From: Rhizobium favelukesii
Lineage (GTDB): Bacteria > Pseudomonadota > Alphaproteobacteria > Rhizobiales > Rhizobiaceae
Assembly (NCBI RefSeq): GCF_000577275.2
Contig: NZ_HG916854.1
Location: 434,001-498,000 of the forward strand
Direction: 5' to 3'
DNA: 64,000 nt
Position 1 is the first letter of the stretch; the number at the start of each line of letters is the position of its first letter. Below are positions 1 to 64,000 of this stretch, in pieces. The position numbers and the translations under genes were made by a program. A model generated the notes under the pieces. It saw nothing but the letters and a program-made list of their open reading frames with translations, was not told where the DNA came from and ran no database searches.

Positions 1-2
1 GT

Positions 3-944
3 ATGTCGGCCATGACAACGACCGCCGAGAAAAAACAGCACGATATCGGACGGTTCCACATCCTTCGACTGATTTCGCGCAACCGCCTGGCGCTTGCCGC
101 GGTGATCTTCCTCGTCGTCGTGATCCTCTGCGCCGTGCTCGGACCCTGGTTGATGGGCGACCTCATCGACAAGCCGAATTTCCGCGCTCGCAATATGGCG
201 CCTTTCAGCTTCTCGCAGGGCTGGGCCTATGTGCTCGGCGCCGATACGCTCGGTCGCAGCCTGCTCGCGCGCCTCGTCGTCGGCGCACAGAATACTCTTG
301 GCATCGCCTTTTGCGCCGTCCTCTGCTCGATCGTCATCGGCGGCCTGCTCGGGCTGGTCGCCGGCTATTCCCGCGGCATCGCCAGCGCGATGATCTTGCG
401 CGGCGCCGATATCGTCATGAGTTTCCCGTCGCTGCTGCTTGCGTTGATCGTGCTCTTTAGCCTCGGGCCATCGATCACCAACCTCGTTATCGTTCTCGCC
501 ATCACCCGCGTACCGATCTATCTGAGGACAACGCGCGCAGAGGTGCTTGAGGTGCGCGAGCGCATGTTCGTCAGCGCCGCCATGGCGCTCGGTGCCAGCC
601 ACAGCCGCATTCTCTTCCGGCATATCGCGCCGATCGTCGTGCCGACGCTTGTCACCATCGGCGCCATCGACTTCGCGACCGTGGTTCTGGCAGAATCCGC
701 GTTGAGCTTCCTTGGCCTCGGCATCCAGGCACCGCAATTCACCTGGGGTGCCATGGTGGCAACTGGACGCGGCTATCTTTCGACCGCGTGGTGGATTGCC
801 TTCTGGCCCGGCCTCGCGATCCTGTTGACCACGCTTTCGCTCAATATCCTTTCGAGCTGGTGGCGAACTTACGCCGATCCGCAGCAGCGCTGGCGCATTG
901 AGCTCGCCCGTTCGAAGAAGGGACTTCAGGAGAAACGCACATGA
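3..944 (+). CDS. Peptide-type ABC transporter permease (DppC family)
   Basis: Inner-membrane permease of a dipeptide/oligopeptide-type ABC importer. The 313-residue protein has a cytoplasmic N-terminus, a first membrane segment near residues 28-50 and further hydrophobic helices. The BPD-type loop near the C-terminal third contains the EAA-like stretch around 'AAMALGAS', which contacts the ATPase. DppC-type proteins carry the short N-terminal OppC_N segment, and the region before residue 60 fits. The ATG at base 3 is used; a second ATG three codons later is equally possible. Its stop overlaps the start of the following dual ATPase gene (ATGA), so the two are translationally coupled. The DppB-type permease and the binding protein presumably lie before the window. 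Substrate unknown; the neighbouring sugar-acid genes on the other strand suggest a sugar acid or glycoside rather than a peptide, but that is inference. Confidence 0.9.
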   Translation: MSAMTTTAEKKQHDIGRFHILRLISRNRLALAAVIFLVVVILCAVLGPWLMGDLIDKPNFRARNMAPFSFSQGWAYVLGADTLGRSLLARLVVGAQNTLGIAFCAVLCSIVIGGLLGLVAGYSRGIASAMILRGADIVMSFPSLLLALIVLFSLGPSITNLVIVLAITRVPIYLRTTRAEVLEVRERMFVSAAMALGASHSRILFRHIAPIVVPTLVTIGAIDFATVVLAESALSFLGLGIQAPQFTWGAMVATGRGYLSTAWWIAFWPGLAILLTTLSLNILSSWWRTYADPQQRWRIELARSKKGLQEKRT

Positions 945-2584
945 CCGGCACGCATCTGCTTGAGGTCAAGGACCTGACCGTCGACTTCCTGTCGCTTGGC
1001 GGCGCCTTCCGCGCGGCAAACGGCGTCAGCTTCCACATTGATGCCGGCGAGACGCTGGTCATTCTCGGCGAATCGGGCTCCGGCAAGTCGGTAAGCGCCA
1101 GCGCTATCATGGGGCTCATCGATACTCCGCCGGGCGATATCTGCGCCGGTTCCGTCACATATCGCGGTCGCGATCTTGAAGCGATGAGCGAGGAAGCGCG
1201 CCGCGATCTCAATGGACGCAAGATCGCGATGATCTTCCAAGATCCGCTGTCGCACCTCAACCCCGTTTACACGATCGGTTGGCAGCTCGCCGAGGTCTTC
1301 AGCGCCCATGGCGTCGCGACGGGGGCGCAGGCGCGCGAAAAGGCAATCGACATCCTGCGCCGCGTCGGCATTCCCGAACCCGAAAAGCGGATCGACCAGT
1401 ATCCGCACCAGTTTTCAGGAGGCCAGCGCCAGCGCATCATGATCGGCATGGCGATCGCGCTGAGGCCCGAGATCCTGATCGCCGACGAGCCGACGACGGC
1501 GCTCGACGTCAGCGTTCAGGGACAGATCCTCGACCTCCTGAAGAAACTGCAGGCCGAGGATGGCCTGGCGATCATCATGATCACCCATGATCTCGAAGTC
1601 GCCGCCAGCATGGCGGACCGGGTGATCGTCATGAATTCGGGGCGCATCGTCGAGGAGGGGGAGGCGCGCACCGTCTTCGAGAACCCGAAGCACAGCTATA
1701 CCAGGACGCTGATCAACGCGCTGCCGCATGGTGATCAGGACGCGCCGCGGCGGCAGGCCGGCAAGCCGGTCGGCAAACCCATTCTCGAAGTCAAAAACCT
1801 CGACAAGTTCTACGCGCTCTCGTCAGGGATATTCTCTGCGCCCACGGAGCTTCACGCCGTCAAGAATCTGAGCTTCGACGTCGCGGCCGGCGAGACGATC
1901 GGCATCGTCGGTGAAAGCGGCTCCGGCAAATCGACGGTGGCGCGCGTACTGCTGCGGCTGAACGATGCCTCGAAGGGGGAGGCGCTGTTTCATGGCCGTG
2001 ACATTCTGAAGATGGATGGCAATACGTTGCTCGCCTTCCGCCGCAAGGTGCAGATGGTGTTCCAGGATCCCTATAGCTCGATGAATCCCCGCATGACCGT
2101 TTTCGAGATCGTTTCCGAACCCTGGCGGATCCATAAGGATATTCTCGACAAGCCGCGATGGCGCGACCGCGTGGTCGAACTGCTGGGGCTCGTCGGGCTA
2201 AAGCCGGAGCATGCTGCGCGTTATCCCCACCAGTTCTCCGGGGGGCAGCGGCAGCGCATTGCTATTGCTCGCGCGCTTGCCTGCGAGCCGGAGCTCGTTG
2301 TCTGCGATGAGGCTGTCTCGGCCCTCGACGTCTCGGTCCAGGTGCAGGTCATCAATCTACTCGCCGACCTGCGCGATCGGCTTGGGCTTGCCTATATCTT
2401 CATCACCCACGACCTGCCGATCGTGCGCCATTTCGCAGATCGGATCATCGTCATGAAGAACGGCGAGATCGTCGAGCATGCGACGACGGAGGAGATCTTC
2501 CGCAATCCGCAGCACGACTATACGCGACAGCTCATCAATGCGACACCGAAGCCGAAGTGGCAAAGTGCCGTCGAGGCGGCATGA
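941..2584 (+). CDS. ABC transporter fused dual ATP-binding protein (DppD-DppF type)
   Basis: Energises the permease encoded just upstream. The 547-residue protein contains two complete ABC ATPase modules in tandem. The first has Walker A 'GESGSGKS' near residue 45 and signature 'FSGGQRQR' near 165. The second repeats Walker A 'GESGSGKST' near 320 and signature 'FSGGQRQRIAIARAL' near 430. Both have a Walker B 'DE' and a switch histidine ('ITHDL'). Such DppD-DppF fusions are common in alphaproteobacterial peptide-type importers. Each half has the oligopeptide-type C-terminal extension ('HSYTRTLINA', 'HDYTRQLINA'). The start overlaps the previous stop by four bases. It is the last gene of its operon; a hairpin follows about 225 bases downstream. 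Confidence 0.92.
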   Translation: MTGTHLLEVKDLTVDFLSLGGAFRAANGVSFHIDAGETLVILGESGSGKSVSASAIMGLIDTPPGDICAGSVTYRGRDLEAMSEEARRDLNGRKIAMIFQDPLSHLNPVYTIGWQLAEVFSAHGVATGAQAREKAIDILRRVGIPEPEKRIDQYPHQFSGGQRQRIMIGMAIALRPEILIADEPTTALDVSVQGQILDLLKKLQAEDGLAIIMITHDLEVAASMADRVIVMNSGRIVEEGEARTVFENPKHSYTRTLINALPHGDQDAPRRQAGKPVGKPILEVKNLDKFYALSSGIFSAPTELHAVKNLSFDVAAGETIGIVGESGSGKSTVARVLLRLNDASKGEALFHGRDILKMDGNTLLAFRRKVQMVFQDPYSSMNPRMTVFEIVSEPWRIHKDILDKPRWRDRVVELLGLVGLKPEHAARYPHQFSGGQRQRIAIARALACEPELVVCDEAVSALDVSVQVQVINLLADLRDRLGLAYIFITHDLPIVRHFADRIIVMKNGEIVEHATTEEIFRNPQHDYTRQLINATPKPKWQSAVEAA

Positions 2585-2807
2585 GACGATAGCCCTGCCG
2601 GGGCACCGGTGCCCTGTTCATGTCGGTCGCTTATCGCCTTGCTATCCACGCCGCTGCAGGGGGCCGGCGGATGCTGCGCGGCCAGCTCTCATTTGCAGGC
2701 GACGAAACTTGCCGACGCATTGCTGCGCCTCATGGTCGATTTCGTGCGGCTGCCGATCGCCCTCGTCCGGCGGGCCGGTCAGGCAAGGGTCTACGCACCC
2801 TGGGAAT

Positions 2808-2836
2808 GAAAAGGCCGCGCAGCTGGCGCGGCCTTT
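2808..2836. terminator. Bidirectional intrinsic terminator between convergent operons
   Basis: Eight-base perfect stem GGCCGCGC (2813-2820) and GCGCGGCC (2826-2833) with a five-base loop. It is flanked by A's on the left (2808-2812) and T's on the right, so it can work on both strands. It sits between the ABC operon ending at 2584 (+) and the dehydrogenase ending at 2855 (-). Confidence 0.8.
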
Positions 2837-2854
2837 CTCGTCGGTCACCTACGT

Positions 2855-3784
2855 CTAACGTGCGCTGAAATGCGTGACCAACGCCTCGACCAGCCTGTCG
2901 CCCATCTGCTGGCGCGTCTCCTGGGTGCCGCTACCCATATGCGGCGACAGCACGACCCGCGGATCGTTCCGCAGCGCATCGGGCACGACTGGTTCCTTCT
3001 CGAAGACGTCGAGCGCCGCGCCGGCGATGCCGTCTTTCGCTAATGCAGCGATGAGGGCCGGTTCATTGACGATCGTGCCGCGCGAGATGTTGACGAGGAA
3101 ACCGCGCGGCCCAAGCTTTTCAAGAACGGACGAGCCGATCAGGCCGATGGTTTCGGGGCTTGCTGGACAGGTGACGATCAACAGGTCGGCCCATTCGGCA
3201 AGGTCGTCGATGCTGTCGATATAGAGATGGTCGACAGGCTTCCTGCGCGGCCCGAAATAGGCAACGGGCGCGCCCATGGCGCCCATGGCGCCCATCCTCG
3301 CCGCGATCGCCGAGCCGATATGCCCGAGGCCGACGATGCCGGTGTTGAGCGAGCGCAGCGAGCGGCCGAGCGGGAAGCTCTGCCGGCCCCAGTTTCCGTT
3401 GCGCACGAAATCGTGGCCACGCATCAGCCCGCGCGTCGCCGAGATGGAAAGCGCGACGGCGAGGTCCGCCACGTCTTGTGCCAGGATCTTCGAGGTGTTG
3501 TGGATGGAAACGCCGCGGCTCGCCGCCGCCTCGACGTCGATGCCGTCGAGACCGGCGCTGTAGCTGGAGATGATCTCCAATGCCGGCAGCTTCTCCAGCA
3601 TGCGCGCGTCGATATGCGCATGGCGGACGGCCATGCCCCTGATGGCCGCGCCGTGTTCGGCCAGAACCCCCGCGGCTTCCGCCTCACCCTTCGGGAGGCC
3701 GATGACGGTAAAGGCTTCCTTCAACTCGCGATCCGTCTTCTCGGGCAGCTCGGCTGCCTGAAGGATGGTGATGTGCTTGAACAT
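2855..3784 (-). CDS. D-isomer-specific 2-hydroxyacid dehydrogenase
   Basis: NAD(P)-dependent dehydrogenase of the D-2-hydroxyacid family, probably reducing a 2-keto acid or oxidising a 2-hydroxy acid in the pathway of its operon partners. The 309-residue protein has the Rossmann motif 'GLGHIGSA', the catalytic Arg in 'VNISRGTIVNE', Glu in 'DVFEKEP' and His in 'LSPHMGSGTQE', so the catalytic set is intact. It lies nine bases after the RraA-like gene and is the third gene of a minus-strand operon with the IlvD-type dehydratase. Just after the Rossmann helix the protein reads Met-Gly-Ala three times, encoded by a perfect 9-base tandem repeat. That makes this loop about three residues longer than I expect from relatives. 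Glyoxylate/hydroxypyruvate reductase is one possible activity; the exact substrate cannot be told. Confidence 0.88.
   Translation of the reverse strand: MFKHITILQAAELPEKTDRELKEAFTVIGLPKGEAEAAGVLAEHGAAIRGMAVRHAHIDARMLEKLPALEIISSYSAGLDGIDVEAAASRGVSIHNTSKILAQDVADLAVALSISATRGLMRGHDFVRNGNWGRQSFPLGRSLRSLNTGIVGLGHIGSAIAARMGAMGAMGAPVAYFGPRRKPVDHLYIDSIDDLAEWADLLIVTCPASPETIGLIGSSVLEKLGPRGFLVNISRGTIVNEPALIAALAKDGIAGAALDVFEKEPVVPDALRNDPRVVLSPHMGSGTQETRQQMGDRLVEALVTHFSAR
3270..3296 (-). repeat. Three 9-base tandem repeats inside the dehydrogenase gene
   Basis: The unit GCGCCCATG/C (+ strand) occurs three times in a row and encodes Met-Gly-Ala three times right after the NAD-binding helix. The repeat keeps the reading frame. 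Confidence 0.85.
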
Positions 3785-3793
3785 GGAGACCGC

Positions 3794-4521
3794 CTATCGT
3801 CCATTGGCCAGTCGCCACCTGGCGAAATCGGCCTTCGTCTCTTCGTGGGTCGCCGGATAGAGGCCGATGATCGACCGGCCCTTCCGCACCTCTTCGGTGA
3901 CGAAATCCTCGAAGGCGGTCATCTCGACTGCCTCGTCGGCGACTTCCTCGGCGAGATGGGCAGGAACGATGATGACGCCCTCGCGGTCGCCGACCACGAC
4001 GTCTCCCGGCCAGACCGCGACATCGCCGCAGCCGATCGGCACGTTGATGTCCAGCGCCTGGTGCAGCGTGAGGTTCGTCGGCGCGGAAGGACGGTTGTGA
4101 TAGGCCCCGGGATGTCGAGGTCGCCGATCTCGGGACTGTCGCGGAAGCCGCCATCGGTAACCACACCTGCAACACCGCGTACCATCAGCCGCGACACGAG
4201 GATCGAACCAGCCGAAGCAGCGCGGGGATCCTTGCGGCTGTCCATGACCATGACAAAGCCTGGCGGGCACTGTTCGACGGCGGCGCGCTGCGGATGCGCG
4301 GGATTCTGGAACACAGTGAGCTGGTTCAGGTCTTCGCGCGCCGGGATGTAGCGGAGCGTGAACGCCTGGCCGACCATGTTCTTCGCCTTCGGCAGTACCG
4401 GATGGACATCCTGCATGAACTGGTTGCGCAATCCGCGCTTAAAGAGGGCGGTGCAGAGCGTGGCGCAGCTCACGCCTTCGTATTTCTTGCGCGTCGCGTC
4501 CGAGAGAACGTAGTTCGTCAT
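3794..4521 (-). pseudogene. RraA-family aldolase-like gene with one frameshift
   Basis: RraA-fold proteins of this kind include 4-hydroxy-4-methyl-2-oxoglutarate/4-carboxy-4-hydroxy-2-oxoadipate aldolases and sugar-acid decarboxylase-like enzymes. The first part, from Met at 4521, has the family core 'GVAGVVTDGGFRDSPEIGDLDIPG'-like region ending around 4108. The second part continues in another frame with 'NRPSAPTNLTLHQALDI' and 'VPIGCGDVAVWPGD', then 'VVVGDREGVIIVPAHLAEE', all family-typical. Adding a single base to the C-run at 4105-4108 (+ strand) would restore one protein of about 242 residues. The start at 4521 is chosen for a strong ribosome site (GGAGGAACC). The gene lies between the dehydratase (29-base gap) and the dehydrogenase (9-base gap). 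Either a recent inactivating deletion or a sequencing error in a homopolymer. Confidence 0.8.
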
Positions 4522-4550
4522 GGTTCCTCCAATCCTGAAAATAGCGGCAA

Positions 4551-6290
4551 TCAAAAAATGTCGGGCTCGCCGGCGGCCGCACCGAAATCCTTCTCGAGGA
4601 AATCGAAATCGCAGCCGTCATTCGCCTGTTTGATGTGCTTTGAGAACATCCAGCCATAGCCGCGTTCATATTTGTCGGCCGGCACTGTCCATTCGGCACG
4701 CCGCTTTGCCAGCGTCTCCTCGTCCACCAGCATGTCGATGGAGCGGTTCGGAACGTCGACGCGAATGATGTCGCCGGTGCGCACCAGCGCAAGCGGCCCG
4801 CCTATATGGGATTCGGGCGCCACGTGCAGGATGCAGGCACCATAGCTCGTGCCGCTCATGCGGGCGTCGGAAATGCGCAGCATATCGCGATAGCCCTGCT
4901 TCAGGATCTTCTTCGGGATTGGCAGCATCCCCCATTCCGGCATGCCGGGACCACCCTTCGGCCCGGCATTGCGCAGGACCAGGACGTGATCGGCGCTCAC
5001 GTCGAGATCATCGTCGTCGATCGCCGCCTTCATCTCGGGATAACTGTCGAAGACGAGTGCGGGACCTTCATGCACTCGCAGCCGTTCTTCGCAGGCGGAG
5101 GGCTTTATCACACAGCCGTCGGGTGCAAGATTGCCCTTGAGGACGGCAAGTGAACCCTCGTGGTAGATTGGGTCCGACAGCGGTCGGATGACATCCGCGT
5201 TGTAAACCACCGCACCCTGGAGTGTTTCGCCGAGCGGAAAGCCGCTCACCGTCATCGCATCGAGATGCAGGCGTTGCTTCATTTCTGCCATCAGAGCCCT
5301 CAGCCCCCCGGCATAGTAGAAATCCTCCATCAGATACTGCTTGCCGGAGGGTCGGATATTGGCGATGATCGGCGTCTTACGGCCAGCCTTGTCCAGATCG
5401 TCAAGGGTCAAGGGCACGCCGGCGCGACGCGCCATCGCGATCAGGTGCACCACCGCATTGGTGGAACAGCCTGTCGCCATCGCGATCGTCGTGGCATTCT
5501 CAACCGACTTCTCGGTGATGATCTTGTCCGGCGTCAGATCCTCGAAGATCATCTCGACGATGCGCCGACCGACGCGCGCACTCATGCGGATATGGTTGGC
5601 ATCGGCTGCGGGAATCGAGCTTGCGCCCGGCAGCGTCAAGCCGAGGGATTCGGCGATCGCCGTCATGGTGCTTGCGGTGCCGAAGGTCATGCAATGACCG
5701 TAGGAGCGTGCAATTCCCTCCTCGACGCCGGTCCATTGATCTTCAGTGATGTTGCCGGCGCGGCGTTCGTCCCAATATTTCCATGCGTCCGAGCCGGAGC
5801 CGAGATGTTCGCCCTTATAATTGCCGCGCAACATCGGCCCGGCCGGCAGGAAGATCATCGGAAAACCGGCGCTGATCGCGCCCATGATCAGGGCAGGCGT
5901 GGTCTTATCGCAGCCGCCCATCAGCACGGCGCCATCGATGGGATGACCGCGAAGAAGCTCTTCCGCCTCCATGGCAAGAAAGTTGCGATAGAGCATCGTC
6001 GTGGGCTTCAGAGCAGTCTCTGATAGAGACTGCACCGGCAGTTCCACCGGAAAGCCGCCTGCCTGCAATACACCGCGTTTCACATCCTCGACGCGGTGCT
6101 TGAAATGCGCATGGCATGGATTGAGATCCGACCACGTATTCAGGATGGCGATGATCGGTTTCCTGCCCCAATCCTTCGCGTCATACCCCATCTGCATCAG
6201 ACGGGAGCGATGGCCGGAAGCGCGTAGATCATCTGGTGCGAACCATCGAGCGCTACGGAGCTGATCTGCATTTTTGGGCATGGGGCACAT
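4551..6290 (-). CDS. IlvD/Edd-family sugar-acid dehydratase (L-arabinonate dehydratase type)
   Basis: Iron-sulfur dehydratase that removes water from a sugar acid to give a 2-keto-3-deoxy acid. The 579-residue protein shows three cluster cysteines: Cys59 ('NPCHAH'), Cys127 ('GGCDKT') and Cys200 ('GHCMTFGTAST'). Glu91, Asp128 and Lys129 bind metal and substrate, and the catalytic Ser is in 'ARMSGTSYG'. From memory, these positions match the numbering of the characterised Rhizobium L-arabinonate dehydratase, which supports both the function and the start at 6290. It is first in a minus-strand operon with the RraA-like gene and the 2-hydroxyacid dehydrogenase. A perfect 18-base palindrome lies 54 bases upstream. 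Close relatives also act on D-fuconate and D-xylonate, so the substrate is probable, not certain. Confidence 0.9.
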   Translation of the reverse strand: MCPMPKNADQLRSARWFAPDDLRASGHRSRLMQMGYDAKDWGRKPIIAILNTWSDLNPCHAHFKHRVEDVKRGVLQAGGFPVELPVQSLSETALKPTTMLYRNFLAMEAEELLRGHPIDGAVLMGGCDKTTPALIMGAISAGFPMIFLPAGPMLRGNYKGEHLGSGSDAWKYWDERRAGNITEDQWTGVEEGIARSYGHCMTFGTASTMTAIAESLGLTLPGASSIPAADANHIRMSARVGRRIVEMIFEDLTPDKIITEKSVENATTIAMATGCSTNAVVHLIAMARRAGVPLTLDDLDKAGRKTPIIANIRPSGKQYLMEDFYYAGGLRALMAEMKQRLHLDAMTVSGFPLGETLQGAVVYNADVIRPLSDPIYHEGSLAVLKGNLAPDGCVIKPSACEERLRVHEGPALVFDSYPEMKAAIDDDDLDVSADHVLVLRNAGPKGGPGMPEWGMLPIPKKILKQGYRDMLRISDARMSGTSYGACILHVAPESHIGGPLALVRTGDIIRVDVPNRSIDMLVDEETLAKRRAEWTVPADKYERGYGWMFSKHIKQANDGCDFDFLEKDFGAAAGEPDIF

Positions 6291-6343
6291 CCGACTTGGG
6301 TTTCGTCACGACCGTATTACCATCGACAGTTTTCGATTTCAAT

Positions 6344-6361
6344 ACACTAATGCATTAGTGT
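6344..6361. promoter_or_regulatory. Perfect 18-base palindrome, likely operator of the dehydratase operon
   Basis: ACACTAATGCATTAGTGT reads the same on both strands. It lies in the intergenic region between the dehydratase start (6290, minus) and the DUF72 gene (6541, plus). Position and symmetry suggest a dimeric repressor such as a GntR- or LacI-type protein; no regulator gene is adjacent, so the protein is unknown. Confidence 0.6.
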
Positions 6362-6540
6362 TTCTACGGTTGCCTCAGACGGGCCGAGCGACCGGAAGGC
6401 GTTCACTTTGAATACCGGCACGCAGCGCCCGATCACTTAAGGAGCCTCTTTCTACCTGCGGTAACCTCGCTGCAGGCCAGGTTATCTCCGCAAGCTCGGA
6501 TGGGTGAGGAACAAGTCAGCCTCCGCTCGGTTCCTTCGGC

Positions 6541-7518
6541 ATGGGAAAAACCGGTACCATCCGCATCGGCCTGTCAGGCTGGACCTATGCGCCCTGGCGC
6601 GGCGTCTTCTATCCGACAGGACTGCCGCAAAAGCGGGAATTGGCCTATGCCTCGCGCCACTTCTCCTCGATAGAGATCAACGGAACCTTCTATGGTTTGC
6701 AGACACCCGAGGCCTTCGCGCACTGGCGTGAGGAGGTTCCTGACGATTTCGTCTTCTCGGTTAAAGGCTCACGCTATATCACGCACATGCTGCGCCTGAG
6801 GGAGAGCAAAACGCCGCTTGCCAATTTCTTCGCCTCCGGTCTGTTGCGACTGGGGCCGAAGCTCGGACCGATCCTCTGGCAGTTTCCGCCGAACCTGAAA
6901 TTCGATGCGGATCTTTTTGCGTCCTTCCTCGCGATGCTTCCAAAAGATACGGAAGAAGCTGCAGACTTCGCCAAGCGCCACGACACCAGGCTCAACGGAC
7001 GCGACTGGCTGACAAGCGAGGGCAAGCAGCCCTTGCGCCACGCGCTGGAGATCCGCCACGACAGTTTCCGCGACAAGGCCTTCATCGAGCTCCTCAGGGA
7101 GCATGGTGTCGGCCTCGTTTGCGCGGATTCGGTCGAATGGCCACGGCTGATGGATGTGACGGCCGACTTCGTCTATTGCCGCCTGCACGGCTCCAAGGAG
7201 CTTTATGTCAGCGGTTATGACGACGAGGCACTGGATATCTGGGCGAAGCGCATCGATGCATGGGCGCATGGGAAGGAGCCCGTCAATGCCGAGCGCATCA
7301 CGCTGCCGCTGCCGGGATCTGAAAAAGGTCGCGACGTCTATGTCTATTTCGACAATGACGTGAAGGTTCGCGCACCGCTCGATGCGCATTCGCTTGCCGA
7401 GCGCCTTGGCGCCGCCGTCGAAGCAGACGAATTCAAGCTGCCGAAACGGTCTCGCAAGAAAAAGCGCGTGGTCGAGTTGGCACGGCGACACTGGCCGTTG
7501 ACGAGCAGTCGTCATTAA
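6541..7518 (+). CDS. DUF72 (YecE-like) protein
   Basis: Member of the DUF72 family, a TIM-barrel fold of unknown biochemical function that is widespread in bacteria. The 325-residue protein starts with the typical 'IRIGLSGWTYAPWRG' strand and has the family's 'INGTFYGLQTPEAF' and 'VKGSRYITH' stretches. Later come 'ILWQFPPNLKFD' and 'DFVYCRLHGSKELY'. 'VYVYFDNDVKVRAPLDA' replaces the usual 'FNN...' end motif, and a basic C-terminal tail follows ('PKRSRKKKR'). There is no signal peptide, so it is cytoplasmic. The ribosome site is weak; the ATG at 6541 is chosen because the family motif follows at once. It stands alone, divergent from the dehydratase operon. Confidence 0.88.
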   Translation: MGKTGTIRIGLSGWTYAPWRGVFYPTGLPQKRELAYASRHFSSIEINGTFYGLQTPEAFAHWREEVPDDFVFSVKGSRYITHMLRLRESKTPLANFFASGLLRLGPKLGPILWQFPPNLKFDADLFASFLAMLPKDTEEAADFAKRHDTRLNGRDWLTSEGKQPLRHALEIRHDSFRDKAFIELLREHGVGLVCADSVEWPRLMDVTADFVYCRLHGSKELYVSGYDDEALDIWAKRIDAWAHGKEPVNAERITLPLPGSEKGRDVYVYFDNDVKVRAPLDAHSLAERLGAAVEADEFKLPKRSRKKKRVVELARRHWPLTSSRH

Positions 7519-7906
7519 TACAGCAACGGGATCTGACTGTAGCCGGCAACAAGAACGGGCCTGTTGTGCCGGTATCCTGAATTCTTTCAAGGCCTCCGAA
7601 AATTGCAGATCTCGAGCGCGCAAATCCAATTTAACGGACGCGCGCTATCGCTTGAAACGCTTCAACACGTCGAGGTCTTCGCGACCGAAATTTCCCTCTA
7701 ATAGCGCGAAAGGCTCGAAGACACGGCATTCTTCCGGATTTTTCGCGAACGAGCGCGGCCAAGGCGCAGATGCGCTCCCTATCGCAGCCTTTCTTGTGAG
7801 TGCGACAAAAGCGGCTTCAACAAGACGGCCGATTTGCCACGTTTTGAGGGAACAAGTTCCGGTGACCTTCCGTTAGACCCAAAACGCTGCGGCAAGGCAT
7901 TACCCC
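7519..7906. other. Intergenic region, 388 bases, no gene seen
   Basis: No convincing coding sequence, RNA or repeat. It presumably holds the promoter of the glgE operon; I cannot point to -35/-10 boxes with confidence. Confidence 0.5.
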
Positions 7907-10900
7907 ATGGATACGCGCTCCCAGTTCGATTCCCGACGCTCCCTCTTGCGGCTGCCGCCGCAGATTTATTACGTGCATCCCTTGATGCTGAAGGGGTGCG
8001 ATGCCTGGAGAGAGGTCTTTGCGCATGCCAAGGATCTTGGTCTCGACACGGTACTCACTGCCCCCGTTTTCGAACGCGGCCAAAATGCTAGTGTCTTTGT
8101 CGTCAGGAATTTCGACCGTCTTGACCCTGAACTGGGACTAGGTGAATCCGTCGAGGACGGGCTCACGGCGTTGGTCCAGGCGGCTCGAGAAAAAGACATC
8201 AAGCTGATGCTCGACCTTGTCGTCGACCGGGCAGCCCTCGATGACAAAGCTGCCGAGCCAATTCCGGCCGATCCGCGGGTGACACCGCATGAAAGCCGCA
8301 GCCGTCGCATCGATTTCATCAGCGAAGCCAACCACGTCGAGGATTGGCGCAATCGCATGATTTGGCTTGCCGGCCTCGGCATCGCAGGCTTCCGCTGCTT
8401 GGGGATCGGGCGCCTGGCGCCGCAAGCATGGTACGACCTTATCGCCGCGACCCGGAAATCGGCTCCGCAAACGACCTTTCTTGCCTGGACGCCAGGGAGC
8501 GCCTTCGAAGACCGCAACGCACTTGAGGGAACCGGATTTGACGGCAGCTTCTCCTCGCTTGCATGGTGGAACCTTGAGGACCGCTGGATCATGGACGAAT
8601 ACCAGATCCAACGGCAGATCGGCTATCAGATTACCTTCCCGGAAGCACCGTTCGGCAAGCGCGTCGCCAACGGTATCGACAGTTGCGAGGTTCTAGAGCG
8701 CAAGGCTGTGCGAGCACTGAAACTGGCTTCCACATTTGCCAGTGGCCTGATGATCCCCATGGGCTTCGAATACGGTGTGGCCACGCCCCTCGATCCGATG
8801 CATGGCGACGCAACCGGCTTGCCTGGACTTCGTGAAGTCGGCTCTTTCGATCTCTCAGGCGACATTCGCACTGTGAGCGCGGGAACCAACAAGACCGCGG
8901 CCGGCTTCGCCCGGCAGCCGCTCAGGTTGGTTTTTGCCAGTCAGGCGCCGACGGTCGCCTTGATGCAGACCGAGCAGGAGGACATCCGCACGTCGCAGAA
9001 GGCGCGCGTCGTCGTCCTCAATCGCGACCTGCGGCGGGTGGCGCATGCGCCATTTAACGCGGTCCGCGAAGCGGCCTCCGCTTTTCTGCCGCTGCAGGCA
9101 CTCGATGCGGAAGACGAAACCTTTACCGCTCAGCTTAAATTGAGGCCGGGTGAACTGCGTCTGTTCGAAGGAACATCATCAATTCCGATCGTTGATGCGG
9201 TCGCGGTACCTCGTGTCGAGGACGCAGCGGCTTCTGCAAGGCTGGCTATTGAGAACATCGCGCCGGCGGTCGATGAGGGGCGTTTCGTCGTCAAGCGCGT
9301 CGTTGGCGAGACGGTGAAAGTCGAAGCAGATATTTTCGGCGATGGCCATGATCCCCTGTCGGCGGCCCTGCTCTGGCGACCGGCCGACGAGGCGAACTGG
9401 AACGAGGTCCCCATGCAGTTGATCGAAAATGATCGGTGGCAGGCGGAATTCACGCCGAAGCGCATGGGGCGGCACGAGTTTTTGGTCGAAGGCTGGCGCA
9501 ATCCATTCGCCATCTTCCGCTACGAGTTCAGCAAGAAGCACGAGGCGCGGGTCGATCTGCGCCTGGAAATCCAGGAGGGCATCAACCACGTGCTCGATGC
9601 GCTCGACAATTCATCCGGTCGGATCAAAAACCGGCTGCGAACGGTCTTCGACAGGCTGACCGAGGTGCAGGACCCCCAGCGGATCGAAATCCTGCTCGCC
9701 GCCGAGACGGCCGAACTAATGGCTAAGGCCGATCGCCGTCCGTATCGGGTTCGCTCGCAGACCATCCCGCTCGATGCGGAACGCGCCGCAGCTGCGTTTG
9801 CGAGCTGGTACCAGATTTTTCCACGCTCCCAGAGCGGCGATCCAAACCGCCACGGCACCTTTGACGATGTCATCAAACGCCTGCCAGCCATCCGCGCGAT
9901 GGGCTTTGACGTGCTCTATTTCACGCCCATCCATCCGATCGGCCAGACGAACCGCAAAGGCAAGAACAACAGTCTCCAGGCCGCGCCAGCAGATCCCGGC
10001 AGCCCCTACGGGATCGGCTCGGAGGCGGGCGGCCACGAAGCGATCCATCCCGAGCTCGGCACGTTCGACGATTTGCGTCGGTTGATCGAAGCAGCTGGCG
10101 ACACAGGTCTCGAAATCGCGCTCGACCTGGCAATCCAGTGCTCGCCCGACCATCCCTGGTTGAGTAAACATCCCGGCTGGTTCGATTGGCGGCCGGATGG
10201 CACGATCCGCTATGCGGAAAATCCGCCGAAGAAATACGAGGACATCGTCAACGTTGATTTCTACGCCCATGACGCGATCCCCGCACTATGGATTGAGTTG
10301 CGCGACATCGTACAAAAATGGGTCGACAACGGTGTCAAGCTCTTCCGCGTCGACAATCCGCACACCAAACCGTTTCCGTTCTGGGAATGGCTAATCGCCG
10401 ATATCCGCTTGCGGCATCCAGAGGTCGTCTTCCTATCGGAGGCCTTCACCAAGCCGAAGGTCATGTATCGGCTCGCCAAGATCGGCTTTTCACAGTCATA
10501 CACCTATTTTACATGGCGCAACGCCAAGTGGGAGCTCGAGCAGTACATGCGCGAGATCACCACGCAGGAACCGAAGGAATTCTTCCGGCCCCACTTTTTT
10601 GTCAACACGCACGACATCAACCCTGATTTCCTGCAGAACGCGCCGCGCCCTGCCTATCTGGTCCGTGCTGCGCTCGCCGCGACACTGTCTGGACTTTGGG
10701 GCGTCTATAATGGTTTTGAGCTTTGCGAAGGCCGGCCCGACGCAAAGCGCAAGGAATATGCCGACTCGGAAAAGTATGAGATTCGCGCCTGGGACTACGA
10801 CCGGCGGGGGAACATCAAATCCGAGATTGCCATGCTCAACCGGATCCGAAACGAGAACCCGGCTCTGCATTCGCATCTCGGCCTTCAGCTTCTCACAGCC

Positions 10901-11161
10901 TGGAACGACAACATCATGTTCTATGAGAAGGCAAGCACGAGCCGTGAGAACGCTCTGCTGATTGCCGTCAACCTCGATCCATACAATGCACATGAAGCCG
11001 ATGTGGAAATTCCACTCTGGTCATGGAACCTGCCGGACGACGGCGCGCTCGACCTCGAGGACTTGATCACCGGTTTGAGATCCACATGGACCGGCAAGAT
11101 CCAGCGCATTCGGCTCGATCCGCATGCAGGCCTGCCGTTCGCGATCTGGCGCGTGAGATAA
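7907..11161 (+). CDS. glgE: Alpha-1,4-glucan:maltose-1-phosphate maltosyltransferase with extra N-terminal amylase-like domain
   Basis: GlgE extends alpha-1,4-glucan with maltosyl units from maltose-1-phosphate. In this 1084-residue protein the C-terminal two thirds (about 430-1084) is GlgE. There is a DUF3416-type N-domain near 450-560, then a GH13 barrel with the nucleophile Asp816 ('FRVDNPHTKP'), acid/base Glu845 ('FLSEAFT') and 'NTHDINPD'. The first ~420 residues are an additional GH13-like barrel that looks dead. The usual 'GFRCD' reads 'GFRCL' (Leu165), and the usual 'AET' acid/base motif reads 'AWT' (Trp194). Actinobacterial GlgE is near 700 residues, so this long form is unusual. It is followed after 15 bases by the TreS-maltokinase gene and then GlgB: one operon for the trehalose-to-glucan route. 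Confidence 0.93.
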   Translation: MDTRSQFDSRRSLLRLPPQIYYVHPLMLKGCDAWREVFAHAKDLGLDTVLTAPVFERGQNASVFVVRNFDRLDPELGLGESVEDGLTALVQAAREKDIKLMLDLVVDRAALDDKAAEPIPADPRVTPHESRSRRIDFISEANHVEDWRNRMIWLAGLGIAGFRCLGIGRLAPQAWYDLIAATRKSAPQTTFLAWTPGSAFEDRNALEGTGFDGSFSSLAWWNLEDRWIMDEYQIQRQIGYQITFPEAPFGKRVANGIDSCEVLERKAVRALKLASTFASGLMIPMGFEYGVATPLDPMHGDATGLPGLREVGSFDLSGDIRTVSAGTNKTAAGFARQPLRLVFASQAPTVALMQTEQEDIRTSQKARVVVLNRDLRRVAHAPFNAVREAASAFLPLQALDAEDETFTAQLKLRPGELRLFEGTSSIPIVDAVAVPRVEDAAASARLAIENIAPAVDEGRFVVKRVVGETVKVEADIFGDGHDPLSAALLWRPADEANWNEVPMQLIENDRWQAEFTPKRMGRHEFLVEGWRNPFAIFRYEFSKKHEARVDLRLEIQEGINHVLDALDNSSGRIKNRLRTVFDRLTEVQDPQRIEILLAAETAELMAKADRRPYRVRSQTIPLDAERAAAAFASWYQIFPRSQSGDPNRHGTFDDVIKRLPAIRAMGFDVLYFTPIHPIGQTNRKGKNNSLQAAPADPGSPYGIGSEAGGHEAIHPELGTFDDLRRLIEAAGDTGLEIALDLAIQCSPDHPWLSKHPGWFDWRPDGTIRYAENPPKKYEDIVNVDFYAHDAIPALWIELRDIVQKWVDNGVKLFRVDNPHTKPFPFWEWLIADIRLRHPEVVFLSEAFTKPKVMYRLAKIGFSQSYTYFTWRNAKWELEQYMREITTQEPKEFFRPHFFVNTHDINPDFLQNAPRPAYLVRAALAATLSGLWGVYNGFELCEGRPDAKRKEYADSEKYEIRAWDYDRRGNIKSEIAMLNRIRNENPALHSHLGLQLLTAWNDNIMFYEKASTSRENALLIAVNLDPYNAHEADVEIPLWSWNLPDDGALDLEDLITGLRSTWTGKIQRIRLDPHAGLPFAIWRVR

Positions 11162-11176
11162 GGGAGGAAAAACGAA

Positions 11177-14100
11177 ATGGACACGATGACCGTAAGCCAT
11201 GGCCCACTCACTGACACCGACGCGCCCGAGCCCGATCCCCTGTGGTACAAGGACGCGGTCATCTACCAACTTCACATCAAATCGTTCTTCGATGCCAATG
11301 GCGATGGTATTGGCGACTTCACGGGCTTGCACGAAAAGCTCGATCATATTGAAGCGCTTGGTGCCAATACGATCTGGCTGCTGCCGTTTTTCCCTTCGCC
11401 ACGTCGTGACGACGGATATGATATCGCCGACTATACCAATATCAGCTCGGACTACGGCACGACGGAAGAATTCAAAGCCTTCGTCGAAGCGGCTCACCAA
11501 CGCGGTCTTCGCGTGATCATCGAGCTCGTCATCAATCACACGTCCGACCAGCACCCATGGTTCCAGCGAGCCCGCTTGGCCCCTCTTGGCTCTCCGGAGC
11601 GGGAGTTCTATGTCTGGTCGGATACGGATCAGAAATTCCCGGAAACGCGCATCATCTTTCTCGACACCGAAAAGTCCAACTGGACCTGGGACGCAGTGGC
11701 TGGCGCGTATTATTGGCACCGGTTCTACTCCCACCAGCCCGACCTCAATTTCGATAATCCGCTGGTCCTGGAGGAACTTCTGGGCGTAATGCGGTTCTGG
11801 CTTGAAACCGGCATCGATGGCTTCCGGCTCGACGCCATCCCTTATCTGGTCGAGAGAGAAGGCACGATCAACGAGAACCTTCCGGAGACGCACGCGATCC
11901 TGAAGAAAATCCGCTCTGCTCTCGATGCGACACATCCAGGCAAGATGCTCCTTGCCGAAGCCAATCAGTGGCCGGAGGATACGCGCGAATATTTCGGCGA
12001 CGGCGACGAGTGCCATATGGCATTCCACTTCCCGCTCATGCCGCGCATGTATATGGCGATCGCCAAGGAAGATCGCTTCCCTATCACCGACATTATGCGG
12101 CAGACGCCGGAAATCCCTGAGAATTGTCAGTGGGCGATCTTTCTTCGCAACCATGACGAGCTGACGCTCGAAATGGTGACTGATGAAGAGCGCGACTATC
12201 TCTGGAACATCTATGCCGCCGACCGCCGCGCCCGCATTAATCTCGGCATCCGGCGCCGTCTTTCACCGCTCATGGAGCGCGACCGTCGCCGCGTCGAGTT
12301 GATGAACGCCCTGTTGCTCTCCATGCCGGGTACACCGGTGATCTATTATGGCGACGAGATCGGAATGGGCGACAATATCTATCTTGGCGACCGCGATGGT
12401 GTGCGCACGCCGATGCAATGGTCTCCGGACCGCAACGGCGGGTTTTCCCGAGCCGACCCGGCACGGCTCGTGCTGCCGCCTATCATGGATCCTCTTTATG
12501 GCTACGAGGCGGTGAACGTCGAGGCGCAAGCAGCCGACGCGCACTCGTTGTTCAACTGGACCCGACACATGCTGGCCTTGCGCAATAGGCACATGGCCTT
12601 TGGACGCGGCACCTTGAGGTTCCTGGCGCCTGGCAACCGCAAGATCCTGGCATACTTGCGTGAATACGATAACGAGACGATCCTTTGCGTCGGAAACCTT
12701 TCCCGGCTGCCGCAGGCCGTCGAACTCGATCTCGCGCAGTTTGACGGCCGCGTGCCGATTGAGCTGACGGGCATGTCTCCATTCCCGCCGATTGGTCGGC
12801 TCACCTACCTGCTCACGCTTCCGCCATACGGGTTCTTCTGGTTCAAGCTCGCTCAGGACGCAGATGGACCTGCCTGGCGCACCGAACCTCCCGAGCAGTT
12901 GCAGGACATGATGACCGTAGTGGTGCGGCGCAATCTGCAGGAATTGGTCGACGAGCCAACGCTTTCGCGGACGCTCTCGAACGAGGTTCTGCCGGCCTAT
13001 CTCGCCAAGCGGCGCTGGTTCGGCGGCAAGGGCGAGCCGTTAAGGCGTGCCTGCCTCGTGGCCGCGACGCCACTTCCCTTTGCCGGCAACCTCCTCTTGG
13101 GAGAACTGGAGGCAGAGCTTGATGGGCGCGTCGACACCTATCTCCTGCCGCTTGCGGTTTCGTGGGACGACAGTCAGCCGACTGCGCTTGCGCAGCAACT
13201 GGCTTTTGCCCGCCTCCGTCAAAGCCGACGCGTGGGGTTTTTAACCGACGGTTTTGTAATGGAGGGTCTCGCACGCGGCGTCGTCCGCGGGCTCTGTGAA
13301 CATGCAGTAATCTCCGGCCGCACCGGCAGACTGGAATTCCTCGGCACGGAGCAGCTGGACTGCATGCACGTCAACGATGACGTGCCGGTGCGGTGGATCT
13401 CAGCCGAGCAATCCAACAGTTCCTTGATCATCGGCGACATGGCGATGGTAAAGCTCATCCGCCATATCTTCCCAGGCACCCATCCCGAGGTGGAGATGAC
13501 CCGCCACCTCACCCAAGTTGGGTACAAAAATACGGCGCAGCTGCTCGGCGAAGTCGCGCGCATTGCCCCGGATGGCAGCAGGTACACGTTCATCATCGTG
13601 CAGGCGGCCATCCGCAATCAAGGCGATGCCTGGGACTGGATGCTCAGCAATCTTCGCCGCTCGATCGATGAGATACTGGTTATCGGCCTTGACGAGGAAA
13701 TGATGGACGAGCATTTCAAACCGCTCGTCGACTTTGTCGCTGCAGCCGGCAAACGCCTCGGCGAATTGCATGCGGCGCTGGCGCGGCCAACCGATGATGA
13801 GGCTTTCAAACCGGTCAGGATGTCCAACGCGGATGCCGAAGCACTGGGAAACGCCGTCAAGAAGCAAATCAAGGCCAGCCTCGCCATTCTCGAGGAGACC
13901 CGCGACAGCCTGGCTCCGGCGATCGCTCAACAGATCGGGCCGCTCATCGAAGAACGCGAGGACCTGTTGAATGCAGCCAGCCATCTTGCTAAGGCTGCAG
14001 CTGGTACCCTCATGATCCGCAATCATGGCGACTTTCATCTTGGCCAGATCCTGGTCTCGGAGGGCGATGCCTACATCATCGATTTTGAGGGCGAACCCAC

Positions 14101-14485
14101 CCGAGATCTTGACGAACGTCGCGCCAAGACCAATCCGCTGCGAGACGTCGCAGGGCTACTGAGATCACTCAGCTATTTGGCGGCGTCGGCAGATCTTGAC
14201 ACAGACGTGGTGAGCCAGGTGGATAGCGAGAGGAATGCGGCGCTCGTGGCACGCTTTATCGAAATGGCCGAAGCAGCATTCCTCCAAGCCTATTTCGACG
14301 CGATCGACAACGCCCGAGACCTCAGAATTCCAGCACATTCACGCGGTCGCATCATCGATCTGTTCCTGTTGGAGAAGGCGGCCTATGAGATCGCCTATGA
14401 GGCCCATAACCGTCCCAATTGGCTGGCCCTACCGGTTGCCGGTTTGTCGGCCATCGCATCCAGGCTCTTGGAGAACGTCGCATGA
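11177..14485 (+). CDS. treS: Trehalose synthase fused to maltokinase
   Basis: Bifunctional enzyme. The TreS half interconverts trehalose and maltose; the maltokinase half phosphorylates maltose to maltose-1-phosphate, the donor for GlgE. The 1102-residue protein has a GH13 domain at about 20-560 with nucleophile Asp219 ('GFRLDAIPY'), acid/base Glu261 ('LLAEANQW') and Asp327 ('NHDELTL'). From about 600 on it is a Pep2/Mak-type kinase with '[10 protein letters not shown]', the catalytic loop 'HGDFHLGQ' (Asp952) and the metal site 'YIIDFEGEP'. All key residues are present. A strong ribosome site (GGGAGG) precedes the start at 11177. Its stop overlaps the glgB start (ATGA). TreS-maltokinase fusions are known in several proteobacteria and couple the two steps. 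Confidence 0.95.
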
Positions 14486-16689
14486 GATACGAGCGCGCAG
14501 ACCTGATGATTGGCACTGTCCAGGAGGCTCTTCAGGAAATCGTCGAAGGCCGCCACGGCGATCCGTTTTCAATTCTTGGACCTCATCAGTACGGCGATCT
14601 TACCGTAATAAGAGCGCTGTTGCCGGCTGCGATCTCCGTGGATGTCGTGGAGGTTGGCACCAATCGCGTGCTGACGCGGCTGGAAACGATACACGCGGGT
14701 GGGCTCTTTGCTGGGGCGATCTCCAGCCCGACCAGGTACCTCTTTCGCATCAACTGGCCCGATGCCATGCAGGAGACCGAGGACCCTTACGCGCTCGGCC
14801 TGCTGCTCGGCGACCTTGACCTGCATCTGATCGCTCAGGGGACCCACTATGATCTCGGCCGCACACTCGGTGCCCTTCCGATGGAAATTGATGGCGTCCA
14901 GGGCGTGCGTTTTGCCCTATGGGCACCGAATGCCCGGCGTGTGTCCGTTATCGGCGACTTCAATTCCTGGGATGGAAGACGCCATCCGATGCGGCTGAGG
15001 CCCCAGGCAGGCGTGTGGGAGCTTTTCATCCCCCGCCTCACGCATGGCGAGCGCTATAAGTTCGAACTGATAGACGCTCATGGCAATCTCCTGCCGCAAA
15101 AGGCAGACCCGGTTGCCCGTGCCAGCGAAGCCGCACCCTCGACGGCCTCGATCGTCGCCTCCGCGAAACCTTTCCGCTGGAGCGACGAGGATTGGATGCG
15201 CACGCACCGCGCGGACCGAGCTCTCGACGGTGCTCTCTCGATCTACGAGGTGCACCTCGGGTCCTGGCTCAGGATCACCGAGGAGAAAAACCGACCGCTC
15301 GATTGGGTCGAACTTAGCCAAAGGCTGGTTCCCTATGCCCGAGACCTCGGCTTCACGCACATCGAATTGCTGCCGATCATGGAACATCCGTTCGGCGGTT
15401 CCTGGGGCTATCAGCCGCTTGGCCTCTTCGCGCCGACCGGTCGACATGGCACGCCAGAAGACTTCGCCTATTTCGTGGATCGCTGCCATGCCGAAGGCAT
15501 CGGCGTCATTCTCGATTGGGTGCCAGCCCATTTCCCCACCGATGTCTGGGGGCTCGCCCGCTTCGACGGGACCGCACTTTATGAGCACGAAGACTTGCGG
15601 GAGGGGTTTCACAAGGACTGGAACACTTTGATCTACAATCTCGGTCGCAACGAGGTGAAAGGTTTCCTGATTGCCAGCGCCCTCGAATGGCTGGAGCACT
15701 ACCACGTGGATGGGCTGCGCGTCGACGCAGTCGCCTCGATGCTCTACCGTGACTACAGCCGCAACGAGGGCGAATGGATACCGAACGAGTACGGCGGCCG
15801 CGAGAACTTCGAAGCAGTCGAATTCTTGAAACACCTGAACAGCATCATCCATCACCGCTGCCCCCATGCCTTCACAGTCGCCGAAGAGTCCACCGCCTGG
15901 CCCGGCGTCACGAAGCGGCTGGACGAGGGCGGCCTCGGTTTTGATTTCAAGTGGAACATGGGGTGGATGCACGACACGCTGCATTACATGCAGGACGACC
16001 CGGTCTATCGCAAGTATCACCACTCGGCGATGACCTTCGGCATGATCTACGCCTATTCCGAACGCTTCATTCTGCCACTCTCCCATGACGAGGTGGTGCA
16101 CGGCAAAGGCTCGCTCTTCGGCAAGATGCCGGGCGATCACTGGCAGAAGCTCGCCAACCTACGCTCCTACTACGGCTTCATGTGGGGGCATCCGGGCAAG
16201 AAGCTGCTCTTCATGGGCGGAGAAATCGCCCAAGAGGGCGAATGGAGCCATGACGGCTCCGTACATTGGGATCTGCTCGACCGGCCGGATCATGTGGGCA
16301 TGCAGCGCCTGATCCGCGACCTGAACAGTCTCTACACGCGAGAGCCGGCATTGCAGTTCAGCGACCTGGATGCCACGGGCTTCGAATGGGTGGTTGCGGA
16401 TGATGTGGAAAATTCGGTCTACGGCATGCTGCGCAGTGCGAAAGACCGTTCCTCGCATGTCCTGATCATATCCAATCTTACGCCGTTGCCAAGGAAGGAT
16501 TACCGCGTTGGGGTTCCGGCGGGAGGCCGCTGGGAGGTGATGCTCAACACTGATGCCGCTGTCTATGGAGGAGCTGATCTCGGGCAGATCGAAGCACGAG
16601 CGGAGCGCCAGCAGACGCATGGCAAGGAGTTCTCAATCCCGCTCACACTCCCACCGCTTGCGACGGTTTTCCTGGGATGGACGGGTTAA
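14482..16689 (+). CDS. glgB: 1,4-alpha-glucan branching enzyme
   Basis: Makes alpha-1,6 branches in the glucan built by GlgE. The 735-residue protein has an N-terminal N1 segment, a CBM48 (N2) module near 120-220 ('[20 protein letters not shown]'-like), and a GH13 barrel with nucleophile Asp415 ('[11 protein letters not shown]'), acid/base Glu468 ('VAEEST') and '[10 protein letters not shown]'. It ends with an all-beta domain. Length is normal for GlgB (about 730). The reading frame is open further upstream, but the ATG at 14482 is chosen because it overlaps the treS stop (ATGA) and has GGAG eight bases before it. Last gene of the glgE-treS-glgB operon. Confidence 0.95.
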
Positions 16690-16798
16690 GCATTATTTGT
16701 CGCTCGACAGCCAAGCGGCGATTCCCTGTCGCTGACGGGCTTCCGGAATGCGCCAACTTAAGACCTGACTGAGATCTCCTGTGCGTGACGGGACTCTC

Positions 16799-17065
16799 CT
16801 ACGCGAACCGGATCGCCGTTCTCGCGCGCGCCTTTGCCGCCACTTCCTCGCGATCGCGAGGAGGTTGAGAAGTCTCCAGCGAATCGAGCAGCTCGCGGGC
16901 GCATGCCGCGATCGAACCGACCGCGCGCTCGAACGCGATCTCATTGCGTTTCGACGGTTTGCTCGTTCCGCTCACCTTACGCACGAACTGGAGCGCGGCA
17001 TCATGGATCTCGTCGTCCGTCGCTGGCGGATCGAAATTGAACAGGGGTTTTATATTTCGGCACAT
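16799..17065 (-). CDS. DUF2277 family small protein
   Basis: Small protein of 88 residues matching the DUF2277 family: it starts 'MCRNIKPLFNFDPPATDDEI' and continues with 'ALQFVRKVSG' and 'NEIAFERAV', the conserved family stretch. Function unknown; related proteins occur widely in Alphaproteobacteria and Actinobacteria. The ATG at 17065 is chosen because the family starts there and GGGAG lies just upstream. It stands alone, convergent with glgB. Confidence 0.9.
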   Translation of the reverse strand: MCRNIKPLFNFDPPATDDEIHDAALQFVRKVSGTSKPSKRNEIAFERAVGSIAACARELLDSLETSQPPRDREEVAAKARARTAIRFA

Positions 17066-17518
17066 GACTTGCTCCCGGTGATCTTCTCTCTGCCACTGAG
17101 GGGAGGGTGGCCAGCATAGCAAATAGTCGCGCGAGCGCTAATTGCAACCGGGCCAAGCCGGGCCACGGCGGAAAGCTGTGCACCGCAAGGCAGGGCGCAG
17201 CTTTCCGCACTTCGGTACGCGACGTCGGCCGTAGCGGGGCTAGACGCTGCCGGCCCCAAATGCAGCAACCCCAGCCAGCGTAAAGTGGCGTGTTCCTACG
17301 GAAGGCCACGACTTCGACAATAAAGGCGTTGAGTTCCACCCGGCTGTTAATGTGCTTCTGCACGTCGTGGACGGCAAGCTTCATGAACTCGAACTCTTTC
17401 GAGCGCGCGAGATTACTTCCTCGATCCGGAGCGAAGTCTCGCGGGTTCGTCCCTCGCGTGCGAGCCGTGTTCGAGGGGCCGCTGGAATCGCGGCCCATTT
17501 GTGCGCGGCGGGTCGTCA
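17066..17518. other. Intergenic region, about 450 bases, no gene seen
   Basis: Open frames here are not protein-like. The DUF2277 promoter should lie at its left end. No repeat or RNA recognised. Confidence 0.5.
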
Positions 17519-19417
17519 TCAAAGGCGGATGTCTCGTTGTGAGCGGATCTCGATCACGGGCTTGGTCGTGTCAACCAGGGATTCCGGGCCGACTGGCCGT
17601 GTCACGAGTTCCGGATGACCAATGATGTCAGCCGCCGAGTGCGCATCGAAATTGAGCTCGGTCTTCCTAGCGAGCTCGGGCAGCGACACCTGGTAGATCC
17701 GGAACGGATCGAGATCCAAGGTTTCAAGATCGTCCAGAAGTTTTTCCTGAGAAAGGATGAATGCGGCGCAACGCAAACTATCGTCTTTGCCGAGATAGGC
17801 GATCATCTTCCAGAAAGAGCGCGGGATCAGTGCGTTACGATACCCAATGTCCTCGCTTCCGAAAACTGGACCGCCGAATACCGACAGCTTGAAGTCCTTG
17901 AGGTCTGCCTGATCGAAAACGAGGTTCTCCAGTTCACCCCAAAGCCCTTTTCGAGAGGACTGATTGAAGCGTTCGTGCTGGGGAGCGATATTGGTGAAGT
18001 AGAATGAATCGCGGTTGGCTTGCTCTGCCTCCGGTACCGGTCCCCAGCAAACGTCCGCCCGCCTGGCGATATGGCCCCGGTCGACGCGGTTGTCGACGTA
18101 GAGATCGTCGCCTAACTGGTACTTGGCCTCGATCCTGGGATCGACGGAAAATCCGCGGCGCGGGAGTGCCACCAACCGGGATCCGTCGATGTTCCAGCCG
18201 ACATAGCGCGCCATTCGGCGTTTTGCGCTGAGGCAGACCGAAAAATGCGTGTATGGGATCGTCTGAGCGCGCTCGAAATTGACAGCATCACGCTTCTGGG
18301 CCGTAGACAGGCCGGGCTCGGGAACGGCTGTTCCAAGGAAGCTCGCATCGTAGCCACTACGGGGGACAACGACTTCCATCCCCGCGCTCGCATCAGTTGC
18401 CGCGCCCGTTGGCTCGAGAACGAAGTCGAGCTTCTTCTGAATGGAGCCTGGATAGCAGGCGAGCGCGTGCTCGTCGCTCCTCCTGTCGGTTTCACCGGCG
18501 AAGTGAAGGCCGGCGAATATGTCGGTCGCCTTGCCCCTGTCGAAGATGAGCCAAGCGGATCCTGAATCCCCGCCCTTGCTTATTTCTCCGTCTGCGGGAA
18601 GGTTCTGGGGATCGGGACCGATTTCGAAGCAGCCGATCGCCTGCTCCCCGGACGGAATCCCATAGTTGATCTTCGCCATGACGTCGACGCGGCGCACGAT
18701 GCCTCTCGTGATCGCCGTCGTTCGTCCCGATTTGATCACTTTGTCGCCAAGTGCAACGCGCGCCATTCGGGTCGGTACGACGTCGAGTTGATAGACCGAG
18801 CGGTCGTAGCCACGTTGGCTGATCCTTGCAAGCGCGCAGTCACCAGCCGCGCCGAGATGGCTGCGCAGAAGCGTGCCTGCGACATTGAGCGCAACGTTGT
18901 TGTCGTCGTAGGGGCCAGGCTGCACGATGGTGTCGCCAACCTTTCCGGCGTTGCCATTAAGGACATGCCAGTTGGAGAGCACACAAGGGGCACCTGTCGT
19001 GCGGTCGAAGACGATCAGGCCGAGCGTGCCGGCGGTCTCGGCGGGATGAGCGATGCTGACGCCCGGCCGGATCGGGTCGATCCTCTTTCGGCGCAGATCA
19101 ACTTGTTCCTCCGCAACGATTTCGAAGGAAGGGCGATAGTCGCGCTGCAGGACATCGGTGGGGACCATCTCGCCCTCGACCTCGATTGCTTCCGGAATGC
19201 GGCGGCTCCCAAGTGCCTCGATTGCGGAGTCACCCTTCGTGCCCACCGTGAATTGCAGGCAGATCGGTCCGTCTCCGTTCTTCAGTCCGATGCCCACGGA
19301 TGTAATGTTCGGGTCCTGCAGATAATCGGCGCCTTTGGCACGAATATGCCGGCGCAATGCCTCTTCGGAAATTCCCCCGGTGGATTGCCGTGTTCCGCGC
19401 GTCGCCTTGCGTGCCAT
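17519..19417 (-). CDS. Chymotrypsin-like serine protease fused to DNA/RNA non-specific endonuclease
   Basis: Two enzymes in one 632-residue chain. Residues about 115-335 are a trypsin-fold protease with a likely triad His151 ('LSNWHVL'), Asp193 ('GDCALARI') and Ser286 ('KGGDSGSAW'). Residues about 380-600 are a NUC/NucA-type nuclease. Its catalytic His449 is in 'DRGHIARRAD', the metal-site Asn476 is in 'FYFTNIAPQHERFNQ', and Glu495 or Glu497 is in 'WGELENLV'. There is no signal peptide or membrane segment, so export, if any, must be non-classical or through the N-terminal ~110 residues, which I do not recognise. A strong ribosome site (GGGAGG) supports the start. It follows the tyrosinase-like gene by 48 bases, probably as an operon. 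Possible roles are effector, toxin or nucleic-acid scavenging; none can be proven from sequence. Confidence 0.88.
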   Translation of the reverse strand: MARKATRGTRQSTGGISEEALRRHIRAKGADYLQDPNITSVGIGLKNGDGPICLQFTVGTKGDSAIEALGSRRIPEAIEVEGEMVPTDVLQRDYRPSFEIVAEEQVDLRRKRIDPIRPGVSIAHPAETAGTLGLIVFDRTTGAPCVLSNWHVLNGNAGKVGDTIVQPGPYDDNNVALNVAGTLLRSHLGAAGDCALARISQRGYDRSVYQLDVVPTRMARVALGDKVIKSGRTTAITRGIVRRVDVMAKINYGIPSGEQAIGCFEIGPDPQNLPADGEISKGGDSGSAWLIFDRGKATDIFAGLHFAGETDRRSDEHALACYPGSIQKKLDFVLEPTGAATDASAGMEVVVPRSGYDASFLGTAVPEPGLSTAQKRDAVNFERAQTIPYTHFSVCLSAKRRMARYVGWNIDGSRLVALPRRGFSVDPRIEAKYQLGDDLYVDNRVDRGHIARRADVCWGPVPEAEQANRDSFYFTNIAPQHERFNQSSRKGLWGELENLVFDQADLKDFKLSVFGGPVFGSEDIGYRNALIPRSFWKMIAYLGKDDSLRCAAFILSQEKLLDDLETLDLDPFRIYQVSLPELARKTELNFDAHSAADIIGHPELVTRPVGPESLVDTTKPVIEIRSQRDIRL

Positions 19418-19465
19418 GATTTGCCTCCCAGTGGGTGTTTCAGTTGATATAGCATTCCATCTCGA

Positions 19466-20458
19466 TCACTTCGGATCGCGCAGAACGTCATAGAAGTTGC
19501 GTATGACCTTGCAGGAACCGAGTTTTCGCACGATCGCTTCCATCTCGCGGATGTCTTCGCCGTCCTGTTCGTGCCCGGCATGACCGTGGGCGTGTCCGCC
19601 CATCGCTTCCCGACGGACTGAAGCAGTGAGGGCTTCAGGTGCACCGTGCGTCCAGCCCTCTTCGAGCTTGCCGGTCCAGGTCCCTATACAGGCAATTTCG
19701 CTCACTCTGTTGGCTGCGGCCCAACGGTCGATGCGGGAATCGACCCATCCATGCAGATACCAGAAGATCGGATTGACATGGCTCGAATTGGTGTCGCCTA
19801 AATAGTCGTAACTGGTCGCGTCCCATTTGGGATCAATGTCGCGTGTGTCGTCGAAGTTGGGCGAAGGCATGTAGCCGATCGGCACGCTGGCCCAGCGCAT
19901 ATGCAGATTGTTATGGATGGTCATCTCGAGCAGATTGCCCAACGCTCCGAGCGACAGCTGCGCGAGGTTGGCGGGGTTCGTATAAAATGCCTCCCACGTC
20001 ACGATCGTGTCGCGGAAGTAGGCGTCTGATTTGACGCGCTGAAGCCTCGCAGTCATAGCCGCATTCGTCGCGGCGCTCTCCGAGGGATCGTCATAGCTCC
20101 AGGCCGGCGGAAGCGCAAAGTCGGGGTGTCCACCCGGCTTTGGGATGGAGCGCCAGAATGTGAGCGACTGCTCTTCCAACTGATCGAGGAGTTCACTGAC
20201 TTCCTTGATCATCTGCCGATGCATATAGAGGAAGTCCTCCCCAGAATGATTGTCCAAGATTAGCTTTCTCTTGGCATCCAGAGGCACCCGGTCATTGGGT
20301 GGGCCCCAACCCTTGTCCCTGATGAAGGCTTTGACCTCATCGGTAAGCTGAGGATTGTTCCAGGCACTGCGCACCGCATGCCATAGGAAATGGCGCAGAC
20401 GGTGGCGTCTGGAGGCAAGCATCTCGATGATCTGTGAAGGCAAAACCCGAATTGCCAT
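19466..20458 (-). CDS. Tyrosinase-like di-copper protein (PvdP-like)
   Basis: Resembles the tyrosinase/polyphenol-oxidase fold. The 330-residue protein shows the CuA-like pattern His71 ... 'FLYMHR' (His80), with His19, His23 or His27 as a possible third ligand. It also has a CuB-like pattern: His182-x3-His186 ('IHNNLH') followed by 'NPIFWYLHGWVDSRIDRW' (His236), which mirrors the classic 'DPIFWLHHA..D..W' motif. The C-terminal region is His-rich ('GGHAHGHAGH'). No signal peptide. The start at 20458 is an ATG; the frame extends five codons to a TTG. It is the first gene of a two-gene unit with the protease-nuclease fusion. Whether it oxidises phenols or is a structural relative is unknown. Confidence 0.72.
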   Translation of the reverse strand: MAIRVLPSQIIEMLASRRHRLRHFLWHAVRSAWNNPQLTDEVKAFIRDKGWGPPNDRVPLDAKRKLILDNHSGEDFLYMHRQMIKEVSELLDQLEEQSLTFWRSIPKPGGHPDFALPPAWSYDDPSESAATNAAMTARLQRVKSDAYFRDTIVTWEAFYTNPANLAQLSLGALGNLLEMTIHNNLHMRWASVPIGYMPSPNFDDTRDIDPKWDATSYDYLGDTNSSHVNPIFWYLHGWVDSRIDRWAAANRVSEIACIGTWTGKLEEGWTHGAPEALTASVRREAMGGHAHGHAGHEQDGEDIREMEAIVRKLGSCKVIRNFYDVLRDPK

Positions 20459-20925
20459 TGGCCCCCCGGTCAAGACATAGGTTAGTGCACGAAAATATTA
20501 TACTGGTGTGACGGCCAGCCGCTTTATTCGCACGTCGTCGAGCCTGCTCTTGCGAGATTTTGAATGGCGTCGAGCTCGACGATATTCTCGGATTGATCGC
20601 GTGAGTTTTCGGCACATTACAACCGAAAGTCAAGTCGCTCGTTTGAAGCGCTGCCAGCCCTTGCGGAATATCATCGCCGGGGAGGCGACTGCCTCCCGTT
20701 CGCAGAGATCATTAATGCTCGGTGTGATCGGTCCTGATCCCGCGTTCGTATATTTCGGAAGTTCGCCAATCAGCATCCGAAACGGCACAGACAGGATCGG
20801 GACCGTTCAATGTCCAGCTGTTTTGCCGGTTCGCGCAAATACCGCCCGCTGACCAACCACTTGCGTCGTTGCCTCGACGCTAAGACGTCACATCGCAGCA
20901 AACCGCTTCTTTGACGTTTAGGTCT
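20459..20925. other. Intergenic region, about 470 bases, no gene seen
   Basis: No protein-like frame on either strand. It should contain the promoter of the tyrosinase/protease-nuclease unit near 20460-20560. Confidence 0.45.
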
Positions 20926-21141
20926 TTAGTCGTTGATCGGATTCGCGTGGGATGGTGTCTCGATCGCCGTATTCGCCTCTTGTTGAAGGCGCATCGCCCT
21001 CAGCCGAGCGGTCTTCTCATTCCTGGCTGTCACGAGCGGGTCGATTTTCGAGCTCTCCCGCGTGCGGGTGAGAAATTGTGTCTGCGTCAATCCGAATGCC
21101 GCTTCCGCGCGTTCGCGGCTTTTGCTCATCGGTTCCTTCAT
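20926..21141 (-). CDS. Small charged orphan protein (rhizobial type)
   Basis: Protein of 71 residues, rich in Lys, Arg and Glu, beginning 'MKEPMSKSRERAEAAFG', followed by 'LTQTQFLTR' and a probable amphipathic helix ('KTARLRAMRLQQEA'). I do not know a function; similar short proteins are common as hypotheticals in rhizobia. The ATG at 21141 is chosen for the AGGAAG site seven bases upstream; the frame runs further up to 21225 without a good ribosome site. No membrane segment or signal. Confidence 0.6.
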   Translation of the reverse strand: MKEPMSKSRERAEAAFGLTQTQFLTRTRESSKIDPLVTARNEKTARLRAMRLQQEANTAIETPSHANPIND

Positions 21142-21395
21142 AGATGGCTTCCTAGTTTTTATGGGGCTCATTTTCATGGCTGTTTTGGTACTGGCAACGG
21201 GCTTAACTACACTTCGCTCAGGCAAGGCCGACCTACATTCAACGTCAGAGGCTGTGTCCGTGACGCAGCGATGAAGTGCGTGCTTCCGGCAGACCTGCTC
21301 TATTGACTTCAGGACGATCGATCTTTTCGGTGTTCGGGCTCTGTTGGGAAAAGATCCCTCTAGCGTGAAACGCGTGCTGTCCGAGATGACCGGGG

Positions 21396-21671
21396 TTAGC
21401 GCGGTCGATTATTGGCACTTGCATCCTTCGCCTGGGCCGCTTCAAGTTCCTGTGGCGACACTCGCAGGCGCTGCCTGGTGCCAACGCGTGTTGCAATCGC
21501 GGGTATCTCAAGTTGGGTGTTGGTTCTCCTGAAGGCGGAGAACGATAGGCCTTCGATCTCTTCCTCATCGATAATCAGCCGATACGTTCCCGCTTCAAGC
21601 GGAACCATTAACGAACCGAGAACGAAGGGATGGGCGAAAGTTATTTCAGTTTCTGTCGTACGTTCCATCAT
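21396..21671 (-). CDS. Small hypothetical protein
   Basis: Protein of about 91 residues starting 'MMERTTETEITFAHPFVLG'. The stretch 'LEAGTYRLIIDEEEIEGLSFSAF' is beta-rich and acidic, and the tail ('SPQELEAAQAKDAS') looks helical. No catalytic motif, signal peptide or membrane helix is visible. The two ATGs at 21671 and 21668 are both possible; the more upstream start is a TTG. Codon pattern and amino-acid balance look real. It lies in a cluster of small minus-strand genes with no known function. Confidence 0.6.
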   Translation of the reverse strand: MMERTTETEITFAHPFVLGSLMVPLEAGTYRLIIDEEEIEGLSFSAFRRTNTQLEIPAIATRVGTRQRLRVSPQELEAAQAKDASANNRPR

Positions 21672-21758
21672 GGGCGATTCCAGCAAGCGGCTTTTATGCT
21701 GTCCGGCAGCGACGGCACCAACCGAGGCTGATGCGTGTAGGTCAATTTCAAAATGCTC

Positions 21759-21908
21759 CTACCAGAGGACTCCCTTGAACGTGACATAAACAATGAACGC
21801 CACACTGATTGCCGGTGTCGATTTGATCAGAAGCTCCACATAGCGAAACCGCGCGGCGGCTCGCATCAGATTATTCTTAGGGTAGATACTGGTGGAGGCG
21901 GAAGACAT
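21759..21908 (-). CDS. Small single-pass membrane protein, 49 residues
   Basis: The ATG at 21908 is preceded by a near-perfect ribosome site (AAAGGAGG, 5 bases spacing), which fixes the start although the frame is open further upstream. The product has a basic N-half ('MRAAARFRYVELLIK') followed by a hydrophobic helix ('ISVAFIVYVTF') at the C-terminus. That suggests a tail-anchored inner-membrane peptide. No family recognised. Confidence 0.55.
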   Translation of the reverse strand: MSSASTSIYPKNNLMRAAARFRYVELLIKSTPAISVAFIVYVTFKGVLW

Positions 21909-22206
21909 CTTGTCCTCCTTTGTTGGGGCTGGAACGCTGTTGGCGTCCGCACCCGGCAGCGCCCGTTTCAGATGCTTCCGATACCACACATATGGGGAGT
22001 CTGCCTGTGAATTGCAACGTGCTAAATATTGCGACTTCATCCACCCCGCGCCGATGAACCTATTCCGGTTTTGAATTCGCTGGCGGACGCCGGATTGAGC
22101 GCTTCAATTGGCTTCACGTTGAAAATGAGTTTGAAGAGCTTTGATCGCCGAACGGCCTATGATGTAAGCACCGCATGAGCATGAATCATTTAAACGCGAG
22201 GCCGAA

Positions 22207-23187
22207 TTGTCACCGAAAGCCGCCCATGAGACGCACCAACTCGGTATAGTGGCGCGAACGCTCGACGAACGCCTGGATGCAACTGGACCGCAATGTTCGG
22301 TACGCCCGACTGAAGGGCATTGGCGCATCTACTTGAATGACGCGCCCATGGAAAAAACGTTTGAGACATCTCGAAAGGCGTTGGCGGCCGCCCGTCACTA
22401 CAAGGCGGATATGCATCAGCGAATTGCCGACGAATTCTTCAAGACAACAGGGCTCTCTGCCGATCAGTGGTCGCTGAATGCCCATGCGCTGGTCAACCGG
22501 GTCGATCCGGCAGAATTTGTTGTCTTCTATCGTCGGAGCTATATGGCCCACATTGGCTGCCATGCACTACCTTCACGCAAGACCATGCAGGAAGCGATCA
22601 AGCTCATCAATACGACGTTCCACCTTCCCGGTCCCATGCTTTTCGCGCTGGAGCAGGTCTATGGCGGGCAAGGCAAGCGCTTCGGTCCAGGAGCCGTCAA
22701 CTGGTCGCTGTTCAACGTCTTGCAAGAGAAGGGCTTTATCAGCTTCGACGAAGGCGAGGAAGACAGGCACGTCCATTTGACGGCGGCCGGTCGAGCCGCC
22801 CTCACTCGTGATCCTCGCGGACTTTCACTTGAGCTTCGGGAAATCATCTTTACGGGGGCGTTGCCCGAAGAGCGGGAGTTGCGGTCTGTGTGGAACAACC
22901 TCATCGGATCCTCCATCTCAGGACAAGTGAACGCGCAAGGACTTCGCGCAGCCTTTGCCAATGGCTACGAACTTCGTGTGGAAGATGGCTCTGACGAAGG
23001 CAAGGACATCATTCTTCGCGGTAGCGGTACGGAGCCGGACGGGACGCCGATCACCGATCTGATGGTTGCGTCCTTTCCAAGTCAGTGGGAACCATTCAAG
23101 GTCGCCTCGAAAGGTTTGGCAGAGGCGATCGTGCGGCAGCAGTCGATATTGAAACGGCCGCCTTCCGCACCGGGGACAGTAGGCTGA
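22207..23187 (+). CDS. Hypothetical protein, 326 residues
   Basis: Not recognised. The first ~70 residues ('GHWRIYLNDAPMEKTFETSRKALAAARHYK') resemble a small alpha/beta module of DUF2188 type. The middle ('VLQEKGFISFDEGEEDRHVHLTAAGRAAL') looks like a winged-helix with a beta wing. That would fit a DNA-binding or phage/plasmid-type protein, but this is only an impression. No signal or membrane segment. The first codon at 22207 is a TTG; the first in-frame ATG is at 22348, so the true start is uncertain. Composition and length argue that it is a real gene. Confidence 0.65.
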   Translation: MSPKAAHETHQLGIVARTLDERLDATGPQCSVRPTEGHWRIYLNDAPMEKTFETSRKALAAARHYKADMHQRIADEFFKTTGLSADQWSLNAHALVNRVDPAEFVVFYRRSYMAHIGCHALPSRKTMQEAIKLINTTFHLPGPMLFALEQVYGGQGKRFGPGAVNWSLFNVLQEKGFISFDEGEEDRHVHLTAAGRAALTRDPRGLSLELREIIFTGALPEERELRSVWNNLIGSSISGQVNAQGLRAAFANGYELRVEDGSDEGKDIILRGSGTEPDGTPITDLMVASFPSQWEPFKVASKGLAEAIVRQQSILKRPPSAPGTVG

Positions 23188-23363
23188 TCTTGTCGCTTCA
23201 CGATATCCCTCCTTTGGCGGTGGTCGTGATAGCCCTATAGTTCTAGGCATTCATCCGCTAGGTGCGTGCTACGTCATTGTAGTTGGGAGACGGGGCCCAA
23301 TGTTCGACTGGCCACGTTGACGCCGCAGTCGTAGTTTCTAGATTTCTCTGGACGGAGGCATCT

Positions 23364-23600
23364 ATGACCAAACAGCAGGATTCTGAATTCAGATTGATGT
23401 CGGAAGCAGTCCAGGCCTGGTACCGCTTCTACGAAGCGCCACCTGACGATAGAGCCTCCCGCGTCCTCCGCATCGCGGCGATCGACTTGTACAATGAAGG
23501 ATACAAGACAGCGGAAGACATCGCCTTCGTTCTCATCGGAACATATGTCGGCATCTGTTCGACGAAGATAAACGCCCCGACTTCGGCATCGGTACACTAG
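23364..23600 (+). CDS. Small hypothetical protein, 78 residues
   Basis: Starts at 23364 with an excellent ribosome site (GGAGG, five bases before ATG). The protein is mostly helical, with 'MSEAVQAWYRFYEAPPDD', then 'LRIAAIDLYNEGYKTAEDIAFVLIGTY'. The pattern 'EAVxAW ... A(I/V)AIDL' recurs in the small protein at 48873-49112 in this window, so the two may belong to one unnamed rhizobial family. No function known. Confidence 0.7.
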   Translation: MTKQQDSEFRLMSEAVQAWYRFYEAPPDDRASRVLRIAAIDLYNEGYKTAEDIAFVLIGTYVGICSTKINAPTSASVH

Positions 23601-23726
23601 CAGTCCCATCGGTAGGCTATCTGTACCTCTACAGCTGGCGCGTCGTGCTGAAGACGAGTTGGCGGCCTACAGGACATTCCGGCGGATGATCCTAAGCCTG
23701 GAACGGGGAGAGATGAGGGCTGTTAT

Positions 23727-24326
23727 TTAGGAGTCCCCACCAATCCAAGAATTGAGGCGTGTGTGCCACGAGTACGCGGTTTTCGAGGCGAGGGTTCGAG
23801 CACCGGTCGGCGGCAATGGTGCGAAAAGGCCTTCTTTGGTAATCATCGGCGGCGGCGTTTCCAAATTTGCACCACCCTCCCGCAGCATGTTTCCCCACAT
23901 TGAACCTGGATAGTACAACCAATCTGGATGGGGCTCGCTGAAAAGCCAGCTTAGCGCACGGCTGGCCGCATTTCCAACCGCTGCGGCGTCGGTCAGAATT
24001 TTCTTCAACCGGTCGTCCGGCTTGAACTCCTTGCTTTTCACGATGCCGATTACTGCCAATTGCCCAGCAAGCTCAGGATTGTAGGAATCGGCGGCCTCGT
24101 CCTGAACATTGGCGTTGATCAGCCCGAAGTTCCTCCGGAAGATCTGACCCCAAAGCGCTGCGCCGGCTTGCTTGCCTCCTTCGGATATCGCCTTGGTACC
24201 GGCGCAGAGATCTCGAAGCTGACTGCCGAGAGACGGACCAGTCCTGCTTGCTTCGCCGTGACTTTGGCGGATCTTTCGAAGGCGCTGGATGTCGGCTTCT
24301 GATGCAATCACGCTACGGTAGCGCAT
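23727..24326 (-). CDS. Hypothetical protein, about 199 residues
   Basis: Not recognised. Contains 'GGKQAGAALWGQIFRRNFGLINANVQDEAADSYNPELAG' (split here only by description) and a C-terminal part with several Trp and Pro residues ('WLYYPGSMWGNML', 'LFAPLPPTGARTLAS'). No signal peptide or membrane helix. The ATG at 24326 is chosen because it overlaps the end of the DUF1643 gene by 14 bases, which suggests coupling. The frame is open further upstream to 24374, inside that gene. Confidence 0.5.
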   Translation of the reverse strand: MRYRSVIASEADIQRLRKIRQSHGEASRTGPSLGSQLRDLCAGTKAISEGGKQAGAALWGQIFRRNFGLINANVQDEAADSYNPELAGQLAVIGIVKSKEFKPDDRLKKILTDAAAVGNAASRALSWLFSEPHPDWLYYPGSMWGNMLREGGANLETPPPMITKEGLFAPLPPTGARTLASKTAYSWHTRLNSWIGGDS

Positions 24327-24861
24327 CGCGAAACATGATGGGCTGCTGGTCGCGCGGAATGCGGTGCCGGCCACGTGACATCGGGTGCTTGGGCGAGCCG
24401 TCCCTGTTCTTGCCGAGGCAGATCAGGGCGACGGCGTGAAGGCGGGCGCGCGCAATGAACCATTCGTCGCGACCGAGGTGGTCGCCGCCATTGCCCCACG
24501 CGACGAGTAACGGCGTACCCTGATGGCAGGCAAAGGCGAATGCGGCCTCAATGAATTCGCTATTCTTCGGGCCGACGCACGCGGTCTGCGCCATCATCTC
24601 GCCAGGATGCGCGGCGCGGAGAGCATTGAGGTTGACGACGCTCAGACCGCCATAGCCCCAGAGCTTCGCGAAGTAGATCAGTTCGTGCAGTGTCGGATCG
24701 TCCGTCTCGTCGTCGGCGGTGGACGGATTGAGCATGCAGACGACCAGGAGGCGCTTTCGAGCATCCCAGATGCGGCGCAGCTCATAGCGGTAGCACCTGC
24801 AGTCGGAGATGACGGCGCTCTTGTGTACGGAAGGTCCAAGAAGATCGGTCTGCATCAGCAT
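24313..24861 (-). CDS. DUF1643 family protein
   Basis: Member of DUF1643, a family of unknown function found on many plasmids and in phage-like regions. The 182-residue protein starts shortly before 'SAVISDCRCYRYELRRIWD'. It then has the hallmark 'MLNPSTADDETDDPTLHELI' and 'YGGLSVVNLNALRAAHPGEM', then 'VAWGNGGDH' and the C-terminal 'LGKNRDGSPKHPMSRG'. All these are family signatures. The frame is open to 25098, but the conserved part begins near 24850. The ATG at 24861, with GGGG a few bases upstream, is preferred; 24855 is the alternative. Its end overlaps the next small gene. Confidence 0.9.
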   Translation of the reverse strand: MLMQTDLLGPSVHKSAVISDCRCYRYELRRIWDARKRLLVVCMLNPSTADDETDDPTLHELIYFAKLWGYGGLSVVNLNALRAAHPGEMMAQTACVGPKNSEFIEAAFAFACHQGTPLLVAWGNGGDHLGRDEWFIARARLHAVALICLGKNRDGSPKHPMSRGRHRIPRDQQPIMFRDALP

Positions 24862-25450
24862 ATCCCCATCGTCATCAGGATATAAAACTCGTCGAGTTCC
24901 GTCGTAGGTTCGCCTTGCCGGCGATCTGTATCGCGCCATGTGCCAGGGGCTGCAGGTCACCGTAGAGTGCGCATAGAGACGCGCGGACGGAAGCCGCCGA
25001 ACAACGAGACGCGACCCACCTGGCCGCACGCATGACGCCGGATCAATTCGCCGAAACCAACGAAGTCGGCATTTCCTCCGTGCGCTTGCATCTGCCACGC
25101 TACGGTCTTATCGACGTTCTCAGGCCGCCGCCGCGCGCCCCGCAATCGCATTCGCCTGCAGGACGCACTTTCTCAAAGATGTTGATACCGTCGCTCCGAC
25201 CACTGCCTAGCAAGGAACTCGCGTACACTTGGTAGGCAACCGGCAGGAGACCGCTAGGCCAGTCCCATCGTGAAAATACGATGTCTAGGGTCTCCTCTGG
25301 CGATCGGAGCCATCAATACAGGTGGCTTTTAGACAACATCGAAATTGCTGTCGATCGAGAACGCTCGCTCAGTTGCCATGCCCTGTCTCGCGGTCCCGAA
25401 CGAACGAAAAATCTGGCGGAAAGCACTGCGCTGCATATTTGCAGCCGCCG
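24862..25450. other. Intergenic region, about 590 bases, no gene seen
   Basis: Short open frames on both strands have unlikely composition. Possibly eroded accessory DNA; no repeat or RNA recognised. Confidence 0.45.
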
Positions 25451-25720
25451 TCAGCCCCGCCGGAGCCTCCCCAAAAGGAACCTATTGCCGGTGCGGTTCC
25501 CGCAGCAGGAACACTTCAATCTCTCGGCGATATTGGCAACGGGCATACGTTTTCCCAACAGCCGGCCAAGTTCCCACCGATCGATTGGCGTGCTATTCAG
25601 GCATGAGGGGCAGGCGGCCGCAAGGACAAACATCTCCGGCAGCGATGCGAGTGTCTCGTTCTCCAGGCTGACGGCATGGTTGGCAACTGACGCCAGATCG
25701 ACGCTCCGGCGGTGGCGCAT
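25451..25720 (-). CDS. Small zinc-ribbon-like protein
   Basis: 89-residue protein with two CxxC pairs: 'CPSC' near residue 37 and 'CSCCGNR' near 70, separated by a helix with 'WELGRLLGKRM'. This looks like a small zinc-binding domain. A GGAGATAGAC ribosome site precedes the ATG at 25720. It is the third gene of a compact minus-strand operon of small genes; only two bases separate it from the previous stop. Function unknown; DNA or protein binding is a guess. Confidence 0.75.
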   Translation of the reverse strand: MRHRRSVDLASVANHAVSLENETLASLPEMFVLAAACPSCLNSTPIDRWELGRLLGKRMPVANIAERLKCSCCGNRTGNRFLLGRLRRG

Positions 25721-25722
25721 GT

Positions 25723-25908
25723 CTATCTCCGTTCGAGCATAGGCTTCCAGCCGCGTGTCATGCCACGACTCATGGCGCGTTCAGTCAAGACAAGCTGCTG
25801 ACGCAGATGGCGGATATCCTCCAGCAGCGTAGCGATCGTCGCATTCACGTTATCGTCGTGCCACGCCAGGGCGGCCTGTACTTCAAAATCGACGTCTTCC
25901 TTTGTCAT
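25723..25908 (-). CDS. Small hypothetical protein, 61 residues
   Basis: Begins 'MTKEDVDFEVQAALAWHDDN' and continues with a likely coiled helix ('TIATLLEDIRHLRQQLVLTERAM'). The ATG at 25908 overlaps the stop of the preceding 55-residue gene (ATGA), which fixes the start; the longer frame up to 26166 runs antisense-like through that gene and is rejected. No known family. Middle gene of the three-gene unit. Confidence 0.7.
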   Translation of the reverse strand: MTKEDVDFEVQAALAWHDDNVNATIATLLEDIRHLRQQLVLTERAMSRGMTRGWKPMLERR

Positions 25909-26072
25909 TGCAAATCCAGACTTAGTTGCTGGCCCTTCAGTGCGGGCAAGGGGCGACCGATCTCGATCTTTCCGAAAACGCGCTTGCGGCGTTCGGCGTC
26001 GCGTTCCCGCTCCGCTCGGCTGGCCGCGACCGCTGCTAAAGCATTCGCAATGACTTGCTCGGTGTGAGTCAT
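25905..26072 (-). CDS. Very small protein, 55 residues, first gene of a tiny operon
   Basis: Reads 'MTHTEQVIANALAAVAASRA', then a highly charged helix 'ERERDAERRKRVFGKIEIGR', then 'PLPALKGQQLSLDLQ'. A near-perfect ribosome site (AAGGAGG) lies six bases before the ATG at 26072. Its stop overlaps the next gene's start (ATGA). These three signs together make it a real gene despite its size. No family recognised. The ending 'LSLDL' resembles the C-terminal tags of beta-clamp-binding peptides only loosely. Confidence 0.72.
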   Translation of the reverse strand: MTHTEQVIANALAAVAASRAERERDAERRKRVFGKIEIGRPLPALKGQQLSLDLQ

Positions 26073-26352
26073 GAGAACCTCCTTCGTCTGTTCCTATTTT
26101 GTTCTCATTGTTGGGAAAGTCAAGACCACCGTCCATTGCCAAGGAATTCCGCGGAATTAGCACCATCAGACTCCTCTGCGCTGAACTCTCGCGATCGTCG
26201 CGATCCTAAGAGACAATGGGTTCAGCAGCGCAACGAATATTGCTTTAGGCTCAACGGAATCTGCCACAAGAATTCATCTCATCGAATAAATACAGAAACT
26301 TGACCAGTATCCGGGATACGCCCATATTGCCCAGTACACAGGAGCAACGGCC

Positions 26353-26694
26353 ATGTCCGCCAAAGAGCGCATCAAGAGATATAGGGAGACCGGAGGAGCT
26401 GCCGATCTTGTGAGGGTAGAAGTGCTGGTGCCAAGAGCACGTCGAGATGAGATCGTGAGTGTTGCCGCAGAATTTCGCTCCAAGCATCGCATCGAAAAGG
26501 ATCGCCTCGGGGAATTCATCAGGATGGCGACTGAGCGATATGGCCTGAGGGTGTTCGACAACATAGATATCGACAAGTTAAACGATCTGTCGCAGAAGGC
26601 GCGCGTTGTCGCCAACGCTCTCATGGAACGGGGTGATGCGCAAGCTTATGCGATGGGACGCAAAATGGTCTCTGAACTCAGAGATGCACGCTGA
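26353..26694 (+). CDS. Small hypothetical protein, 113 residues
   Basis: Starts 'MSAKERIKRYRETGGAADLV', with a ribosome site GGAGC upstream, followed by 'RVEVLVPRARRDEIVSVAAE' and 'FRSKHRIEKDRLGEFIRMATERYG'. The pattern strand-helix-helix with a basic first strand resembles ribbon-helix-helix DNA-binding proteins of the antitoxin or plasmid-partition type, but I cannot name a family. It diverges from the three-gene mini-operon across a 280-base gap. No toxin gene follows it. Confidence 0.7.
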   Translation: MSAKERIKRYRETGGAADLVRVEVLVPRARRDEIVSVAAEFRSKHRIEKDRLGEFIRMATERYGLRVFDNIDIDKLNDLSQKARVVANALMERGDAQAYAMGRKMVSELRDAR

Positions 26695-26721
26695 TGGCAC
26701 TGACGGAGATCCAAAAGAATA

Positions 26722-26844
26722 TCATGGCGTCCATCGCCGGGAACAGGTCCGACACCAGCTACATTGCTGGCGACTTGGTCTTGAATATAGATTGGCCACG
26801 ACCGACCGAACGCGGCTATCCTTTTTGCTCTTGTCACCGGCCAT
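26722..26844 (-). CDS. Possible 40-residue peptide, DUF3606-like N-terminus
   Basis: Begins 'MAGDKSKKDSRVRSVVAN' after a strong AAGGAG ribosome site. The first 18 residues look like the start of DUF3606 proteins ('DKSK...DRS.V'), but the rest ('RQQCSWCRTCSRRW') does not, so it may be a truncated or frameshifted relic. Confidence 0.3.
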   Translation of the reverse strand: MAGDKSKKDSRVRSVVANLYSRPSRQQCSWCRTCSRRWTP

Positions 26845-27045
26845 GATATTCTCCTTCTCACGGTCTCGAACATTCGTGACCGTGGCGCGGTTCCCGCGAG
26901 CGTGACGCGTGACTTGGAAGAAAATTGCCACACCGACGCGCATCATTGACAAAGTATCAGCGACAGCTGTTGACGTCGGGGAAACCACCGGGGCTACCTT
27001 TTCTCTGCTTCACGAATTTGGTGAGGGTAATCAAAGAGAGCACGC

Positions 27046-29331
27046 ATGGAGGAGACCACAACCGCATCGGGCAGCAGTCCCGAGAGCGAAGCGCCCAACG
27101 ACCCTCTGTCCAACGAGAAGCCACATGCCGGGTTCGATCGTGCGGCGTTCGCGCGGACGGGAACAGCGCTTGCCGAACTTGGCCGAGCACTGCGGGGCGA
27201 CTTGGCTGCCGCGTCGCGTCTGGCGGCCAAAAAGCTCCGAGCACTCGGCAGCCAGGCCCTGTCGCGGCTACGGGACATTGATTTTCAAGCCGCGAAGATT
27301 AGAGCCGCCGAGACCGCGGGGCGCTCTGCGGCAGTTTGGTCGCGGGTGTGGCTTTGGCGTTTGCGCTCGACTGATCAGCGAGCTGTCGGAGAGAAGCGGT
27401 CCCGCTGGCGGCAGTTTGGGTTGCGGACCGTTGCGACAGCAGGTGTCGCATGTCTTGTGCTCCTCGCTGTCCTCTTTTCTTGGGCACTAAGCGACGTGCC
27501 GTGGGAACAAATTGCGGATGGCTCGCTCAAGCCGGTAGTGTTGCTCGAAACGGCAGATGGCAAACCGCTGGTAAGACAGGGGCCGATCCAGGGACCCTTT
27601 GCGGCGAGAGAAGAATTTCCCCGCTATCTAATCGATGCGGTGCTCACCCGTGAGGATCGGCGATTTTACGAGCATTCAGGCATCGATCTCAAGGGCATTC
27701 TTCGCGCTCTGTTTAGGAACATCCGCGCCGGCGAGGTCGTCCAGGGCGGCAGCACAATCACCCAGCAGCTTATAAAAATTCTTTATCTCGAGCAGGACCG
27801 TACCTGGAAGCGGAAAATCCAGGAGGCGGTGATCGCATTCTGGCTAGAAAAGAAGCTAGGCAAGGACGAAATTCTTACGCGATATCTCAACAATATCTAT
27901 CTCGGCGCAGGTGCAACCGGCGTTCCGGCGGCGGCCCGCATCTATTTCGACAAGGAGGTGCGCGACCTAGATCTCGGCGAATCCGCGATGCTTGTAGGCA
28001 TCATTCGAGCGCCATCACAGCTCAATCCAATCAGCAATCCACAGGGCGCTCGTCGACAGGCAAGCCTTGTGCTCGACGCCATGGTCGAACGCGGCAAGAC
28101 CACCGCCGAGCAGGCAAAGGTTGCGGTTGCAGAGTTGGCTGACCTTCATCCGATCAAGCCCGCGGCAAGGTCGGGAGGTTGGTTTTCGGACTGGGTGATG
28201 CAGGAGGCGCGCGAGCTTGCCGGCCCGTATCGAGGCACGATAAAAATCAGAACCACGATGGTGCCGCGGCTGCAGGTAATTGCCGAAAAGGTAGTCGCCG
28301 AAGCGCTCAAGCAGGAAGGTGCGGCAGCGGGCGCATCGCAAGCTGCCTTGGTTGCAATGACGCCTGAAGGCGGCGTGGTTGCCATGGTTGGCGGGCGCGA
28401 CTACGCCAAGAGTCCGTTCAATCGCGCGACGACAGCGATGCGGCAACCCGGCTCAGCCTTCAAGTTGTTCGTCTACTATGCCGCGCTGAAGGCAGGCCTC
28501 ACGCCTGGCGACTGGATCGAGGATGCCCCGATTGAGCTTAACGGATGGTCTCCCGAAAACTACGGCGGAGGCTATCACGGACGCGTTACCATTGCGGAGG
28601 CATTCGCACGGTCGTTGAACGCGGCGACGGTGGCGCTTGCAATGGAGATCGGGATCGACCAGGTTATTGCTGCGGCGCGGGAATTAGGAATCGATTCAAA
28701 GCTGGCGCAGACGCCAAGCTTGGCGCTCGGCTCCTCGGAAGTAAACCTGCTCGACCTTACCAGCGCCTATGCATCTATTAGAGCAGGCATGGCACCGGTG
28801 GAGCCGTGGGGAGTTGTCTCCTTTCATGCCGACGGCCAGCCGCGCGCCTTCCGCGTCGGGCCGCCCAAGCGGCCCTCGACAGATCTTCGCCAGTTTCAGC
28901 CGGACATGATTGGCCTGCTGAGGCTGGTTGTCGAACGAGGGACGGGTCGCGAAGCTGATTTCGGAGCCTTTGCGGCCGGCAAGACCGGGACTAGCCAGAA
29001 CCATCGCGACGCCTGGTTTGTCGGCTTCACGGAGTCACTGGTGGTGGGAGTATGGGTCGGCAATGACGACGAGACGCCGATGAACGAGGTGACGGGTGGC
29101 AAGCTGCCGGCCAGGATCTGGCGGAATTTTATGCGCGCTGCCACCGCCGTGCATGACGGCGGTGCGCTCTACAGTGAGCCCGACGTCGCTGCGGATAGTT
29201 CCTCCGACGATAGCGGTCAAGCATCGGTCACCTGCAATTTTCGAGACTGCGCGGGTGCTTATCGCTCGTTCCGCCCCGCCGACTGTACGTTTCAACCCTA
29301 CCGTGGGCCGCGTAGGCTGTGTGAGAAATAA
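27046..29331 (+). CDS. Bifunctional class A penicillin-binding protein with BA14K-like C-terminus
   Basis: Builds and cross-links peptidoglycan in the periplasm. The 761-residue protein has a long cytoplasmic N-terminus (about 125 residues), one membrane anchor near 128-148, and a GT51 glycosyltransferase domain at about 180-340 with catalytic Glu in 'REDRRFYEHSG' and 'GGSTITQQL'. The transpeptidase domain at about 390-700 has SxxK ('GSAFK'), SxN ('SLN') and 'KTGTSQN'. The last 35 residues carry 'CNFRDCAGAYRSFRPADC' and 'GPRRLC', a Cys-rich motif like that of BA14K/lectin-like rhizobial proteins. The N-terminal extension and the tail are typical of rhizobial PBP1-type proteins. It stands alone, with a weak GAGAG ribosome site. 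Confidence 0.93.
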   Translation: MEETTTASGSSPESEAPNDPLSNEKPHAGFDRAAFARTGTALAELGRALRGDLAAASRLAAKKLRALGSQALSRLRDIDFQAAKIRAAETAGRSAAVWSRVWLWRLRSTDQRAVGEKRSRWRQFGLRTVATAGVACLVLLAVLFSWALSDVPWEQIADGSLKPVVLLETADGKPLVRQGPIQGPFAAREEFPRYLIDAVLTREDRRFYEHSGIDLKGILRALFRNIRAGEVVQGGSTITQQLIKILYLEQDRTWKRKIQEAVIAFWLEKKLGKDEILTRYLNNIYLGAGATGVPAAARIYFDKEVRDLDLGESAMLVGIIRAPSQLNPISNPQGARRQASLVLDAMVERGKTTAEQAKVAVAELADLHPIKPAARSGGWFSDWVMQEARELAGPYRGTIKIRTTMVPRLQVIAEKVVAEALKQEGAAAGASQAALVAMTPEGGVVAMVGGRDYAKSPFNRATTAMRQPGSAFKLFVYYAALKAGLTPGDWIEDAPIELNGWSPENYGGGYHGRVTIAEAFARSLNAATVALAMEIGIDQVIAAARELGIDSKLAQTPSLALGSSEVNLLDLTSAYASIRAGMAPVEPWGVVSFHADGQPRAFRVGPPKRPSTDLRQFQPDMIGLLRLVVERGTGREADFGAFAAGKTGTSQNHRDAWFVGFTESLVVGVWVGNDDETPMNEVTGGKLPARIWRNFMRAATAVHDGGALYSEPDVAADSSSDDSGQASVTCNFRDCAGAYRSFRPADCTFQPYRGPRRLCEK

Positions 29332-29354
29332 GGTCAAACTCGCAAGGGGAGCGT

Positions 29355-29583
29355 TCAAGCCGACTTCGGTAATCTCGGACTGTCCGATAGGATTCGTGCT
29401 TGTGCTACCGAAACACCATAGGACGCCATCAGCCATAGGCTGAGTGCAACGGCACGAGGTATCGGCTGATCCGCCGACGCCCACCGACGGCTCGTGAGTT
29501 CATCGACGCCAAAAAGCTCTGCGGCGACGCTTGCGGTCAATCCGGTGACAGCCAGCGCCGCCCTGAATTCGGACGGGTGTCAT
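29355..29583 (-). pseudogene. Small HTH-like gene, frameshifted near its start
   Basis: From the ATG at 29583 the frame soon becomes senseless. One extra C in the CCC run a few codons later separates it from a frame reading 'EFRAALAVTGLTASVAAELF' and then 'GVDELTSRRWASADQPIPRA'. Removing that base gives 'MTPSEFRAAL...', a typical start for short HTH proteins that bind DNA next to toxins or in phages. Either decay or sequencing error; a TTG start inside is also possible. Confidence 0.4.
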
Positions 29584-30090
29584 TTGATGCGTTCCCTGCG
29601 CGATTCACGCGCGCTTTATTTCGCTATGCCGCGCCTTTAGCTTCCAATCAATTTCAAGATATCTAATATACGGCATTTGCTGGTCATTTTACGACATGCT
29701 CCTTTTGCTTAAAGTTCGAGGCTTCGCAGCGGCCAAAAGCTTCAACTGCGCCGGATCCCGCATGCCTCCACGAAAGAGTTCGATAATCATCCTAGCCACC
29801 CGCCGGCAAATCCAATGAGATGTCGTTTCAACCAAGTGCAGACGTCGAGGTATCCTGAAGCTAACCGATTATCGCGGATCGAATTCCAGTCGCGATTTCA
29901 TGCGTAGCACTGCCCTACAAGCGGCCCTGTTGTCACCGCCACGACCACAGCGCGCCCCTGGACCTCATCAACCAGCGGGTTTTGTCGCAAGGCAACTCTA
30001 TATTAGGATATTCTTAACTTTGGCGGTGCAGTCTGCTCATGTCGCAGATGTAATCGGTCGCGACAGGCAACATCGACTATATGTGAATTC
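29584..30090. other. Intergenic region left of the insertion sequence, about 500 bases
   Basis: A/T-richer than its neighbours around 29640-29720, no protein-like frame. Probably non-coding or eroded DNA beside the IS element. Confidence 0.45.
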
Positions 30091-30118
30091 GGTCCGTCTC
30101 TTTGCTCGACTTTGTACA
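30091..30118. repeat. Left terminal inverted repeat of the IS
   Basis: Contains GCTCGACTTTGTACA at 30104-30118, preceded by GGTCCGTCTC. It matches the reverse complement of 31605-31633, with a few mismatches and one gap in the outer part. Confidence 0.75.
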
Positions 30119-31501
30119 TTATGCAGCGAAGCAAAGTGCTTGTGTCATCCGCTTGAGGCGGCTTGGTTGAGTTTCAGGAATGTCCGGGTCTGGCGGGTGC
30201 TGTCGATAAATATCCTGATCCCACAGGATCATGCGAACCGCACCGATGGCATCGGAGAAGGTGAACTCTGTTTTCTTGTACCAGGCGGCGGCATAGGGAA
30301 GGACGCCATGACCGAGCAGATCGCATGCCCAGAGTGTGACGAGGCTGTAGAGCGCCAGCAGCGACGGGGTCGTGCGCATGATGGCTTTGTCGTTCCACTG
30401 CCGTTGGGTTTCCACGCCAAGATGCGCTCGCGTTTCGGCGAAGGTGACCTCGATCTGCCAGCGCCGAACGAAATAGGCAATGATCTGAGCGGGCTCAAGG
30501 TTGACGTTGGTGCTCATGAACGCCTGGGGTTCACGACGGCCTGATGGATCGCGAACGAGAACCCAGCGAATTGGTCTTGGGGGCGTTCCACGCCGATACC
30601 AGAGGCCGGTTCCTGATGTGACATCAAGGGTTTTGTCGGTTTGCTTGCCGTACCAGGACGATGCGACGATGCGCTGCCACTCGGTCTTTGCGTCTTTGAG
30701 GAGCGTTTTCAGTTTCGGCAATGGCCTGCCTTTTTGCGCCGGTCGCCCGAGCGTATGTTCGTGCCGTTGATCTGGTGGAGCAAAGAGACTGGCATCCAGA
30801 CGCAACCGCGTGATGAGAGTGGCCGTGTCGGGAAGAGCCGCAGCCAGTGTATGAACGGCAAAGCTGCTATCGCCGACAAAGATGATTTCGCGGCCCGGCA
30901 GCCAGCGGCAAAGCTGCAAGACGCCTTGCCTTGCCCAATCAGTCAGCAGCTTGTGCTTTCGGCCCTTCTTCTGATCATGGCGCTCAGAGGGACACAGGAT
31001 CGTCAGCACCGGCAGGGCTTTAATACATTTTGCCCATGGGACAGGTGAAAGAACCATGAAGCTCAACCATCTCAAGCCGCTGGCTTTGACAAAGTGGCCA
31101 TGGCTGGAGCGCACCGGGTCACGATAAATTCCACGCGCGGCGATGCGTTGGCCCCAACGCCGTTCGATTGTATCATCCATGCCAATCACGACAGGGCCCT
31201 CGGGCACGAGCCGGGCAACAATGATGGACAGCAGACGGGCCGCCAACGTGCGAGGGTTCCAGCGGGCTCGGTTGAGGAGTTGATGATAGGCGGCAAAATT
31301 ACTTACCTCCGCGCGTCCGGTGATGCGCAGGCAGGCCGTCACCGTTCGCTTGCCAGGCGAAAGGAGCGCACCCATCACCAGGACCAGCAGATGCTCCCAG
31401 CTTGGCGCGGTAAACCAGAAACGAAACGGCGACAGCCATTTGCGAAGGATGTGGGGGACCGCGTCTCCCGGCTCACGGCTACAATCATGTTGTTCGCTCA
31501 T
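30119..31501 (-). CDS. DDE transposase (IS4/IS701 type)
   Basis: Catalyses cut-and-paste movement of the element. The 460-residue protein has an N-terminal DNA-binding region and a catalytic core with Asp in 'VVIGMDDTIERRWG', a second Asp in 'IIFVGDSSFAVHTL', and Glu in 'YFVRRWQIEVTFAETRAHLG'. That spacing is typical of IS4-superfamily transposases with an inserted beta-domain. The frame is intact from 31501 to 30119, so the element may still be active. Exact IS family (IS701 versus another IS4 branch) cannot be decided without a search. Confidence 0.88.
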   Translation of the reverse strand: MSEQHDCSREPGDAVPHILRKWLSPFRFWFTAPSWEHLLVLVMGALLSPGKRTVTACLRITGRAEVSNFAAYHQLLNRARWNPRTLAARLLSIIVARLVPEGPVVIGMDDTIERRWGQRIAARGIYRDPVRSSHGHFVKASGLRWLSFMVLSPVPWAKCIKALPVLTILCPSERHDQKKGRKHKLLTDWARQGVLQLCRWLPGREIIFVGDSSFAVHTLAAALPDTATLITRLRLDASLFAPPDQRHEHTLGRPAQKGRPLPKLKTLLKDAKTEWQRIVASSWYGKQTDKTLDVTSGTGLWYRRGTPPRPIRWVLVRDPSGRREPQAFMSTNVNLEPAQIIAYFVRRWQIEVTFAETRAHLGVETQRQWNDKAIMRTTPSLLALYSLVTLWACDLLGHGVLPYAAAWYKKTEFTFSDAIGAVRMILWDQDIYRQHPPDPDIPETQPSRLKRMTQALCFAA

Positions 31502-31604
31502 CCATTCGTTCGAATCCGATCAAACGAATGGCGCAAGGCCGGGACCCTGCGGCGAATTGATTCACCCAGGGCTGCTCAGATGCCCCCGAAATCACCACCG
31601 ATTT

Positions 31605-31633
31605 TGTACAAAGTCGAGCTTTGGAGGCGGACC
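31605..31633. repeat. Right terminal inverted repeat of the IS
   Basis: TGTACAAAGTCGAGC at 31605-31619 is the exact reverse complement of the inner part of the left repeat; the outer part (GGAGGCGGACC) matches imperfectly. Confidence 0.75.
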
Positions 31634-31939
31634 TTTTTCTTTGAGAAGAGCCCACCGAAAGCTCGAGGAGGGGCGCCGCGGAGGCTCGCACCGGCGGCAG
31701 CGCTGAAAAGTTCAGCGATCGATTTGCACAAACCGCCCGCGATCCAGCTCGGCAGCAAAAGCCCGGCGGGAGGGACTCGGCGCCGGGCCTTTGAACGGAC
31801 CTGCATAAGGGCGATGCTGGCCCACAGCGTGTATTTGAAGCGCTGCACTCCAAAAAACTAGTACGTGGCGCAAATGTTCCAGACCGCGGCAAATAATTTA
31901 TCGCTGGCGGTGGCATCGGCGGATGTCGCCCATACTTGC

Positions 31940-32390
31940 GGCACGCTGGCGGGCAACAGCGGGTGCGTGATTTGCGCAGCGCATCAGTGATCGCGCTGCG
32001 GACAACGCCGATTAACTGCTCGATGGCAGGTCCGGCTGCATCGGGTCTGCGCATCCTGATCGCTTCAGGCACATCCTGATGCTTGAGGATCGCCTGCTCA
32101 TGCGACTGGCTGGCACGGTTCGTCAGCCGGACTCTCGCCAGCAATGCGGCGCGAATGGCGGTCGCACTTGGCGGTTTACCCAACTCCCACCCCGTCGATG
32201 ATGGCGGTGTGGAACTCCAGGTCGGCCCTCGCCACATAACCGATGGACATCACGCGACGATATGATCGCAGCTGGAACTGCAGAGCTGGTGTCTTGACCC
32301 ATCATCGGATCAAACGTGTGCCAATCGTGCACAGCAGAGCGTTTGGCGCCAAAATCTCCTTTCAATCTGGTACGGACCGGCAACCGTTCC
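31940..32390 (-). pseudogene. Decayed GntR/FCD-family transcription regulator
   Basis: Pieces of one protein appear in different frames. 'VRTRLKG' and 'VHDWHTFDP' (near 32370-32300) match the linker after the DNA-binding domain. 'ARADLEFHTAIIDGVG' (near 32235-32185) is the ligand-domain helix with metal-binding Asp and His. 'SHEQAILKHQDVPEAIRMRR' with 'AIEQLIGVVRSAITDAL' (near 32120-31970) is the C-terminal helix bundle. The N-terminal winged helix is missing, and at least two frameshifts separate the pieces. Its end lies about 300 bases from the insertion sequence. Confidence 0.55.
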
Positions 32391-32480
32391 TGGCCTGGTC
32401 TTACAATCGCTCAACGGTCGCATTGTCAGCACGATGCCGTCGGAGACCGAAGTGTCGACATTGGTTCGGCCGTCTCCGAG

Positions 32481-33485
32481 TCACCCGATACTGTTCACGA
32501 TCTGATAGGTTAGTGCCGCAATGGCCGCAGTAGCGGGCAGAGTTATCACCCACGCGACGACGATGTTGCCCGCCAATCCCCACCGTACCGCGGAAAGGCG
32601 CCGTGCGGCGCCGACGCCGATGATTGCACCTGTGATCGTATGGGTCGTCGAGACGGGGATACCGAGCCATGTCGCGGCAAACAACGTCAGCGCGCCACCT
32701 GTCTCCGCGCAGAAGCCCTGCATTGGATTCAGCCGTGTGATCTTGGAGCCCATCGTATGAACGATCCGCCAGCCGCCGAACAATGTTCCGAGCGCCATTG
32801 CGGATTGGCAGGACAGGACGACCCAGAAAGGCACGTGGAATTCCCCTCCGCCGTAACCCTGTGAGTAGAGAAGCACGGCGATGATCCCCATTGTCTTCTG
32901 GGCGTCGTTACCACCATGGCCGAGCGAATAGAGGGAAGCGGAGACAAACTGCAGGACGCGAAATGTGCTGTCGACGAAAAAGGGCGTCTGCCGGAGGAAG
33001 ATCCATGTCACGCACAGGACAAGGAAAAGCGCCAGAACGAAGCCCAGAAGCGGAGATAGCACGATAGCGCCGGCCGTTTTCAATAACCCCGACCATACAA
33101 TGGCGCTCGTACCGGTTTTGGCCAACCCGGAACCGACCAGGCCACCGACCAGCGCATGCGAGGAACTCGACGGTATGCCGAACATCCAGGTGACGATATT
33201 CCAGACGATGGCGCCCATCAGCGCGGCGAAGATGACTTGCGGCGTGACGATACCTGGATCGATGATACCGGTGCCCAGTGTTTCTGCCACATGCAGGCCG
33301 AAGAACAGGAAGGCGATGAAATTGAAGAAGGCGGCCCACAATACCGCATATTGCGGCCGCAAGACCCGGGTCGAGACGATGGTGGCAATCGAGTTGGCGG
33401 CATCGTGCAGTCCGTTCAAAAAATCGAAAAACAACGCGACCGCGATAAGGCCCGCAAGAAGCGGGAATGCGAGGGTGGCCTCCAT
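32481..33485 (-). CDS. pit: Low-affinity inorganic phosphate transporter, PiT family
   Basis: Imports phosphate as a metal-phosphate complex with protons across the inner membrane. The 334-residue protein is strongly hydrophobic with about ten helices. It has two PiT signature repeats: 'FDFLNGLHDAANSIATIVSTR' region near residue 20 and 'GGNDAQKTMGI' near 190. 'GIPSSSSHALVGGLVGSG' and 'GIPVSTTHTITGAIIGVG' are the paired inner repeats. Length is normal for rhizobial Pit. It follows the DUF47 gene with a one-base overlap (TGATG), as in the orfA-pit operon of Sinorhizobium meliloti. Confidence 0.93.
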   Translation of the reverse strand: MEATLAFPLLAGLIAVALFFDFLNGLHDAANSIATIVSTRVLRPQYAVLWAAFFNFIAFLFFGLHVAETLGTGIIDPGIVTPQVIFAALMGAIVWNIVTWMFGIPSSSSHALVGGLVGSGLAKTGTSAIVWSGLLKTAGAIVLSPLLGFVLALFLVLCVTWIFLRQTPFFVDSTFRVLQFVSASLYSLGHGGNDAQKTMGIIAVLLYSQGYGGGEFHVPFWVVLSCQSAMALGTLFGGWRIVHTMGSKITRLNPMQGFCAETGGALTLFAATWLGIPVSTTHTITGAIIGVGAARRLSAVRWGLAGNIVVAWVITLPATAAIAALTYQIVNSIG

Positions 33486-34123
33486 CAGACGTTCTCGATC
33501 ACGATGCCGTTGATTTCATTGGCGACGTCTTCGAAGCGGTCGACGACCTTCTCCAACTCGCCATAGATCTCGCTGCCGATAATGTAGGCCATCGGGTTTG
33601 TCGCGCCGTGGCGGCGAAACAGATCCTTCAGGCCTTGGTCGTGCAGTTCATCGGAACGACCTTCAACCTTTACCACCTCTTCGGTCAGGACGCCGAGGTG
33701 CTGCGCATTGGCGGCCATGCGATCCAGAAGGGGAATTGCTTCGGCCACGAGCTTGGCGGCCTGAACGATGACGCCGCCCATCTCCTGCATGCCGGGATCG
33801 AAACTGGTCTGTTCGAACAATCGGATGGTCTTGACCGTCTTGTGCATCATGTCGATGGCGTCGTCCATCGACATGATGAGATCCTTGATATCTCCCCGGT
33901 CGAATGGCGTTATGAAACTTTTCCGGACTGCGAGCAGTACCTCGCGCGTAATGTCGTCCGCCTCGTCTTCGAGCGCGATGATGCGTTCACAATGCTGTTG
34001 CGTATCCTTTCCGGCAAGCAAGGCGTTCAGCGCTTCTGCCGCGCTGACCGTTGTGCGCGAATGCCTCGCAAAGAGATCAAAGAACCGATCTTCTCGCGGC
34101 ATCAGTTTACGAAACCATTTCAC
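33485..34123 (-). CDS. DUF47 PhoU-like Pit accessory protein (OrfA)
   Basis: PhoU-like helical protein that accompanies Pit transporters and is thought to modulate them; known as OrfA in S. meliloti. From the GTG at 34123 it has 212 residues: 'KWFRKLMPREDRFFDLFARH', then metal-binding-type segments 'RIIALEDEADDITREVL' and 'FDRGDIKDLIMSMDDAIDMM', both hallmarks of DUF47. The frame is open to a TTG at 34138, but the GTG is preferred. GGGAG sits eight bases before it, and the PHO-box-like site at 34145-34162 would almost touch the TTG. First gene of the orfA-pit operon. Confidence 0.9.
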   Translation of the reverse strand: MKWFRKLMPREDRFFDLFARHSRTTVSAAEALNALLAGKDTQQHCERIIALEDEADDITREVLLAVRKSFITPFDRGDIKDLIMSMDDAIDMMHKTVKTIRLFEQTSFDPGMQEMGGVIVQAAKLVAEAIPLLDRMAANAQHLGVLTEEVVKVEGRSDELHDQGLKDLFRRHGATNPMAYIIGSEIYGELEKVVDRFEDVANEINGIVIENV

Positions 34124-34144
34124 TATTGGTGCTCCCAATTCCAG

Positions 34145-34162
34145 CTGTCATAAATCCGTCAT
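34145..34162 (+). promoter_or_regulatory. PHO box upstream of orfA-pit
   Basis: CTGTCAT-AAAT-CCGTCAT: two 7-base direct repeats four bases apart, 13 of 14 positions matching the PhoB consensus. It begins 22 bases before the DUF47 start codon, on the strand opposite to the gene. In S. meliloti PhoB represses orfA-pit, so a box overlapping the promoter or leader fits repression. Confidence 0.7.
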
Positions 34163-34546
34163 AAAAGACCGAGCACGACATGAAAAGGTGACATGCCTTC
34201 GAAACGACGTCCTCAACAGGTTCGCAATGGGATTCGAGCCGCCTACCCCGGATCACCTCTGCGTCGCCGGTTTTGATGATATCGAGCAATCGTCATGGTC
34301 GTCCTGCCAGTTGACAACGTTCGCACAGCCGGTCACTGCGATTTGATTGGGAGGTACAGAACTCGATGGGCGTTCGGTGGAATTGCATGCGGATCTGATC
34401 TGGCGCGACTCAGTGCGGGCAGGGTGAACACGAGCCTCTCATCCCTAATCGACCAAGAAATCGCTTTCATCGTGAGCGGTTCCCCGACAGACGACAGATG
34501 ATCGTGGCGTTATATATGATTGTTTATATGGGATAAAATTGTTTTT

Positions 34547-34564
34547 ATGACAGTTTTGTGACAA
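34547..34564 (-). promoter_or_regulatory. Second PHO-box-like site
   Basis: On the minus strand TTGTCAC-AAAA-CTGTCAT: the second half is a perfect consensus half-site, the first matches 5 of 7, spacing four. It lies about 420 bases upstream of orfA and 178 bases upstream of the Nudix gene (plus strand), in an AT-rich stretch. Confidence 0.45.
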
Positions 34565-34741
34565 TGCGTCTTGCAAACACCATCGTCCTGCAGAAGCATA
34601 GTCAGCTAATGAACATTGACGGTCTGTCACTCGTGCCAGATATGCGGTGACGATGTCGGATTGTCATCTTGAGGATTGAACGGGGCGAGCTTCTCCAGAG
34701 CCGGACCATTAAGCCGGATGGGAGGCCCGTGGTGGAAACGA

Positions 34742-35269
34742 ATGCCTAAGAAGAAGAATAAAACCTATCTCGGGCAACTGGCGGAAGCGGCAGACAAGCT
34801 GTTTCATGGCCAGGCGGTCGATCAGTACGCCGCCATTTGCTACAGACGGCGGCCGGATAGCCAGGCGATCGAGGTTCTGTTGATCACGTCGCGTGAGACC
34901 GGTCGCTGGGTTATTCCGAAGGGCTGGGCCATGGACAAGCGGCTGCCGCATCAGGTTGCTGAGCGGGAGGCTTGGGAAGAGGCTGGTGTTAAGGGCAAGG
35001 CGAAGAAGAAGCCATTTGGTTATTACACGTACCTGAAGACGCTGGACACTGGTGGCAAGGTCCCCTCGATCGTGCAGGTCCACTTGGTCGAAGTCGTTGC
35101 ACTGCAGACGGAGTTTAAGGAGAAAGGCCAGAGGTCGATTGCCTGGTTCCCGCCTCATGAGGCGGCGACGCACGTTCGGGAACCGGAACTCAAGGGACTG
35201 TTGGGAAAGGTCGAGAGCTTATTGGGGCGTCAGGCAACCGGTGGAACGGTGGATCGTAAAGCAAGCTGA
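34742..35269 (+). CDS. Nudix hydrolase (diphosphoinositol-polyphosphate phosphohydrolase-like)
   Basis: Hydrolyses a nucleoside-diphosphate-type or polyphosphorylated substrate. The 175-residue protein from the ATG at 34742 ('MPKKKNKTYLGQ') has the Nudix box 'GWAMDKRLPHQVAEREAWEEAGV'-type region. The metal-binding 'REAWEEAGV' is intact, but the first Glu of the canonical box is Arg. 'WVIPKGW' before the box and 'YYTYLKTL' after it are typical of the DIPP-like alphaproteobacterial branch. A GGAAACGA site precedes the chosen start; earlier ATGs at 34676 and 34718 lack one. It lies next to phosphate genes and a PHO-like site, which may point to phosphate metabolism, by inference only. Confidence 0.85.
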   Translation: MPKKKNKTYLGQLAEAADKLFHGQAVDQYAAICYRRRPDSQAIEVLLITSRETGRWVIPKGWAMDKRLPHQVAEREAWEEAGVKGKAKKKPFGYYTYLKTLDTGGKVPSIVQVHLVEVVALQTEFKEKGQRSIAWFPPHEAATHVREPELKGLLGKVESLLGRQATGGTVDRKAS

Positions 35270-35273
35270 GATG

Positions 35274-35306
35274 GCGGCCGGAAACAAGCCCGGCCGCTGC
35301 CCTTTT
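35274..35306 (+). terminator. Intrinsic terminator after the Nudix gene
   Basis: Perfect 8-base stem GCGGCCGG (35274-35281) and CCGGCCGC (35290-35297), followed by a short T-rich stretch (CCTTTTCTT). It sits between the convergent Nudix and mctP genes. Confidence 0.65.
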
Positions 35307-35307
35307 C

Positions 35308-36789
35308 TTATTGCTGGGCCAGGGGGCTCGCACGTTTCGCCAGTAGGCTGTTCACAGCAGCGGCTACCACGATGTTTGCAGCGAGAGCGAGAAGCCCGGT
35401 GTACATCGTGAAACTCGTGTCGCCGATGGAAACCATATGGAGCGGCTTCCAACCGGCATCCCAGACCAGGAACGTGCCGCCGAAGAAACCCACGAACCAC
35501 CCTGCGAGCAGGCCCGGCGCACGGAACCAGTTGGTGTAGAGGCCGAAGACCAGCGCCGGAAGCGTCTGCAGGACCCAGATGCCCCCGAGAAGCTGAAGGT
35601 CGAGCGCAAACTGCGTCGGCAGGAAGATGATGACGAGAAGCGCGCCGACCTTGACGACGAGCGACGTCACCTTCGCGACCTTGGCTTCACCGGCATCCGT
35701 CACCTGCGGATTGACATAGGCCTTCCAGAAATTGCGGGTGAAGAGGTTGGCCGCCCCAATGCTCATCACTGCCGCCGGTACCAGCGCGCCGATGGCAATC
35801 GCCGAGAAAGCAAAGCCCGCAAACCAGCTGGGAAACAGCGTCTGGAAGAGTGCCGGAACGACGTCGTTGGCGCTGTCGAGCTTCAAGCCGGCGGCGTGTC
35901 CCATGTAGCCGAGCAGCGCCAGAAGGCCGAGCAGCAAAGTATAGGCCGGCAGCAGCACTGCGTTCTTGCGGATCGTGTTGCCGCTGTTGGCGGCGAAGAC
36001 GCCGGTCAGCGTATGGGGATACATGAAGGCCGCAAGCGCCGAACCGAGCGCCAGCGTCGCGTAGGCGACATACTGGTTGGGTGCCAGGAGCAGGCTGCCG
36101 GAGCCCTTCGCCTGGAACGCCGCATCGGCGGCGGCAAAGACATTGGCATAACCACCGAGCTTCGAGGGAATGAGCGCCACGGCGGCGATCACGACGATGT
36201 AGATCATGATGTCCTTGACGAAGGCGATCAGCGCCGGCGCCCGCAGGCCTGCCGAATAGGTATAGAGCGCAAGCACGATGAAGGCGATCGCCAGCGGCAC
36301 CTCGCCGTGCAGACCGAGCGCCTTGAGCGCTGCGGTCATGCCGACCAGCTGCAAGGCGATATAGGGCATCGTGGCGATCACACCGGTTGCAGCGACGGCC
36401 AGCTCCAGCCCGCGCGAACCATACTGGCCGTGAACCACATCACCTGCGGTCACGTAGCCGAAATCCCTCGCCCGTTTCCACAGCACAGGCATGACCATGA
36501 AGACGAAGGGATAGACGACGATGGTGTAAGGCAGCGCAAAGAAGCCGTAAGCGCCGACGGTATAGACCAGCGCCGGGACGGCGATGACCGTATAAGCGGT
36601 GTAGAAGTCGCCGCCGACAAGAAACCAGGTGATCCAGGTGCCAAAGCTGCGGCCGCCAAGACCCCATTCGTCGATATGGGCAAGCGTTTTGGGCTTGCGC
36701 CAGCGGGAGGCGACGAAGCCCATGACCGTGACGAGCACGAAGAAGAAGATGAAGACGGCGAGCGCCGTGCCGTTGATCTCAGTCGTCAT
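35308..36789 (-). CDS. mctP: Monocarboxylate uptake permease, sodium:solute symporter family (MctP type)
   Basis: Inner-membrane symporter for monocarboxylates such as lactate, pyruvate, acetate and alanine, as described for MctP of Rhizobium leguminosarum. The 493-residue protein has about 13 membrane helices. SSS-family features include 'WGLGGRSFGTWITWFLVGGDFYTAYT'-type first region, 'GPRAP.'-like 'YTYSAGLRAPALIAFVKDIM' and 'SIGAANLFTRNF'. It overlaps the DUF3311 gene by 11 bases. The response regulator and histidine kinase genes follow upstream on the same strand, and in R. leguminosarum these control mctP. Confidence 0.88.
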   Translation of the reverse strand: MTTEINGTALAVFIFFFVLVTVMGFVASRWRKPKTLAHIDEWGLGGRSFGTWITWFLVGGDFYTAYTVIAVPALVYTVGAYGFFALPYTIVVYPFVFMVMPVLWKRARDFGYVTAGDVVHGQYGSRGLELAVAATGVIATMPYIALQLVGMTAALKALGLHGEVPLAIAFIVLALYTYSAGLRAPALIAFVKDIMIYIVVIAAVALIPSKLGGYANVFAAADAAFQAKGSGSLLLAPNQYVAYATLALGSALAAFMYPHTLTGVFAANSGNTIRKNAVLLPAYTLLLGLLALLGYMGHAAGLKLDSANDVVPALFQTLFPSWFAGFAFSAIAIGALVPAAVMSIGAANLFTRNFWKAYVNPQVTDAGEAKVAKVTSLVVKVGALLVIIFLPTQFALDLQLLGGIWVLQTLPALVFGLYTNWFRAPGLLAGWFVGFFGGTFLVWDAGWKPLHMVSIGDTSFTMYTGLLALAANIVVAAAVNSLLAKRASPLAQQ

Positions 36790-36979
36790 GGCGCGTGCTC
36801 CGGTAGGCGATCCAGGTCAGGAAAGCTGTGATCGGCACCCAGGCGAGCTGGTACCAGTAGAAGAAGGGGAAGCCGAAGATAACCGGGTCGTGAAAGTTAT
36901 AGAAGGGAACCCAGAGGAGCCCGATATATGGAACGATGAGCAGCCAGAGCGCCGCTCTCCTGGTGGAGTTTGTATTCAC
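36779..36979 (-). CDS. DUF3311 small membrane protein
   Basis: 66-residue protein with two membrane helices ('ALWLLIVPYIGLLWVPFYNF' and 'WYQLAWVPITAFLTWIAY') and an RHDD tail. It belongs to DUF3311, small partners encoded directly before SSS-family permeases. It overlaps mctP by 11 bases, so both are co-translated. It may be a subunit or assembly factor of the symporter; that is inferred from its constant gene association. A purine-rich GAGAGGAAAC site stands before the start codon. Confidence 0.85.
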   Translation of the reverse strand: MNTNSTRRAALWLLIVPYIGLLWVPFYNFHDPVIFGFPFFYWYQLAWVPITAFLTWIAYRSTRHDD

Positions 36980-37178
36980 AATTGTTTCCTCTCGTCTTGA
37001 ACGCTCAAGTCACGAGACTTGACCAGACGGAGATGTGCAAGCCTGCTAGAGTCGGCCACACGTTGGCTCCGACCGCTGGCTTTCCTCCTCTGGGCACAGA
37101 TCCTCCCCTGTGCGCCAAGACTGGCTAGCTCGGCGGCCGGGCGACAGCAAGAGAGGCAGGAGGCTGTCTTGTTTCGTG

Positions 37179-37829
37179 CTACCCACCAGTGGGTAGGTCA
37201 ATCAGGAGGTCCGGATGTTCGAGCACGAAACGTACGAGCTCCGCGGTTGATGACAGACCCAGTTTCCGCTTGATGTGCTTGCGATGGGTCTCGACCGTAT
37301 TCTCACTGATGGCGAGTTCCGTTGCGATCTCTCGATTGCTTTTCCCGGCGGCGATCAAGACAACAATTTCTTGCTCCCGGCCTGTCAGGCTTACGGATTG
37401 CCCCCGGCCATCCAGCAGAAGATCACGGACTCCGCTGGAGAAATAGGTGTCGCCACCCGCAACTTTCGTTATCGCCGTAACGATCTCATCGGTGGCAACG
37501 TCCTTGAGGATGTAGCCGGCAGCGCCACGCATGATCGAGGAGGAGATGTATTCTCGGCTGTCATGCATCGACAGCATGATGACTTTGGTCTCAGGACTTT
37601 CATTCCGGATCAGCGCAATCGCGTCGATCCCGTTGATCTTCGGCATGTTGATGTCAACGAGAGCCACCTGTGGCCGACGTTCGCGGATGAGGGGAAGGGA
37701 CGTCGTCACGTCGTGTGCGAAACCGACCACTTCAATATTTTGATATGTATCCAGGACACCTTTGAGCCCCACCACGACGACCGGATGGTTGTCGATCAAG
37801 ATCACTTTGATCGGCGAAGCGCTCGTCAT
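37179..37829 (-). CDS. mctR: NarL/LuxR-family response regulator (MctR type)
   Basis: DNA-binding response regulator, probable activator of the downstream permease gene. The 216-residue protein has a receiver domain (1-125) with acidic pocket 'ILIDNHP', phospho-acceptor Asp59 ('VALVDINMPKI') and Lys near 110 ('YILKDVA'). A LuxR-type HTH at about 145-205 follows ('LTGREQEIVVLIAAGKSNREIATELAISENTVETHRKHI'). The start overlaps the kinase stop by four bases (ATGA). About 200 bases separate its end from the DUF3311-mctP pair, so the transporter has its own promoter there. Confidence 0.88.
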   Translation of the reverse strand: MTSASPIKVILIDNHPVVVVGLKGVLDTYQNIEVVGFAHDVTTSLPLIRERRPQVALVDINMPKINGIDAIALIRNESPETKVIMLSMHDSREYISSSIMRGAAGYILKDVATDEIVTAITKVAGGDTYFSSGVRDLLLDGRGQSVSLTGREQEIVVLIAAGKSNREIATELAISENTVETHRKHIKRKLGLSSTAELVRFVLEHPDLLIDLPTGG

Positions 37830-39205
37830 GCCGCCTTCCCAATCAACGAGGGATCGCCGCCGGCAGATTTTGGAAGCATCACAAGTAAACTCGTTCCATC
37901 GTTTCCGCTGTCGATAATCATTAATCCGCCGAAATGGGCAACACGTTCGCGCATGTTTTGGAGACCAAGGCCCTCAGCCTGTCCCGACGGCTTGGGGCCA
38001 AGCCCCCGACCGTTGTCCGATATCTGCATGCGTGCTCGTCCCTTCTCGGTCCACAACCTGATTTGCAACCGAGTGGCCTTCGAGTGGCGCTCCACATTGT
38101 TTAACGCCTCCTGGGCAACCCGGAAGATCGCGGTACGCGCGGCAGGTACCAGATCATCGATGAATTGCTGCATGTCCAGCGATAATTCAACACCCGTGCG
38201 TGCAGCGAATTTCTCCGCCAGGTTCTTGATCGCGGCCGTCAGCCCCATGTCGTCCAGAGCTCTTGGCCTCAGATCGTGTGATATGCTCCGGATCTCGCGG
38301 ATCGTGTTGCTCAGGGCTTTCACACTTTCGTCAATTGCCGACTTGAGATCTGCCGTGGTGTCCGTTGTTCGACGTCCAGCCAGTTCCATCGCAAATCGTA
38401 CGCCGAGCAGTTCCTGCGAGATCCCGTCATGCAATTCGCGAGCGAGGCGGGATCGCTCGGTCTCCTGCGTATCGATGACGCGTTGAGTGAGCTTCTTTAG
38501 CAAACCGTCCGCCATCTTCCGCTCGTCGAAGGTGACATAAAGACACGTTGAGAAGACAACCAAGACTGCAGGAACAGCGACCAGTGCGACGATAGCGAAG
38601 CTTTCCCGCGTTCGCTCCTGCATGGCAATATTTGCAGCTTTGGTCTGAGCGTAGACATCGTCGAGATACGCGCCGGTCCCAAGGATCCAATTCCATTTGG
38701 GAAGAGCCAGAACATAAGAAATCTTGTCTGCAGTCGCCCCCGTTGAGGGCTTTTGCCATTTATATTGATGGAGCCCGCCGCCATCGCGAGCCGTCCTAAT
38801 CAGCTCGCTGATGACCCGGTCGCCATCGGAGTCGACCAGTTCGAGCCAGTTTTTTCCGTGCCGGAACAATTGTCGTGGGTGAACGACATTGTTGCCATCA
38901 TAATCGTAAACAAAAAAGTACCCGTCCTTGCCGTAGTCGAGTGAGGCCAATATCTGCGCGACGCGGCTTTTTGCGAGTTCGTCGTCAGAGGAAGCCTGGT
39001 CGTAGATCGACTGGATGGATGACAGCGCAACACTTGTCAGATTTGCGATCTCCGCTTCCTTCGATTTCAGCATGTTTTCCTGGAAAGCATCGATATTGCT
39101 TTGGGCAAGCCTGGTGGATTGCCATGTCAGAAACAACGTGACGCAGACGGTGACGACGATCAGGGGCACAACTGCAAGCACCAAAAGCTTTTGCCGAAAT
39201 GTCAT
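37826..39205 (-). CDS. mctS: Sensor histidine kinase with single Cache domain (MctS type)
   Basis: Membrane sensor that phosphorylates the adjacent regulator. The 459-residue protein has a membrane helix at 7-28 and a periplasmic single-Cache-2 domain at about 30-195 ('DYGKDGYFFVYDYDG', 'HQYKWQKPSTG', 'WNWILGTGAYLDDV'), then a second helix at about 202-222. The HisKA_3 domain has phospho-acceptor His259 ('RLARELHDGISQELLG'), followed by the ATPase domain ('NNVERHSKAT', 'DNGRGLG'). sCache_2 domains commonly sense small carboxylates, which fits MctP. The ATG at 39205 with AGGAG upstream is chosen over an open extension to 39337. Confidence 0.87.
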   Translation of the reverse strand: MTFRQKLLVLAVVPLIVVTVCVTLFLTWQSTRLAQSNIDAFQENMLKSKEAEIANLTSVALSSIQSIYDQASSDDELAKSRVAQILASLDYGKDGYFFVYDYDGNNVVHPRQLFRHGKNWLELVDSDGDRVISELIRTARDGGGLHQYKWQKPSTGATADKISYVLALPKWNWILGTGAYLDDVYAQTKAANIAMQERTRESFAIVALVAVPAVLVVFSTCLYVTFDERKMADGLLKKLTQRVIDTQETERSRLARELHDGISQELLGVRFAMELAGRRTTDTTADLKSAIDESVKALSNTIREIRSISHDLRPRALDDMGLTAAIKNLAEKFAARTGVELSLDMQQFIDDLVPAARTAIFRVAQEALNNVERHSKATRLQIRLWTEKGRARMQISDNGRGLGPKPSGQAEGLGLQNMRERVAHFGGLMIIDSGNDGTSLLVMLPKSAGGDPSLIGKAA

Positions 39206-39795
39206 CAAACTCCTGTCCTTTCCAATCGCTCCGCCCTGTATAGCCTGAATGCTTCGGCGTTCGATCGTTCGCCGATGGTAATCGCGAGCCCGACCGCCGA
39301 CCTCTTCTGGAGGCTGTTGTCTAAAAGCATGCGGCAACGGCTAAGTCTCGCTTATCGCGCTCATTGCTCAAGGCACGCAGTTAGCCGTTCGATGCTCAGC
39401 CGCAGATAAACCCTACCCAGTTCTGATCGTGACTCTGCAAGGAAACGGAACCCGTAGCGTTCAAAGTTCTTAGTGCATGAGGGTGGCGCATTGGTCCAGC
39501 CCTTTTTCATTCAGACAAGGGCCTGCGCCAGTCGCTTGGCGGCAGCTGCTATTGCCACCAAGATTTCAAACCGTCGATAAAGAGCGCGGTTGCGGCTGTT
39601 TCTCCATGACCTTGGTGCGATCGATCCGCAGTGATCCGGTCGCAGTGATGGGAGCGAAATGCGCCGCGCCAATTTGAAGCGCAGCAAGATCTGCAATTCA
39701 GCCTTGCACCGGGCCGCGCTCTGTACCCTTTGCCAAAGGTAAGATCGCCGTCGAAGAGCGACTTGCCAGCTGGCGATTTGACCGCACAACCGTGC
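39206..39795. other. Intergenic region, about 590 bases, no gene seen
   Basis: It holds the mctS promoter at its left end and the downstream flank of the ABC operon at its right. Open frames are low-complexity shadows; possibly eroded transposon DNA near 39560-39720, but I cannot name it. Confidence 0.4.
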
Positions 39796-40536
39796 TCAGA
39801 TGAAGCTTGCCCCGAACAATTCGCGGGCATAGGCGTGGTGGGTCACCCCTGTCTGCAGATCCGCCTTGGTGAGTTCGTCGACGAAGCGGCCGTCCTTCAT
39901 GATCAAAACGCGATCGCACATATGCGCGATGACGGCGAGATCGTGACTGACAAGCACATAGGTCAGACCTCGCTCGTCACGCTGATCGGCCAGCAGGTTC
40001 AGAATTTCCGCTTGTATCGAAACATCGAGCGCCGAGGTTGGTTCATCGAGCAGGAGGATGGGCGGGGACAGTATCAGGGACCTGGCGATGGCAACGCGCT
40101 GGCGCTGCCCACCGGAAAGCTCGTGGGGGAAGCGGTTTGCAAAGCCTGCCGGCAGACCGACCTGACGCAGGGCCTTGTCCACCTTCTGCCAGATATCGAC
40201 ATGGTTCATGGCCTTCAAAGGTTCGGCGAGCGCAGTTCCGATCCGGTGGCGCGGGTGAAGGGAACCGTAGGGATCCTGGAAAACCATCTGCGCACATTTG
40301 AGATCTTCGCGGCTGCGCGTCTTGCTGACGACCCTGCCGGCGAGCGCAATCTCTCCCGACCACCCCCGTTCCATGCCGGCAAGGCAGCGCAGCAAGGTGG
40401 ACTTGCCGCAACCAGACTCGCCGACGATGCCCAGGGTCTCACCGCGTGCCACCTTGAAGCTCACCTCCTTGACCACGTGATTTTCCTGCTTGCCCGAAGC
40501 AAACACGACATCAAGATCGCGTACTTCAATCATCAT
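39796..40536 (-). CDS. Oligopeptide-type ABC transporter ATP-binding protein (DppF family)
   Basis: Second ATPase of the five-gene importer. The 246-residue protein has Walker A 'GESGCGKSTLLR', Q-loop 'MVFQDPYGSLHPRHRI', signature 'LSGGQRQRVAIARSLIL', Walker B 'LLLDEPTSALD' and switch 'VSHDLAVI'. It is shorter than usual DppF (about 320) because the C-terminal oligopeptide extension is reduced to 'GVTHHAYARELFGASFI'. It overlaps the DppD-type gene by four bases. Last gene of the operon. Confidence 0.92.
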   Translation of the reverse strand: MMIEVRDLDVVFASGKQENHVVKEVSFKVARGETLGIVGESGCGKSTLLRCLAGMERGWSGEIALAGRVVSKTRSREDLKCAQMVFQDPYGSLHPRHRIGTALAEPLKAMNHVDIWQKVDKALRQVGLPAGFANRFPHELSGGQRQRVAIARSLILSPPILLLDEPTSALDVSIQAEILNLLADQRDERGLTYVLVSHDLAVIAHMCDRVLIMKDGRFVDELTKADLQTGVTHHAYARELFGASFI

Positions 40537-41375
40537 GCATTCTCCAGATCGAGCTTCGTCCGGTCGAGAACAGCAAGGCGCCGCACCGGGTTTTTCGGGT
40601 CCGGCATCGCCGCCATAAGTCCTCGCGTATAGGGATGGCGCGCGTCTTCAAGCCGGGTCAGCGTTTCGATCACGCGCCCGGAATACATGACGATAATCCG
40701 CTCGCAAAACGCTGCGACCATGCGGATGTCGTGGCTGATCAACAGCAGACCGGAATTATTCTGCCGGACGAGCTCATCGAGCAGCGTCAGCACATCCTTC
40801 CTGACGCTGACATCGAGGGCCGACGTCGGCTCGTCGGCAATGACCAGTTTCGGCTTCGCAAGAAGCATCATGGCAATCATCACGCGTTGCCCCATGCCGC
40901 CGGAAATCTGATGCGGATAAAGCGTCATCACGCGTTCCGGGTCGTTGATCCGCACGCGCTCGAGTGCTGCTCTTGCGGCCGCAAGTGCGGCCGGGCCGCG
41001 CAGATCAAGATGCAGGCGGGCGGCCTCGGCGATCTGCTTGCCGACCGTCAGCACCGGATTAAGCGAGTAGCGAGGATCCTGCATGATCAACGCGATGTCC
41101 TTGCCCCGTATCTTGCCCATCTGCCGCTCGGGCAGCGACAGAAGGGGGCGCCCGTCAAGGTCGAGACGGGCCGCCGTGACGTTCGCACTCGGCGGCAGAA
41201 GGCGCATGATCGCGCGTCCCGTCGTCGATTTGCCGGAGCCGGACTCGCCGACGATCCCGACGCGCTCACGCCCGACGTCGAAGCTTACATCGGATACGGC
41301 TCGAACCGCGCTCCTGCCAAAACTCACGTTCAATTCCTGGATGGAAAGTACGGGTTTCATCTCATGATCTTGCAT
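40533..41375 (-). CDS. Oligopeptide-type ABC transporter ATP-binding protein (DppD family)
   Basis: First ATPase of the importer. Walker A 'GESGSGKSTTGRAI', Q-loop 'IMQDPRYSLNPVLTVG', signature 'ISGGMGQRVMIAMMLL' (a slightly unusual 'SGGMGQR', common in this family), Walker B 'LVIADEPTSALD' and 'ISHDIRMVAAF'. About 280 residues. Two starts are possible: ATG 41375, overlapping the permease end by 14 bases, or ATG 41360, one base after that stop; neither has a strong ribosome site. Confidence 0.9.
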   Translation of the reverse strand: MQDHEMKPVLSIQELNVSFGRSAVRAVSDVSFDVGRERVGIVGESGSGKSTTGRAIMRLLPPSANVTAARLDLDGRPLLSLPERQMGKIRGKDIALIMQDPRYSLNPVLTVGKQIAEAARLHLDLRGPAALAAARAALERVRINDPERVMTLYPHQISGGMGQRVMIAMMLLAKPKLVIADEPTSALDVSVRKDVLTLLDELVRQNNSGLLLISHDIRMVAAFCERIIVMYSGRVIETLTRLEDARHPYTRGLMAAMPDPKNPVRRLAVLDRTKLDLENA

Positions 41376-42264
41376 GGCGAGGATCCAGAATGTCGCGAAG
41401 CGCATCGCCCGCGATATTGAAGGCAAGACTGGAAATCAGGATAGCCAAGCCAGGCATGACGGCAACCCACCAGTAGTCCAGCATGAACTTGCGTCCGTTC
41501 GAGATCATTGCACCCCACTCCGGCGCCGGAGGTTGCGCACCCAGTCCAAGAAAGCCGAGTGAGGCTGCCGTCAAGATGATCCCGGCCATGTTTAATGTCA
41601 GGCGAACGATCACCGAGGGGATGCACATGGGCGCGATGTAGACGAACAGGATGCGCGGCGGCGAGGCGCCGTAAAGCTGCGCAGCGGCGACGTAGTCGGC
41701 GTTTCTGACGACCAGAGCCTCGGCGCGCGCCAGCCGGGCAATCGGGGGCCAGGCCGTCAGGGAAATGGCGATGATCGCCGTCGTCAGACCGGCGCCAAGG
41801 GCAGCGGCAAATGCGAGCGCCAGGATCAGCGAAGGAAACGAAAGAACGATGTCTGTCGCTCGCATCAGCAGCGCATCCGTGCGGCCTCCGAAGAAGCCGG
41901 CAACCACGCCGATCAGGAGACCGATGGGACCAACAATCAGAGAAATCGAGAGTACCGTCTGGACGGTGATCCGCGTTCCGTAAATCAGCCGGCTAAGAAT
42001 ATCGCGCCCGAACTCGTCGGTGCCGGCCAAATGCGCAGCGCTCGGCGGCTGCAAGGCGTCGGAAAGAACTTGGATATTCGGCTCGTAGGGCGCAAGCCAG
42101 GGGGCAATAATCGCAACGATGCAGAGCAGCCCGAGAATAACGAAGCCTGCAAGACCGAGCGGCTCCTGCACAAGCTTCGAGACGATACGCGCCGAAGATG
42201 TTGTAATCCGTACTGGAAGGCTCGGTGGACGTACAGGAAGATTGGTGTCAATTGCCTCGCTCAT
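41362..42264 (-). CDS. Oligopeptide-type ABC transporter permease (DppC family)
   Basis: Inner-membrane permease. The 300-residue protein starts 'MSEAIDTNLPVRPP'. It has a first helix near 40-60 ('GLAGFVILGLLCIVAIIAPWL'), the conserved 'HLAGTDEFGRDILSRLIYGTR', several helices and the cytoplasmic EAA-type loop 'ARAEALVVRNADYVAAAQLYGAS'. The ATG at 42264 overlaps the stop of the DppB-type gene (ATGA), which settles the start; the open frame up to 42426 lies inside that gene. Confidence 0.92.
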   Translation of the reverse strand: MSEAIDTNLPVRPPSLPVRITTSSARIVSKLVQEPLGLAGFVILGLLCIVAIIAPWLAPYEPNIQVLSDALQPPSAAHLAGTDEFGRDILSRLIYGTRITVQTVLSISLIVGPIGLLIGVVAGFFGGRTDALLMRATDIVLSFPSLILALAFAAALGAGLTTAIIAISLTAWPPIARLARAEALVVRNADYVAAAQLYGASPPRILFVYIAPMCIPSVIVRLTLNMAGIILTAASLGFLGLGAQPPAPEWGAMISNGRKFMLDYWWVAVMPGLAILISSLAFNIAGDALRDILDPRHARS

Positions 42265-43289
42265 CGCGCTGCCTCTCTCGTGCGCGGATCGAAGATCGCA
42301 TAAGCGATATCCGCGAGGAAATTTAGAAACATGAAGATGAAACCGATAATGATCGTGCCTGCAACGACGGCATTCATGTCGCCGATCATCAGTGCGTTCG
42401 TCATGTATTGGCCGATGCCGGGCCATGAAAAGACGATCTCGGTCACGACCGCGCCTTCAAGAAGCCCACCGTAGGAAATCGCCAAAATGGTGATGAGCTG
42501 TACGGCAATGTTGGGAAGAACGTGGCTGATGACGGTCCTTGCCGGGCCTACGCCTTTTGCGCGCGCGGCAATCACATAGTCCTGGCTTAGCTGTTCCAGC
42601 GTGAAGCTGCGTGTCATCCTGGTAATGTAGGCCATGGCCGCATAGGCAAGGATGACAGCTGGAAGAATGATGTGGCCGAGTGCGTTCCAGAAGATTTCGG
42701 TCTCGCCCTGCAAAAGGCTGTCGACCAGCAAGAGGCCCGTCTGCGGCGTGACCAGGCCCTCGTAAAAAACATCGATACGTCCCGGGCCACCAACCCAGTT
42801 CAAACCCGCATAGAAGATGACCAGGCCGACAATTCCGAACCAGAAGACCGGGATTGAATGACCGACAAGCGCGATCACGCGCGCAATCTTGTCGATGAAA
42901 CTGTCGCGAAAAAGGGCTGCAGTCAGACCAAGCGGTACACCAACGAATGTCGAGATCAGGATTGCCAGGGTGGCAAGTTCGAATGTTGCAGGAAATGCCT
43001 GGGCGAGATCGGCCGATACCGGATTGCCGGTCAGAACCGCCGTCCCGAAATCGCCTTGAGCCAGCCCCTTCAGATAGATCAGAAATTGCTGGTAGATCGG
43101 CAGGTCAAGGCCAAGCTTCTGGCGCATGGCGGCGTAGGCAGCCGGATCTGCAAGCTCGCCGACGATTGCCCCGACAGGGTCGGCCGGCAAGACGCGGCCG
43201 ATCACGAAAGTGACGCACAGCAGGATCAACAGGCTGAGAGCGAGATGCCAAAGCCGCCGTCCCAGTTCGGTTACGGACAGTTCTTTCAT
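42261..43289 (-). CDS. Oligopeptide-type ABC transporter permease (DppB family)
   Basis: Inner-membrane permease of 342 residues. It has an N-terminal helix ('LWHLALSLLILLCVTFVIGRVLPADPV'-type, typical of DppB), a long periplasmic loop and five further helices. The EAA-type loop reads 'LEQLSQDYVIAARAKGVGPARTVISHVLPN'-like. Near the end is 'VTEIVFSWPGIGQYMTNAL', a clear family mark. It lies 15 bases after the binding-protein gene and overlaps the DppC-type gene. Confidence 0.93.
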   Translation of the reverse strand: MKELSVTELGRRLWHLALSLLILLCVTFVIGRVLPADPVGAIVGELADPAAYAAMRQKLGLDLPIYQQFLIYLKGLAQGDFGTAVLTGNPVSADLAQAFPATFELATLAILISTFVGVPLGLTAALFRDSFIDKIARVIALVGHSIPVFWFGIVGLVIFYAGLNWVGGPGRIDVFYEGLVTPQTGLLLVDSLLQGETEIFWNALGHIILPAVILAYAAMAYITRMTRSFTLEQLSQDYVIAARAKGVGPARTVISHVLPNIAVQLITILAISYGGLLEGAVVTEIVFSWPGIGQYMTNALMIGDMNAVVAGTIIIGFIFMFLNFLADIAYAIFDPRTREAAR

Positions 43290-43304
43290 GATCGGCGACC
43301 TTGT

Positions 43305-44900
43305 TTATTCGGTCTCGGCCTTGGTCACGCCTTCAAGGCGCGTAATCAGATTGGGATGGCCGACATAGCCCTGAACCTTGCTGTTCAGGACGATCGGTTC
43401 GAAACGCTCGAACATCGGCAGCACCGCGGGCTTTTGGTCGATGAACATCTTCTGCATCTCAACGTAAAGCTCGCCGCGTTTTTTGGGGTCAGGCTCCATC
43501 GACGCCTTTGCCGTCACTGCGGTCAATTCCGGAATGTCCCAGGCCGAGCGCCACACGAAGTTGCCGGCATTGTTGGCTTCAAGCGAATTGTCCGGATTGG
43601 ATGCAAACTGCTCCATCGAGCCAAGGACGTTCGGCATGTAGGCACCCGTCTGCGGGATCAGGAGATCAAAGTTTCTCGCCCGGTGCGCCGAAATAATGTC
43701 GGAGCCATTTCCCTGCTGGACATCGACCTTGATGCCGATCTGGCCGAGTGAGGCCTGAATCGCGGTTGCCAGATCGACACGGGGTGTTTGAGCAATCGTC
43801 TTCAGCGTCAGCGAAAAACCATCCTTGAAACCTGCGTCGGCCAACAGCTGCTTTGCCTTGGCCACATCGAGGTGCCAGTCCGGGCTCGGTACTGCATCCT
43901 CATAATTCTCTGGTACCGGGACCGTCCTGACCCGGCCGTACGGCCCCATGATCGTCTTTTCGATACCCTGATAATCGATGCCGTACGCGATTGCTTCGCG
44001 CACCTTCGGATTGGCGAGATACTTGTTGCCCGCGTTCATCGCCAAAACATAGAAACCGCCCGTGGGGACGCGCTGAACCTCAAAGCCCTTTTTGCCGTTG
44101 AAAATCGCCAGATCAGATGCGGTCAGGGCGCTGGCGAGATCGATGTCGCCGCGCTCCAGCATCAGGCGTTCGACCTGGCTTTCAGGCACATGCCGGACAA
44201 TCACACGACGCATCTTCGGCGCACCAGCGACATAGCCCTTATTGGCGTCAAGAATGACGAGCTCGTTCGGCGACCAGCGATTGAGCGTGAACGGTCCGGA
44301 ACCCGCAGAATGGGTTCTAAGCCAGGCGTTTCCATAGTCGTCGTTGACGACGTGCTTCTGCACCTCGACGCTGTCGACGACACTCGCAATCGCCATGGCG
44401 AGCCGGTAAAGCAGAAGTTCCGACGTTACCGCATCGGAAAGATCGATGCGCACGGTCTTGTCGTCGATCGCTTTGACCAGCTCGTCGACATTGTCTTTCG
44501 TGTAGCCGACACGCTTCAGGTTTGCTGCCGCAGCCTGGTCGAGCTTTAGAAGCCGCCCTAAAGAATAGACAACGTCCTTCGACGTGATCGGATTGCCTGA
44601 GGCAAAGGCTGCGTCACGCAGCTTGAAGGTGATCCCCTTGTCATCGACCTGCCAGCTTTCTGCAAGCTGCGGCACGATCTTTCCGTCCGGCGTCGTCGCC
44701 ACCAGCCGATCGTAGAGGTTTGACATGATCTCGACGGCCTTGCCTTCCGTCGCCTGCTGCGGGTCGAGCGACAACACCTGGGCCAGCGATGTCCCGATCA
44801 CAAGCTGGTCAGCGGGCGTGGCCGCCTTGAGCTCCTGGGCCGCCATGGTCAGTGCGCTTAAGGCGACGCTTACAAACAGACTTCTGGAAAAATACTTCAT
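43305..44900 (-). CDS. ABC transporter periplasmic substrate-binding protein (family 5, DppA-like)
   Basis: Periplasmic receptor of the importer. The 531-residue precursor starts at 44900 after a strong GGGAGGAG site and has a signal peptide ('MKYFSRSLFVSVALSALTMA') with cleavage probably after 'LKA'. SBP_bac_5 features include 'LAESWQVDDKGITFKLRDAAFASGNPIT' region and 'KVREAIAYGIDYQGI'. First gene of a five-gene operon (binding protein, two permeases, two ATPases), divergent from a GntR regulator and two sugar-acid enzymes. That context suggests a uronate-containing oligomer or sugar acid as substrate, rather than a peptide. Confidence 0.92.
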   Translation of the reverse strand: MKYFSRSLFVSVALSALTMAAQELKAATPADQLVIGTSLAQVLSLDPQQATEGKAVEIMSNLYDRLVATTPDGKIVPQLAESWQVDDKGITFKLRDAAFASGNPITSKDVVYSLGRLLKLDQAAAANLKRVGYTKDNVDELVKAIDDKTVRIDLSDAVTSELLLYRLAMAIASVVDSVEVQKHVVNDDYGNAWLRTHSAGSGPFTLNRWSPNELVILDANKGYVAGAPKMRRVIVRHVPESQVERLMLERGDIDLASALTASDLAIFNGKKGFEVQRVPTGGFYVLAMNAGNKYLANPKVREAIAYGIDYQGIEKTIMGPYGRVRTVPVPENYEDAVPSPDWHLDVAKAKQLLADAGFKDGFSLTLKTIAQTPRVDLATAIQASLGQIGIKVDVQQGNGSDIISAHRARNFDLLIPQTGAYMPNVLGSMEQFASNPDNSLEANNAGNFVWRSAWDIPELTAVTAKASMEPDPKKRGELYVEMQKMFIDQKPAVLPMFERFEPIVLNSKVQGYVGHPNLITRLEGVTKAETE

Positions 44901-44928
44901 TGCAACTCCTCCCTGAGTTACTATACGA

Positions 44929-44960
44929 GACATAATATGTCGTCCGTATGTCGTATTATG
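44929..44960. promoter_or_regulatory. Operator-like inverted repeats between binding-protein and GntR genes
   Basis: GACATAATATGTC (44929-44941) is a 13-base palindrome with one central base. A wider pair CATAATA (44931-44937) and TATTATG (44954-44960) encloses it. The core GACATAATATG recurs, inverted, before the mannonate dehydratase gene (45764-45774). Probable binding site of the adjacent GntR protein, controlling both directions. Confidence 0.65.
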
Positions 44961-45031
44961 ATTTATCGAAGATCAGAGCGCTTTGCAAGCGTCATGCGGA
45001 CGAGACCGGATGGAAATTGGGGACGGGCACG

Positions 45032-45742
45032 ATGGTAACGATCAATCGCGGCAGACAGCGGCTGGCACAGCAGGTCATCGATCAACTGCGCTTGCAGATC
45101 GAGACGGGTAAGCTGCGAGAGGGGGATCAACTGCCAACCGAGCCGCAGCTTGAGGCTGCCTTCGGCGTCAGCAGGACTGTCGTCAGGGAGGCAATTGCCG
45201 ACCTGCGCGCGGCAGGCTTTGTCCAACCGGTTCAAGGCAAGGGCGTCTTTGTCGCCGATCCGAAAACCAAGACGGGTCTGTCGCTCACGCCGATCGAAGT
45301 AAAAAGCATCCCGGAAACCCTTGAATTGCTGGAATTTCGAATGGCTGCCGAAGGCGAGGCCGCGGCCATCGCAGCCTATCGCAGGACAGCCGAGCAAGAG
45401 GCTGCCATTCGCGCGGCCAACAGGAAAATGGCGAATTTGATCGAGGCGGGACTGCCGACCGTCGAGGCCGACTACGAGTTTCACATGGCCATCGCTGCTG
45501 CTACGAACAACCGGTTTTACGTCGACGTTCTCCGCCACTTCGGTCCTCGTGCGATACCGCGTGGACAGTTTCCAACCTTGCCTGAAGCCAATGACCGCGC
45601 CTACCTCGAAAAGGTTCATGCCGAGCATGGGGAGATTCTGTCGGCCATCGCAGATCAGGATCCGGATCGGGCCCGCCAGGCCATGCGCGCCCACATGATG
45701 GCAAGCCAGCGGCGCTACCGAATGCTCGCAGAGCAGCAATAG
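45032..45742 (+). CDS. GntR-family transcription regulator, FCD (FadR) subfamily
   Basis: Probable repressor of the surrounding uronate locus, released by a sugar-acid intermediate. The 236-residue protein has a winged helix (10-75: 'QVIDQLRLQIETGKLREGDQLP', 'AAFGVSRTVVREAIADLRAAGFV', 'QGKGVFV') and an FCD ligand domain with the helix 'EADYEFHMAIAAATNNRFY' bearing the metal-binding Asp and His, then 'VHAEHGEILSAI'. The frame is open from 44948, but that ATG lies inside the operator repeats. The ATG at 45032 is therefore preferred. It is followed by the two enzymes on the same strand. Confidence 0.88.
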   Translation: MVTINRGRQRLAQQVIDQLRLQIETGKLREGDQLPTEPQLEAAFGVSRTVVREAIADLRAAGFVQPVQGKGVFVADPKTKTGLSLTPIEVKSIPETLELLEFRMAAEGEAAAIAAYRRTAEQEAAIRAANRKMANLIEAGLPTVEADYEFHMAIAAATNNRFYVDVLRHFGPRAIPRGQFPTLPEANDRAYLEKVHAEHGEILSAIADQDPDRARQAMRAHMMASQRRYRMLAEQQ

Positions 45743-45763
45743 TGCTCGACAGTCTCCAAAATT

Positions 45764-45774
45764 CATATTATGTC
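45764..45774. promoter_or_regulatory. Second copy of the GntR operator core
   Basis: CATATTATGTC on the plus strand equals GACATAATATG on the minus strand, the same 11-base core as at 44929. It lies between the regulator stop (45742) and the mannonate dehydratase start, so the enzymes may be regulated separately from gntR. Confidence 0.55.
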
Positions 45775-45802
45775 ATATGATACGGTTGAATCATTCGGGA
45801 GG

Positions 45803-46789
45803 ATGGGCGTGTATTTGGGAACGCAGGTCGCAGTGCGCGACGATGACGATTTTCGTGTTTTTGCTCAGCTGGGGGTGAAGCACATTTCGGCCGATCCGCC
45901 AGGCGCCCCGTCGAGCTGGACGCTGGATGATCTCGAGCGTCATCGCGATCATGTGGAAAGCTTCGGGCTTGTGCTCGACATGATCCAGCTTCCTCTGCCG
46001 TCGAAACCGATCGAGAAAGCATCCTATCCCGATATCCTCTTGGCCGGGCCCGAGCGCGACCGGCAGATCGATGCTGTCTGCCAGATGATCGAGAACTGCG
46101 CCAAGGCGGGCATACCTGCGACCAAATACAATCTCAATTTGATCGGCATCCCACGCACCGAGCTCGAAAAAGGCCGCGGCGGATCGCTCAACGAAGCATT
46201 CCGCTGGGAAAAGGCAGACCAGGAGGCGGCACCAGGGCTCGCGGGAGTGTTGCGTGAGGACGAAAACTGGGAGCGCATCGACTATTTTCTCGAACGCGTC
46301 GTTCCCGTTGCCGAAAGCAACCGCATCCGCCTTGCCTGCCATCCCCACGATCCCTACACGCCGCCCGGTTATCGTGGCGTCACCCGCGTGCTTGGGACGG
46401 TCGACGGGCTCAAGACGTTCGTCCAGATGCGGGAAAGCCCCTATCACGGTTTGAACTTCTGCCAAGGGTCGATCGGCGAGATGCTCGATAATCCGCGCGA
46501 GGAGATCGACGACATCATTCGCTGGTTCGGCACACGCGGCAAGATCTTCAACCTGCACTTCCGCAACATTCGCGGCGGCGCGCTCTCCTTCATGGAAACC
46601 TTCCCCGACGAGGGTGACATGGACATGGTCCGGTCGCTGAAAGTGTATAAGGAGGTCGGCTACAAATACATGGTCATGCCGGATCATGTACCGGCCATCA
46701 GCGGCCGCGATGCCAACGGTGTCGCCTTCAGCTTTTGCTATGGCTATATCGCCGCGCTGCTTGAGGCCATGGAAGCCGGGCATCTGTGA
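45803..46789 (+). CDS. Mannonate dehydratase-like protein (UxuA type)
   Basis: TIM-barrel enzyme that converts D-mannonate to 2-keto-3-deoxygluconate in glucuronate breakdown. The protein of about 328 residues has the family stretches 'LDMIQLPLPSKPIEKASYPD', 'RIRLACHPHDPYTPPGYRGV' (metal ligands His and Asp), 'GLNFCQGSIGEM' and 'FNLHFRNIRGG', and near the end 'MPDHVP'. All are UxuA-like metal-site motifs. The ATG at 45770 lies in the operator-like site and lacks a ribosome site. The ATG at 45803 or the GTG at 45809, after GGGAGG, is more likely. It is followed after 45 bases by KdgD. Confidence 0.85.
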   Translation: MGVYLGTQVAVRDDDDFRVFAQLGVKHISADPPGAPSSWTLDDLERHRDHVESFGLVLDMIQLPLPSKPIEKASYPDILLAGPERDRQIDAVCQMIENCAKAGIPATKYNLNLIGIPRTELEKGRGGSLNEAFRWEKADQEAAPGLAGVLREDENWERIDYFLERVVPVAESNRIRLACHPHDPYTPPGYRGVTRVLGTVDGLKTFVQMRESPYHGLNFCQGSIGEMLDNPREEIDDIIRWFGTRGKIFNLHFRNIRGGALSFMETFPDEGDMDMVRSLKVYKEVGYKYMVMPDHVPAISGRDANGVAFSFCYGYIAALLEAMEAGHL

Positions 46790-46819
46790 TCGCCCCCAAA
46801 TCCTTCGATAGCGCAATAA

Positions 46820-47764
<945 letters not shown>

Positions 47765-47833
47765 AAACGCTTTGCTTCAGGGCGTGGATCGCAAGCCACA
47801 GAAGTGCAATGTCAAAACGAGCAGAGTGCCCCT

Positions 47834-47867
47834 TATATCGGATATCGGCTATGTCGGCTATATCGGC
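47834..47867. repeat. Short imperfect tandem repeat
   Basis: Four units of 7-9 bases on the pattern TAT(A/G)TCGG(A/C) in a row, just after kdgD. Not large enough to name; possibly the remnant of a microsatellite. Confidence 0.5.
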
Positions 47868-47975
47868 GCGACGCCCGAGCAGGGCGGGTCGAACCCGTCT
47901 TGCGCCCGCTCTCCTCTGGTTACGCGGGGGCGACAAGCTCGAGGGAACGTCGGTTCCATAGCACACGATCGCAAC

Positions 47976-48005
47976 AAAAAAGCCGCCCCGTTGAAAGACG
48001 GGGCG
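47976..48005 (-). terminator. Intrinsic terminator, minus strand
   Basis: Eight-base stem CGCCCCGT / ACGGGGCG (47984-48005) followed on the minus strand by GCTTTTTTG. No minus-strand protein gene ends near it; the next one to the right ends at 48528, so a non-coding transcript may stop here. Confidence 0.75.
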
Positions 48006-48328
48006 AAGTGGGGTCGTGTGTCTTGCCTTGGAAAATGGGATAGTTCCCAAGACATTCGAATAACACGCCGCGCGCGTATTTGTTCCGCTTCGCCAGAATT
48101 TCCGACGGTGTCGGTATTTAGCGCGACTCGTGAACATCCGAGATTGCGCTGTTGTGCGTCTGGTTGCGCATAAAGGTAAGATCGCTGCCTTCGCGGCGTT
48201 CGAGGTCGTCCAGGATGATTGCGTCCACGACGACTGGAAGGCCGGTGAAGATGTCGGTTACAGCCCGACGATCCGCCTACTTTTCGCTTGCTTCTACTGG
48301 AGACCTAACATGCAGACGCACAGCGGTC
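48006..48328 (-). other. Non-coding region upstream of a lone terminator
   Basis: About 320 bases with no gene, lying between two minus-strand terminators. A small RNA ending at 47976 could start here; I see no promoter that I trust. Confidence 0.35.
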
Positions 48329-48365
48329 AAAAAGATGAGGCTCTGCGGTGGGCGCGCAGAGCCTC
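48329..48365 (-). terminator. Intrinsic terminator, minus strand
   Basis: Perfect 11-base stem GAGGCTCTGCG (48337-48347) / CGCAGAGCCTC (48355-48365), seven-base loop, followed on the minus strand by CATCTTTTTG. Confidence 0.78.
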
Positions 48366-48436
48366 GGGGATTTTCGGGCAGACGTCGAGGGCGACAAACA
48401 CGATGGGAGCGCGGTCATCCGGTAATAGTTCCGCTC

Positions 48437-48463
48437 AAAAAAACCCCCGCAAATTTGCGGGGG
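48437..48463 (-). terminator. Intrinsic terminator of the DUF982 gene
   Basis: CCCCCGCAAATTTGCGGGGG (48444-48463) is a perfect palindrome followed on the minus strand by seven T's. It lies about 65 bases after the DUF982 stop. Confidence 0.85.
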
Positions 48464-48527
48464 CAATTCCAGGAGAGATATATACTGGAAACGCCGTCGA
48501 TCGGGTTTGGTTCCGCAAAGCGCAGCA

Positions 48528-48767
48528 CTACCCGGTAGATAGGGTGAACCGGATGTGGGCCTCTGTAAGAGCAAGCAAAAATACACCTAGGGCGTCGTTT
48601 TCCTCCACGGTTCTGGCCTCAACGCCTTGGCAGGCTTCCAGGGCGGAGATATAGGCCCTTCCGTCGGAGGTGGGCCAGCGCTTCGTCAAGAGTTCGAACG
48701 CCTGTCGCGACGATTTGACGGTATGGGAACGCCGCCCCAGTCGGATCGTCACCGTTGAGTCCCACAC
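48528..48767 (-). CDS. DUF982 family small protein
   Basis: 79-residue member of DUF982, a family nearly confined to rhizobia and often present in many copies per genome. The pattern is right: 'VWDSTVTIRLGRRSHTVKSS' as two strands, 'QAFELLTKRWPTSDGRAYISALEAC', then 'LGVFLLALTEAHIRF'. Function unknown. The start is uncertain: the frame is open to an ATG at 48827, but the family begins near 'VWD'. A GTG at 48767 with GGAAGG eight bases before it fits better. A strong terminator follows. Confidence 0.78.
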   Translation of the reverse strand: MWDSTVTIRLGRRSHTVKSSRQAFELLTKRWPTSDGRAYISALEACQGVEARTVEENDALGVFLLALTEAHIRFTLSTG

Positions 48768-48872
48768 GACGCATGCCTTCCACAGCTTATGAAAAAGCGT
48801 CTCCACCAAGTAGTACCGGCATCTCATTGCGATAACATGGCTTCCCGGCTGGCGTGATGCTTAAACAACGCA

Positions 48873-49112
48873 TCAGCAAGAAGGTTCCCCATCCTTGTTT
48901 GCCGACATTTTCAGGGACAGCGCCTTCAGCAACCCCTCGCAAGACGCGGACGGGTCACGGCTGAGAAGATCAATCGCAACAGCCGTTGCAGCACGGGCGC
49001 ATTCACTTTCCGCGTCAACACCGTTTAATCCACACCATGCCTTAACGGCCTCGGTAATGGCGTCAACCTGGCTATCGGAATAATCAAAGATATTGAAGAA
49101 ATTGAGCGGCAC
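48873..49112 (-). CDS. Small hypothetical protein, 79 residues
   Basis: Starts with GTG at 49112 after GGAGC. The protein is helical: 'SDSQVDAITEAVKAWCGLNG', 'ARAATAVAIDLLSRD', 'CEGLLKALSLKM'. The 'EAVKAW ... AIDL' pattern matches the small protein at 23364-23600, suggesting a shared unnamed family. It lies just upstream of the DUF982 gene on the same strand. No function known. Confidence 0.62.
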   Translation of the reverse strand: MPLNFFNIFDYSDSQVDAITEAVKAWCGLNGVDAESECARAATAVAIDLLSRDPSASCEGLLKALSLKMSANKDGEPSC

Positions 49113-49553
49113 AGTCGTTGCTCCACTTCACGCAGGAACGCATCCCATCTCCCACTCAGGCCTTGCGCAATACTCGATCGCCAGCTGCAGAAGAGGATAC
49201 ACCTTGCTGTCAAAGCCTCCACTACTTTTCACAGTGGACGCCTTCCTGGTCAAACAGGCTCGTCGTCCGCGTTGTCACGCGATTGATGAAATGATTTCGG
49301 TGGTTGAAATCTTGCAGTGGCTTGCCTTCCCTTCCAGTCATGCCCGGCTGTTCGTGCTCATTTGCGGCGGGGTGATATGCAGGCATGCGTCATCGATTCC
49401 TACAGGCTTCGTTGCGCTGCTGAATGGCCAGAGCTCGCGCCGGAGCCATGTCTGAACTCCTTCATATCGCTTGGGCCAAAGGCGCTCGAGCCCAGGGAAC
49501 ACTAATGTTGCTGCCTCGTTACCTGCACAGTCGCAGCATGAAGGAGAAGCGAA
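49113..49553. other. Intergenic region, 440 bases, no gene seen
   Basis: Holds promoters for the small minus-strand gene and for csbD. Open frames inside are not protein-like. Confidence 0.45.
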
Positions 49554-49757
49554 ATGGATTGGAATCGTGTCGAAGGAAACTGGAAGCAGATGAAAGGCAA
49601 GGTCAAGGAACAGTGGGGCAAGCTCACTGATGACGATCTCGATCAGATCGCCGGCAAACGCGACCAGTTGGAAGGCAAGATCCAGGAACGTTACGGTATT
49701 GAGCGGGATCGCGCTCGCCGCGACATCGACGATTGGTATGGCAGCCAGACCTGGTAG
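49554..49757 (+). CDS. CsbD family stress-response protein
   Basis: 67-residue CsbD-like protein: 'MDWNRVEGNWKQMKGKVKEQ' followed by 'WGKLTDDDLDQIAGKRDQLE' and 'GKIQERYGIERDRARRDIDDW', the complete family pattern. These small, very hydrophilic proteins are induced by general stress in many bacteria; the molecular role is unknown. A strong AAGGAG site precedes the ATG. A short hairpin (CCCGGA at 49772 / TCCGGG at 49785) lies just after the stop and may be a weak terminator. Single gene. Confidence 0.93.
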   Translation: MDWNRVEGNWKQMKGKVKEQWGKLTDDDLDQIAGKRDQLEGKIQERYGIERDRARRDIDDWYGSQTW

Positions 49758-50372
49758 TAACGCTCGATCAGCCCGGATTTTTCGTCCGGGTCTATTCTGG
49801 CCGCGACGAGGCACGCGAAACGAAAAAGAATAGTGATTTGGCGTGCCTCCGCCTCACGATTTGCAAACATCATGATTTGGCTCGTCGGCGCGATCCGCGC
49901 CGTGATAGTCATGGAGGAGTCGGAGGCCGCCGCCGCAGCGGCGACCTGGCTGTAGAGACAGGCACACAAAGCCTGACAGGGGTTCGACGGCCTTGTGTGT
50001 TAATCCTGCTCACAGAGGGATGGATCTGAGGAGCCTTTAGGATAGCGTTTTGCAGCCGGAAAAAGGATGCATCCGTTCGCATAGGCGGCTTTAGCAAATT
50101 TGGTGAGGAAGGCGTGAAAAGTGAGAGGTCCGCAGGGGTGATAGCGGACCCTCAGCACTTTTACAGGGAAACTGGCCGTCTTTCGGCCGCCGCCATAAGA
50201 GCACAACCGGGCACGGCTCGCACGTACGCCTTTAGCGGTACGCGCACCTACCATGACGTGAGAAGACCTGAAGATCCGGGACGCAGTTGTTGCGCTCCAG
50301 CAGCTTGTTGTGCGTCGCGCTATTGCGAGCTATCGTCGGTCTCAAAGTGCCCTCGGATCAGGCGAGAGACAG
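49758..50372. other. Intergenic region, about 610 bases, no gene seen
   Basis: Only a weak hairpin at 49772-49790 behind csbD. No protein-like frame or RNA recognised. Confidence 0.45.
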
Positions 50373-50501
50373 ATGTTGGAAGACTGGTTCACAATGATCG
50401 TCGGCAAAGGCAACGTAAACGAAGGCCTTCTTCGGATCATCGTCTTCATAGCCATATTTATCGGCGGTTTCGGAACGCTTTTTTGGTGGCTTCTGCGATA
50501 G
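50373..50501 (+). CDS. Possible small membrane protein, 42 residues
   Basis: From the ATG at 50373 (GCGAGAG upstream) the product is 'MLEDWFTMIVGKGNVNEG' followed by a strong hydrophobic helix 'LLRIIVFIAIFIGGFGTLFW'. The clean membrane helix and the short amphipathic start look like a real membrane peptide; no family known. Confidence 0.42.
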   Translation: MLEDWFTMIVGKGNVNEGLLRIIVFIAIFIGGFGTLFWWLLR

Positions 50502-51186
50502 TTCGCTCGACCCGAGTGAATGGTGGCGGACAAAAAGAGTACGCCGACCCCTCTCGCCGGGTTTTGCAGAAGCTGTCGCCGGGTCGTGGGACCCAGGCTG
50601 TGAGCGTAAGACAATTCTCAGGATCACCCGAATGGCGGGTGCTCCGACGGGTAGCCTACATCAGTGCGCCTGCATTTTAGTCGGCACAGACGGTCCTGTA
50701 TTTCGTTATCTCATGGTTGTGACTGCGAACCTGGTATGGCTGCCTCCAGCACCTCGGCCGTTCGTATCGTGACGGATAGTACCGATCGCGATAATACCGA
50801 GGAGGCGCGCGGTAGAGCCTTGGTGAATCATCGTCGTAGTAACGCGGGCTATCGCCGAACTCAAAGTATATTCCTTGAGCAGACGCGGGCGAGAAGTTGG
50901 AGACGACGAATTGTTCAAGCCCAGCTCTTATTATGACTTAGGAGTTTTCTTCCGGGCTAGTGCGAACACCAGGCCTGACTTTCAAATTTGTCAGGATTAC
51001 CCAGGAGAAATTGCCTGACTGATCGCCGCAACCGAGGCCTGTCTTGTTCGTTCTGCCCGAGGGCAGCATCGGAAAAGGCGGCACTTTGCGCAGGACACGG
51101 CATGTCTTCCGCCCCAAAGGATCTTTCAACGGTTCACGTTTTCAGAGCGGCGCTTTAATGGACTTCTCGGGGCGGCAAGAATACCA
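50502..51186. other. Intergenic region, about 685 bases, no gene seen
   Basis: No convincing coding frame. Lies between two small or broken genes and may be eroded DNA. Confidence 0.4.
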
Positions 51187-51222
51187 GTGGCGGGCCAACC
51201 CCTGTCGAAGCGTGTCACAGAG

Positions 51223-51818
51223 ATGGCTGATTTGCCCGTCCAGCGTCGACTTGCCGCCATCGCTGTCGCCGATGTGGTCGGTTACTCGCGGCTGATGGGT
51301 GCCGACGAGATTGGCACGCTGGCGGCGCTGAAGCAGCGGCGGACGGAGATACTCAACCCCACGGTGCGCGATCATGGCGGGCGCATTGTCAAGGTGATGG
51401 GCGACGGGGTGCTCGTGGAGTTCGCCATTGCGATGAACGCCGTCACCGCGGCGATCGAATTGCAAAGCAAGATGGCGGAGGCCAACGAGCCACTGCCGGA
51501 GAACCGTCGCATCGTGCTGCGTGTCGGCATCAATCCCGGAGACGTCATCGGGGAGGGCAGCGATATCTATGGCGACGGCGTCAACATCGCCGCGCGGCTG
51601 GAAGCAATGGCCGAGCCTGGTGGCGTTTGCATCTCGGGCAAGGTATTCGACGACGTGCGAACCGGGTGACCGAGCGGTTTCGCGACTTGGGCGGAAGACG
51701 CTCAAGAACAGCCAGGCCGGTGCGCGCCTATGCTCTGAACACGGCGCCCGCGCCAGCGATCCCGCCCGTCGGGCACGAAGTGTTTCCCTCGCTCGCCATA
51801 GTTCATCGATCCTGTTAA
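51223..51818 (+). pseudogene. Class III adenylate/guanylate cyclase, truncated and frameshifted
   Basis: Begins 'MADLPVQRRLAAIAVADVVG' and has the cyclase core: metal Asp in 'VADVVGYSRLMGADE', 'VKVMGDGVLVEF' with the second metal Asp, and 'VGINPGDVIGEGSDIYGDGVNIAARLEAMAEPGG' as the dimer-site region. The frame stops at 51669 right after 'GKVFDDVR'. The family's next piece, 'FRDLGGRRSRTARPVRAYAL', follows in another frame. Nothing of the usual C-terminal TPR or effector domain remains. So this is a fragment of a cyclase of the kind that is abundant in rhizobia. Confidence 0.8.
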
Positions 51819-52004
51819 TCGGATGATCGGCAGAGACGTCACGAAGGTATGCTCCGGGATCAAGGCCGTTGAGCTTTACAGCCTCGATAAGCGACAAGGC
51901 CGCGGCGGCGCGTTCACCGCCATCCGGCGAATATCCAGTTCATCCTCACAGCGCTGCGCTGACATTGGACGTGGCGGTGCCAGCGACAATCGCTCCAAAC
52001 AACG

Positions 52005-53075
52005 TCAGCCGTTCAGGCGTTGCTGTGTCTGTCGGTCGAAGAAGTGAATCTTGGCCGTTTCGAAAGAAAGCTTCACCCGTTGCTCCGGTACCAATTCGAC
52101 CCGTTCGCGCACGACCCATGTCAGCTCCTTGCCTTCGAGCTCCACGGCGACATGGGTTTCCGATCCCGTAGGTTCGACAACCTTGACCACCGCGTCCACG
52201 CCGTTCTCGCCGCCCAAGGCGATATCCTCCGGACGAATACCCAACGTCATTGGTCTCTTTGCCGAGTTGGCAGGAGCCCGCGACAGCTTCAGGCGTGAAC
52301 CGCCCTGCAGCGACAGCGTGGGAGCTCCGGCGTCTTGCAGTGTTCCCTCAAGAAAATTCATTGCGGGAGAGCCCAAGAAACCTGCAACAAAGATGTTGCG
52401 CGGTCTGTCGTAGAGCTCGAGCGGGCTGCCGATCTGCTCGACGCGACCACCGTGGAGCACGACGATTTTGTCAGCCATGGTCATGGCTTCGATCTGGTCA
52501 TGGGTGACGTAGACGATCGTGGTCTTCAGGCGTTGATGCAGTGCTTTGATCTCCGCTCTCATCTTCACGCGCAGTTTTGCGTCCAGATTCGAAAGAGGTT
52601 CGTCAAAGAGAAATACCTTCGGATCTCGAACGATAGCGCGACCCATGGCGACGCGCTGTCGCTGTCCGCCTGACAACTGCGCCGGCTTTCGATCGAGGAG
52701 GGGCTGCAATCCCAGAATTGCTGCAGCCTCACCTACCTTTTGCTCGATTTCCGGCCGTTTGGCGCCAGCGAGCTCAAGAGCAAATCCCATATTCTGGGCG
52801 ACCGTCATTTGCGGATACAATGCATAGTTCTGGAAGACCATCGCGATATCGCGGTCCTTCGGTTGCAGATTGTTCACCACGCGACCGTCGATGCTGATTT
52901 GGCCAGCCGTGATCTCCTCGAGTCCCGCGATCATGCGCAGCAATGTCGACTTGCCGCAGCCAGACGGGCCGACGAGAATGGTAAATTCACCGTCGGCGAT
53001 CTCGACGTCGACACCATGAATTATGTCCACCGCGCCGAAGGATTTCTTGACGTTTTTGATGCTCAAGCCAGACAT
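52005..53075 (-). CDS. Sugar ABC transporter ATP-binding protein (MalK/UgpC type)
   Basis: ATPase of the second importer of the apiose-related operon. The 356-residue protein has Walker A 'VGPSGCGKSTLLRMIAGL', Q-loop 'MVFQNYALYPQMTV', signature 'LSGGQRQRVAMGRAIVRDP', Walker B 'FLFDEPLSNLDAKLR' and 'VTHDQIEAMTMADKIVV'. A C-terminal TOBE-type regulatory region has 'LGIRPEDIAL'. It is the last of eleven co-directional genes and ends the operon. It lies 21 bases after the hydrolase gene. Confidence 0.94.
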   Translation of the reverse strand: MSGLSIKNVKKSFGAVDIIHGVDVEIADGEFTILVGPSGCGKSTLLRMIAGLEEITAGQISIDGRVVNNLQPKDRDIAMVFQNYALYPQMTVAQNMGFALELAGAKRPEIEQKVGEAAAILGLQPLLDRKPAQLSGGQRQRVAMGRAIVRDPKVFLFDEPLSNLDAKLRVKMRAEIKALHQRLKTTIVYVTHDQIEAMTMADKIVVLHGGRVEQIGSPLELYDRPRNIFVAGFLGSPAMNFLEGTLQDAGAPTLSLQGGSRLKLSRAPANSAKRPMTLGIRPEDIALGGENGVDAVVKVVEPTGSETHVAVELEGKELTWVVRERVELVPEQRVKLSFETAKIHFFDRQTQQRLNG

Positions 53076-53096
53076 TTTGGGACCTCTTGATATCCT

Positions 53097-54617
53097 CTAG
53101 CGCTTCCTGCGTACGCGCAGGGCCTGATATGGCTTGCGCGGAATCTTGACGCCGAAGGCAGCGTCCGGCTTGCCACCCCTGACAATCGCGCCATGGCGTG
53201 TGGGATGGGGAACAGGGGCCTCCACTTTCCGAAGCGGTGTGATCGTCATCTCCCATGTGTCGATGAGATCGACCTCATAGTCGTCGCTGTCGACCGGAAG
53301 TCCCGAAGACCAGATGACCGGCTGATGCTCGCCGAAATAGATCAGGCGGAAATCGCCGTCACCGTCACGCACGCCAGACACGCGGGACCAGGGCCACTCG
53401 CCGACCGACCCGAGCGGCTCGAGGCCGTGCGTCACATCCGCTTCCAGAAGATCCCTGAGGAAGCCGATGCGCTTCCATGCTTCGCCATGCAATTCTCCAC
53501 CCTTAGCCCACCAGATCAGGTCGTCTGGATGGGAATAGGTTTCGCCATGACCGGCATAGCCGCCGCGCGCCATCGTGATCCAGAAGCGGTGCACGAGCTC
53601 CTGGGCGCTGAGGTTTCCCCATGACTGCAGGATGTCGCCCTCGTATTCCGGCTCGTCGTTGACAACAGGCTTGCCGTAGGCGTTGCGCCACTCCTGGGTC
53701 CGCTTGACGTCAGGATTTTGAATGCAGGTGTGCGTGACCCATGGCTTGCGATGATCGAAATTCGCAGTCACGTCGCCATTGTGGATGGAACGCAGGTGCT
53801 GGTAAGGGTCGTTTTCTTCCAGGATGTGGAAATAGCGATCCCACTGCGCCATCGGCTTCGTGTCGATGAGGAAATCATACTCGTTGGCAAGCGACCACCA
53901 GACATTGCGGTAGGCGGACAGACGCGCGGCCAGATATTCGACATAGCGGAAATCCTGTTCGGCCGACATATCCGCATAACCCCACCGGTCGTAGGGGTGG
54001 AACATGATGATGTCGGCTTCGATCCCGAGTTCGCAAAGTGTTGCGACCTGTTTGTCAAAATGCTGGAACATGGCGGGATTTGGACGGTCAAAGTCCTCCT
54101 TGCCATCCGCTCCTCGTTCGAAGCAGGCGTGTAGCGGCTCGTTGACGCTGTAGGGATAGTCTTTGGGAAATACGCCCATCCGGATCTTGTTGAAACGCGT
54201 CTTCCCAAGGGTCTCGAGAGTTTGCCTTTGCATCTCCAGCGGCTGGTGCGTCCAGGCATAGCAGGTCGTACCGAATGACAAAAATGGAGTTCCGTCGGCA
54301 TAGGCGAAGTGGAATTTGTTGCGTACCCGGACCGGGCCGTGATTGCCTGTCGATGGTGCCGTTGCGATCAAGGAGCCCGTTTTTCCGGCGAGTGCAGTAG
54401 TTCTGGAACGCGTTACAAACGACCACTCGCCCTCAACGTCGGGCATGAAGCGCATCCGGTACGTCCCGTTTCCATCATAAAAACCGGGGACGCGCACGTC
54501 CCGGCTCTTGTGGGTGAACACGGCATCGAATGCAACGTCGAGATAGGGATTCCCGTCGGAGGGTCCATCAAAGGAGGCCTCGAACACGCCCCATTTTTCG
54601 ACTGTTGCATTAGGCAT
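53097..54617 (-). CDS. Cytoplasmic apiosidase-like glycoside hydrolase (DUF5060 plus DUF4038-type domains)
   Basis: Probable intracellular glycosidase. The 506-residue protein has an N-terminal beta-sandwich of DUF5060 type (about 1-95: 'WGVFEASFDG', 'VPGFYDGNGTYRMRFMPDVEGEWSF'-like). A TIM barrel of the DUF4038/apiosidase-like kind (about 105-410) follows. Candidate acids are Glu in 'SLANEYDF' and in 'VNDEPEYEGD', both typical of this clan. A C-terminal beta domain ends it. No signal peptide, so it acts in the cytoplasm on imported glycosides. The ATG at 54617 with GAGGAG is chosen over an open extension to 54668. It lies between the MalG-type permease and the ATPase gene. GH140 apiosidases belong to this fold; whether it cleaves apiose is an inference from the operon. 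Confidence 0.8.
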   Translation of the reverse strand: MPNATVEKWGVFEASFDGPSDGNPYLDVAFDAVFTHKSRDVRVPGFYDGNGTYRMRFMPDVEGEWSFVTRSRTTALAGKTGSLIATAPSTGNHGPVRVRNKFHFAYADGTPFLSFGTTCYAWTHQPLEMQRQTLETLGKTRFNKIRMGVFPKDYPYSVNEPLHACFERGADGKEDFDRPNPAMFQHFDKQVATLCELGIEADIIMFHPYDRWGYADMSAEQDFRYVEYLAARLSAYRNVWWSLANEYDFLIDTKPMAQWDRYFHILEENDPYQHLRSIHNGDVTANFDHRKPWVTHTCIQNPDVKRTQEWRNAYGKPVVNDEPEYEGDILQSWGNLSAQELVHRFWITMARGGYAGHGETYSHPDDLIWWAKGGELHGEAWKRIGFLRDLLEADVTHGLEPLGSVGEWPWSRVSGVRDGDGDFRLIYFGEHQPVIWSSGLPVDSDDYEVDLIDTWEMTITPLRKVEAPVPHPTRHGAIVRGGKPDAAFGVKIPRKPYQALRVRRKR

Positions 54618-54651
54618 AGAATTCTCTCCTCGTGGAATACTTTTATGGTCT

Positions 54652-55536
54652 CTAGCCCTTGACCGCACCGGAGGTGAGGCCAGACACGAAGTAGCGTTGG
54701 AATATGAGATAGACGATGGTCGCCGGCAGGACGGTCATCACGATGGCCGCATTGAGCTGGCCGTAGTTGCTTGAGAACTGCCCCTGAAACGACATCAGAC
54801 CGAGCGGCAACGTCCACATGTGCTGATCCTGGAGCAGCACCAGCGCCATGGCGAATTCGTTCCAGGTGGAGACGAAGTCGAGAATGAGCAATGCCGCAAG
54901 GACGGGTAGGCACACGGGCAGAAATATCCGTCTGAAGATGGTGAAGTGGTTCGCACCGTCAATGAGTGCCGCTTCAGAAAGCTCTTTGGGAATTCCCTTG
55001 AAGAAGCCGTGCAGGATGAAAACCTGATACGGAACGCCGAAGGCGATGTAGGGGAGAATGACGCCTGGGTAAGTGTCGATGAGGCCGAACGAGTTTACCA
55101 GGGTAAACAGGGGGGCAAGCATCACCTGAAAGGGGATCATCGTGCCGAACACGACAAGAAGCAACAGGGCCTGTGTGACCTTCAGCTTGATCTTGGCAAG
55201 GGCATAGGCGGCCATTGCGGAAAGCAGGAGCCCAAGCGGCACCTTGATGACTGTAATGATGGCGCTGTTGAAGAAGGAGCTTGCGAAGTTGCCGCGGCTC
55301 CATGCGGCGCTGTAGTTTTCGAACGCGAGGTCGGTAGGTGGCACGAAAGCACCCGTGTTCGTCACCGCCGCAGGCGTCTTCAAGGACGTGAACACGATGA
55401 AGACAAATGGCGCCACCCAGACAAGCGCTACGATGATCAGGGTTATCCAGAGACCGATCAAAATCGGATCCCGCTTCATCGACGATGGTTCGACCTGGAG
55501 CCGCAAGAGGGTCGTGTCAGTTGGGACTGCTGTCAC
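54652..55536 (-). CDS. Sugar ABC transporter permease (MalG type)
   Basis: Inner-membrane permease of the second importer. The 294-residue protein has six helices, the first near 28-50 ('GLWITLIIVALVWVAPFVFIV'). The EAA loop reads 'ELSEAALIDGANHFTIFRRIFLPVCLP', the classical MalG signature. It overlaps the MalF-type gene by four bases (ATGA). It lies 34 bases before the hydrolase gene on the same strand. Confidence 0.94.
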   Translation of the reverse strand: MTAVPTDTTLLRLQVEPSSMKRDPILIGLWITLIIVALVWVAPFVFIVFTSLKTPAAVTNTGAFVPPTDLAFENYSAAWSRGNFASSFFNSAIITVIKVPLGLLLSAMAAYALAKIKLKVTQALLLLVVFGTMIPFQVMLAPLFTLVNSFGLIDTYPGVILPYIAFGVPYQVFILHGFFKGIPKELSEAALIDGANHFTIFRRIFLPVCLPVLAALLILDFVSTWNEFAMALVLLQDQHMWTLPLGLMSFQGQFSSNYGQLNAAIVMTVLPATIVYLIFQRYFVSGLTSGAVKG

Positions 55537-56432
55537 GATTCAACCTCCTCGTGCTTTTGGGTCCGTCTGAGATAGGGAATGACCACGGTCATGGTGATCA
55601 GGAGCAGGACGACGGAAATTGCGGCGCCTCGTCCAAAATCGAAGATCTGCATGGCCTGTGTGAACGCCCAGAGTGCCAGCATCTGGGTGGACTGCGCCGG
55701 GCCGCCGCCCGTCAGACCGTAGACGATGTCGAATGCCTTCAACGACGAGATGATGGAAAGAACCAGAACGATCGTCACCGTCGGGCGCAATGCTGGCAAC
55801 GTCACATGCTTGAACACCGCCCAACGACCGGCGCCATCGATGCGTGCGGCCTCGACAAGCGTTTGTGAGACATTTTGCAGGCCTGCCAGGAACAGGACCA
55901 TCGAGAAACCCACCGTCTGCCAGAGATACGCCAGGAAGACGGAATAAAGGGCGATATCCTTGTTGCCCAACCAGTCCTTGATCCAGCCCTGCATGCCCCA
56001 CGACGTGAGCAACTGACTGAAAAGGCCGAAGAACGGATCGTACATCCATTTCCACATGGTGGCGACAGCGATCGGCGCGATGATGACCGGCAGATAAAAG
56101 ATCGCCCTGAGGCTATTGCGGCCAAAGATCTTCTGATTGAGACTGAGGGCCAACAGGAGTCCGACCATTGGCGGGAAGATCAGGCTCATCACCGTCCAGA
56201 TCACAGTATTCCTAAAAGCGACCCAGAAAACCGGATCTCTCGTGAAAATCGCGGTATAGTTTGCAAGCCCGACGAATTGCCGATGCGGATCCAGTCCATT
56301 CCATTTTTGGAAGCTCAGGATGATGACATTGAGCATCGGATAAAGGGCGAACACGGCATAGATTGCCAATGCCGGCACAAGCAGGATGAGCGCTTGCACG
56401 CGCGGATCGTGTGTCGACTGTCGAAGTGACAT
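55533..56432 (-). CDS. Sugar ABC transporter permease (MalF type)
   Basis: Partner of the MalG-type permease. The 299-residue protein has six membrane helices, the first near 14-36 ('ALILLVPALAIYAVFALYPML'). The EAA loop 'LVEAARIDGAGRWAVFKHVTLPALRP' matches the sugar-permease family. A strong AGGAG site precedes the ATG. It lies 90 bases after the binding-protein gene; an 11-base hairpin sits in that gap. Confidence 0.94.
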   Translation of the reverse strand: MSLRQSTHDPRVQALILLVPALAIYAVFALYPMLNVIILSFQKWNGLDPHRQFVGLANYTAIFTRDPVFWVAFRNTVIWTVMSLIFPPMVGLLLALSLNQKIFGRNSLRAIFYLPVIIAPIAVATMWKWMYDPFFGLFSQLLTSWGMQGWIKDWLGNKDIALYSVFLAYLWQTVGFSMVLFLAGLQNVSQTLVEAARIDGAGRWAVFKHVTLPALRPTVTIVLVLSIISSLKAFDIVYGLTGGGPAQSTQMLALWAFTQAMQIFDFGRGAAISVVLLLITMTVVIPYLRRTQKHEEVES

Positions 56433-56476
56433 GCTTTCCTCCTGGCAATGAGAGCCGCTGCCAGCTTATGAAATGG

Positions 56477-56510
56477 GCCAGCCGATCAACACGAGGGTCG
56501 ATCGACTGGC
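56477..56510 (-). promoter_or_regulatory. Intercistronic stem-loop between binding protein and permease genes
   Basis: On the minus strand, GCCAGTCGATC (56510-56500) pairs with GATCGGCTGGC (56487-56477) over 11 pairs including one G-T, with a 12-base loop. No U-run follows. Such hairpins commonly protect the abundant binding-protein mRNA from decay, giving more binding protein than permease. Confidence 0.55.
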
Positions 56511-56522
56511 GCCTGGGAGGAA

Positions 56523-57776
56523 TTAGGTTCGGCTTGCGATGAAGCTCTGCAGCTGCTTGGCCGCGTCAGCAGGTTCAGCGTTGCCGGAGGCGACGTCATT
56601 GATGACGCGGAAGTATTCCGTCGTGACATCAAGCGGGAACGCCTGATCGCCGTTCATGTACACCTTGCCGTACTTTTTGAAGATATCCAGCCATTCTGCC
56701 TCGAGCGGCTTCTGGTTGGTATACTCTACGTTCTTGTTGACGGAGGTCGAACTGAGCTGACCGAGCAGATCCTGCTGCACCTTCGTGGACAGGAAATAGT
56801 CAAGAAACTTCGCCGCCATATCCGGATTCTTGCTCTTGGTACTGATGTAGTTGTACTCGGCGAAGCCGTAGAGACGATCGGTATTGGTCGGGAACGGGAA
56901 AATGCCGTAGTCGTCGAGATTGGCACCGGAGCCGTTAAGCTGGCTGACCAGCCAATCGCCTTCGAGCATCATTGCTGCACGACCTGCCGTGAAGAGGCTG
57001 TAGGACTGTTTGTTGTCGATGCCCATGAACGGCTGCAGCGTGTAGTCCTTCGTCCACTTCGCAAACTCCCCGAACGCTTCCGTCGCGCAGGGTTCCTTCG
57101 TCCAGTCCAGCGTCATCGCTTTCAGGGCGTCATGCTTTTCAGCGCCGCACTTTGTTTCAAGGATAACGTCCATGAGACGCATGACGTGCCAGTTGACCGT
57201 TCCGCCGAACGTGAAGGCAGGAATTCCTGCGGCCTTCAGCTTCTGCGCCGCTGCAACGAGTTCGTCGTAGGTCTTGGGTTCTTCCTTGATGCCAGCCTGG
57301 TCAAAAAGCTTCTTGTTATAGTAGACGGCTTCACCCTTGAACGTGAAGGGAGCGCCATGCTTGCCGCCGGCATATAAGTCGGCGAAAGCCGCTGCAGAGG
57401 GAAGCAGTTCGTCGTTCCATTTGTACTCGGTGTAGTACTTGTCGAGCGGCAGCGACAGACCGGCTTTCACGTATTCGCCGCCAAGGCCAAGGCCCGCCCA
57501 GCTGAAATAGATGTCGGGTCCTTTGTCGGAGCCTGCAGCGACGCGCAAAGCAGTCTTGTGCTCATCGACGGCGCGCTGGACAATCTCGACATGTGTCCCA
57601 GGGTTTGCCGCTTCGAAGTCCGTTGCTACCTTCTTCAGGGCCGTATTTGCAGCATTGTTGTCGAAGTTGAGCGTCCAGAGCGTGATATCTTCGGCAAGAA
57701 CCGGCGTTGCAGACAGGGACGCGATCGCCAGCGCAACGATGCTCGTAGACTTCAACGTCGTGGATAGGGTCAGCAT
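56523..57776 (-). CDS. Sugar ABC transporter substrate-binding protein (family 1, UgpB/MalE-like)
   Basis: Periplasmic receptor of the second importer. The 417-residue precursor starts at 57776 after a strong GAGGAGG site. It has a signal peptide ('MLTLSTTLKSTSIVALAIAS' to about residue 28, cleavage after 'VLA'). SBP_bac_1 features include 'FEAANPGTHVEIVQ', 'KYWNDELLPS'-like region, 'GGTVNWH' and 'AAMMLEGDWLVSQL'. Likely ligand is a disaccharide or glycoside, since the operon has its own cytoplasmic hydrolase. Confidence 0.94.
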   Translation of the reverse strand: MLTLSTTLKSTSIVALAIASLSATPVLAEDITLWTLNFDNNAANTALKKVATDFEAANPGTHVEIVQRAVDEHKTALRVAAGSDKGPDIYFSWAGLGLGGEYVKAGLSLPLDKYYTEYKWNDELLPSAAAFADLYAGGKHGAPFTFKGEAVYYNKKLFDQAGIKEEPKTYDELVAAAQKLKAAGIPAFTFGGTVNWHVMRLMDVILETKCGAEKHDALKAMTLDWTKEPCATEAFGEFAKWTKDYTLQPFMGIDNKQSYSLFTAGRAAMMLEGDWLVSQLNGSGANLDDYGIFPFPTNTDRLYGFAEYNYISTKSKNPDMAAKFLDYFLSTKVQQDLLGQLSSTSVNKNVEYTNQKPLEAEWLDIFKKYGKVYMNGDQAFPLDVTTEYFRVINDVASGNAEPADAAKQLQSFIASRT

Positions 57777-57845
57777 TACGTCCTCCTCTTGTAAAGCCGG
57801 CCCGTTTTCGCAGATAGTCATTGACATGTCAACTGGTATGATGAG

Positions 57846-58493
57846 CTAACCATCATGTTGCTGTGCAAATTTCGATATCGCGGCAATTATGATGACGGCC
57901 GACGCAGCGCCCGGATCGATGTGACCGATCACGCGATGCCCCAATCGCGAAGCGCGCCCCTTGCCTGCTGTCATGCCGCTCGTTGCTTCGCAGCCCTCGT
58001 GTGCCGCCTGCAGGGCAGCGTCGAAACATGCAGCGAGGGGCGTTCCCGACCGCCAGGAATCCTGCGCGGCGTCAGCTGACGGCCTCCAGGCATCAAACAT
58101 TGTCTTTTCTCCGAGCTCTGCCTTGCCGCGCTCCTGGATTCCCTGGGCCATTGCCGCAAAAGCGCGTAGGAAATCGTCATCGGTCAATGCCTGCTTGTCC
58201 TTGGCGGCCGCTCCCGCGCGCATGAAGGCGGTGGCGTACAATGGGCCAGATGAAGCGCCAACTGCATTCAAAAATGCCTTTGCTGCGACGTTGAATACAG
58301 CCGTTGGCGCAGTCTGGGCAGGGTCGAGCTCGCCGACGGCCTTTGCGGCCGCTTGGCATCCTGCGTCCATGGCGAGCCCGTGATCGCCGTCGCCGATGGC
58401 GCCATCCAACTCACAAAGATGGTCGCGTTTCTTTGCGATAGCCTCGGCAATCAGGACAAACAGGCGCTGCAGATCTTTCGTCGTGATCGTCAT
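57846..58493 (-). CDS. dhaL: Dihydroxyacetone kinase-type subunit L
   Basis: ATP- or phosphoryl-donor-binding subunit. The 215-residue DhaL-type protein has the metal-binding aspartates in 'LDGAIGDGDHGLAMD', helical-barrel motifs 'NAVGASSGPLYATAFM' and 'TSGMTAGKGRASRLG', and the C-terminal 'HIDPGAASAVIII'. It lies three bases after dhaK and 69 before the binding protein. In D-apionate pathways a kinase of this family phosphorylates L-erythrulose, which is the likely role here. A PTS-type phosphoryl donor (DhaM) is not seen in the window, so ATP is probable. Confidence 0.88.
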   Translation of the reverse strand: MTITTKDLQRLFVLIAEAIAKKRDHLCELDGAIGDGDHGLAMDAGCQAAAKAVGELDPAQTAPTAVFNVAAKAFLNAVGASSGPLYATAFMRAGAAAKDKQALTDDDFLRAFAAMAQGIQERGKAELGEKTMFDAWRPSADAAQDSWRSGTPLAACFDAALQAAHEGCEATSGMTAGKGRASRLGHRVIGHIDPGAASAVIIIAAISKFAQQHDG

Positions 58494-58496
58494 CGA

Positions 58497-59501
58497 TCAC
58501 CTCGTAAACATGGCGCAATCGCAGGGGTGGTCGATCAATCGCTGTAGATCGTCATCGAGATGCATGACGGTCACCGACGCACCGGCCATTTCAAGCGACG
58601 TGCAGTAATTTCCCACGAGCGACGTATGGACGACGAGTCCGGCATCATCAAGCCGGGACTTCACGCGTCGCATCATGATGTAGAGTTCCATCATCGGCGT
58701 CGAACCGAGCGAGTTGACGAGCACTGCGACACGATCGCCGCGACTTGCCTTCATCTCCCGAAGAATGCTGTCCATCAGTTCGTCGGTCACCTCGTTTGCC
58801 GTTTTCAGCGGCTCGCGAGCCATCCCGGGTTCTCCATGGATTCCCATTCCGATCTCCATCTCGTCTTCGCCAATCAGGAAGTTCGGTTTGAGGGTCTGGG
58901 GCAGCGAACACGGCGAGAGCGCGACACCCATCGTGTAGGTTCGCGAATTGGCATGGCGGGCAGCCCGCTCCACGTCGTCGAAAGAATACAGCAGATCACA
59001 GGCCGCTCCAGCGGCTTTGAAAATGAAAACGTTGCCCGCCACGCCGCGTCGCCTGTGCCTCTGATCGGGAGGCGCGGAGGCGACGTCATCCGTTGTCAGG
59101 ACAGTTCGCGCTTCAATGTCGTCCAAAGCGAGCATTTCAGCGGCCATGTCGAAGTTCATGACGTCGCCGGCATAATTGCCATACATGAACAGAACGCCGG
59201 CACCGCCATCGACAGCCTTGGCACACGCGATAATGGGATCGGGGGGCGGGGAGGCGAATACATTGCCGATCGCGGCAGCGTCTGCGAGCCCCTTGCCAAC
59301 AAAGCCCAGAAACGTTGGCTCGTGGCCAGACCCGCCGCCGATCACCAGCCCGACCTTGCCCTTGCGCGGCCCGTTTTTGGCAATGATCGCGCGCGGCATA
59401 TCGTCGACCGCGTAAAGATGGTTCGGATGCGCCGAAAGCACCCCCTGCAGCATCTCATCGACGGCGTCTGCACCGGAATTGATAAGCTTCTTGGTCTTCA
59501 C
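58497..59501 (-). CDS. dhaK: Dihydroxyacetone kinase-type subunit K
   Basis: Binds the keto-sugar covalently through a His in 'GMGIHGEPGM'. The 334-residue protein also has 'KVGLVIGGGSGHEPTFLGFVG' and 'NYAGDVMNFDMA', and near the end 'TSLEMAGASVTVMHLDDDL', all DhaK hallmarks. The start is a GTG at 59501 with a perfect GGGGAGG site; an open frame to 59642 has no such support. It is followed by dhaL. In this operon the substrate may be L-erythrulose (LerK-like) rather than dihydroxyacetone; that is inference from the ApnL- and ApdG-like neighbours. Confidence 0.9.
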   Translation of the reverse strand: MKTKKLINSGADAVDEMLQGVLSAHPNHLYAVDDMPRAIIAKNGPRKGKVGLVIGGGSGHEPTFLGFVGKGLADAAAIGNVFASPPPDPIIACAKAVDGGAGVLFMYGNYAGDVMNFDMAAEMLALDDIEARTVLTTDDVASAPPDQRHRRRGVAGNVFIFKAAGAACDLLYSFDDVERAARHANSRTYTMGVALSPCSLPQTLKPNFLIGEDEMEIGMGIHGEPGMAREPLKTANEVTDELMDSILREMKASRGDRVAVLVNSLGSTPMMELYIMMRRVKSRLDDAGLVVHTSLVGNYCTSLEMAGASVTVMHLDDDLQRLIDHPCDCAMFTR

Positions 59502-59556
59502 GCCATCCTCCCCAGAACAAGCTTCGTTGGCATAGATGCAATTGGTACCGAGCGGG

Positions 59557-61428
59557 TCAATCCGCCAGTCGCACGACGAGGCTAGCCAGTGGAGCGAGCA
59601 ACAGGTTCGTACCTGAATTCTTTGATGCTGGCTTGCATGCACCGCAGTCGACCGCTTTTTCCTCGCTCGTCAAATTAACGATGCAAAGCTTTTCTCCTGT
59701 GGCATCCCCTGCAACGAAAGCCAGCACCTCGGAGGGGGAGGAGGAGACACATTCCTGCCAGGATGCACCAGCCAATGCAGCCAGTGCCCGTACGGTATTA
59801 AACAGTGGGCGCCGCCCGCCTTCCTCGATCGGTTCTGCCGGACCGGCGATCAAACCAAATGGACCGGTCAATGCAGAAAGTGTCAGGCATTCGAGATCGG
59901 CATCCAGTACCCGTATCGCGTAAGCCAGCGCGAAAACCTCTGCGAAGCGCCCGTTATGGCGCGGGTCGCGGTTGGCCATCGGTACGCGTCCGCCCGAAGG
60001 ATTGTCCATCGTGCGGCTGCCATAAGGGTTCTGCCGCATCGCAATGGTCGACGGGCCGATCCGGTAGGGCTTTGCGTCGTAGATCGCGCGCACGGATCGG
60101 GTTATGAACGGCAAGGCTTCCAATGTCTGCATGACGCTGAGATCGTCTGCTGCGTGGACGATCGGATTGGTGCAGTGGCTGACGAAGTCAAGCTGTCCAT
60201 CGGGAACGCGCTTTCTGTTGAGCTCAGTGAAATAGCTCAGCATGCCGCCACCGATGCGAATGCCTGGAAAGGCTAAGTGGGCTGCAGCGTAGATCTCTTC
60301 GAGAGGCGGGCAATCGGGCCATTTGCTACCGGGCGGCGTCGACTGCCGGTCGATGGCAGGCGAGATCATGATCGCATCCGGCTTGAACTTTGCCAACTGC
60401 ATCTGGTTGGCGATCTCGCCCACCTCGATGGACGGAGACCGCTTGCAGGCAAGTGCTATCTCCAGCGTCGAACGACCGCAATGGGCGGCGGCGATTGCTG
60501 CGAACCGCTTGAGCACGTCGACGCCATGCCCGGCACCAGGATCGAGATGGAAGAGAAGTTCCTGGGGAGCGATCTCCGACAGGACGGATTTTGCCGACAA
60601 GGTCGCGTCAGCGTCTTCGGGTGCAATAATCAGGCCGATCGCCGGCATGGTGCCGCTTCGCGCCCCGGGCTCGAGGTTGATAGCTCCACCCGAGGCCCCA
60701 GCAGAAGGGTGCTCTCGTAAGGGGCTGCGGCTGTCAGTGATGATCAGTGACGTTTTTTGCCGAACGGGCTGGTTGGCGGCGATCTGGTACGGCCACGGAA
60801 GGGCGAGCGGTCTGACGTAGGTCTTGTAGGATGCGTCCGACCAGTTCCTCTGATCCTCCATTTCAAAGATGTCGCCCTCCATCCGGCATTCTGCCTTCAC
60901 GTCAGGCATTACGTCGTGGGTGATGGCGCGCATGTCCTTGAACGGCTGCCAGGGCTCGATCAAATCCGGAAACCGTGTTGCCACGACGGCGCCCTTAACG
61001 TGCTCGACCGTCGCTGGTGCGCCGGCCACTCCGACGATCGGATGCAAAATACAGAAGCCGCAGCGGTTGGTTTCGAAGCCGGTCTTGGCCACGGCTTCGG
61101 CCTCAAAGTCAAGTCGGTCGGGGCTTCCAACGATGCGAACGTCGATGACGAGTGTAGTCTCGTTCGCTCCAGAGCAGCAGGCGCGATAGGTGACCTCGAA
61201 ACGATCCTCATTCTGCTCGATCGTAAGATTGTCGATCTGCGGGCTGTAGGTGCCCCAATCCCGGTCGCGAACAAGGTAAGAAATTGCTCTGAGCACCTCG
61301 GTTCCATTGTAGCGGATGGTGCGCAGGTTGCCATTGGCAAAATCGGCTACCAGTTTTCCGGCACGTAGTCGAACCGGTGGCGTTTCGACGATATGGGTGC
61401 CGTAGAGCTGGAACAGGTCGATCGTCAT
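59557..61428 (-). CDS. apnL: D-apionate lactonase-like protein
   Basis: Resembles ApnL, the enzyme that opens the lactone of D-apionate in bacterial D-apiose catabolism. The 623-residue protein has an N-terminal beta-sandwich (about 1-250: 'LYGTHIVETPPVRLRAGKLV', 'TIRYNGTEVLRAISYLVRDR', 'RCGFCILHPI'), a barrel-like middle ('IGLIIAPEDADATL', 'RIGGGMLSYFTELNRKRVP', 'DFVSHCTNPIVHAADD') and a C-terminal beta domain. No signal peptide. It overlaps the dehydrogenase stop by four bases and lies 55 bases before dhaK. I recognise the overall pattern and the operon rather than proven catalytic residues, so treat the name as probable. Confidence 0.75.
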   Translation of the reverse strand: MTIDLFQLYGTHIVETPPVRLRAGKLVADFANGNLRTIRYNGTEVLRAISYLVRDRDWGTYSPQIDNLTIEQNEDRFEVTYRACCSGANETTLVIDVRIVGSPDRLDFEAEAVAKTGFETNRCGFCILHPIVGVAGAPATVEHVKGAVVATRFPDLIEPWQPFKDMRAITHDVMPDVKAECRMEGDIFEMEDQRNWSDASYKTYVRPLALPWPYQIAANQPVRQKTSLIITDSRSPLREHPSAGASGGAINLEPGARSGTMPAIGLIIAPEDADATLSAKSVLSEIAPQELLFHLDPGAGHGVDVLKRFAAIAAAHCGRSTLEIALACKRSPSIEVGEIANQMQLAKFKPDAIMISPAIDRQSTPPGSKWPDCPPLEEIYAAAHLAFPGIRIGGGMLSYFTELNRKRVPDGQLDFVSHCTNPIVHAADDLSVMQTLEALPFITRSVRAIYDAKPYRIGPSTIAMRQNPYGSRTMDNPSGGRVPMANRDPRHNGRFAEVFALAYAIRVLDADLECLTLSALTGPFGLIAGPAEPIEEGGRRPLFNTVRALAALAGASWQECVSSSPSEVLAFVAGDATGEKLCIVNLTSEEKAVDCGACKPASKNSGTNLLLAPLASLVVRLAD

Positions 61429-62459
61429 CGCAGCATCGCTCCGACGTCGATTGTCTGCCCCTTGGCTGCACTGTCATAGGCGGCCTCGACAAGGGCAAAC
61501 GTCTTCAGATTGTCGGCCCCGGATGTTGAGTGCTCGGCGCCGCGCTTCAACTGATCGACCCAATGCTGCTGGATCGCGTGGACGCTCTCTTGGATGTTGT
61601 GCCATGGCCGCGAGGCCCATGGCAGCAACTTTGGAGATACGTCCGTGGTCGTCGTGCCCTGCGCGTTTGTTACCTGGAGGCCGTAGCCTTGCGTCAGACG
61701 GATGGTGCCCTCGGAGCCATCAAGCTCGATCAATGTCTCCGGGAACGGTTCCTTGGAGAGCTTCGTCGCGTAGCTGACGTCTACCACCGAGGTGGCGCCG
61801 TTTTCGTGGTCAAGGAGAATGGTCGCCACGTCCTCGCCCTTGATCTTCGGGTTGACCCGTTTGGTGCGAGCCGTGAGTGAGGAAACATCGCCAAGGATAT
61901 AGCGGGCGATATCGATCGTATGGATGCCGAGGTCTTCGATGATGAACCGCTCGCCCTCTGCCAGGTACGGCTGACCGGAGAAGACGTCGTAACCCGAACG
62001 GAAGGAAAAACGCCCCCAGAAGGGGGTGCCGATGGCGCCTGCATCCAGCGCCTTTCTGACCGCCTGTATCGGTGTTTGCCAGCGGAAGTTCTCGTGGATC
62101 ATCAACGCTACGCCGGCATGGCGGCACGCCTCGACCATCGCCTTTGCGTCCGATAGCGTCTTGGCGAACGGCTTCTGGCAGATGGCCGCTATGTTGCGCC
62201 TGGCAGCCATTTCCACGAGGGCGCGGTGGCTCTGTGCTGTCGTGGCAATGTCGACGAAATCGAACCAGCCGTCGGCGAACAACGCCTCGGCATCGCTATA
62301 GCGACGATCGATACCGAACTGATCGCCAACAACCTTCAGCCGCTCGGGATCGCGATCGCAGATCGCGACGATCCTGGCGCCTTCGACATCGTTCCAGGCG
62401 TGCATCTGGTTGATCGCAAAGAAGCCGCAACCGATCAATGCACCTTTCAATTCAGTCAT
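61425..62459 (-). CDS. apdG: D-apiose dehydrogenase-like oxidoreductase (Gfo/Idh/MocA family)
   Basis: NAD(P)-dependent sugar dehydrogenase, probably oxidising D-apiose to D-apionolactone. The 344-residue protein starts 'MTELKGALIGCGFFAINQMH' with the Rossmann GxGxxx motif. It has the catalytic Lys in 'ICQKPFAKTL' and the Asp-His pair in 'EDLGIHTIDIARYILG'. 'MIHENFRWQTPI' is a family mark and 'FRSGYDVFSGQPYL' follows. From memory the sequence resembles the characterised ApdG of Rhizobium etli. The ATG at 62459 is preferred; the frame runs up to 62528 inside the permease gene. It overlaps the lactonase gene by four bases, so the two products are made together. Confidence 0.8.
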   Translation of the reverse strand: MTELKGALIGCGFFAINQMHAWNDVEGARIVAICDRDPERLKVVGDQFGIDRRYSDAEALFADGWFDFVDIATTAQSHRALVEMAARRNIAAICQKPFAKTLSDAKAMVEACRHAGVALMIHENFRWQTPIQAVRKALDAGAIGTPFWGRFSFRSGYDVFSGQPYLAEGERFIIEDLGIHTIDIARYILGDVSSLTARTKRVNPKIKGEDVATILLDHENGATSVVDVSYATKLSKEPFPETLIELDGSEGTIRLTQGYGLQVTNAQGTTTTDVSPKLLPWASRPWHNIQESVHAIQQHWVDQLKRGAEHSTSGADNLKTFALVEAAYDSAAKGQTIDVGAMLR

Positions 62460-62460
62460 T

Positions 62461-63525
62461 TCAACCTGCCTTTGCCATCTGCATGAGAGTGACGCGTTGT
62501 TGCAGGCGGCGCTGCGCCTGGTCGACAACCACGGCGATGATGATCACCAATCCCTTGATGACCATCTGCCAGAAGGACGAGACCCCCATCATCACCAATC
62601 CATCCGAGAGAATGCCGATCACGAATGCTCCGATGATCGTGCCGCCGATCGTCCCGCGTCCGCCCGACATCGACGTGCCGCCAAGAACGGCCGCGGCGAT
62701 CGCGTTGAGCTCGAAGCTCTCACCGGTCGCCGGGTGCGAGGCCATCAACTCTGACGAGATGATGACACCGACGATCGCCGCGCAAAGGCCGGAGAACATG
62801 TAGACGAAGATCTTTACCAGGTCGACGCGGATACCCGACATCCGTGCGGCGCGCTCGTTACCGCCGACGGCAAAGATATGACGGCCAATTGGCGTCGAGC
62901 GCGCGACATAGGCGGCGAGCAGCGCAAGTACGATCAGAATCCAGATCGATACCGGCAGGCCGAAAATGCGCCCCGCGCCGAAGAAGTCGAAGCCGGTCGT
63001 CGCATATTCGGGCCGGCCGACAAGATTCGGAAAGGTCTGGCCGTCCGACGAGAGCAGCGCCAGCCCACGTGCGATGTAAAGGGTGCCGAGCGTCGCAATA
63101 AAGGGCGCGACGTTGAGCTTGGTAATCAGCAGACCATTGATGAGGCCGATGAGGAGGCCGATCGAAAGCGTGATGAATACGATCTCGAAGAGGTTGAAAT
63201 AGATGGTGTAGCCGATTGGCAGTTCGATGCCGTAAAGGATCAGACCGCCGGCGACCATGCCGCAAAGCCCGACGATCGATCCGACTGACAGGTCGATGCC
63301 GCCGGTGATGATGACGAAGGTCATGCCCATCGCCAGGAAGGCGTTGAGCGCGACATGCTTCGACATCAGGATCATGTTTGCAGTCGAGGTGAAGTTCGGC
63401 GCGAAGATCGCAAAGAAGATGATAACGGCAAACAGCGCGATGAACGTCCTGAGCTTCATCAGCGTCAGCAGTACAGAACCGTTCGCGCTCGCAGGCGAAG
63501 TATTGGATGAGGTGGCCGCCGTCAT
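62461..63525 (-). CDS. Sugar ABC transporter permease (RbsC type)
   Basis: Inner-membrane permease of a monosaccharide importer. The 354-residue protein has about ten helices. Its hallmark stretches are 'GMTFVIITGGIDLSVGSIVGL', 'INGLLITKLNVAPFIATLGT', 'GRHIFAVGGNERAARMSGI' and 'IAAAVLGGTSMSGGRGTIGG', all typical of the RbsC/XylH family. It overlaps the ATPase gene by four bases at its start, and its stop lies one base before the dehydrogenase start. First complete gene of the operon in this window; the binding protein should lie to the right. The neighbours suggest free D-apiose as substrate. Confidence 0.93.
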   Translation of the reverse strand: MTAATSSNTSPASANGSVLLTLMKLRTFIALFAVIIFFAIFAPNFTSTANMILMSKHVALNAFLAMGMTFVIITGGIDLSVGSIVGLCGMVAGGLILYGIELPIGYTIYFNLFEIVFITLSIGLLIGLINGLLITKLNVAPFIATLGTLYIARGLALLSSDGQTFPNLVGRPEYATTGFDFFGAGRIFGLPVSIWILIVLALLAAYVARSTPIGRHIFAVGGNERAARMSGIRVDLVKIFVYMFSGLCAAIVGVIISSELMASHPATGESFELNAIAAAVLGGTSMSGGRGTIGGTIIGAFVIGILSDGLVMMGVSSFWQMVIKGLVIIIAVVVDQAQRRLQQRVTLMQMAKAG

Positions 63526-64000
63526 GACGCGAGTTTCCCTTGATGTCCGTGTCCCTTGGCCGAAGCCGCGATGATGGCTTCTTCCGTGGCCTCGCTCCGG
63601 TCGAAGACGGCGACCAGCTGGCCGTTGCTTAAGACCGCGATTCGATCGGAAAGCGCCATGACCTCTTCGAGGTCAGACGTCGAAAACAAAATGGCGAGCC
63701 CGTTTGCCGCCAGCCGGCGCATGGTGCGAAAGACATCGGCCTTGGCGCCCACATCGATGCCACGGCTTGGCTCGTCCATCAAAAGCACCTTTGGATTGGT
63801 CATCAGTGCCTTGCCGATGACCACCTTCTGCTGATTGCCGCCCGACATAGAGGTTACTTCGAAATCCGGGTTGGGCGCCTTGATTGAAAGATCGCGGATC
63901 GCATCGCGAATGGCGTTCTTCTCGGCGCTGCCGTCGATATGGAAGAGGCGGGTGAAGCGGCCAAGGCTTGCCAGGGTTAGGTTGGAAGCGATGGAAAGGA
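63522..64000 (-). CDS. Sugar ABC transporter ATP-binding protein (RbsA type), 3' part only
   Basis: C-terminal part of a double ATPase; the frame stays open to the window edge, so the gene continues to the right. Visible are the degenerate second ABC module: 'VTSMSGGNQQKVVIGKAL' (signature), 'VLLMDEPSRGIDVGAKADV' (Walker B with the RbsA-type 'GIDVGAK'), 'GLAILFSTSDLEEVMALSDRIAVL'. The upstream visible part ('NLTLASLGRFTRLFHIDG') also fits RbsA. It overlaps the permease gene by four bases. Confidence 0.9.
   Translation of the reverse strand, partial: LSIASNLTLASLGRFTRLFHIDGSAEKNAIRDAIRDLSIKAPNPDFEVTSMSGGNQQKVVIGKALMTNPKVLLMDEPSRGIDVGAKADVFRTMRRLAANGLAILFSTSDLEEVMALSDRIAVLSNGQLVAVFDRSEATEEAIIAASAKGHGHQGKLAS

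Follow-up and report, generated by a model that had tools for sequence, protein, structure and literature searches.

Apiose occurs in the pectin component RG-II and in many plant flavonoid glycosides. The steps by which the free sugar is burned are published; a release of bound apiose that does without a secreted enzyme has no description among the literature searched. The locus studied here lies at the right end of the window (the whole stretch of 64,000 nucleotides analysed, positions 434,001 to 498,000 of contig NZ_HG916854.1 of Rhizobium favelukesii) and raises the question whether one operon can serve for apiosides as well as for D-apiose, and where the bound sugar would be freed. We consider it probable that the operon serves both: free apiose would enter through a CUT2 importer (RbsABC plus a DUF2291 lipoprotein) and small apiosides through a CUT1 importer (MalEFGK), a hydrolase termed HYD would split the latter in the cytoplasm to yield apiose, and an oxidative pathway would degrade the sugar.

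All eleven reading frames that the earlier note had described on the minus strand as overlapping or closely spaced genes were found at their place by an ORF check from position 52005 to the window end; adjacent genes between RbsA and MalK are spaced by -4 to 90 bases, and internal stops are absent. The note had also taken these genes for a complete D-apiose and apioside system. The D-apiose operon is borne out, whereas its completeness within the window is not, as it continues past position 64000, where the same genome carries seven further genes after RbsA (OiaX, an OiaK-like gene, a LerI-like gene, DerI, an ApnO-like gene, RbsB and a DUF2291 lipoprotein), resulting in an operon of 18 genes bounded by a divergent GntR/FCD regulator gene (Table 1). 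The RbsB partner proposed to lie there is present; from the proposed ApnO/OiaC-like genes an ApnO-like gene was found and an OiaC-like gene was not seen in the operon. R. johnstonii 3841 pRL12 has the identical gene order, and the order ApnL-DhaK-DhaL-MalE recurs in 36 of 80 HYD loci (98 loci in named genomes were confirmed and the best 80 kept), a repetition which argues that this order is not due to chance. A literature search on the R. leguminosarum operon under its old tags pRL12038/39/40, a guessed numbering, found no report.

Table 1. Genes of the operon and its flanking regulator in window coordinates; positions above 64000 are window-equivalent and lie right of the window. Gene coordinates rest on likely starts; families were assigned by Pfam and NCBIfam, RbsA by identity to RbsA of E. 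coli SE15.
Feature	Position	Strand	Basis
MalK/UgpC-type ATPase, CUT1 importer	52005-53075	-	ABC_tran + OB_MalK + TOBE_2; UgpC model 512 bits, cut-off 432
HYD, putative cytoplasmic apiosidase	53097-54617	-	DUF5060 + apiosidase-like TIM barrel + DUF5605; gene context
MalG-type permease, CUT1 importer	54652-55479	-	BPD_transp_1
MalF-type permease, CUT1 importer	55533-56432	-	BPD_transp_1
MalE-type CUT1 solute-binding protein	56523-57776	-	SBP_bac_1; hydrophobic leader
DhaL-like subunit	57846-58493	-	Dak2; TIGR02365
DhaK-like subunit	58497-59501	-	Dak1 402 bits
ApnL, D-apionate lactonase	59557-61428	-	NF049900
ApdG, D-apiose dehydrogenase	61425-62459	-	PDB 5uhw 638 bits
RbsC-type permease, CUT2 importer	62461-63525	-	BPD_transp_2; 54% to RbsC of E. 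coli SE15 apiose cluster
RbsA-type ATPase, CUT2 importer	63522-65072, crosses window edge 64000	-	48% identity to RbsA of E. coli SE15 apiose cluster
DUF2291 lipoprotein	65069-65734		
RbsB	65787-66728		
ApnO-like	66808-67635 (ORF coordinates)		
DerI (RpiB type)	67712-68173 (ORF coordinates)		
LerI-like, TIM protein	68170-68958		
OiaK-like	from 68960 (ORF coordinate)		
OiaX	70303-71556		
GntR/FCD regulator	71623-72441	+	

The core of the operon is, judged by its family matches, the published D-apiose pathway in its OiaK/OiaX branch with a RuBisCO-like protein, and this pathway is common in Rhizobium: of 37 sampled genomes of the genus, its own among them, 33 have an OiaX above cut-off, as do 34 of all 61 genomes. 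The oxidative route ApdG-ApnL-ApnO-OiaK-OiaX with its RuBisCO-like protein, together with its chemistry, was reportedly described by Carter and colleagues in 2018. In the operon, ApdG would convert apiose to apionolactone, ApnL the lactone to apionate and ApnO apionate to 3-oxo-isoapionate, which would be phosphorylated by OiaK and decarboxylated by the RuBisCO-like protein OiaX to L-erythrulose 1-phosphate, and LerI- and DerI-like isomerases would lead on to D-erythrose 4-phosphate. 3-oxo-isoapionate 4-phosphate is a substrate of RuBisCO-like proteins from Agrobacterium radiobacter K84 and Xanthobacter, as stated in the accessible part of the source (PMC6302742, citing Carter et al. 2018).

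As in that pathway, and here all in one operon, ApnL (NF049900 equivalog, 1033.5 bits, cut-off 750), OiaX (NF042437, 782.1 bits, cut-off 700) and DerI (NF051858, 255.4 bits, cut-off 240) exceed their NCBIfam cut-offs, ApdG and RbsB are orthologous to solved proteins, and ApnO- and OiaK-like genes are present. ApdG reaches 638 bits over 344 residues with PDB 5uhw, which we take to be the ApdG of A. radiobacter K84, the next structure following at 89 bits. The kinase has NF042436 as its top NCBIfam match with 466.2 bits, below the cut-off of 700, and is called OiaK-like only for this reason. Names were given from position to the ApnO-like protein (PF16896 PGDH_C, 239 bits; no NCBIfam model above cut-off) and to the LerI-like protein, whose best NCBIfam model is the general triose-phosphate isomerase (413 bits, cut-off 293). 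The weak OiaK score and the ordinary triose-phosphate isomerase match could point to an operon for another branched or four-carbon sugar instead of apiose, yet this is highly improbable given the ApnL and OiaX equivalog matches above cut-off, the closeness of ApdG to 5uhw and that of RbsB to 5ibq and 4ry0. The dehydrogenase and the lactonase are thus retained as ApdG and ApnL with predicted activities, as first proposed, and neither was found outside its clade, the outcome named by the earlier note as speaking against its reading. Its remark that no such system is described fails for the core, which is a published pathway with dedicated NCBIfam models. We are dealing with a conserved, real apiose operon whose core pathway was already known and which differs from the Carter pathway by its union with a CUT1 importer, HYD and DhaKL and by an OiaK below the model cut-off.

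The role of DhaKL is less clear-cut. DhaK scores 387 bits with TIGR02363, under the NCBIfam cut-off of 406.25, DhaL 185.2 bits with TIGR02365 (cut-off 138.3), and the genome holds three other DhaK homologues. A DhaK-type kinase had been assigned to an L-erythrulose step; the branch found is OiaK/OiaX and not the one through free L-erythrulose, and since OiaK and OiaX already give a phosphorylated product, a DhaK step on free L-erythrulose is unnecessary. Still, DhaKL could form a parallel branch in which a decarboxylase encoded outside the operon makes L-erythrulose that DhaKL phosphorylates. This is rather unlikely: the position of DhaK and DhaL between ApnL and MalE in those 36 of 80 loci (best 80 of 98), whose titles all read Rhizobium or Rhizobiales bacterium, the DhaK score under the dihydroxyacetone kinase cut-off and the LerI- and DerI-like genes in the same operon are in line with it, but OiaK and OiaX make the phosphorylated product directly, an OiaC-like gene was not seen in the operon, and DhaKL is missing from 12 of the 48 loci with oxidative neighbours (within the best 80 of 98). 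As a guess, DhaKL might supply LerI and DerI with free L-erythrulose or some related triose or tetrose.

Two importers accompany these enzymes. RbsB reaches 597 bits with 5ibq, which we take to be an apiose complex (its PDB table title reads ribose-binding), and 596 bits with 4ry0, the next entry of the PDB sequence search having 214 bits; RbsABC with this orthologue of the solved 5ibq/4ry0 protein is a CUT2 importer predicted for apiose. The parts of the CUT1 importer, namely an SBP_bac_1 binding protein, two BPD_transp_1 permeases and a MalK-type ATPase (Pfam), all lie in one operon. In this the system resembles the MalEFGK/UgpC oligosaccharide importers, with all four parts and the expected domains, but no equivalog matches its binding protein (65 bits at best in NCBIfam, cut-off 299), and the PDB relatives of the MalE-type protein are distant (best 89 bits). 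MalF and MalG are found at an identity of at least 55% in 72 of 80 HYD loci (best 80 of 98). MalE, MalF, MalG, HYD and MalK form one cassette, and we propose that the MalE-type protein binds apiosides.

HYD comprises 506 amino acids from its likely start and consists of DUF5060, PF13204 (Apiosidase-like, 75.2 bits, gathering threshold 26.5) and DUF5605; its counterpart in R. johnstonii 3841 is RL_RS34825. A relative in Croceibacterium lies near a TonB receptor and carries a twin-arginine-like leader at its N-terminus. The nearest PDB sequence is 4n0r (362 bits), which is BVU_0362, a protein of unknown function from Bacteroides vulgatus and in this differing from HYD, and fold matching gave an apiosidase-like fold. 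No hydrophobic leader was seen in HYD according to a hydropathy window, which is not a signal-peptide predictor (0.90 for HYD, 2.14 for MalE, 1.95 for RbsB), and the maximum leader hydropathy among its top 120 homologues is 1.45. HYD differs from the GH140 apiosidases (BT_1012, PDB 5msy/3kzs; 8t9w): in sequence comparison even a 21-row profile gave no match to them up to E 10, the structural alignment shows 16-18% identity, DUF5060 and DUF5605 are the flanking domains in HYD, and HYD is predicted to be cytoplasmic. Its catalytic pair is likely Glu-Glu; for BT_1012 the pair Asp187/Glu284 was proposed in the accessible part of the source (PMC4032388).

Pfam Cellulase also matches HYD barely above its cut-off (23.8 bits against 23.5) and a GH5 beta-mannanase is the best fold match after 4n0r, which would suit an arrangement where importer and HYD serve apiose glycosides while HYD cuts another bond, e.g., a beta-glucosidic or beta-mannosidic one, and another enzyme releases apiose. 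We regard this as unlikely, because a second glycosidase was not found in the window's operon, PF13204 matches at 75 bits and the recurrent catabolic neighbours of HYD are apiose genes; elsewhere, ten large frames neighbouring HYD held no other glycosidase (L068, L076, L085, L072, L071, L063, L056). The best reading of HYD remains that of a cytoplasmic apiosidase behind an apioside importer, which within the reach of sequence searches falls outside GH140; we infer that the CUT1 importer carries apiosides and that HYD cuts the apiosyl bond in the cytoplasm. The second importer and cytoplasmic hydrolase for apiosides that had been suggested earlier are supported by the gene context at HYD loci as predicted functions.

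This context was recorded for two routes, the oxidative route A (ApdG/ApnL/OiaX) and route B with isomerase, kinase and split transketolase (AptAB/AplK), using thresholds chosen after the data were seen. Route A neighbours HYD in 48 of 80 loci, two of these calls being thin (L015 with OiaX alone, L086 with a partial OiaX of 38%), and route B in 8 of 80 (best 80 of 98). Similarity to the apt cluster of E. coli SE15 (ApsI, AplK, AptA, AptB), which is named in the accessible part of PMC13001218, served to recognise route B; the strains for which growth on apiose is given there are further E. coli and E. fergusonii carrying this cluster, and SE15 is not among them (PMC13001218). The route B proteins at HYD loci are 43-48% (AptA-like) and 33-42% (AptB-like) identical to those of SE15, and Pfam assigns transketolase halves, FGGY kinase and isomerase domains to these neighbours. 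Two FGGY kinases (L034, L082) are 43% and a GlpK-like neighbour (L017) 39% identical to SE15 AplK; because an FGGY kinase alone is not separable from glycerol kinase, the scoring of route B relied on transketolase halves and isomerases. Searching E. coli genomes at the nucleotide level with the apt genes of L034 gave no match. The Rhizobium operon shares the RbsABC and DUF2291 importer with the SE15-type pathway, which serves as HYD neighbour in other genomes, but it contains no homologous catabolic enzyme; the genome has an AptAB-like set at another site (L118). Arrangements vary: Rhizobium follows that of the window, the route genes lie on the opposite strand in Mesorhizobium, Devosia carries HYD twice along with an Opp-like importer, and a MAG of the Acidobacteriota has the order ApnO-MalEFG-HYD-MalK-ApdG-ApnL.

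A nearby route gene is lacking at 24 of 80 HYD loci (best 80 of 98), and cassettes on Aureimonas and Martelella plasmids have no route genes within about 16 kb. Both would fit a MalEFG-HYD-MalK cassette for an unrelated glycoside that merely lies beside apiose genes, which we nevertheless judge quite improbable, as the link repeats with two non-homologous routes, other importer types and several phyla, and 20 of the 24 genomes hold route markers elsewhere. These include ApnL above cut-off in 13 genomes and an AptB-like protein of 63-70% in six more; in two of these six, isomerase, AptAB and kinase lie together with RbsB, and a third has the isomerase with AptAB (L115-L117), while the route calls for G308, G311 and G315 are one AptB-like match each; Vibrio salinus, one of the 24, has an SE15-like cluster (AptA 73%, AptB 68%, AplK 65%). 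The four without markers are the MAGs G310 and G314 as well as G319 and G320. A distant hydrolase (L112; 27-30%, DUF5060 and PF13204) with its own MalEFG set adjoins ApnO-OiaK-OiaX-ApdG-ApnL; it was kept out of both the HYD set and the Fisher table, and so were G130 and G225, two other genomes of the 30% class. The repeated linkage of the presumed apiosidase to two apiose routes, like its fold, the gene order and the gene families, is established by these comparisons at the level of sequence.

Full-length-class HYD occurs in 15 of 297 genomes of the order. Of the 15, 12 had ApnL above cut-off or AptB of at least 440 bits, as did 6 of the 282 others (Fisher p 1e-14); with looser cut-offs the figures were 14 of 15 and 59 of 282 (1e-8), and with ApnL alone 3 of 15 and 5 of 282 (0.005), kinship being ignored throughout; over seven cut-off pairs, chosen after the data were seen, p ranged from 0.005 (ApnL alone) to 1e-15. 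G320 belongs to the Thermomicrobiales and hence to the Chloroflexota; in 301 genomes of this phylum HYD was found in six, the seed and five new ones: transketolase halves adjoin it in G570, G559 and G422, G577 has the isomerase only, G502 has weak matches only (38-40%) some 9 kb from HYD, and the seed G320 has none nearby. A quick tree of 48 thinned HYD proteins with some long branches (9 labelled A and 15 B, L101 by hand as B since route B is about 8-15 kb away, L128) requires at least five changes between partner routes A and B, which suggests that HYD stayed with apiose while the partner pathway changed; labels A, B and N together cluster weakly on it.

Taken by sequence and context, apioside importer and cytoplasmic hydrolase are a well-supported extension of the known core, and neither an apioside importer nor DUF5060 in connection with apiose was found in the open literature among the matches listed. 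The chances appear evenly balanced that HYD is the first member of its own family of glycoside hydrolases, made up of intracellular apiosidases that always act behind an importer and were repeatedly paired in evolution with two unrelated apiose routes, and that apiosides, not only free apiose, would be the true food for root bacteria. HYD is a candidate enzyme for stripping apiose from glycosides. If it is an intracellular apiosidase, thousands of DUF5060-labelled proteins (7943 at E <= 1e-10 among 8000 scored candidates) would gain a testable function, and legume-nodulating rhizobia would gain a route to plant apiosides.

Table. Features in and around the apiose operon and at related loci (approximate positions marked ~; window positions beyond 64000 continue the window coordinates).
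Feature	Position	Situation
DUF2291 lipoprotein	window-equivalent 65069-65734 (L005 14070-14735)	between RbsB and RbsA
Adenylate/guanylate cyclase domain gene	window 51187-51669, plus strand	just past operon end
RbsABC, split transketolase, FGGY kinase, triose-phosphate isomerase	G000:C61 ~696-705 kb (L118 2271-10859)	same genome
DhaK/DhaL set with PEP-utilising EI-type protein	G000:C61 ~177-184 kb (L120)	same genome
Long Dha kinase gene	L090 9304-10965	Martelella plasmid, ~2 kb before HYD cassette
Distant hydrolase and nucleoside-hydrolase-like protein	L112 7457-10017	second protein after the hydrolase
68% relative of the nucleoside-hydrolase-like protein	L128 ~11225; L129 ~11191	Devosia-type G222 and G291
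HYD relative with twin-arginine-like leader	L092 11905-13491	near TonB receptor

The DUF2291 lipoprotein looks like a component of the apiose importer, and it also adjoins apiose-type RbsABC genes in clusters of the isomerase/kinase/split-transketolase route (L034, L036, L072, L076, L082, and the cluster of Escherichia coli SE15). Genes of this route are likewise adjoined by the relative of the nucleoside-hydrolase-like protein. The cyclase domain gene has no apparent link to the operon.

The genome of R. favelukesii contains a second sugar gene set (L118), which may represent a second apiose route or another ketose route; its split transketolase is 51-58% identical to the apt genes of L034, and its RbsB is only 28% alike to that of Monoglobus. 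Further Dha kinase genes lie elsewhere on the contig, and since an EI-type protein is encoded beside them, a PTS-like donor for Dha kinases is present in this genome. The Martelella kinase gene has no apiose genes nearby.

The L092 relative of the putative apiosidase HYD is likely a periplasmic version. In a plasmid collection, HYD was found on 93 records, 36 of which were typed as conjugative, and thus the operon often resides on mobile or large plasmids. A Lactobacillus jensenii cluster combines alpha-rhamnosidase, transporter and isomerase genes with DUF4038/DUF5060 genes interpreted by the authors as amylase-like (PMC10711310); given the findings on HYD, a link of this cluster to apiose is worth considering.
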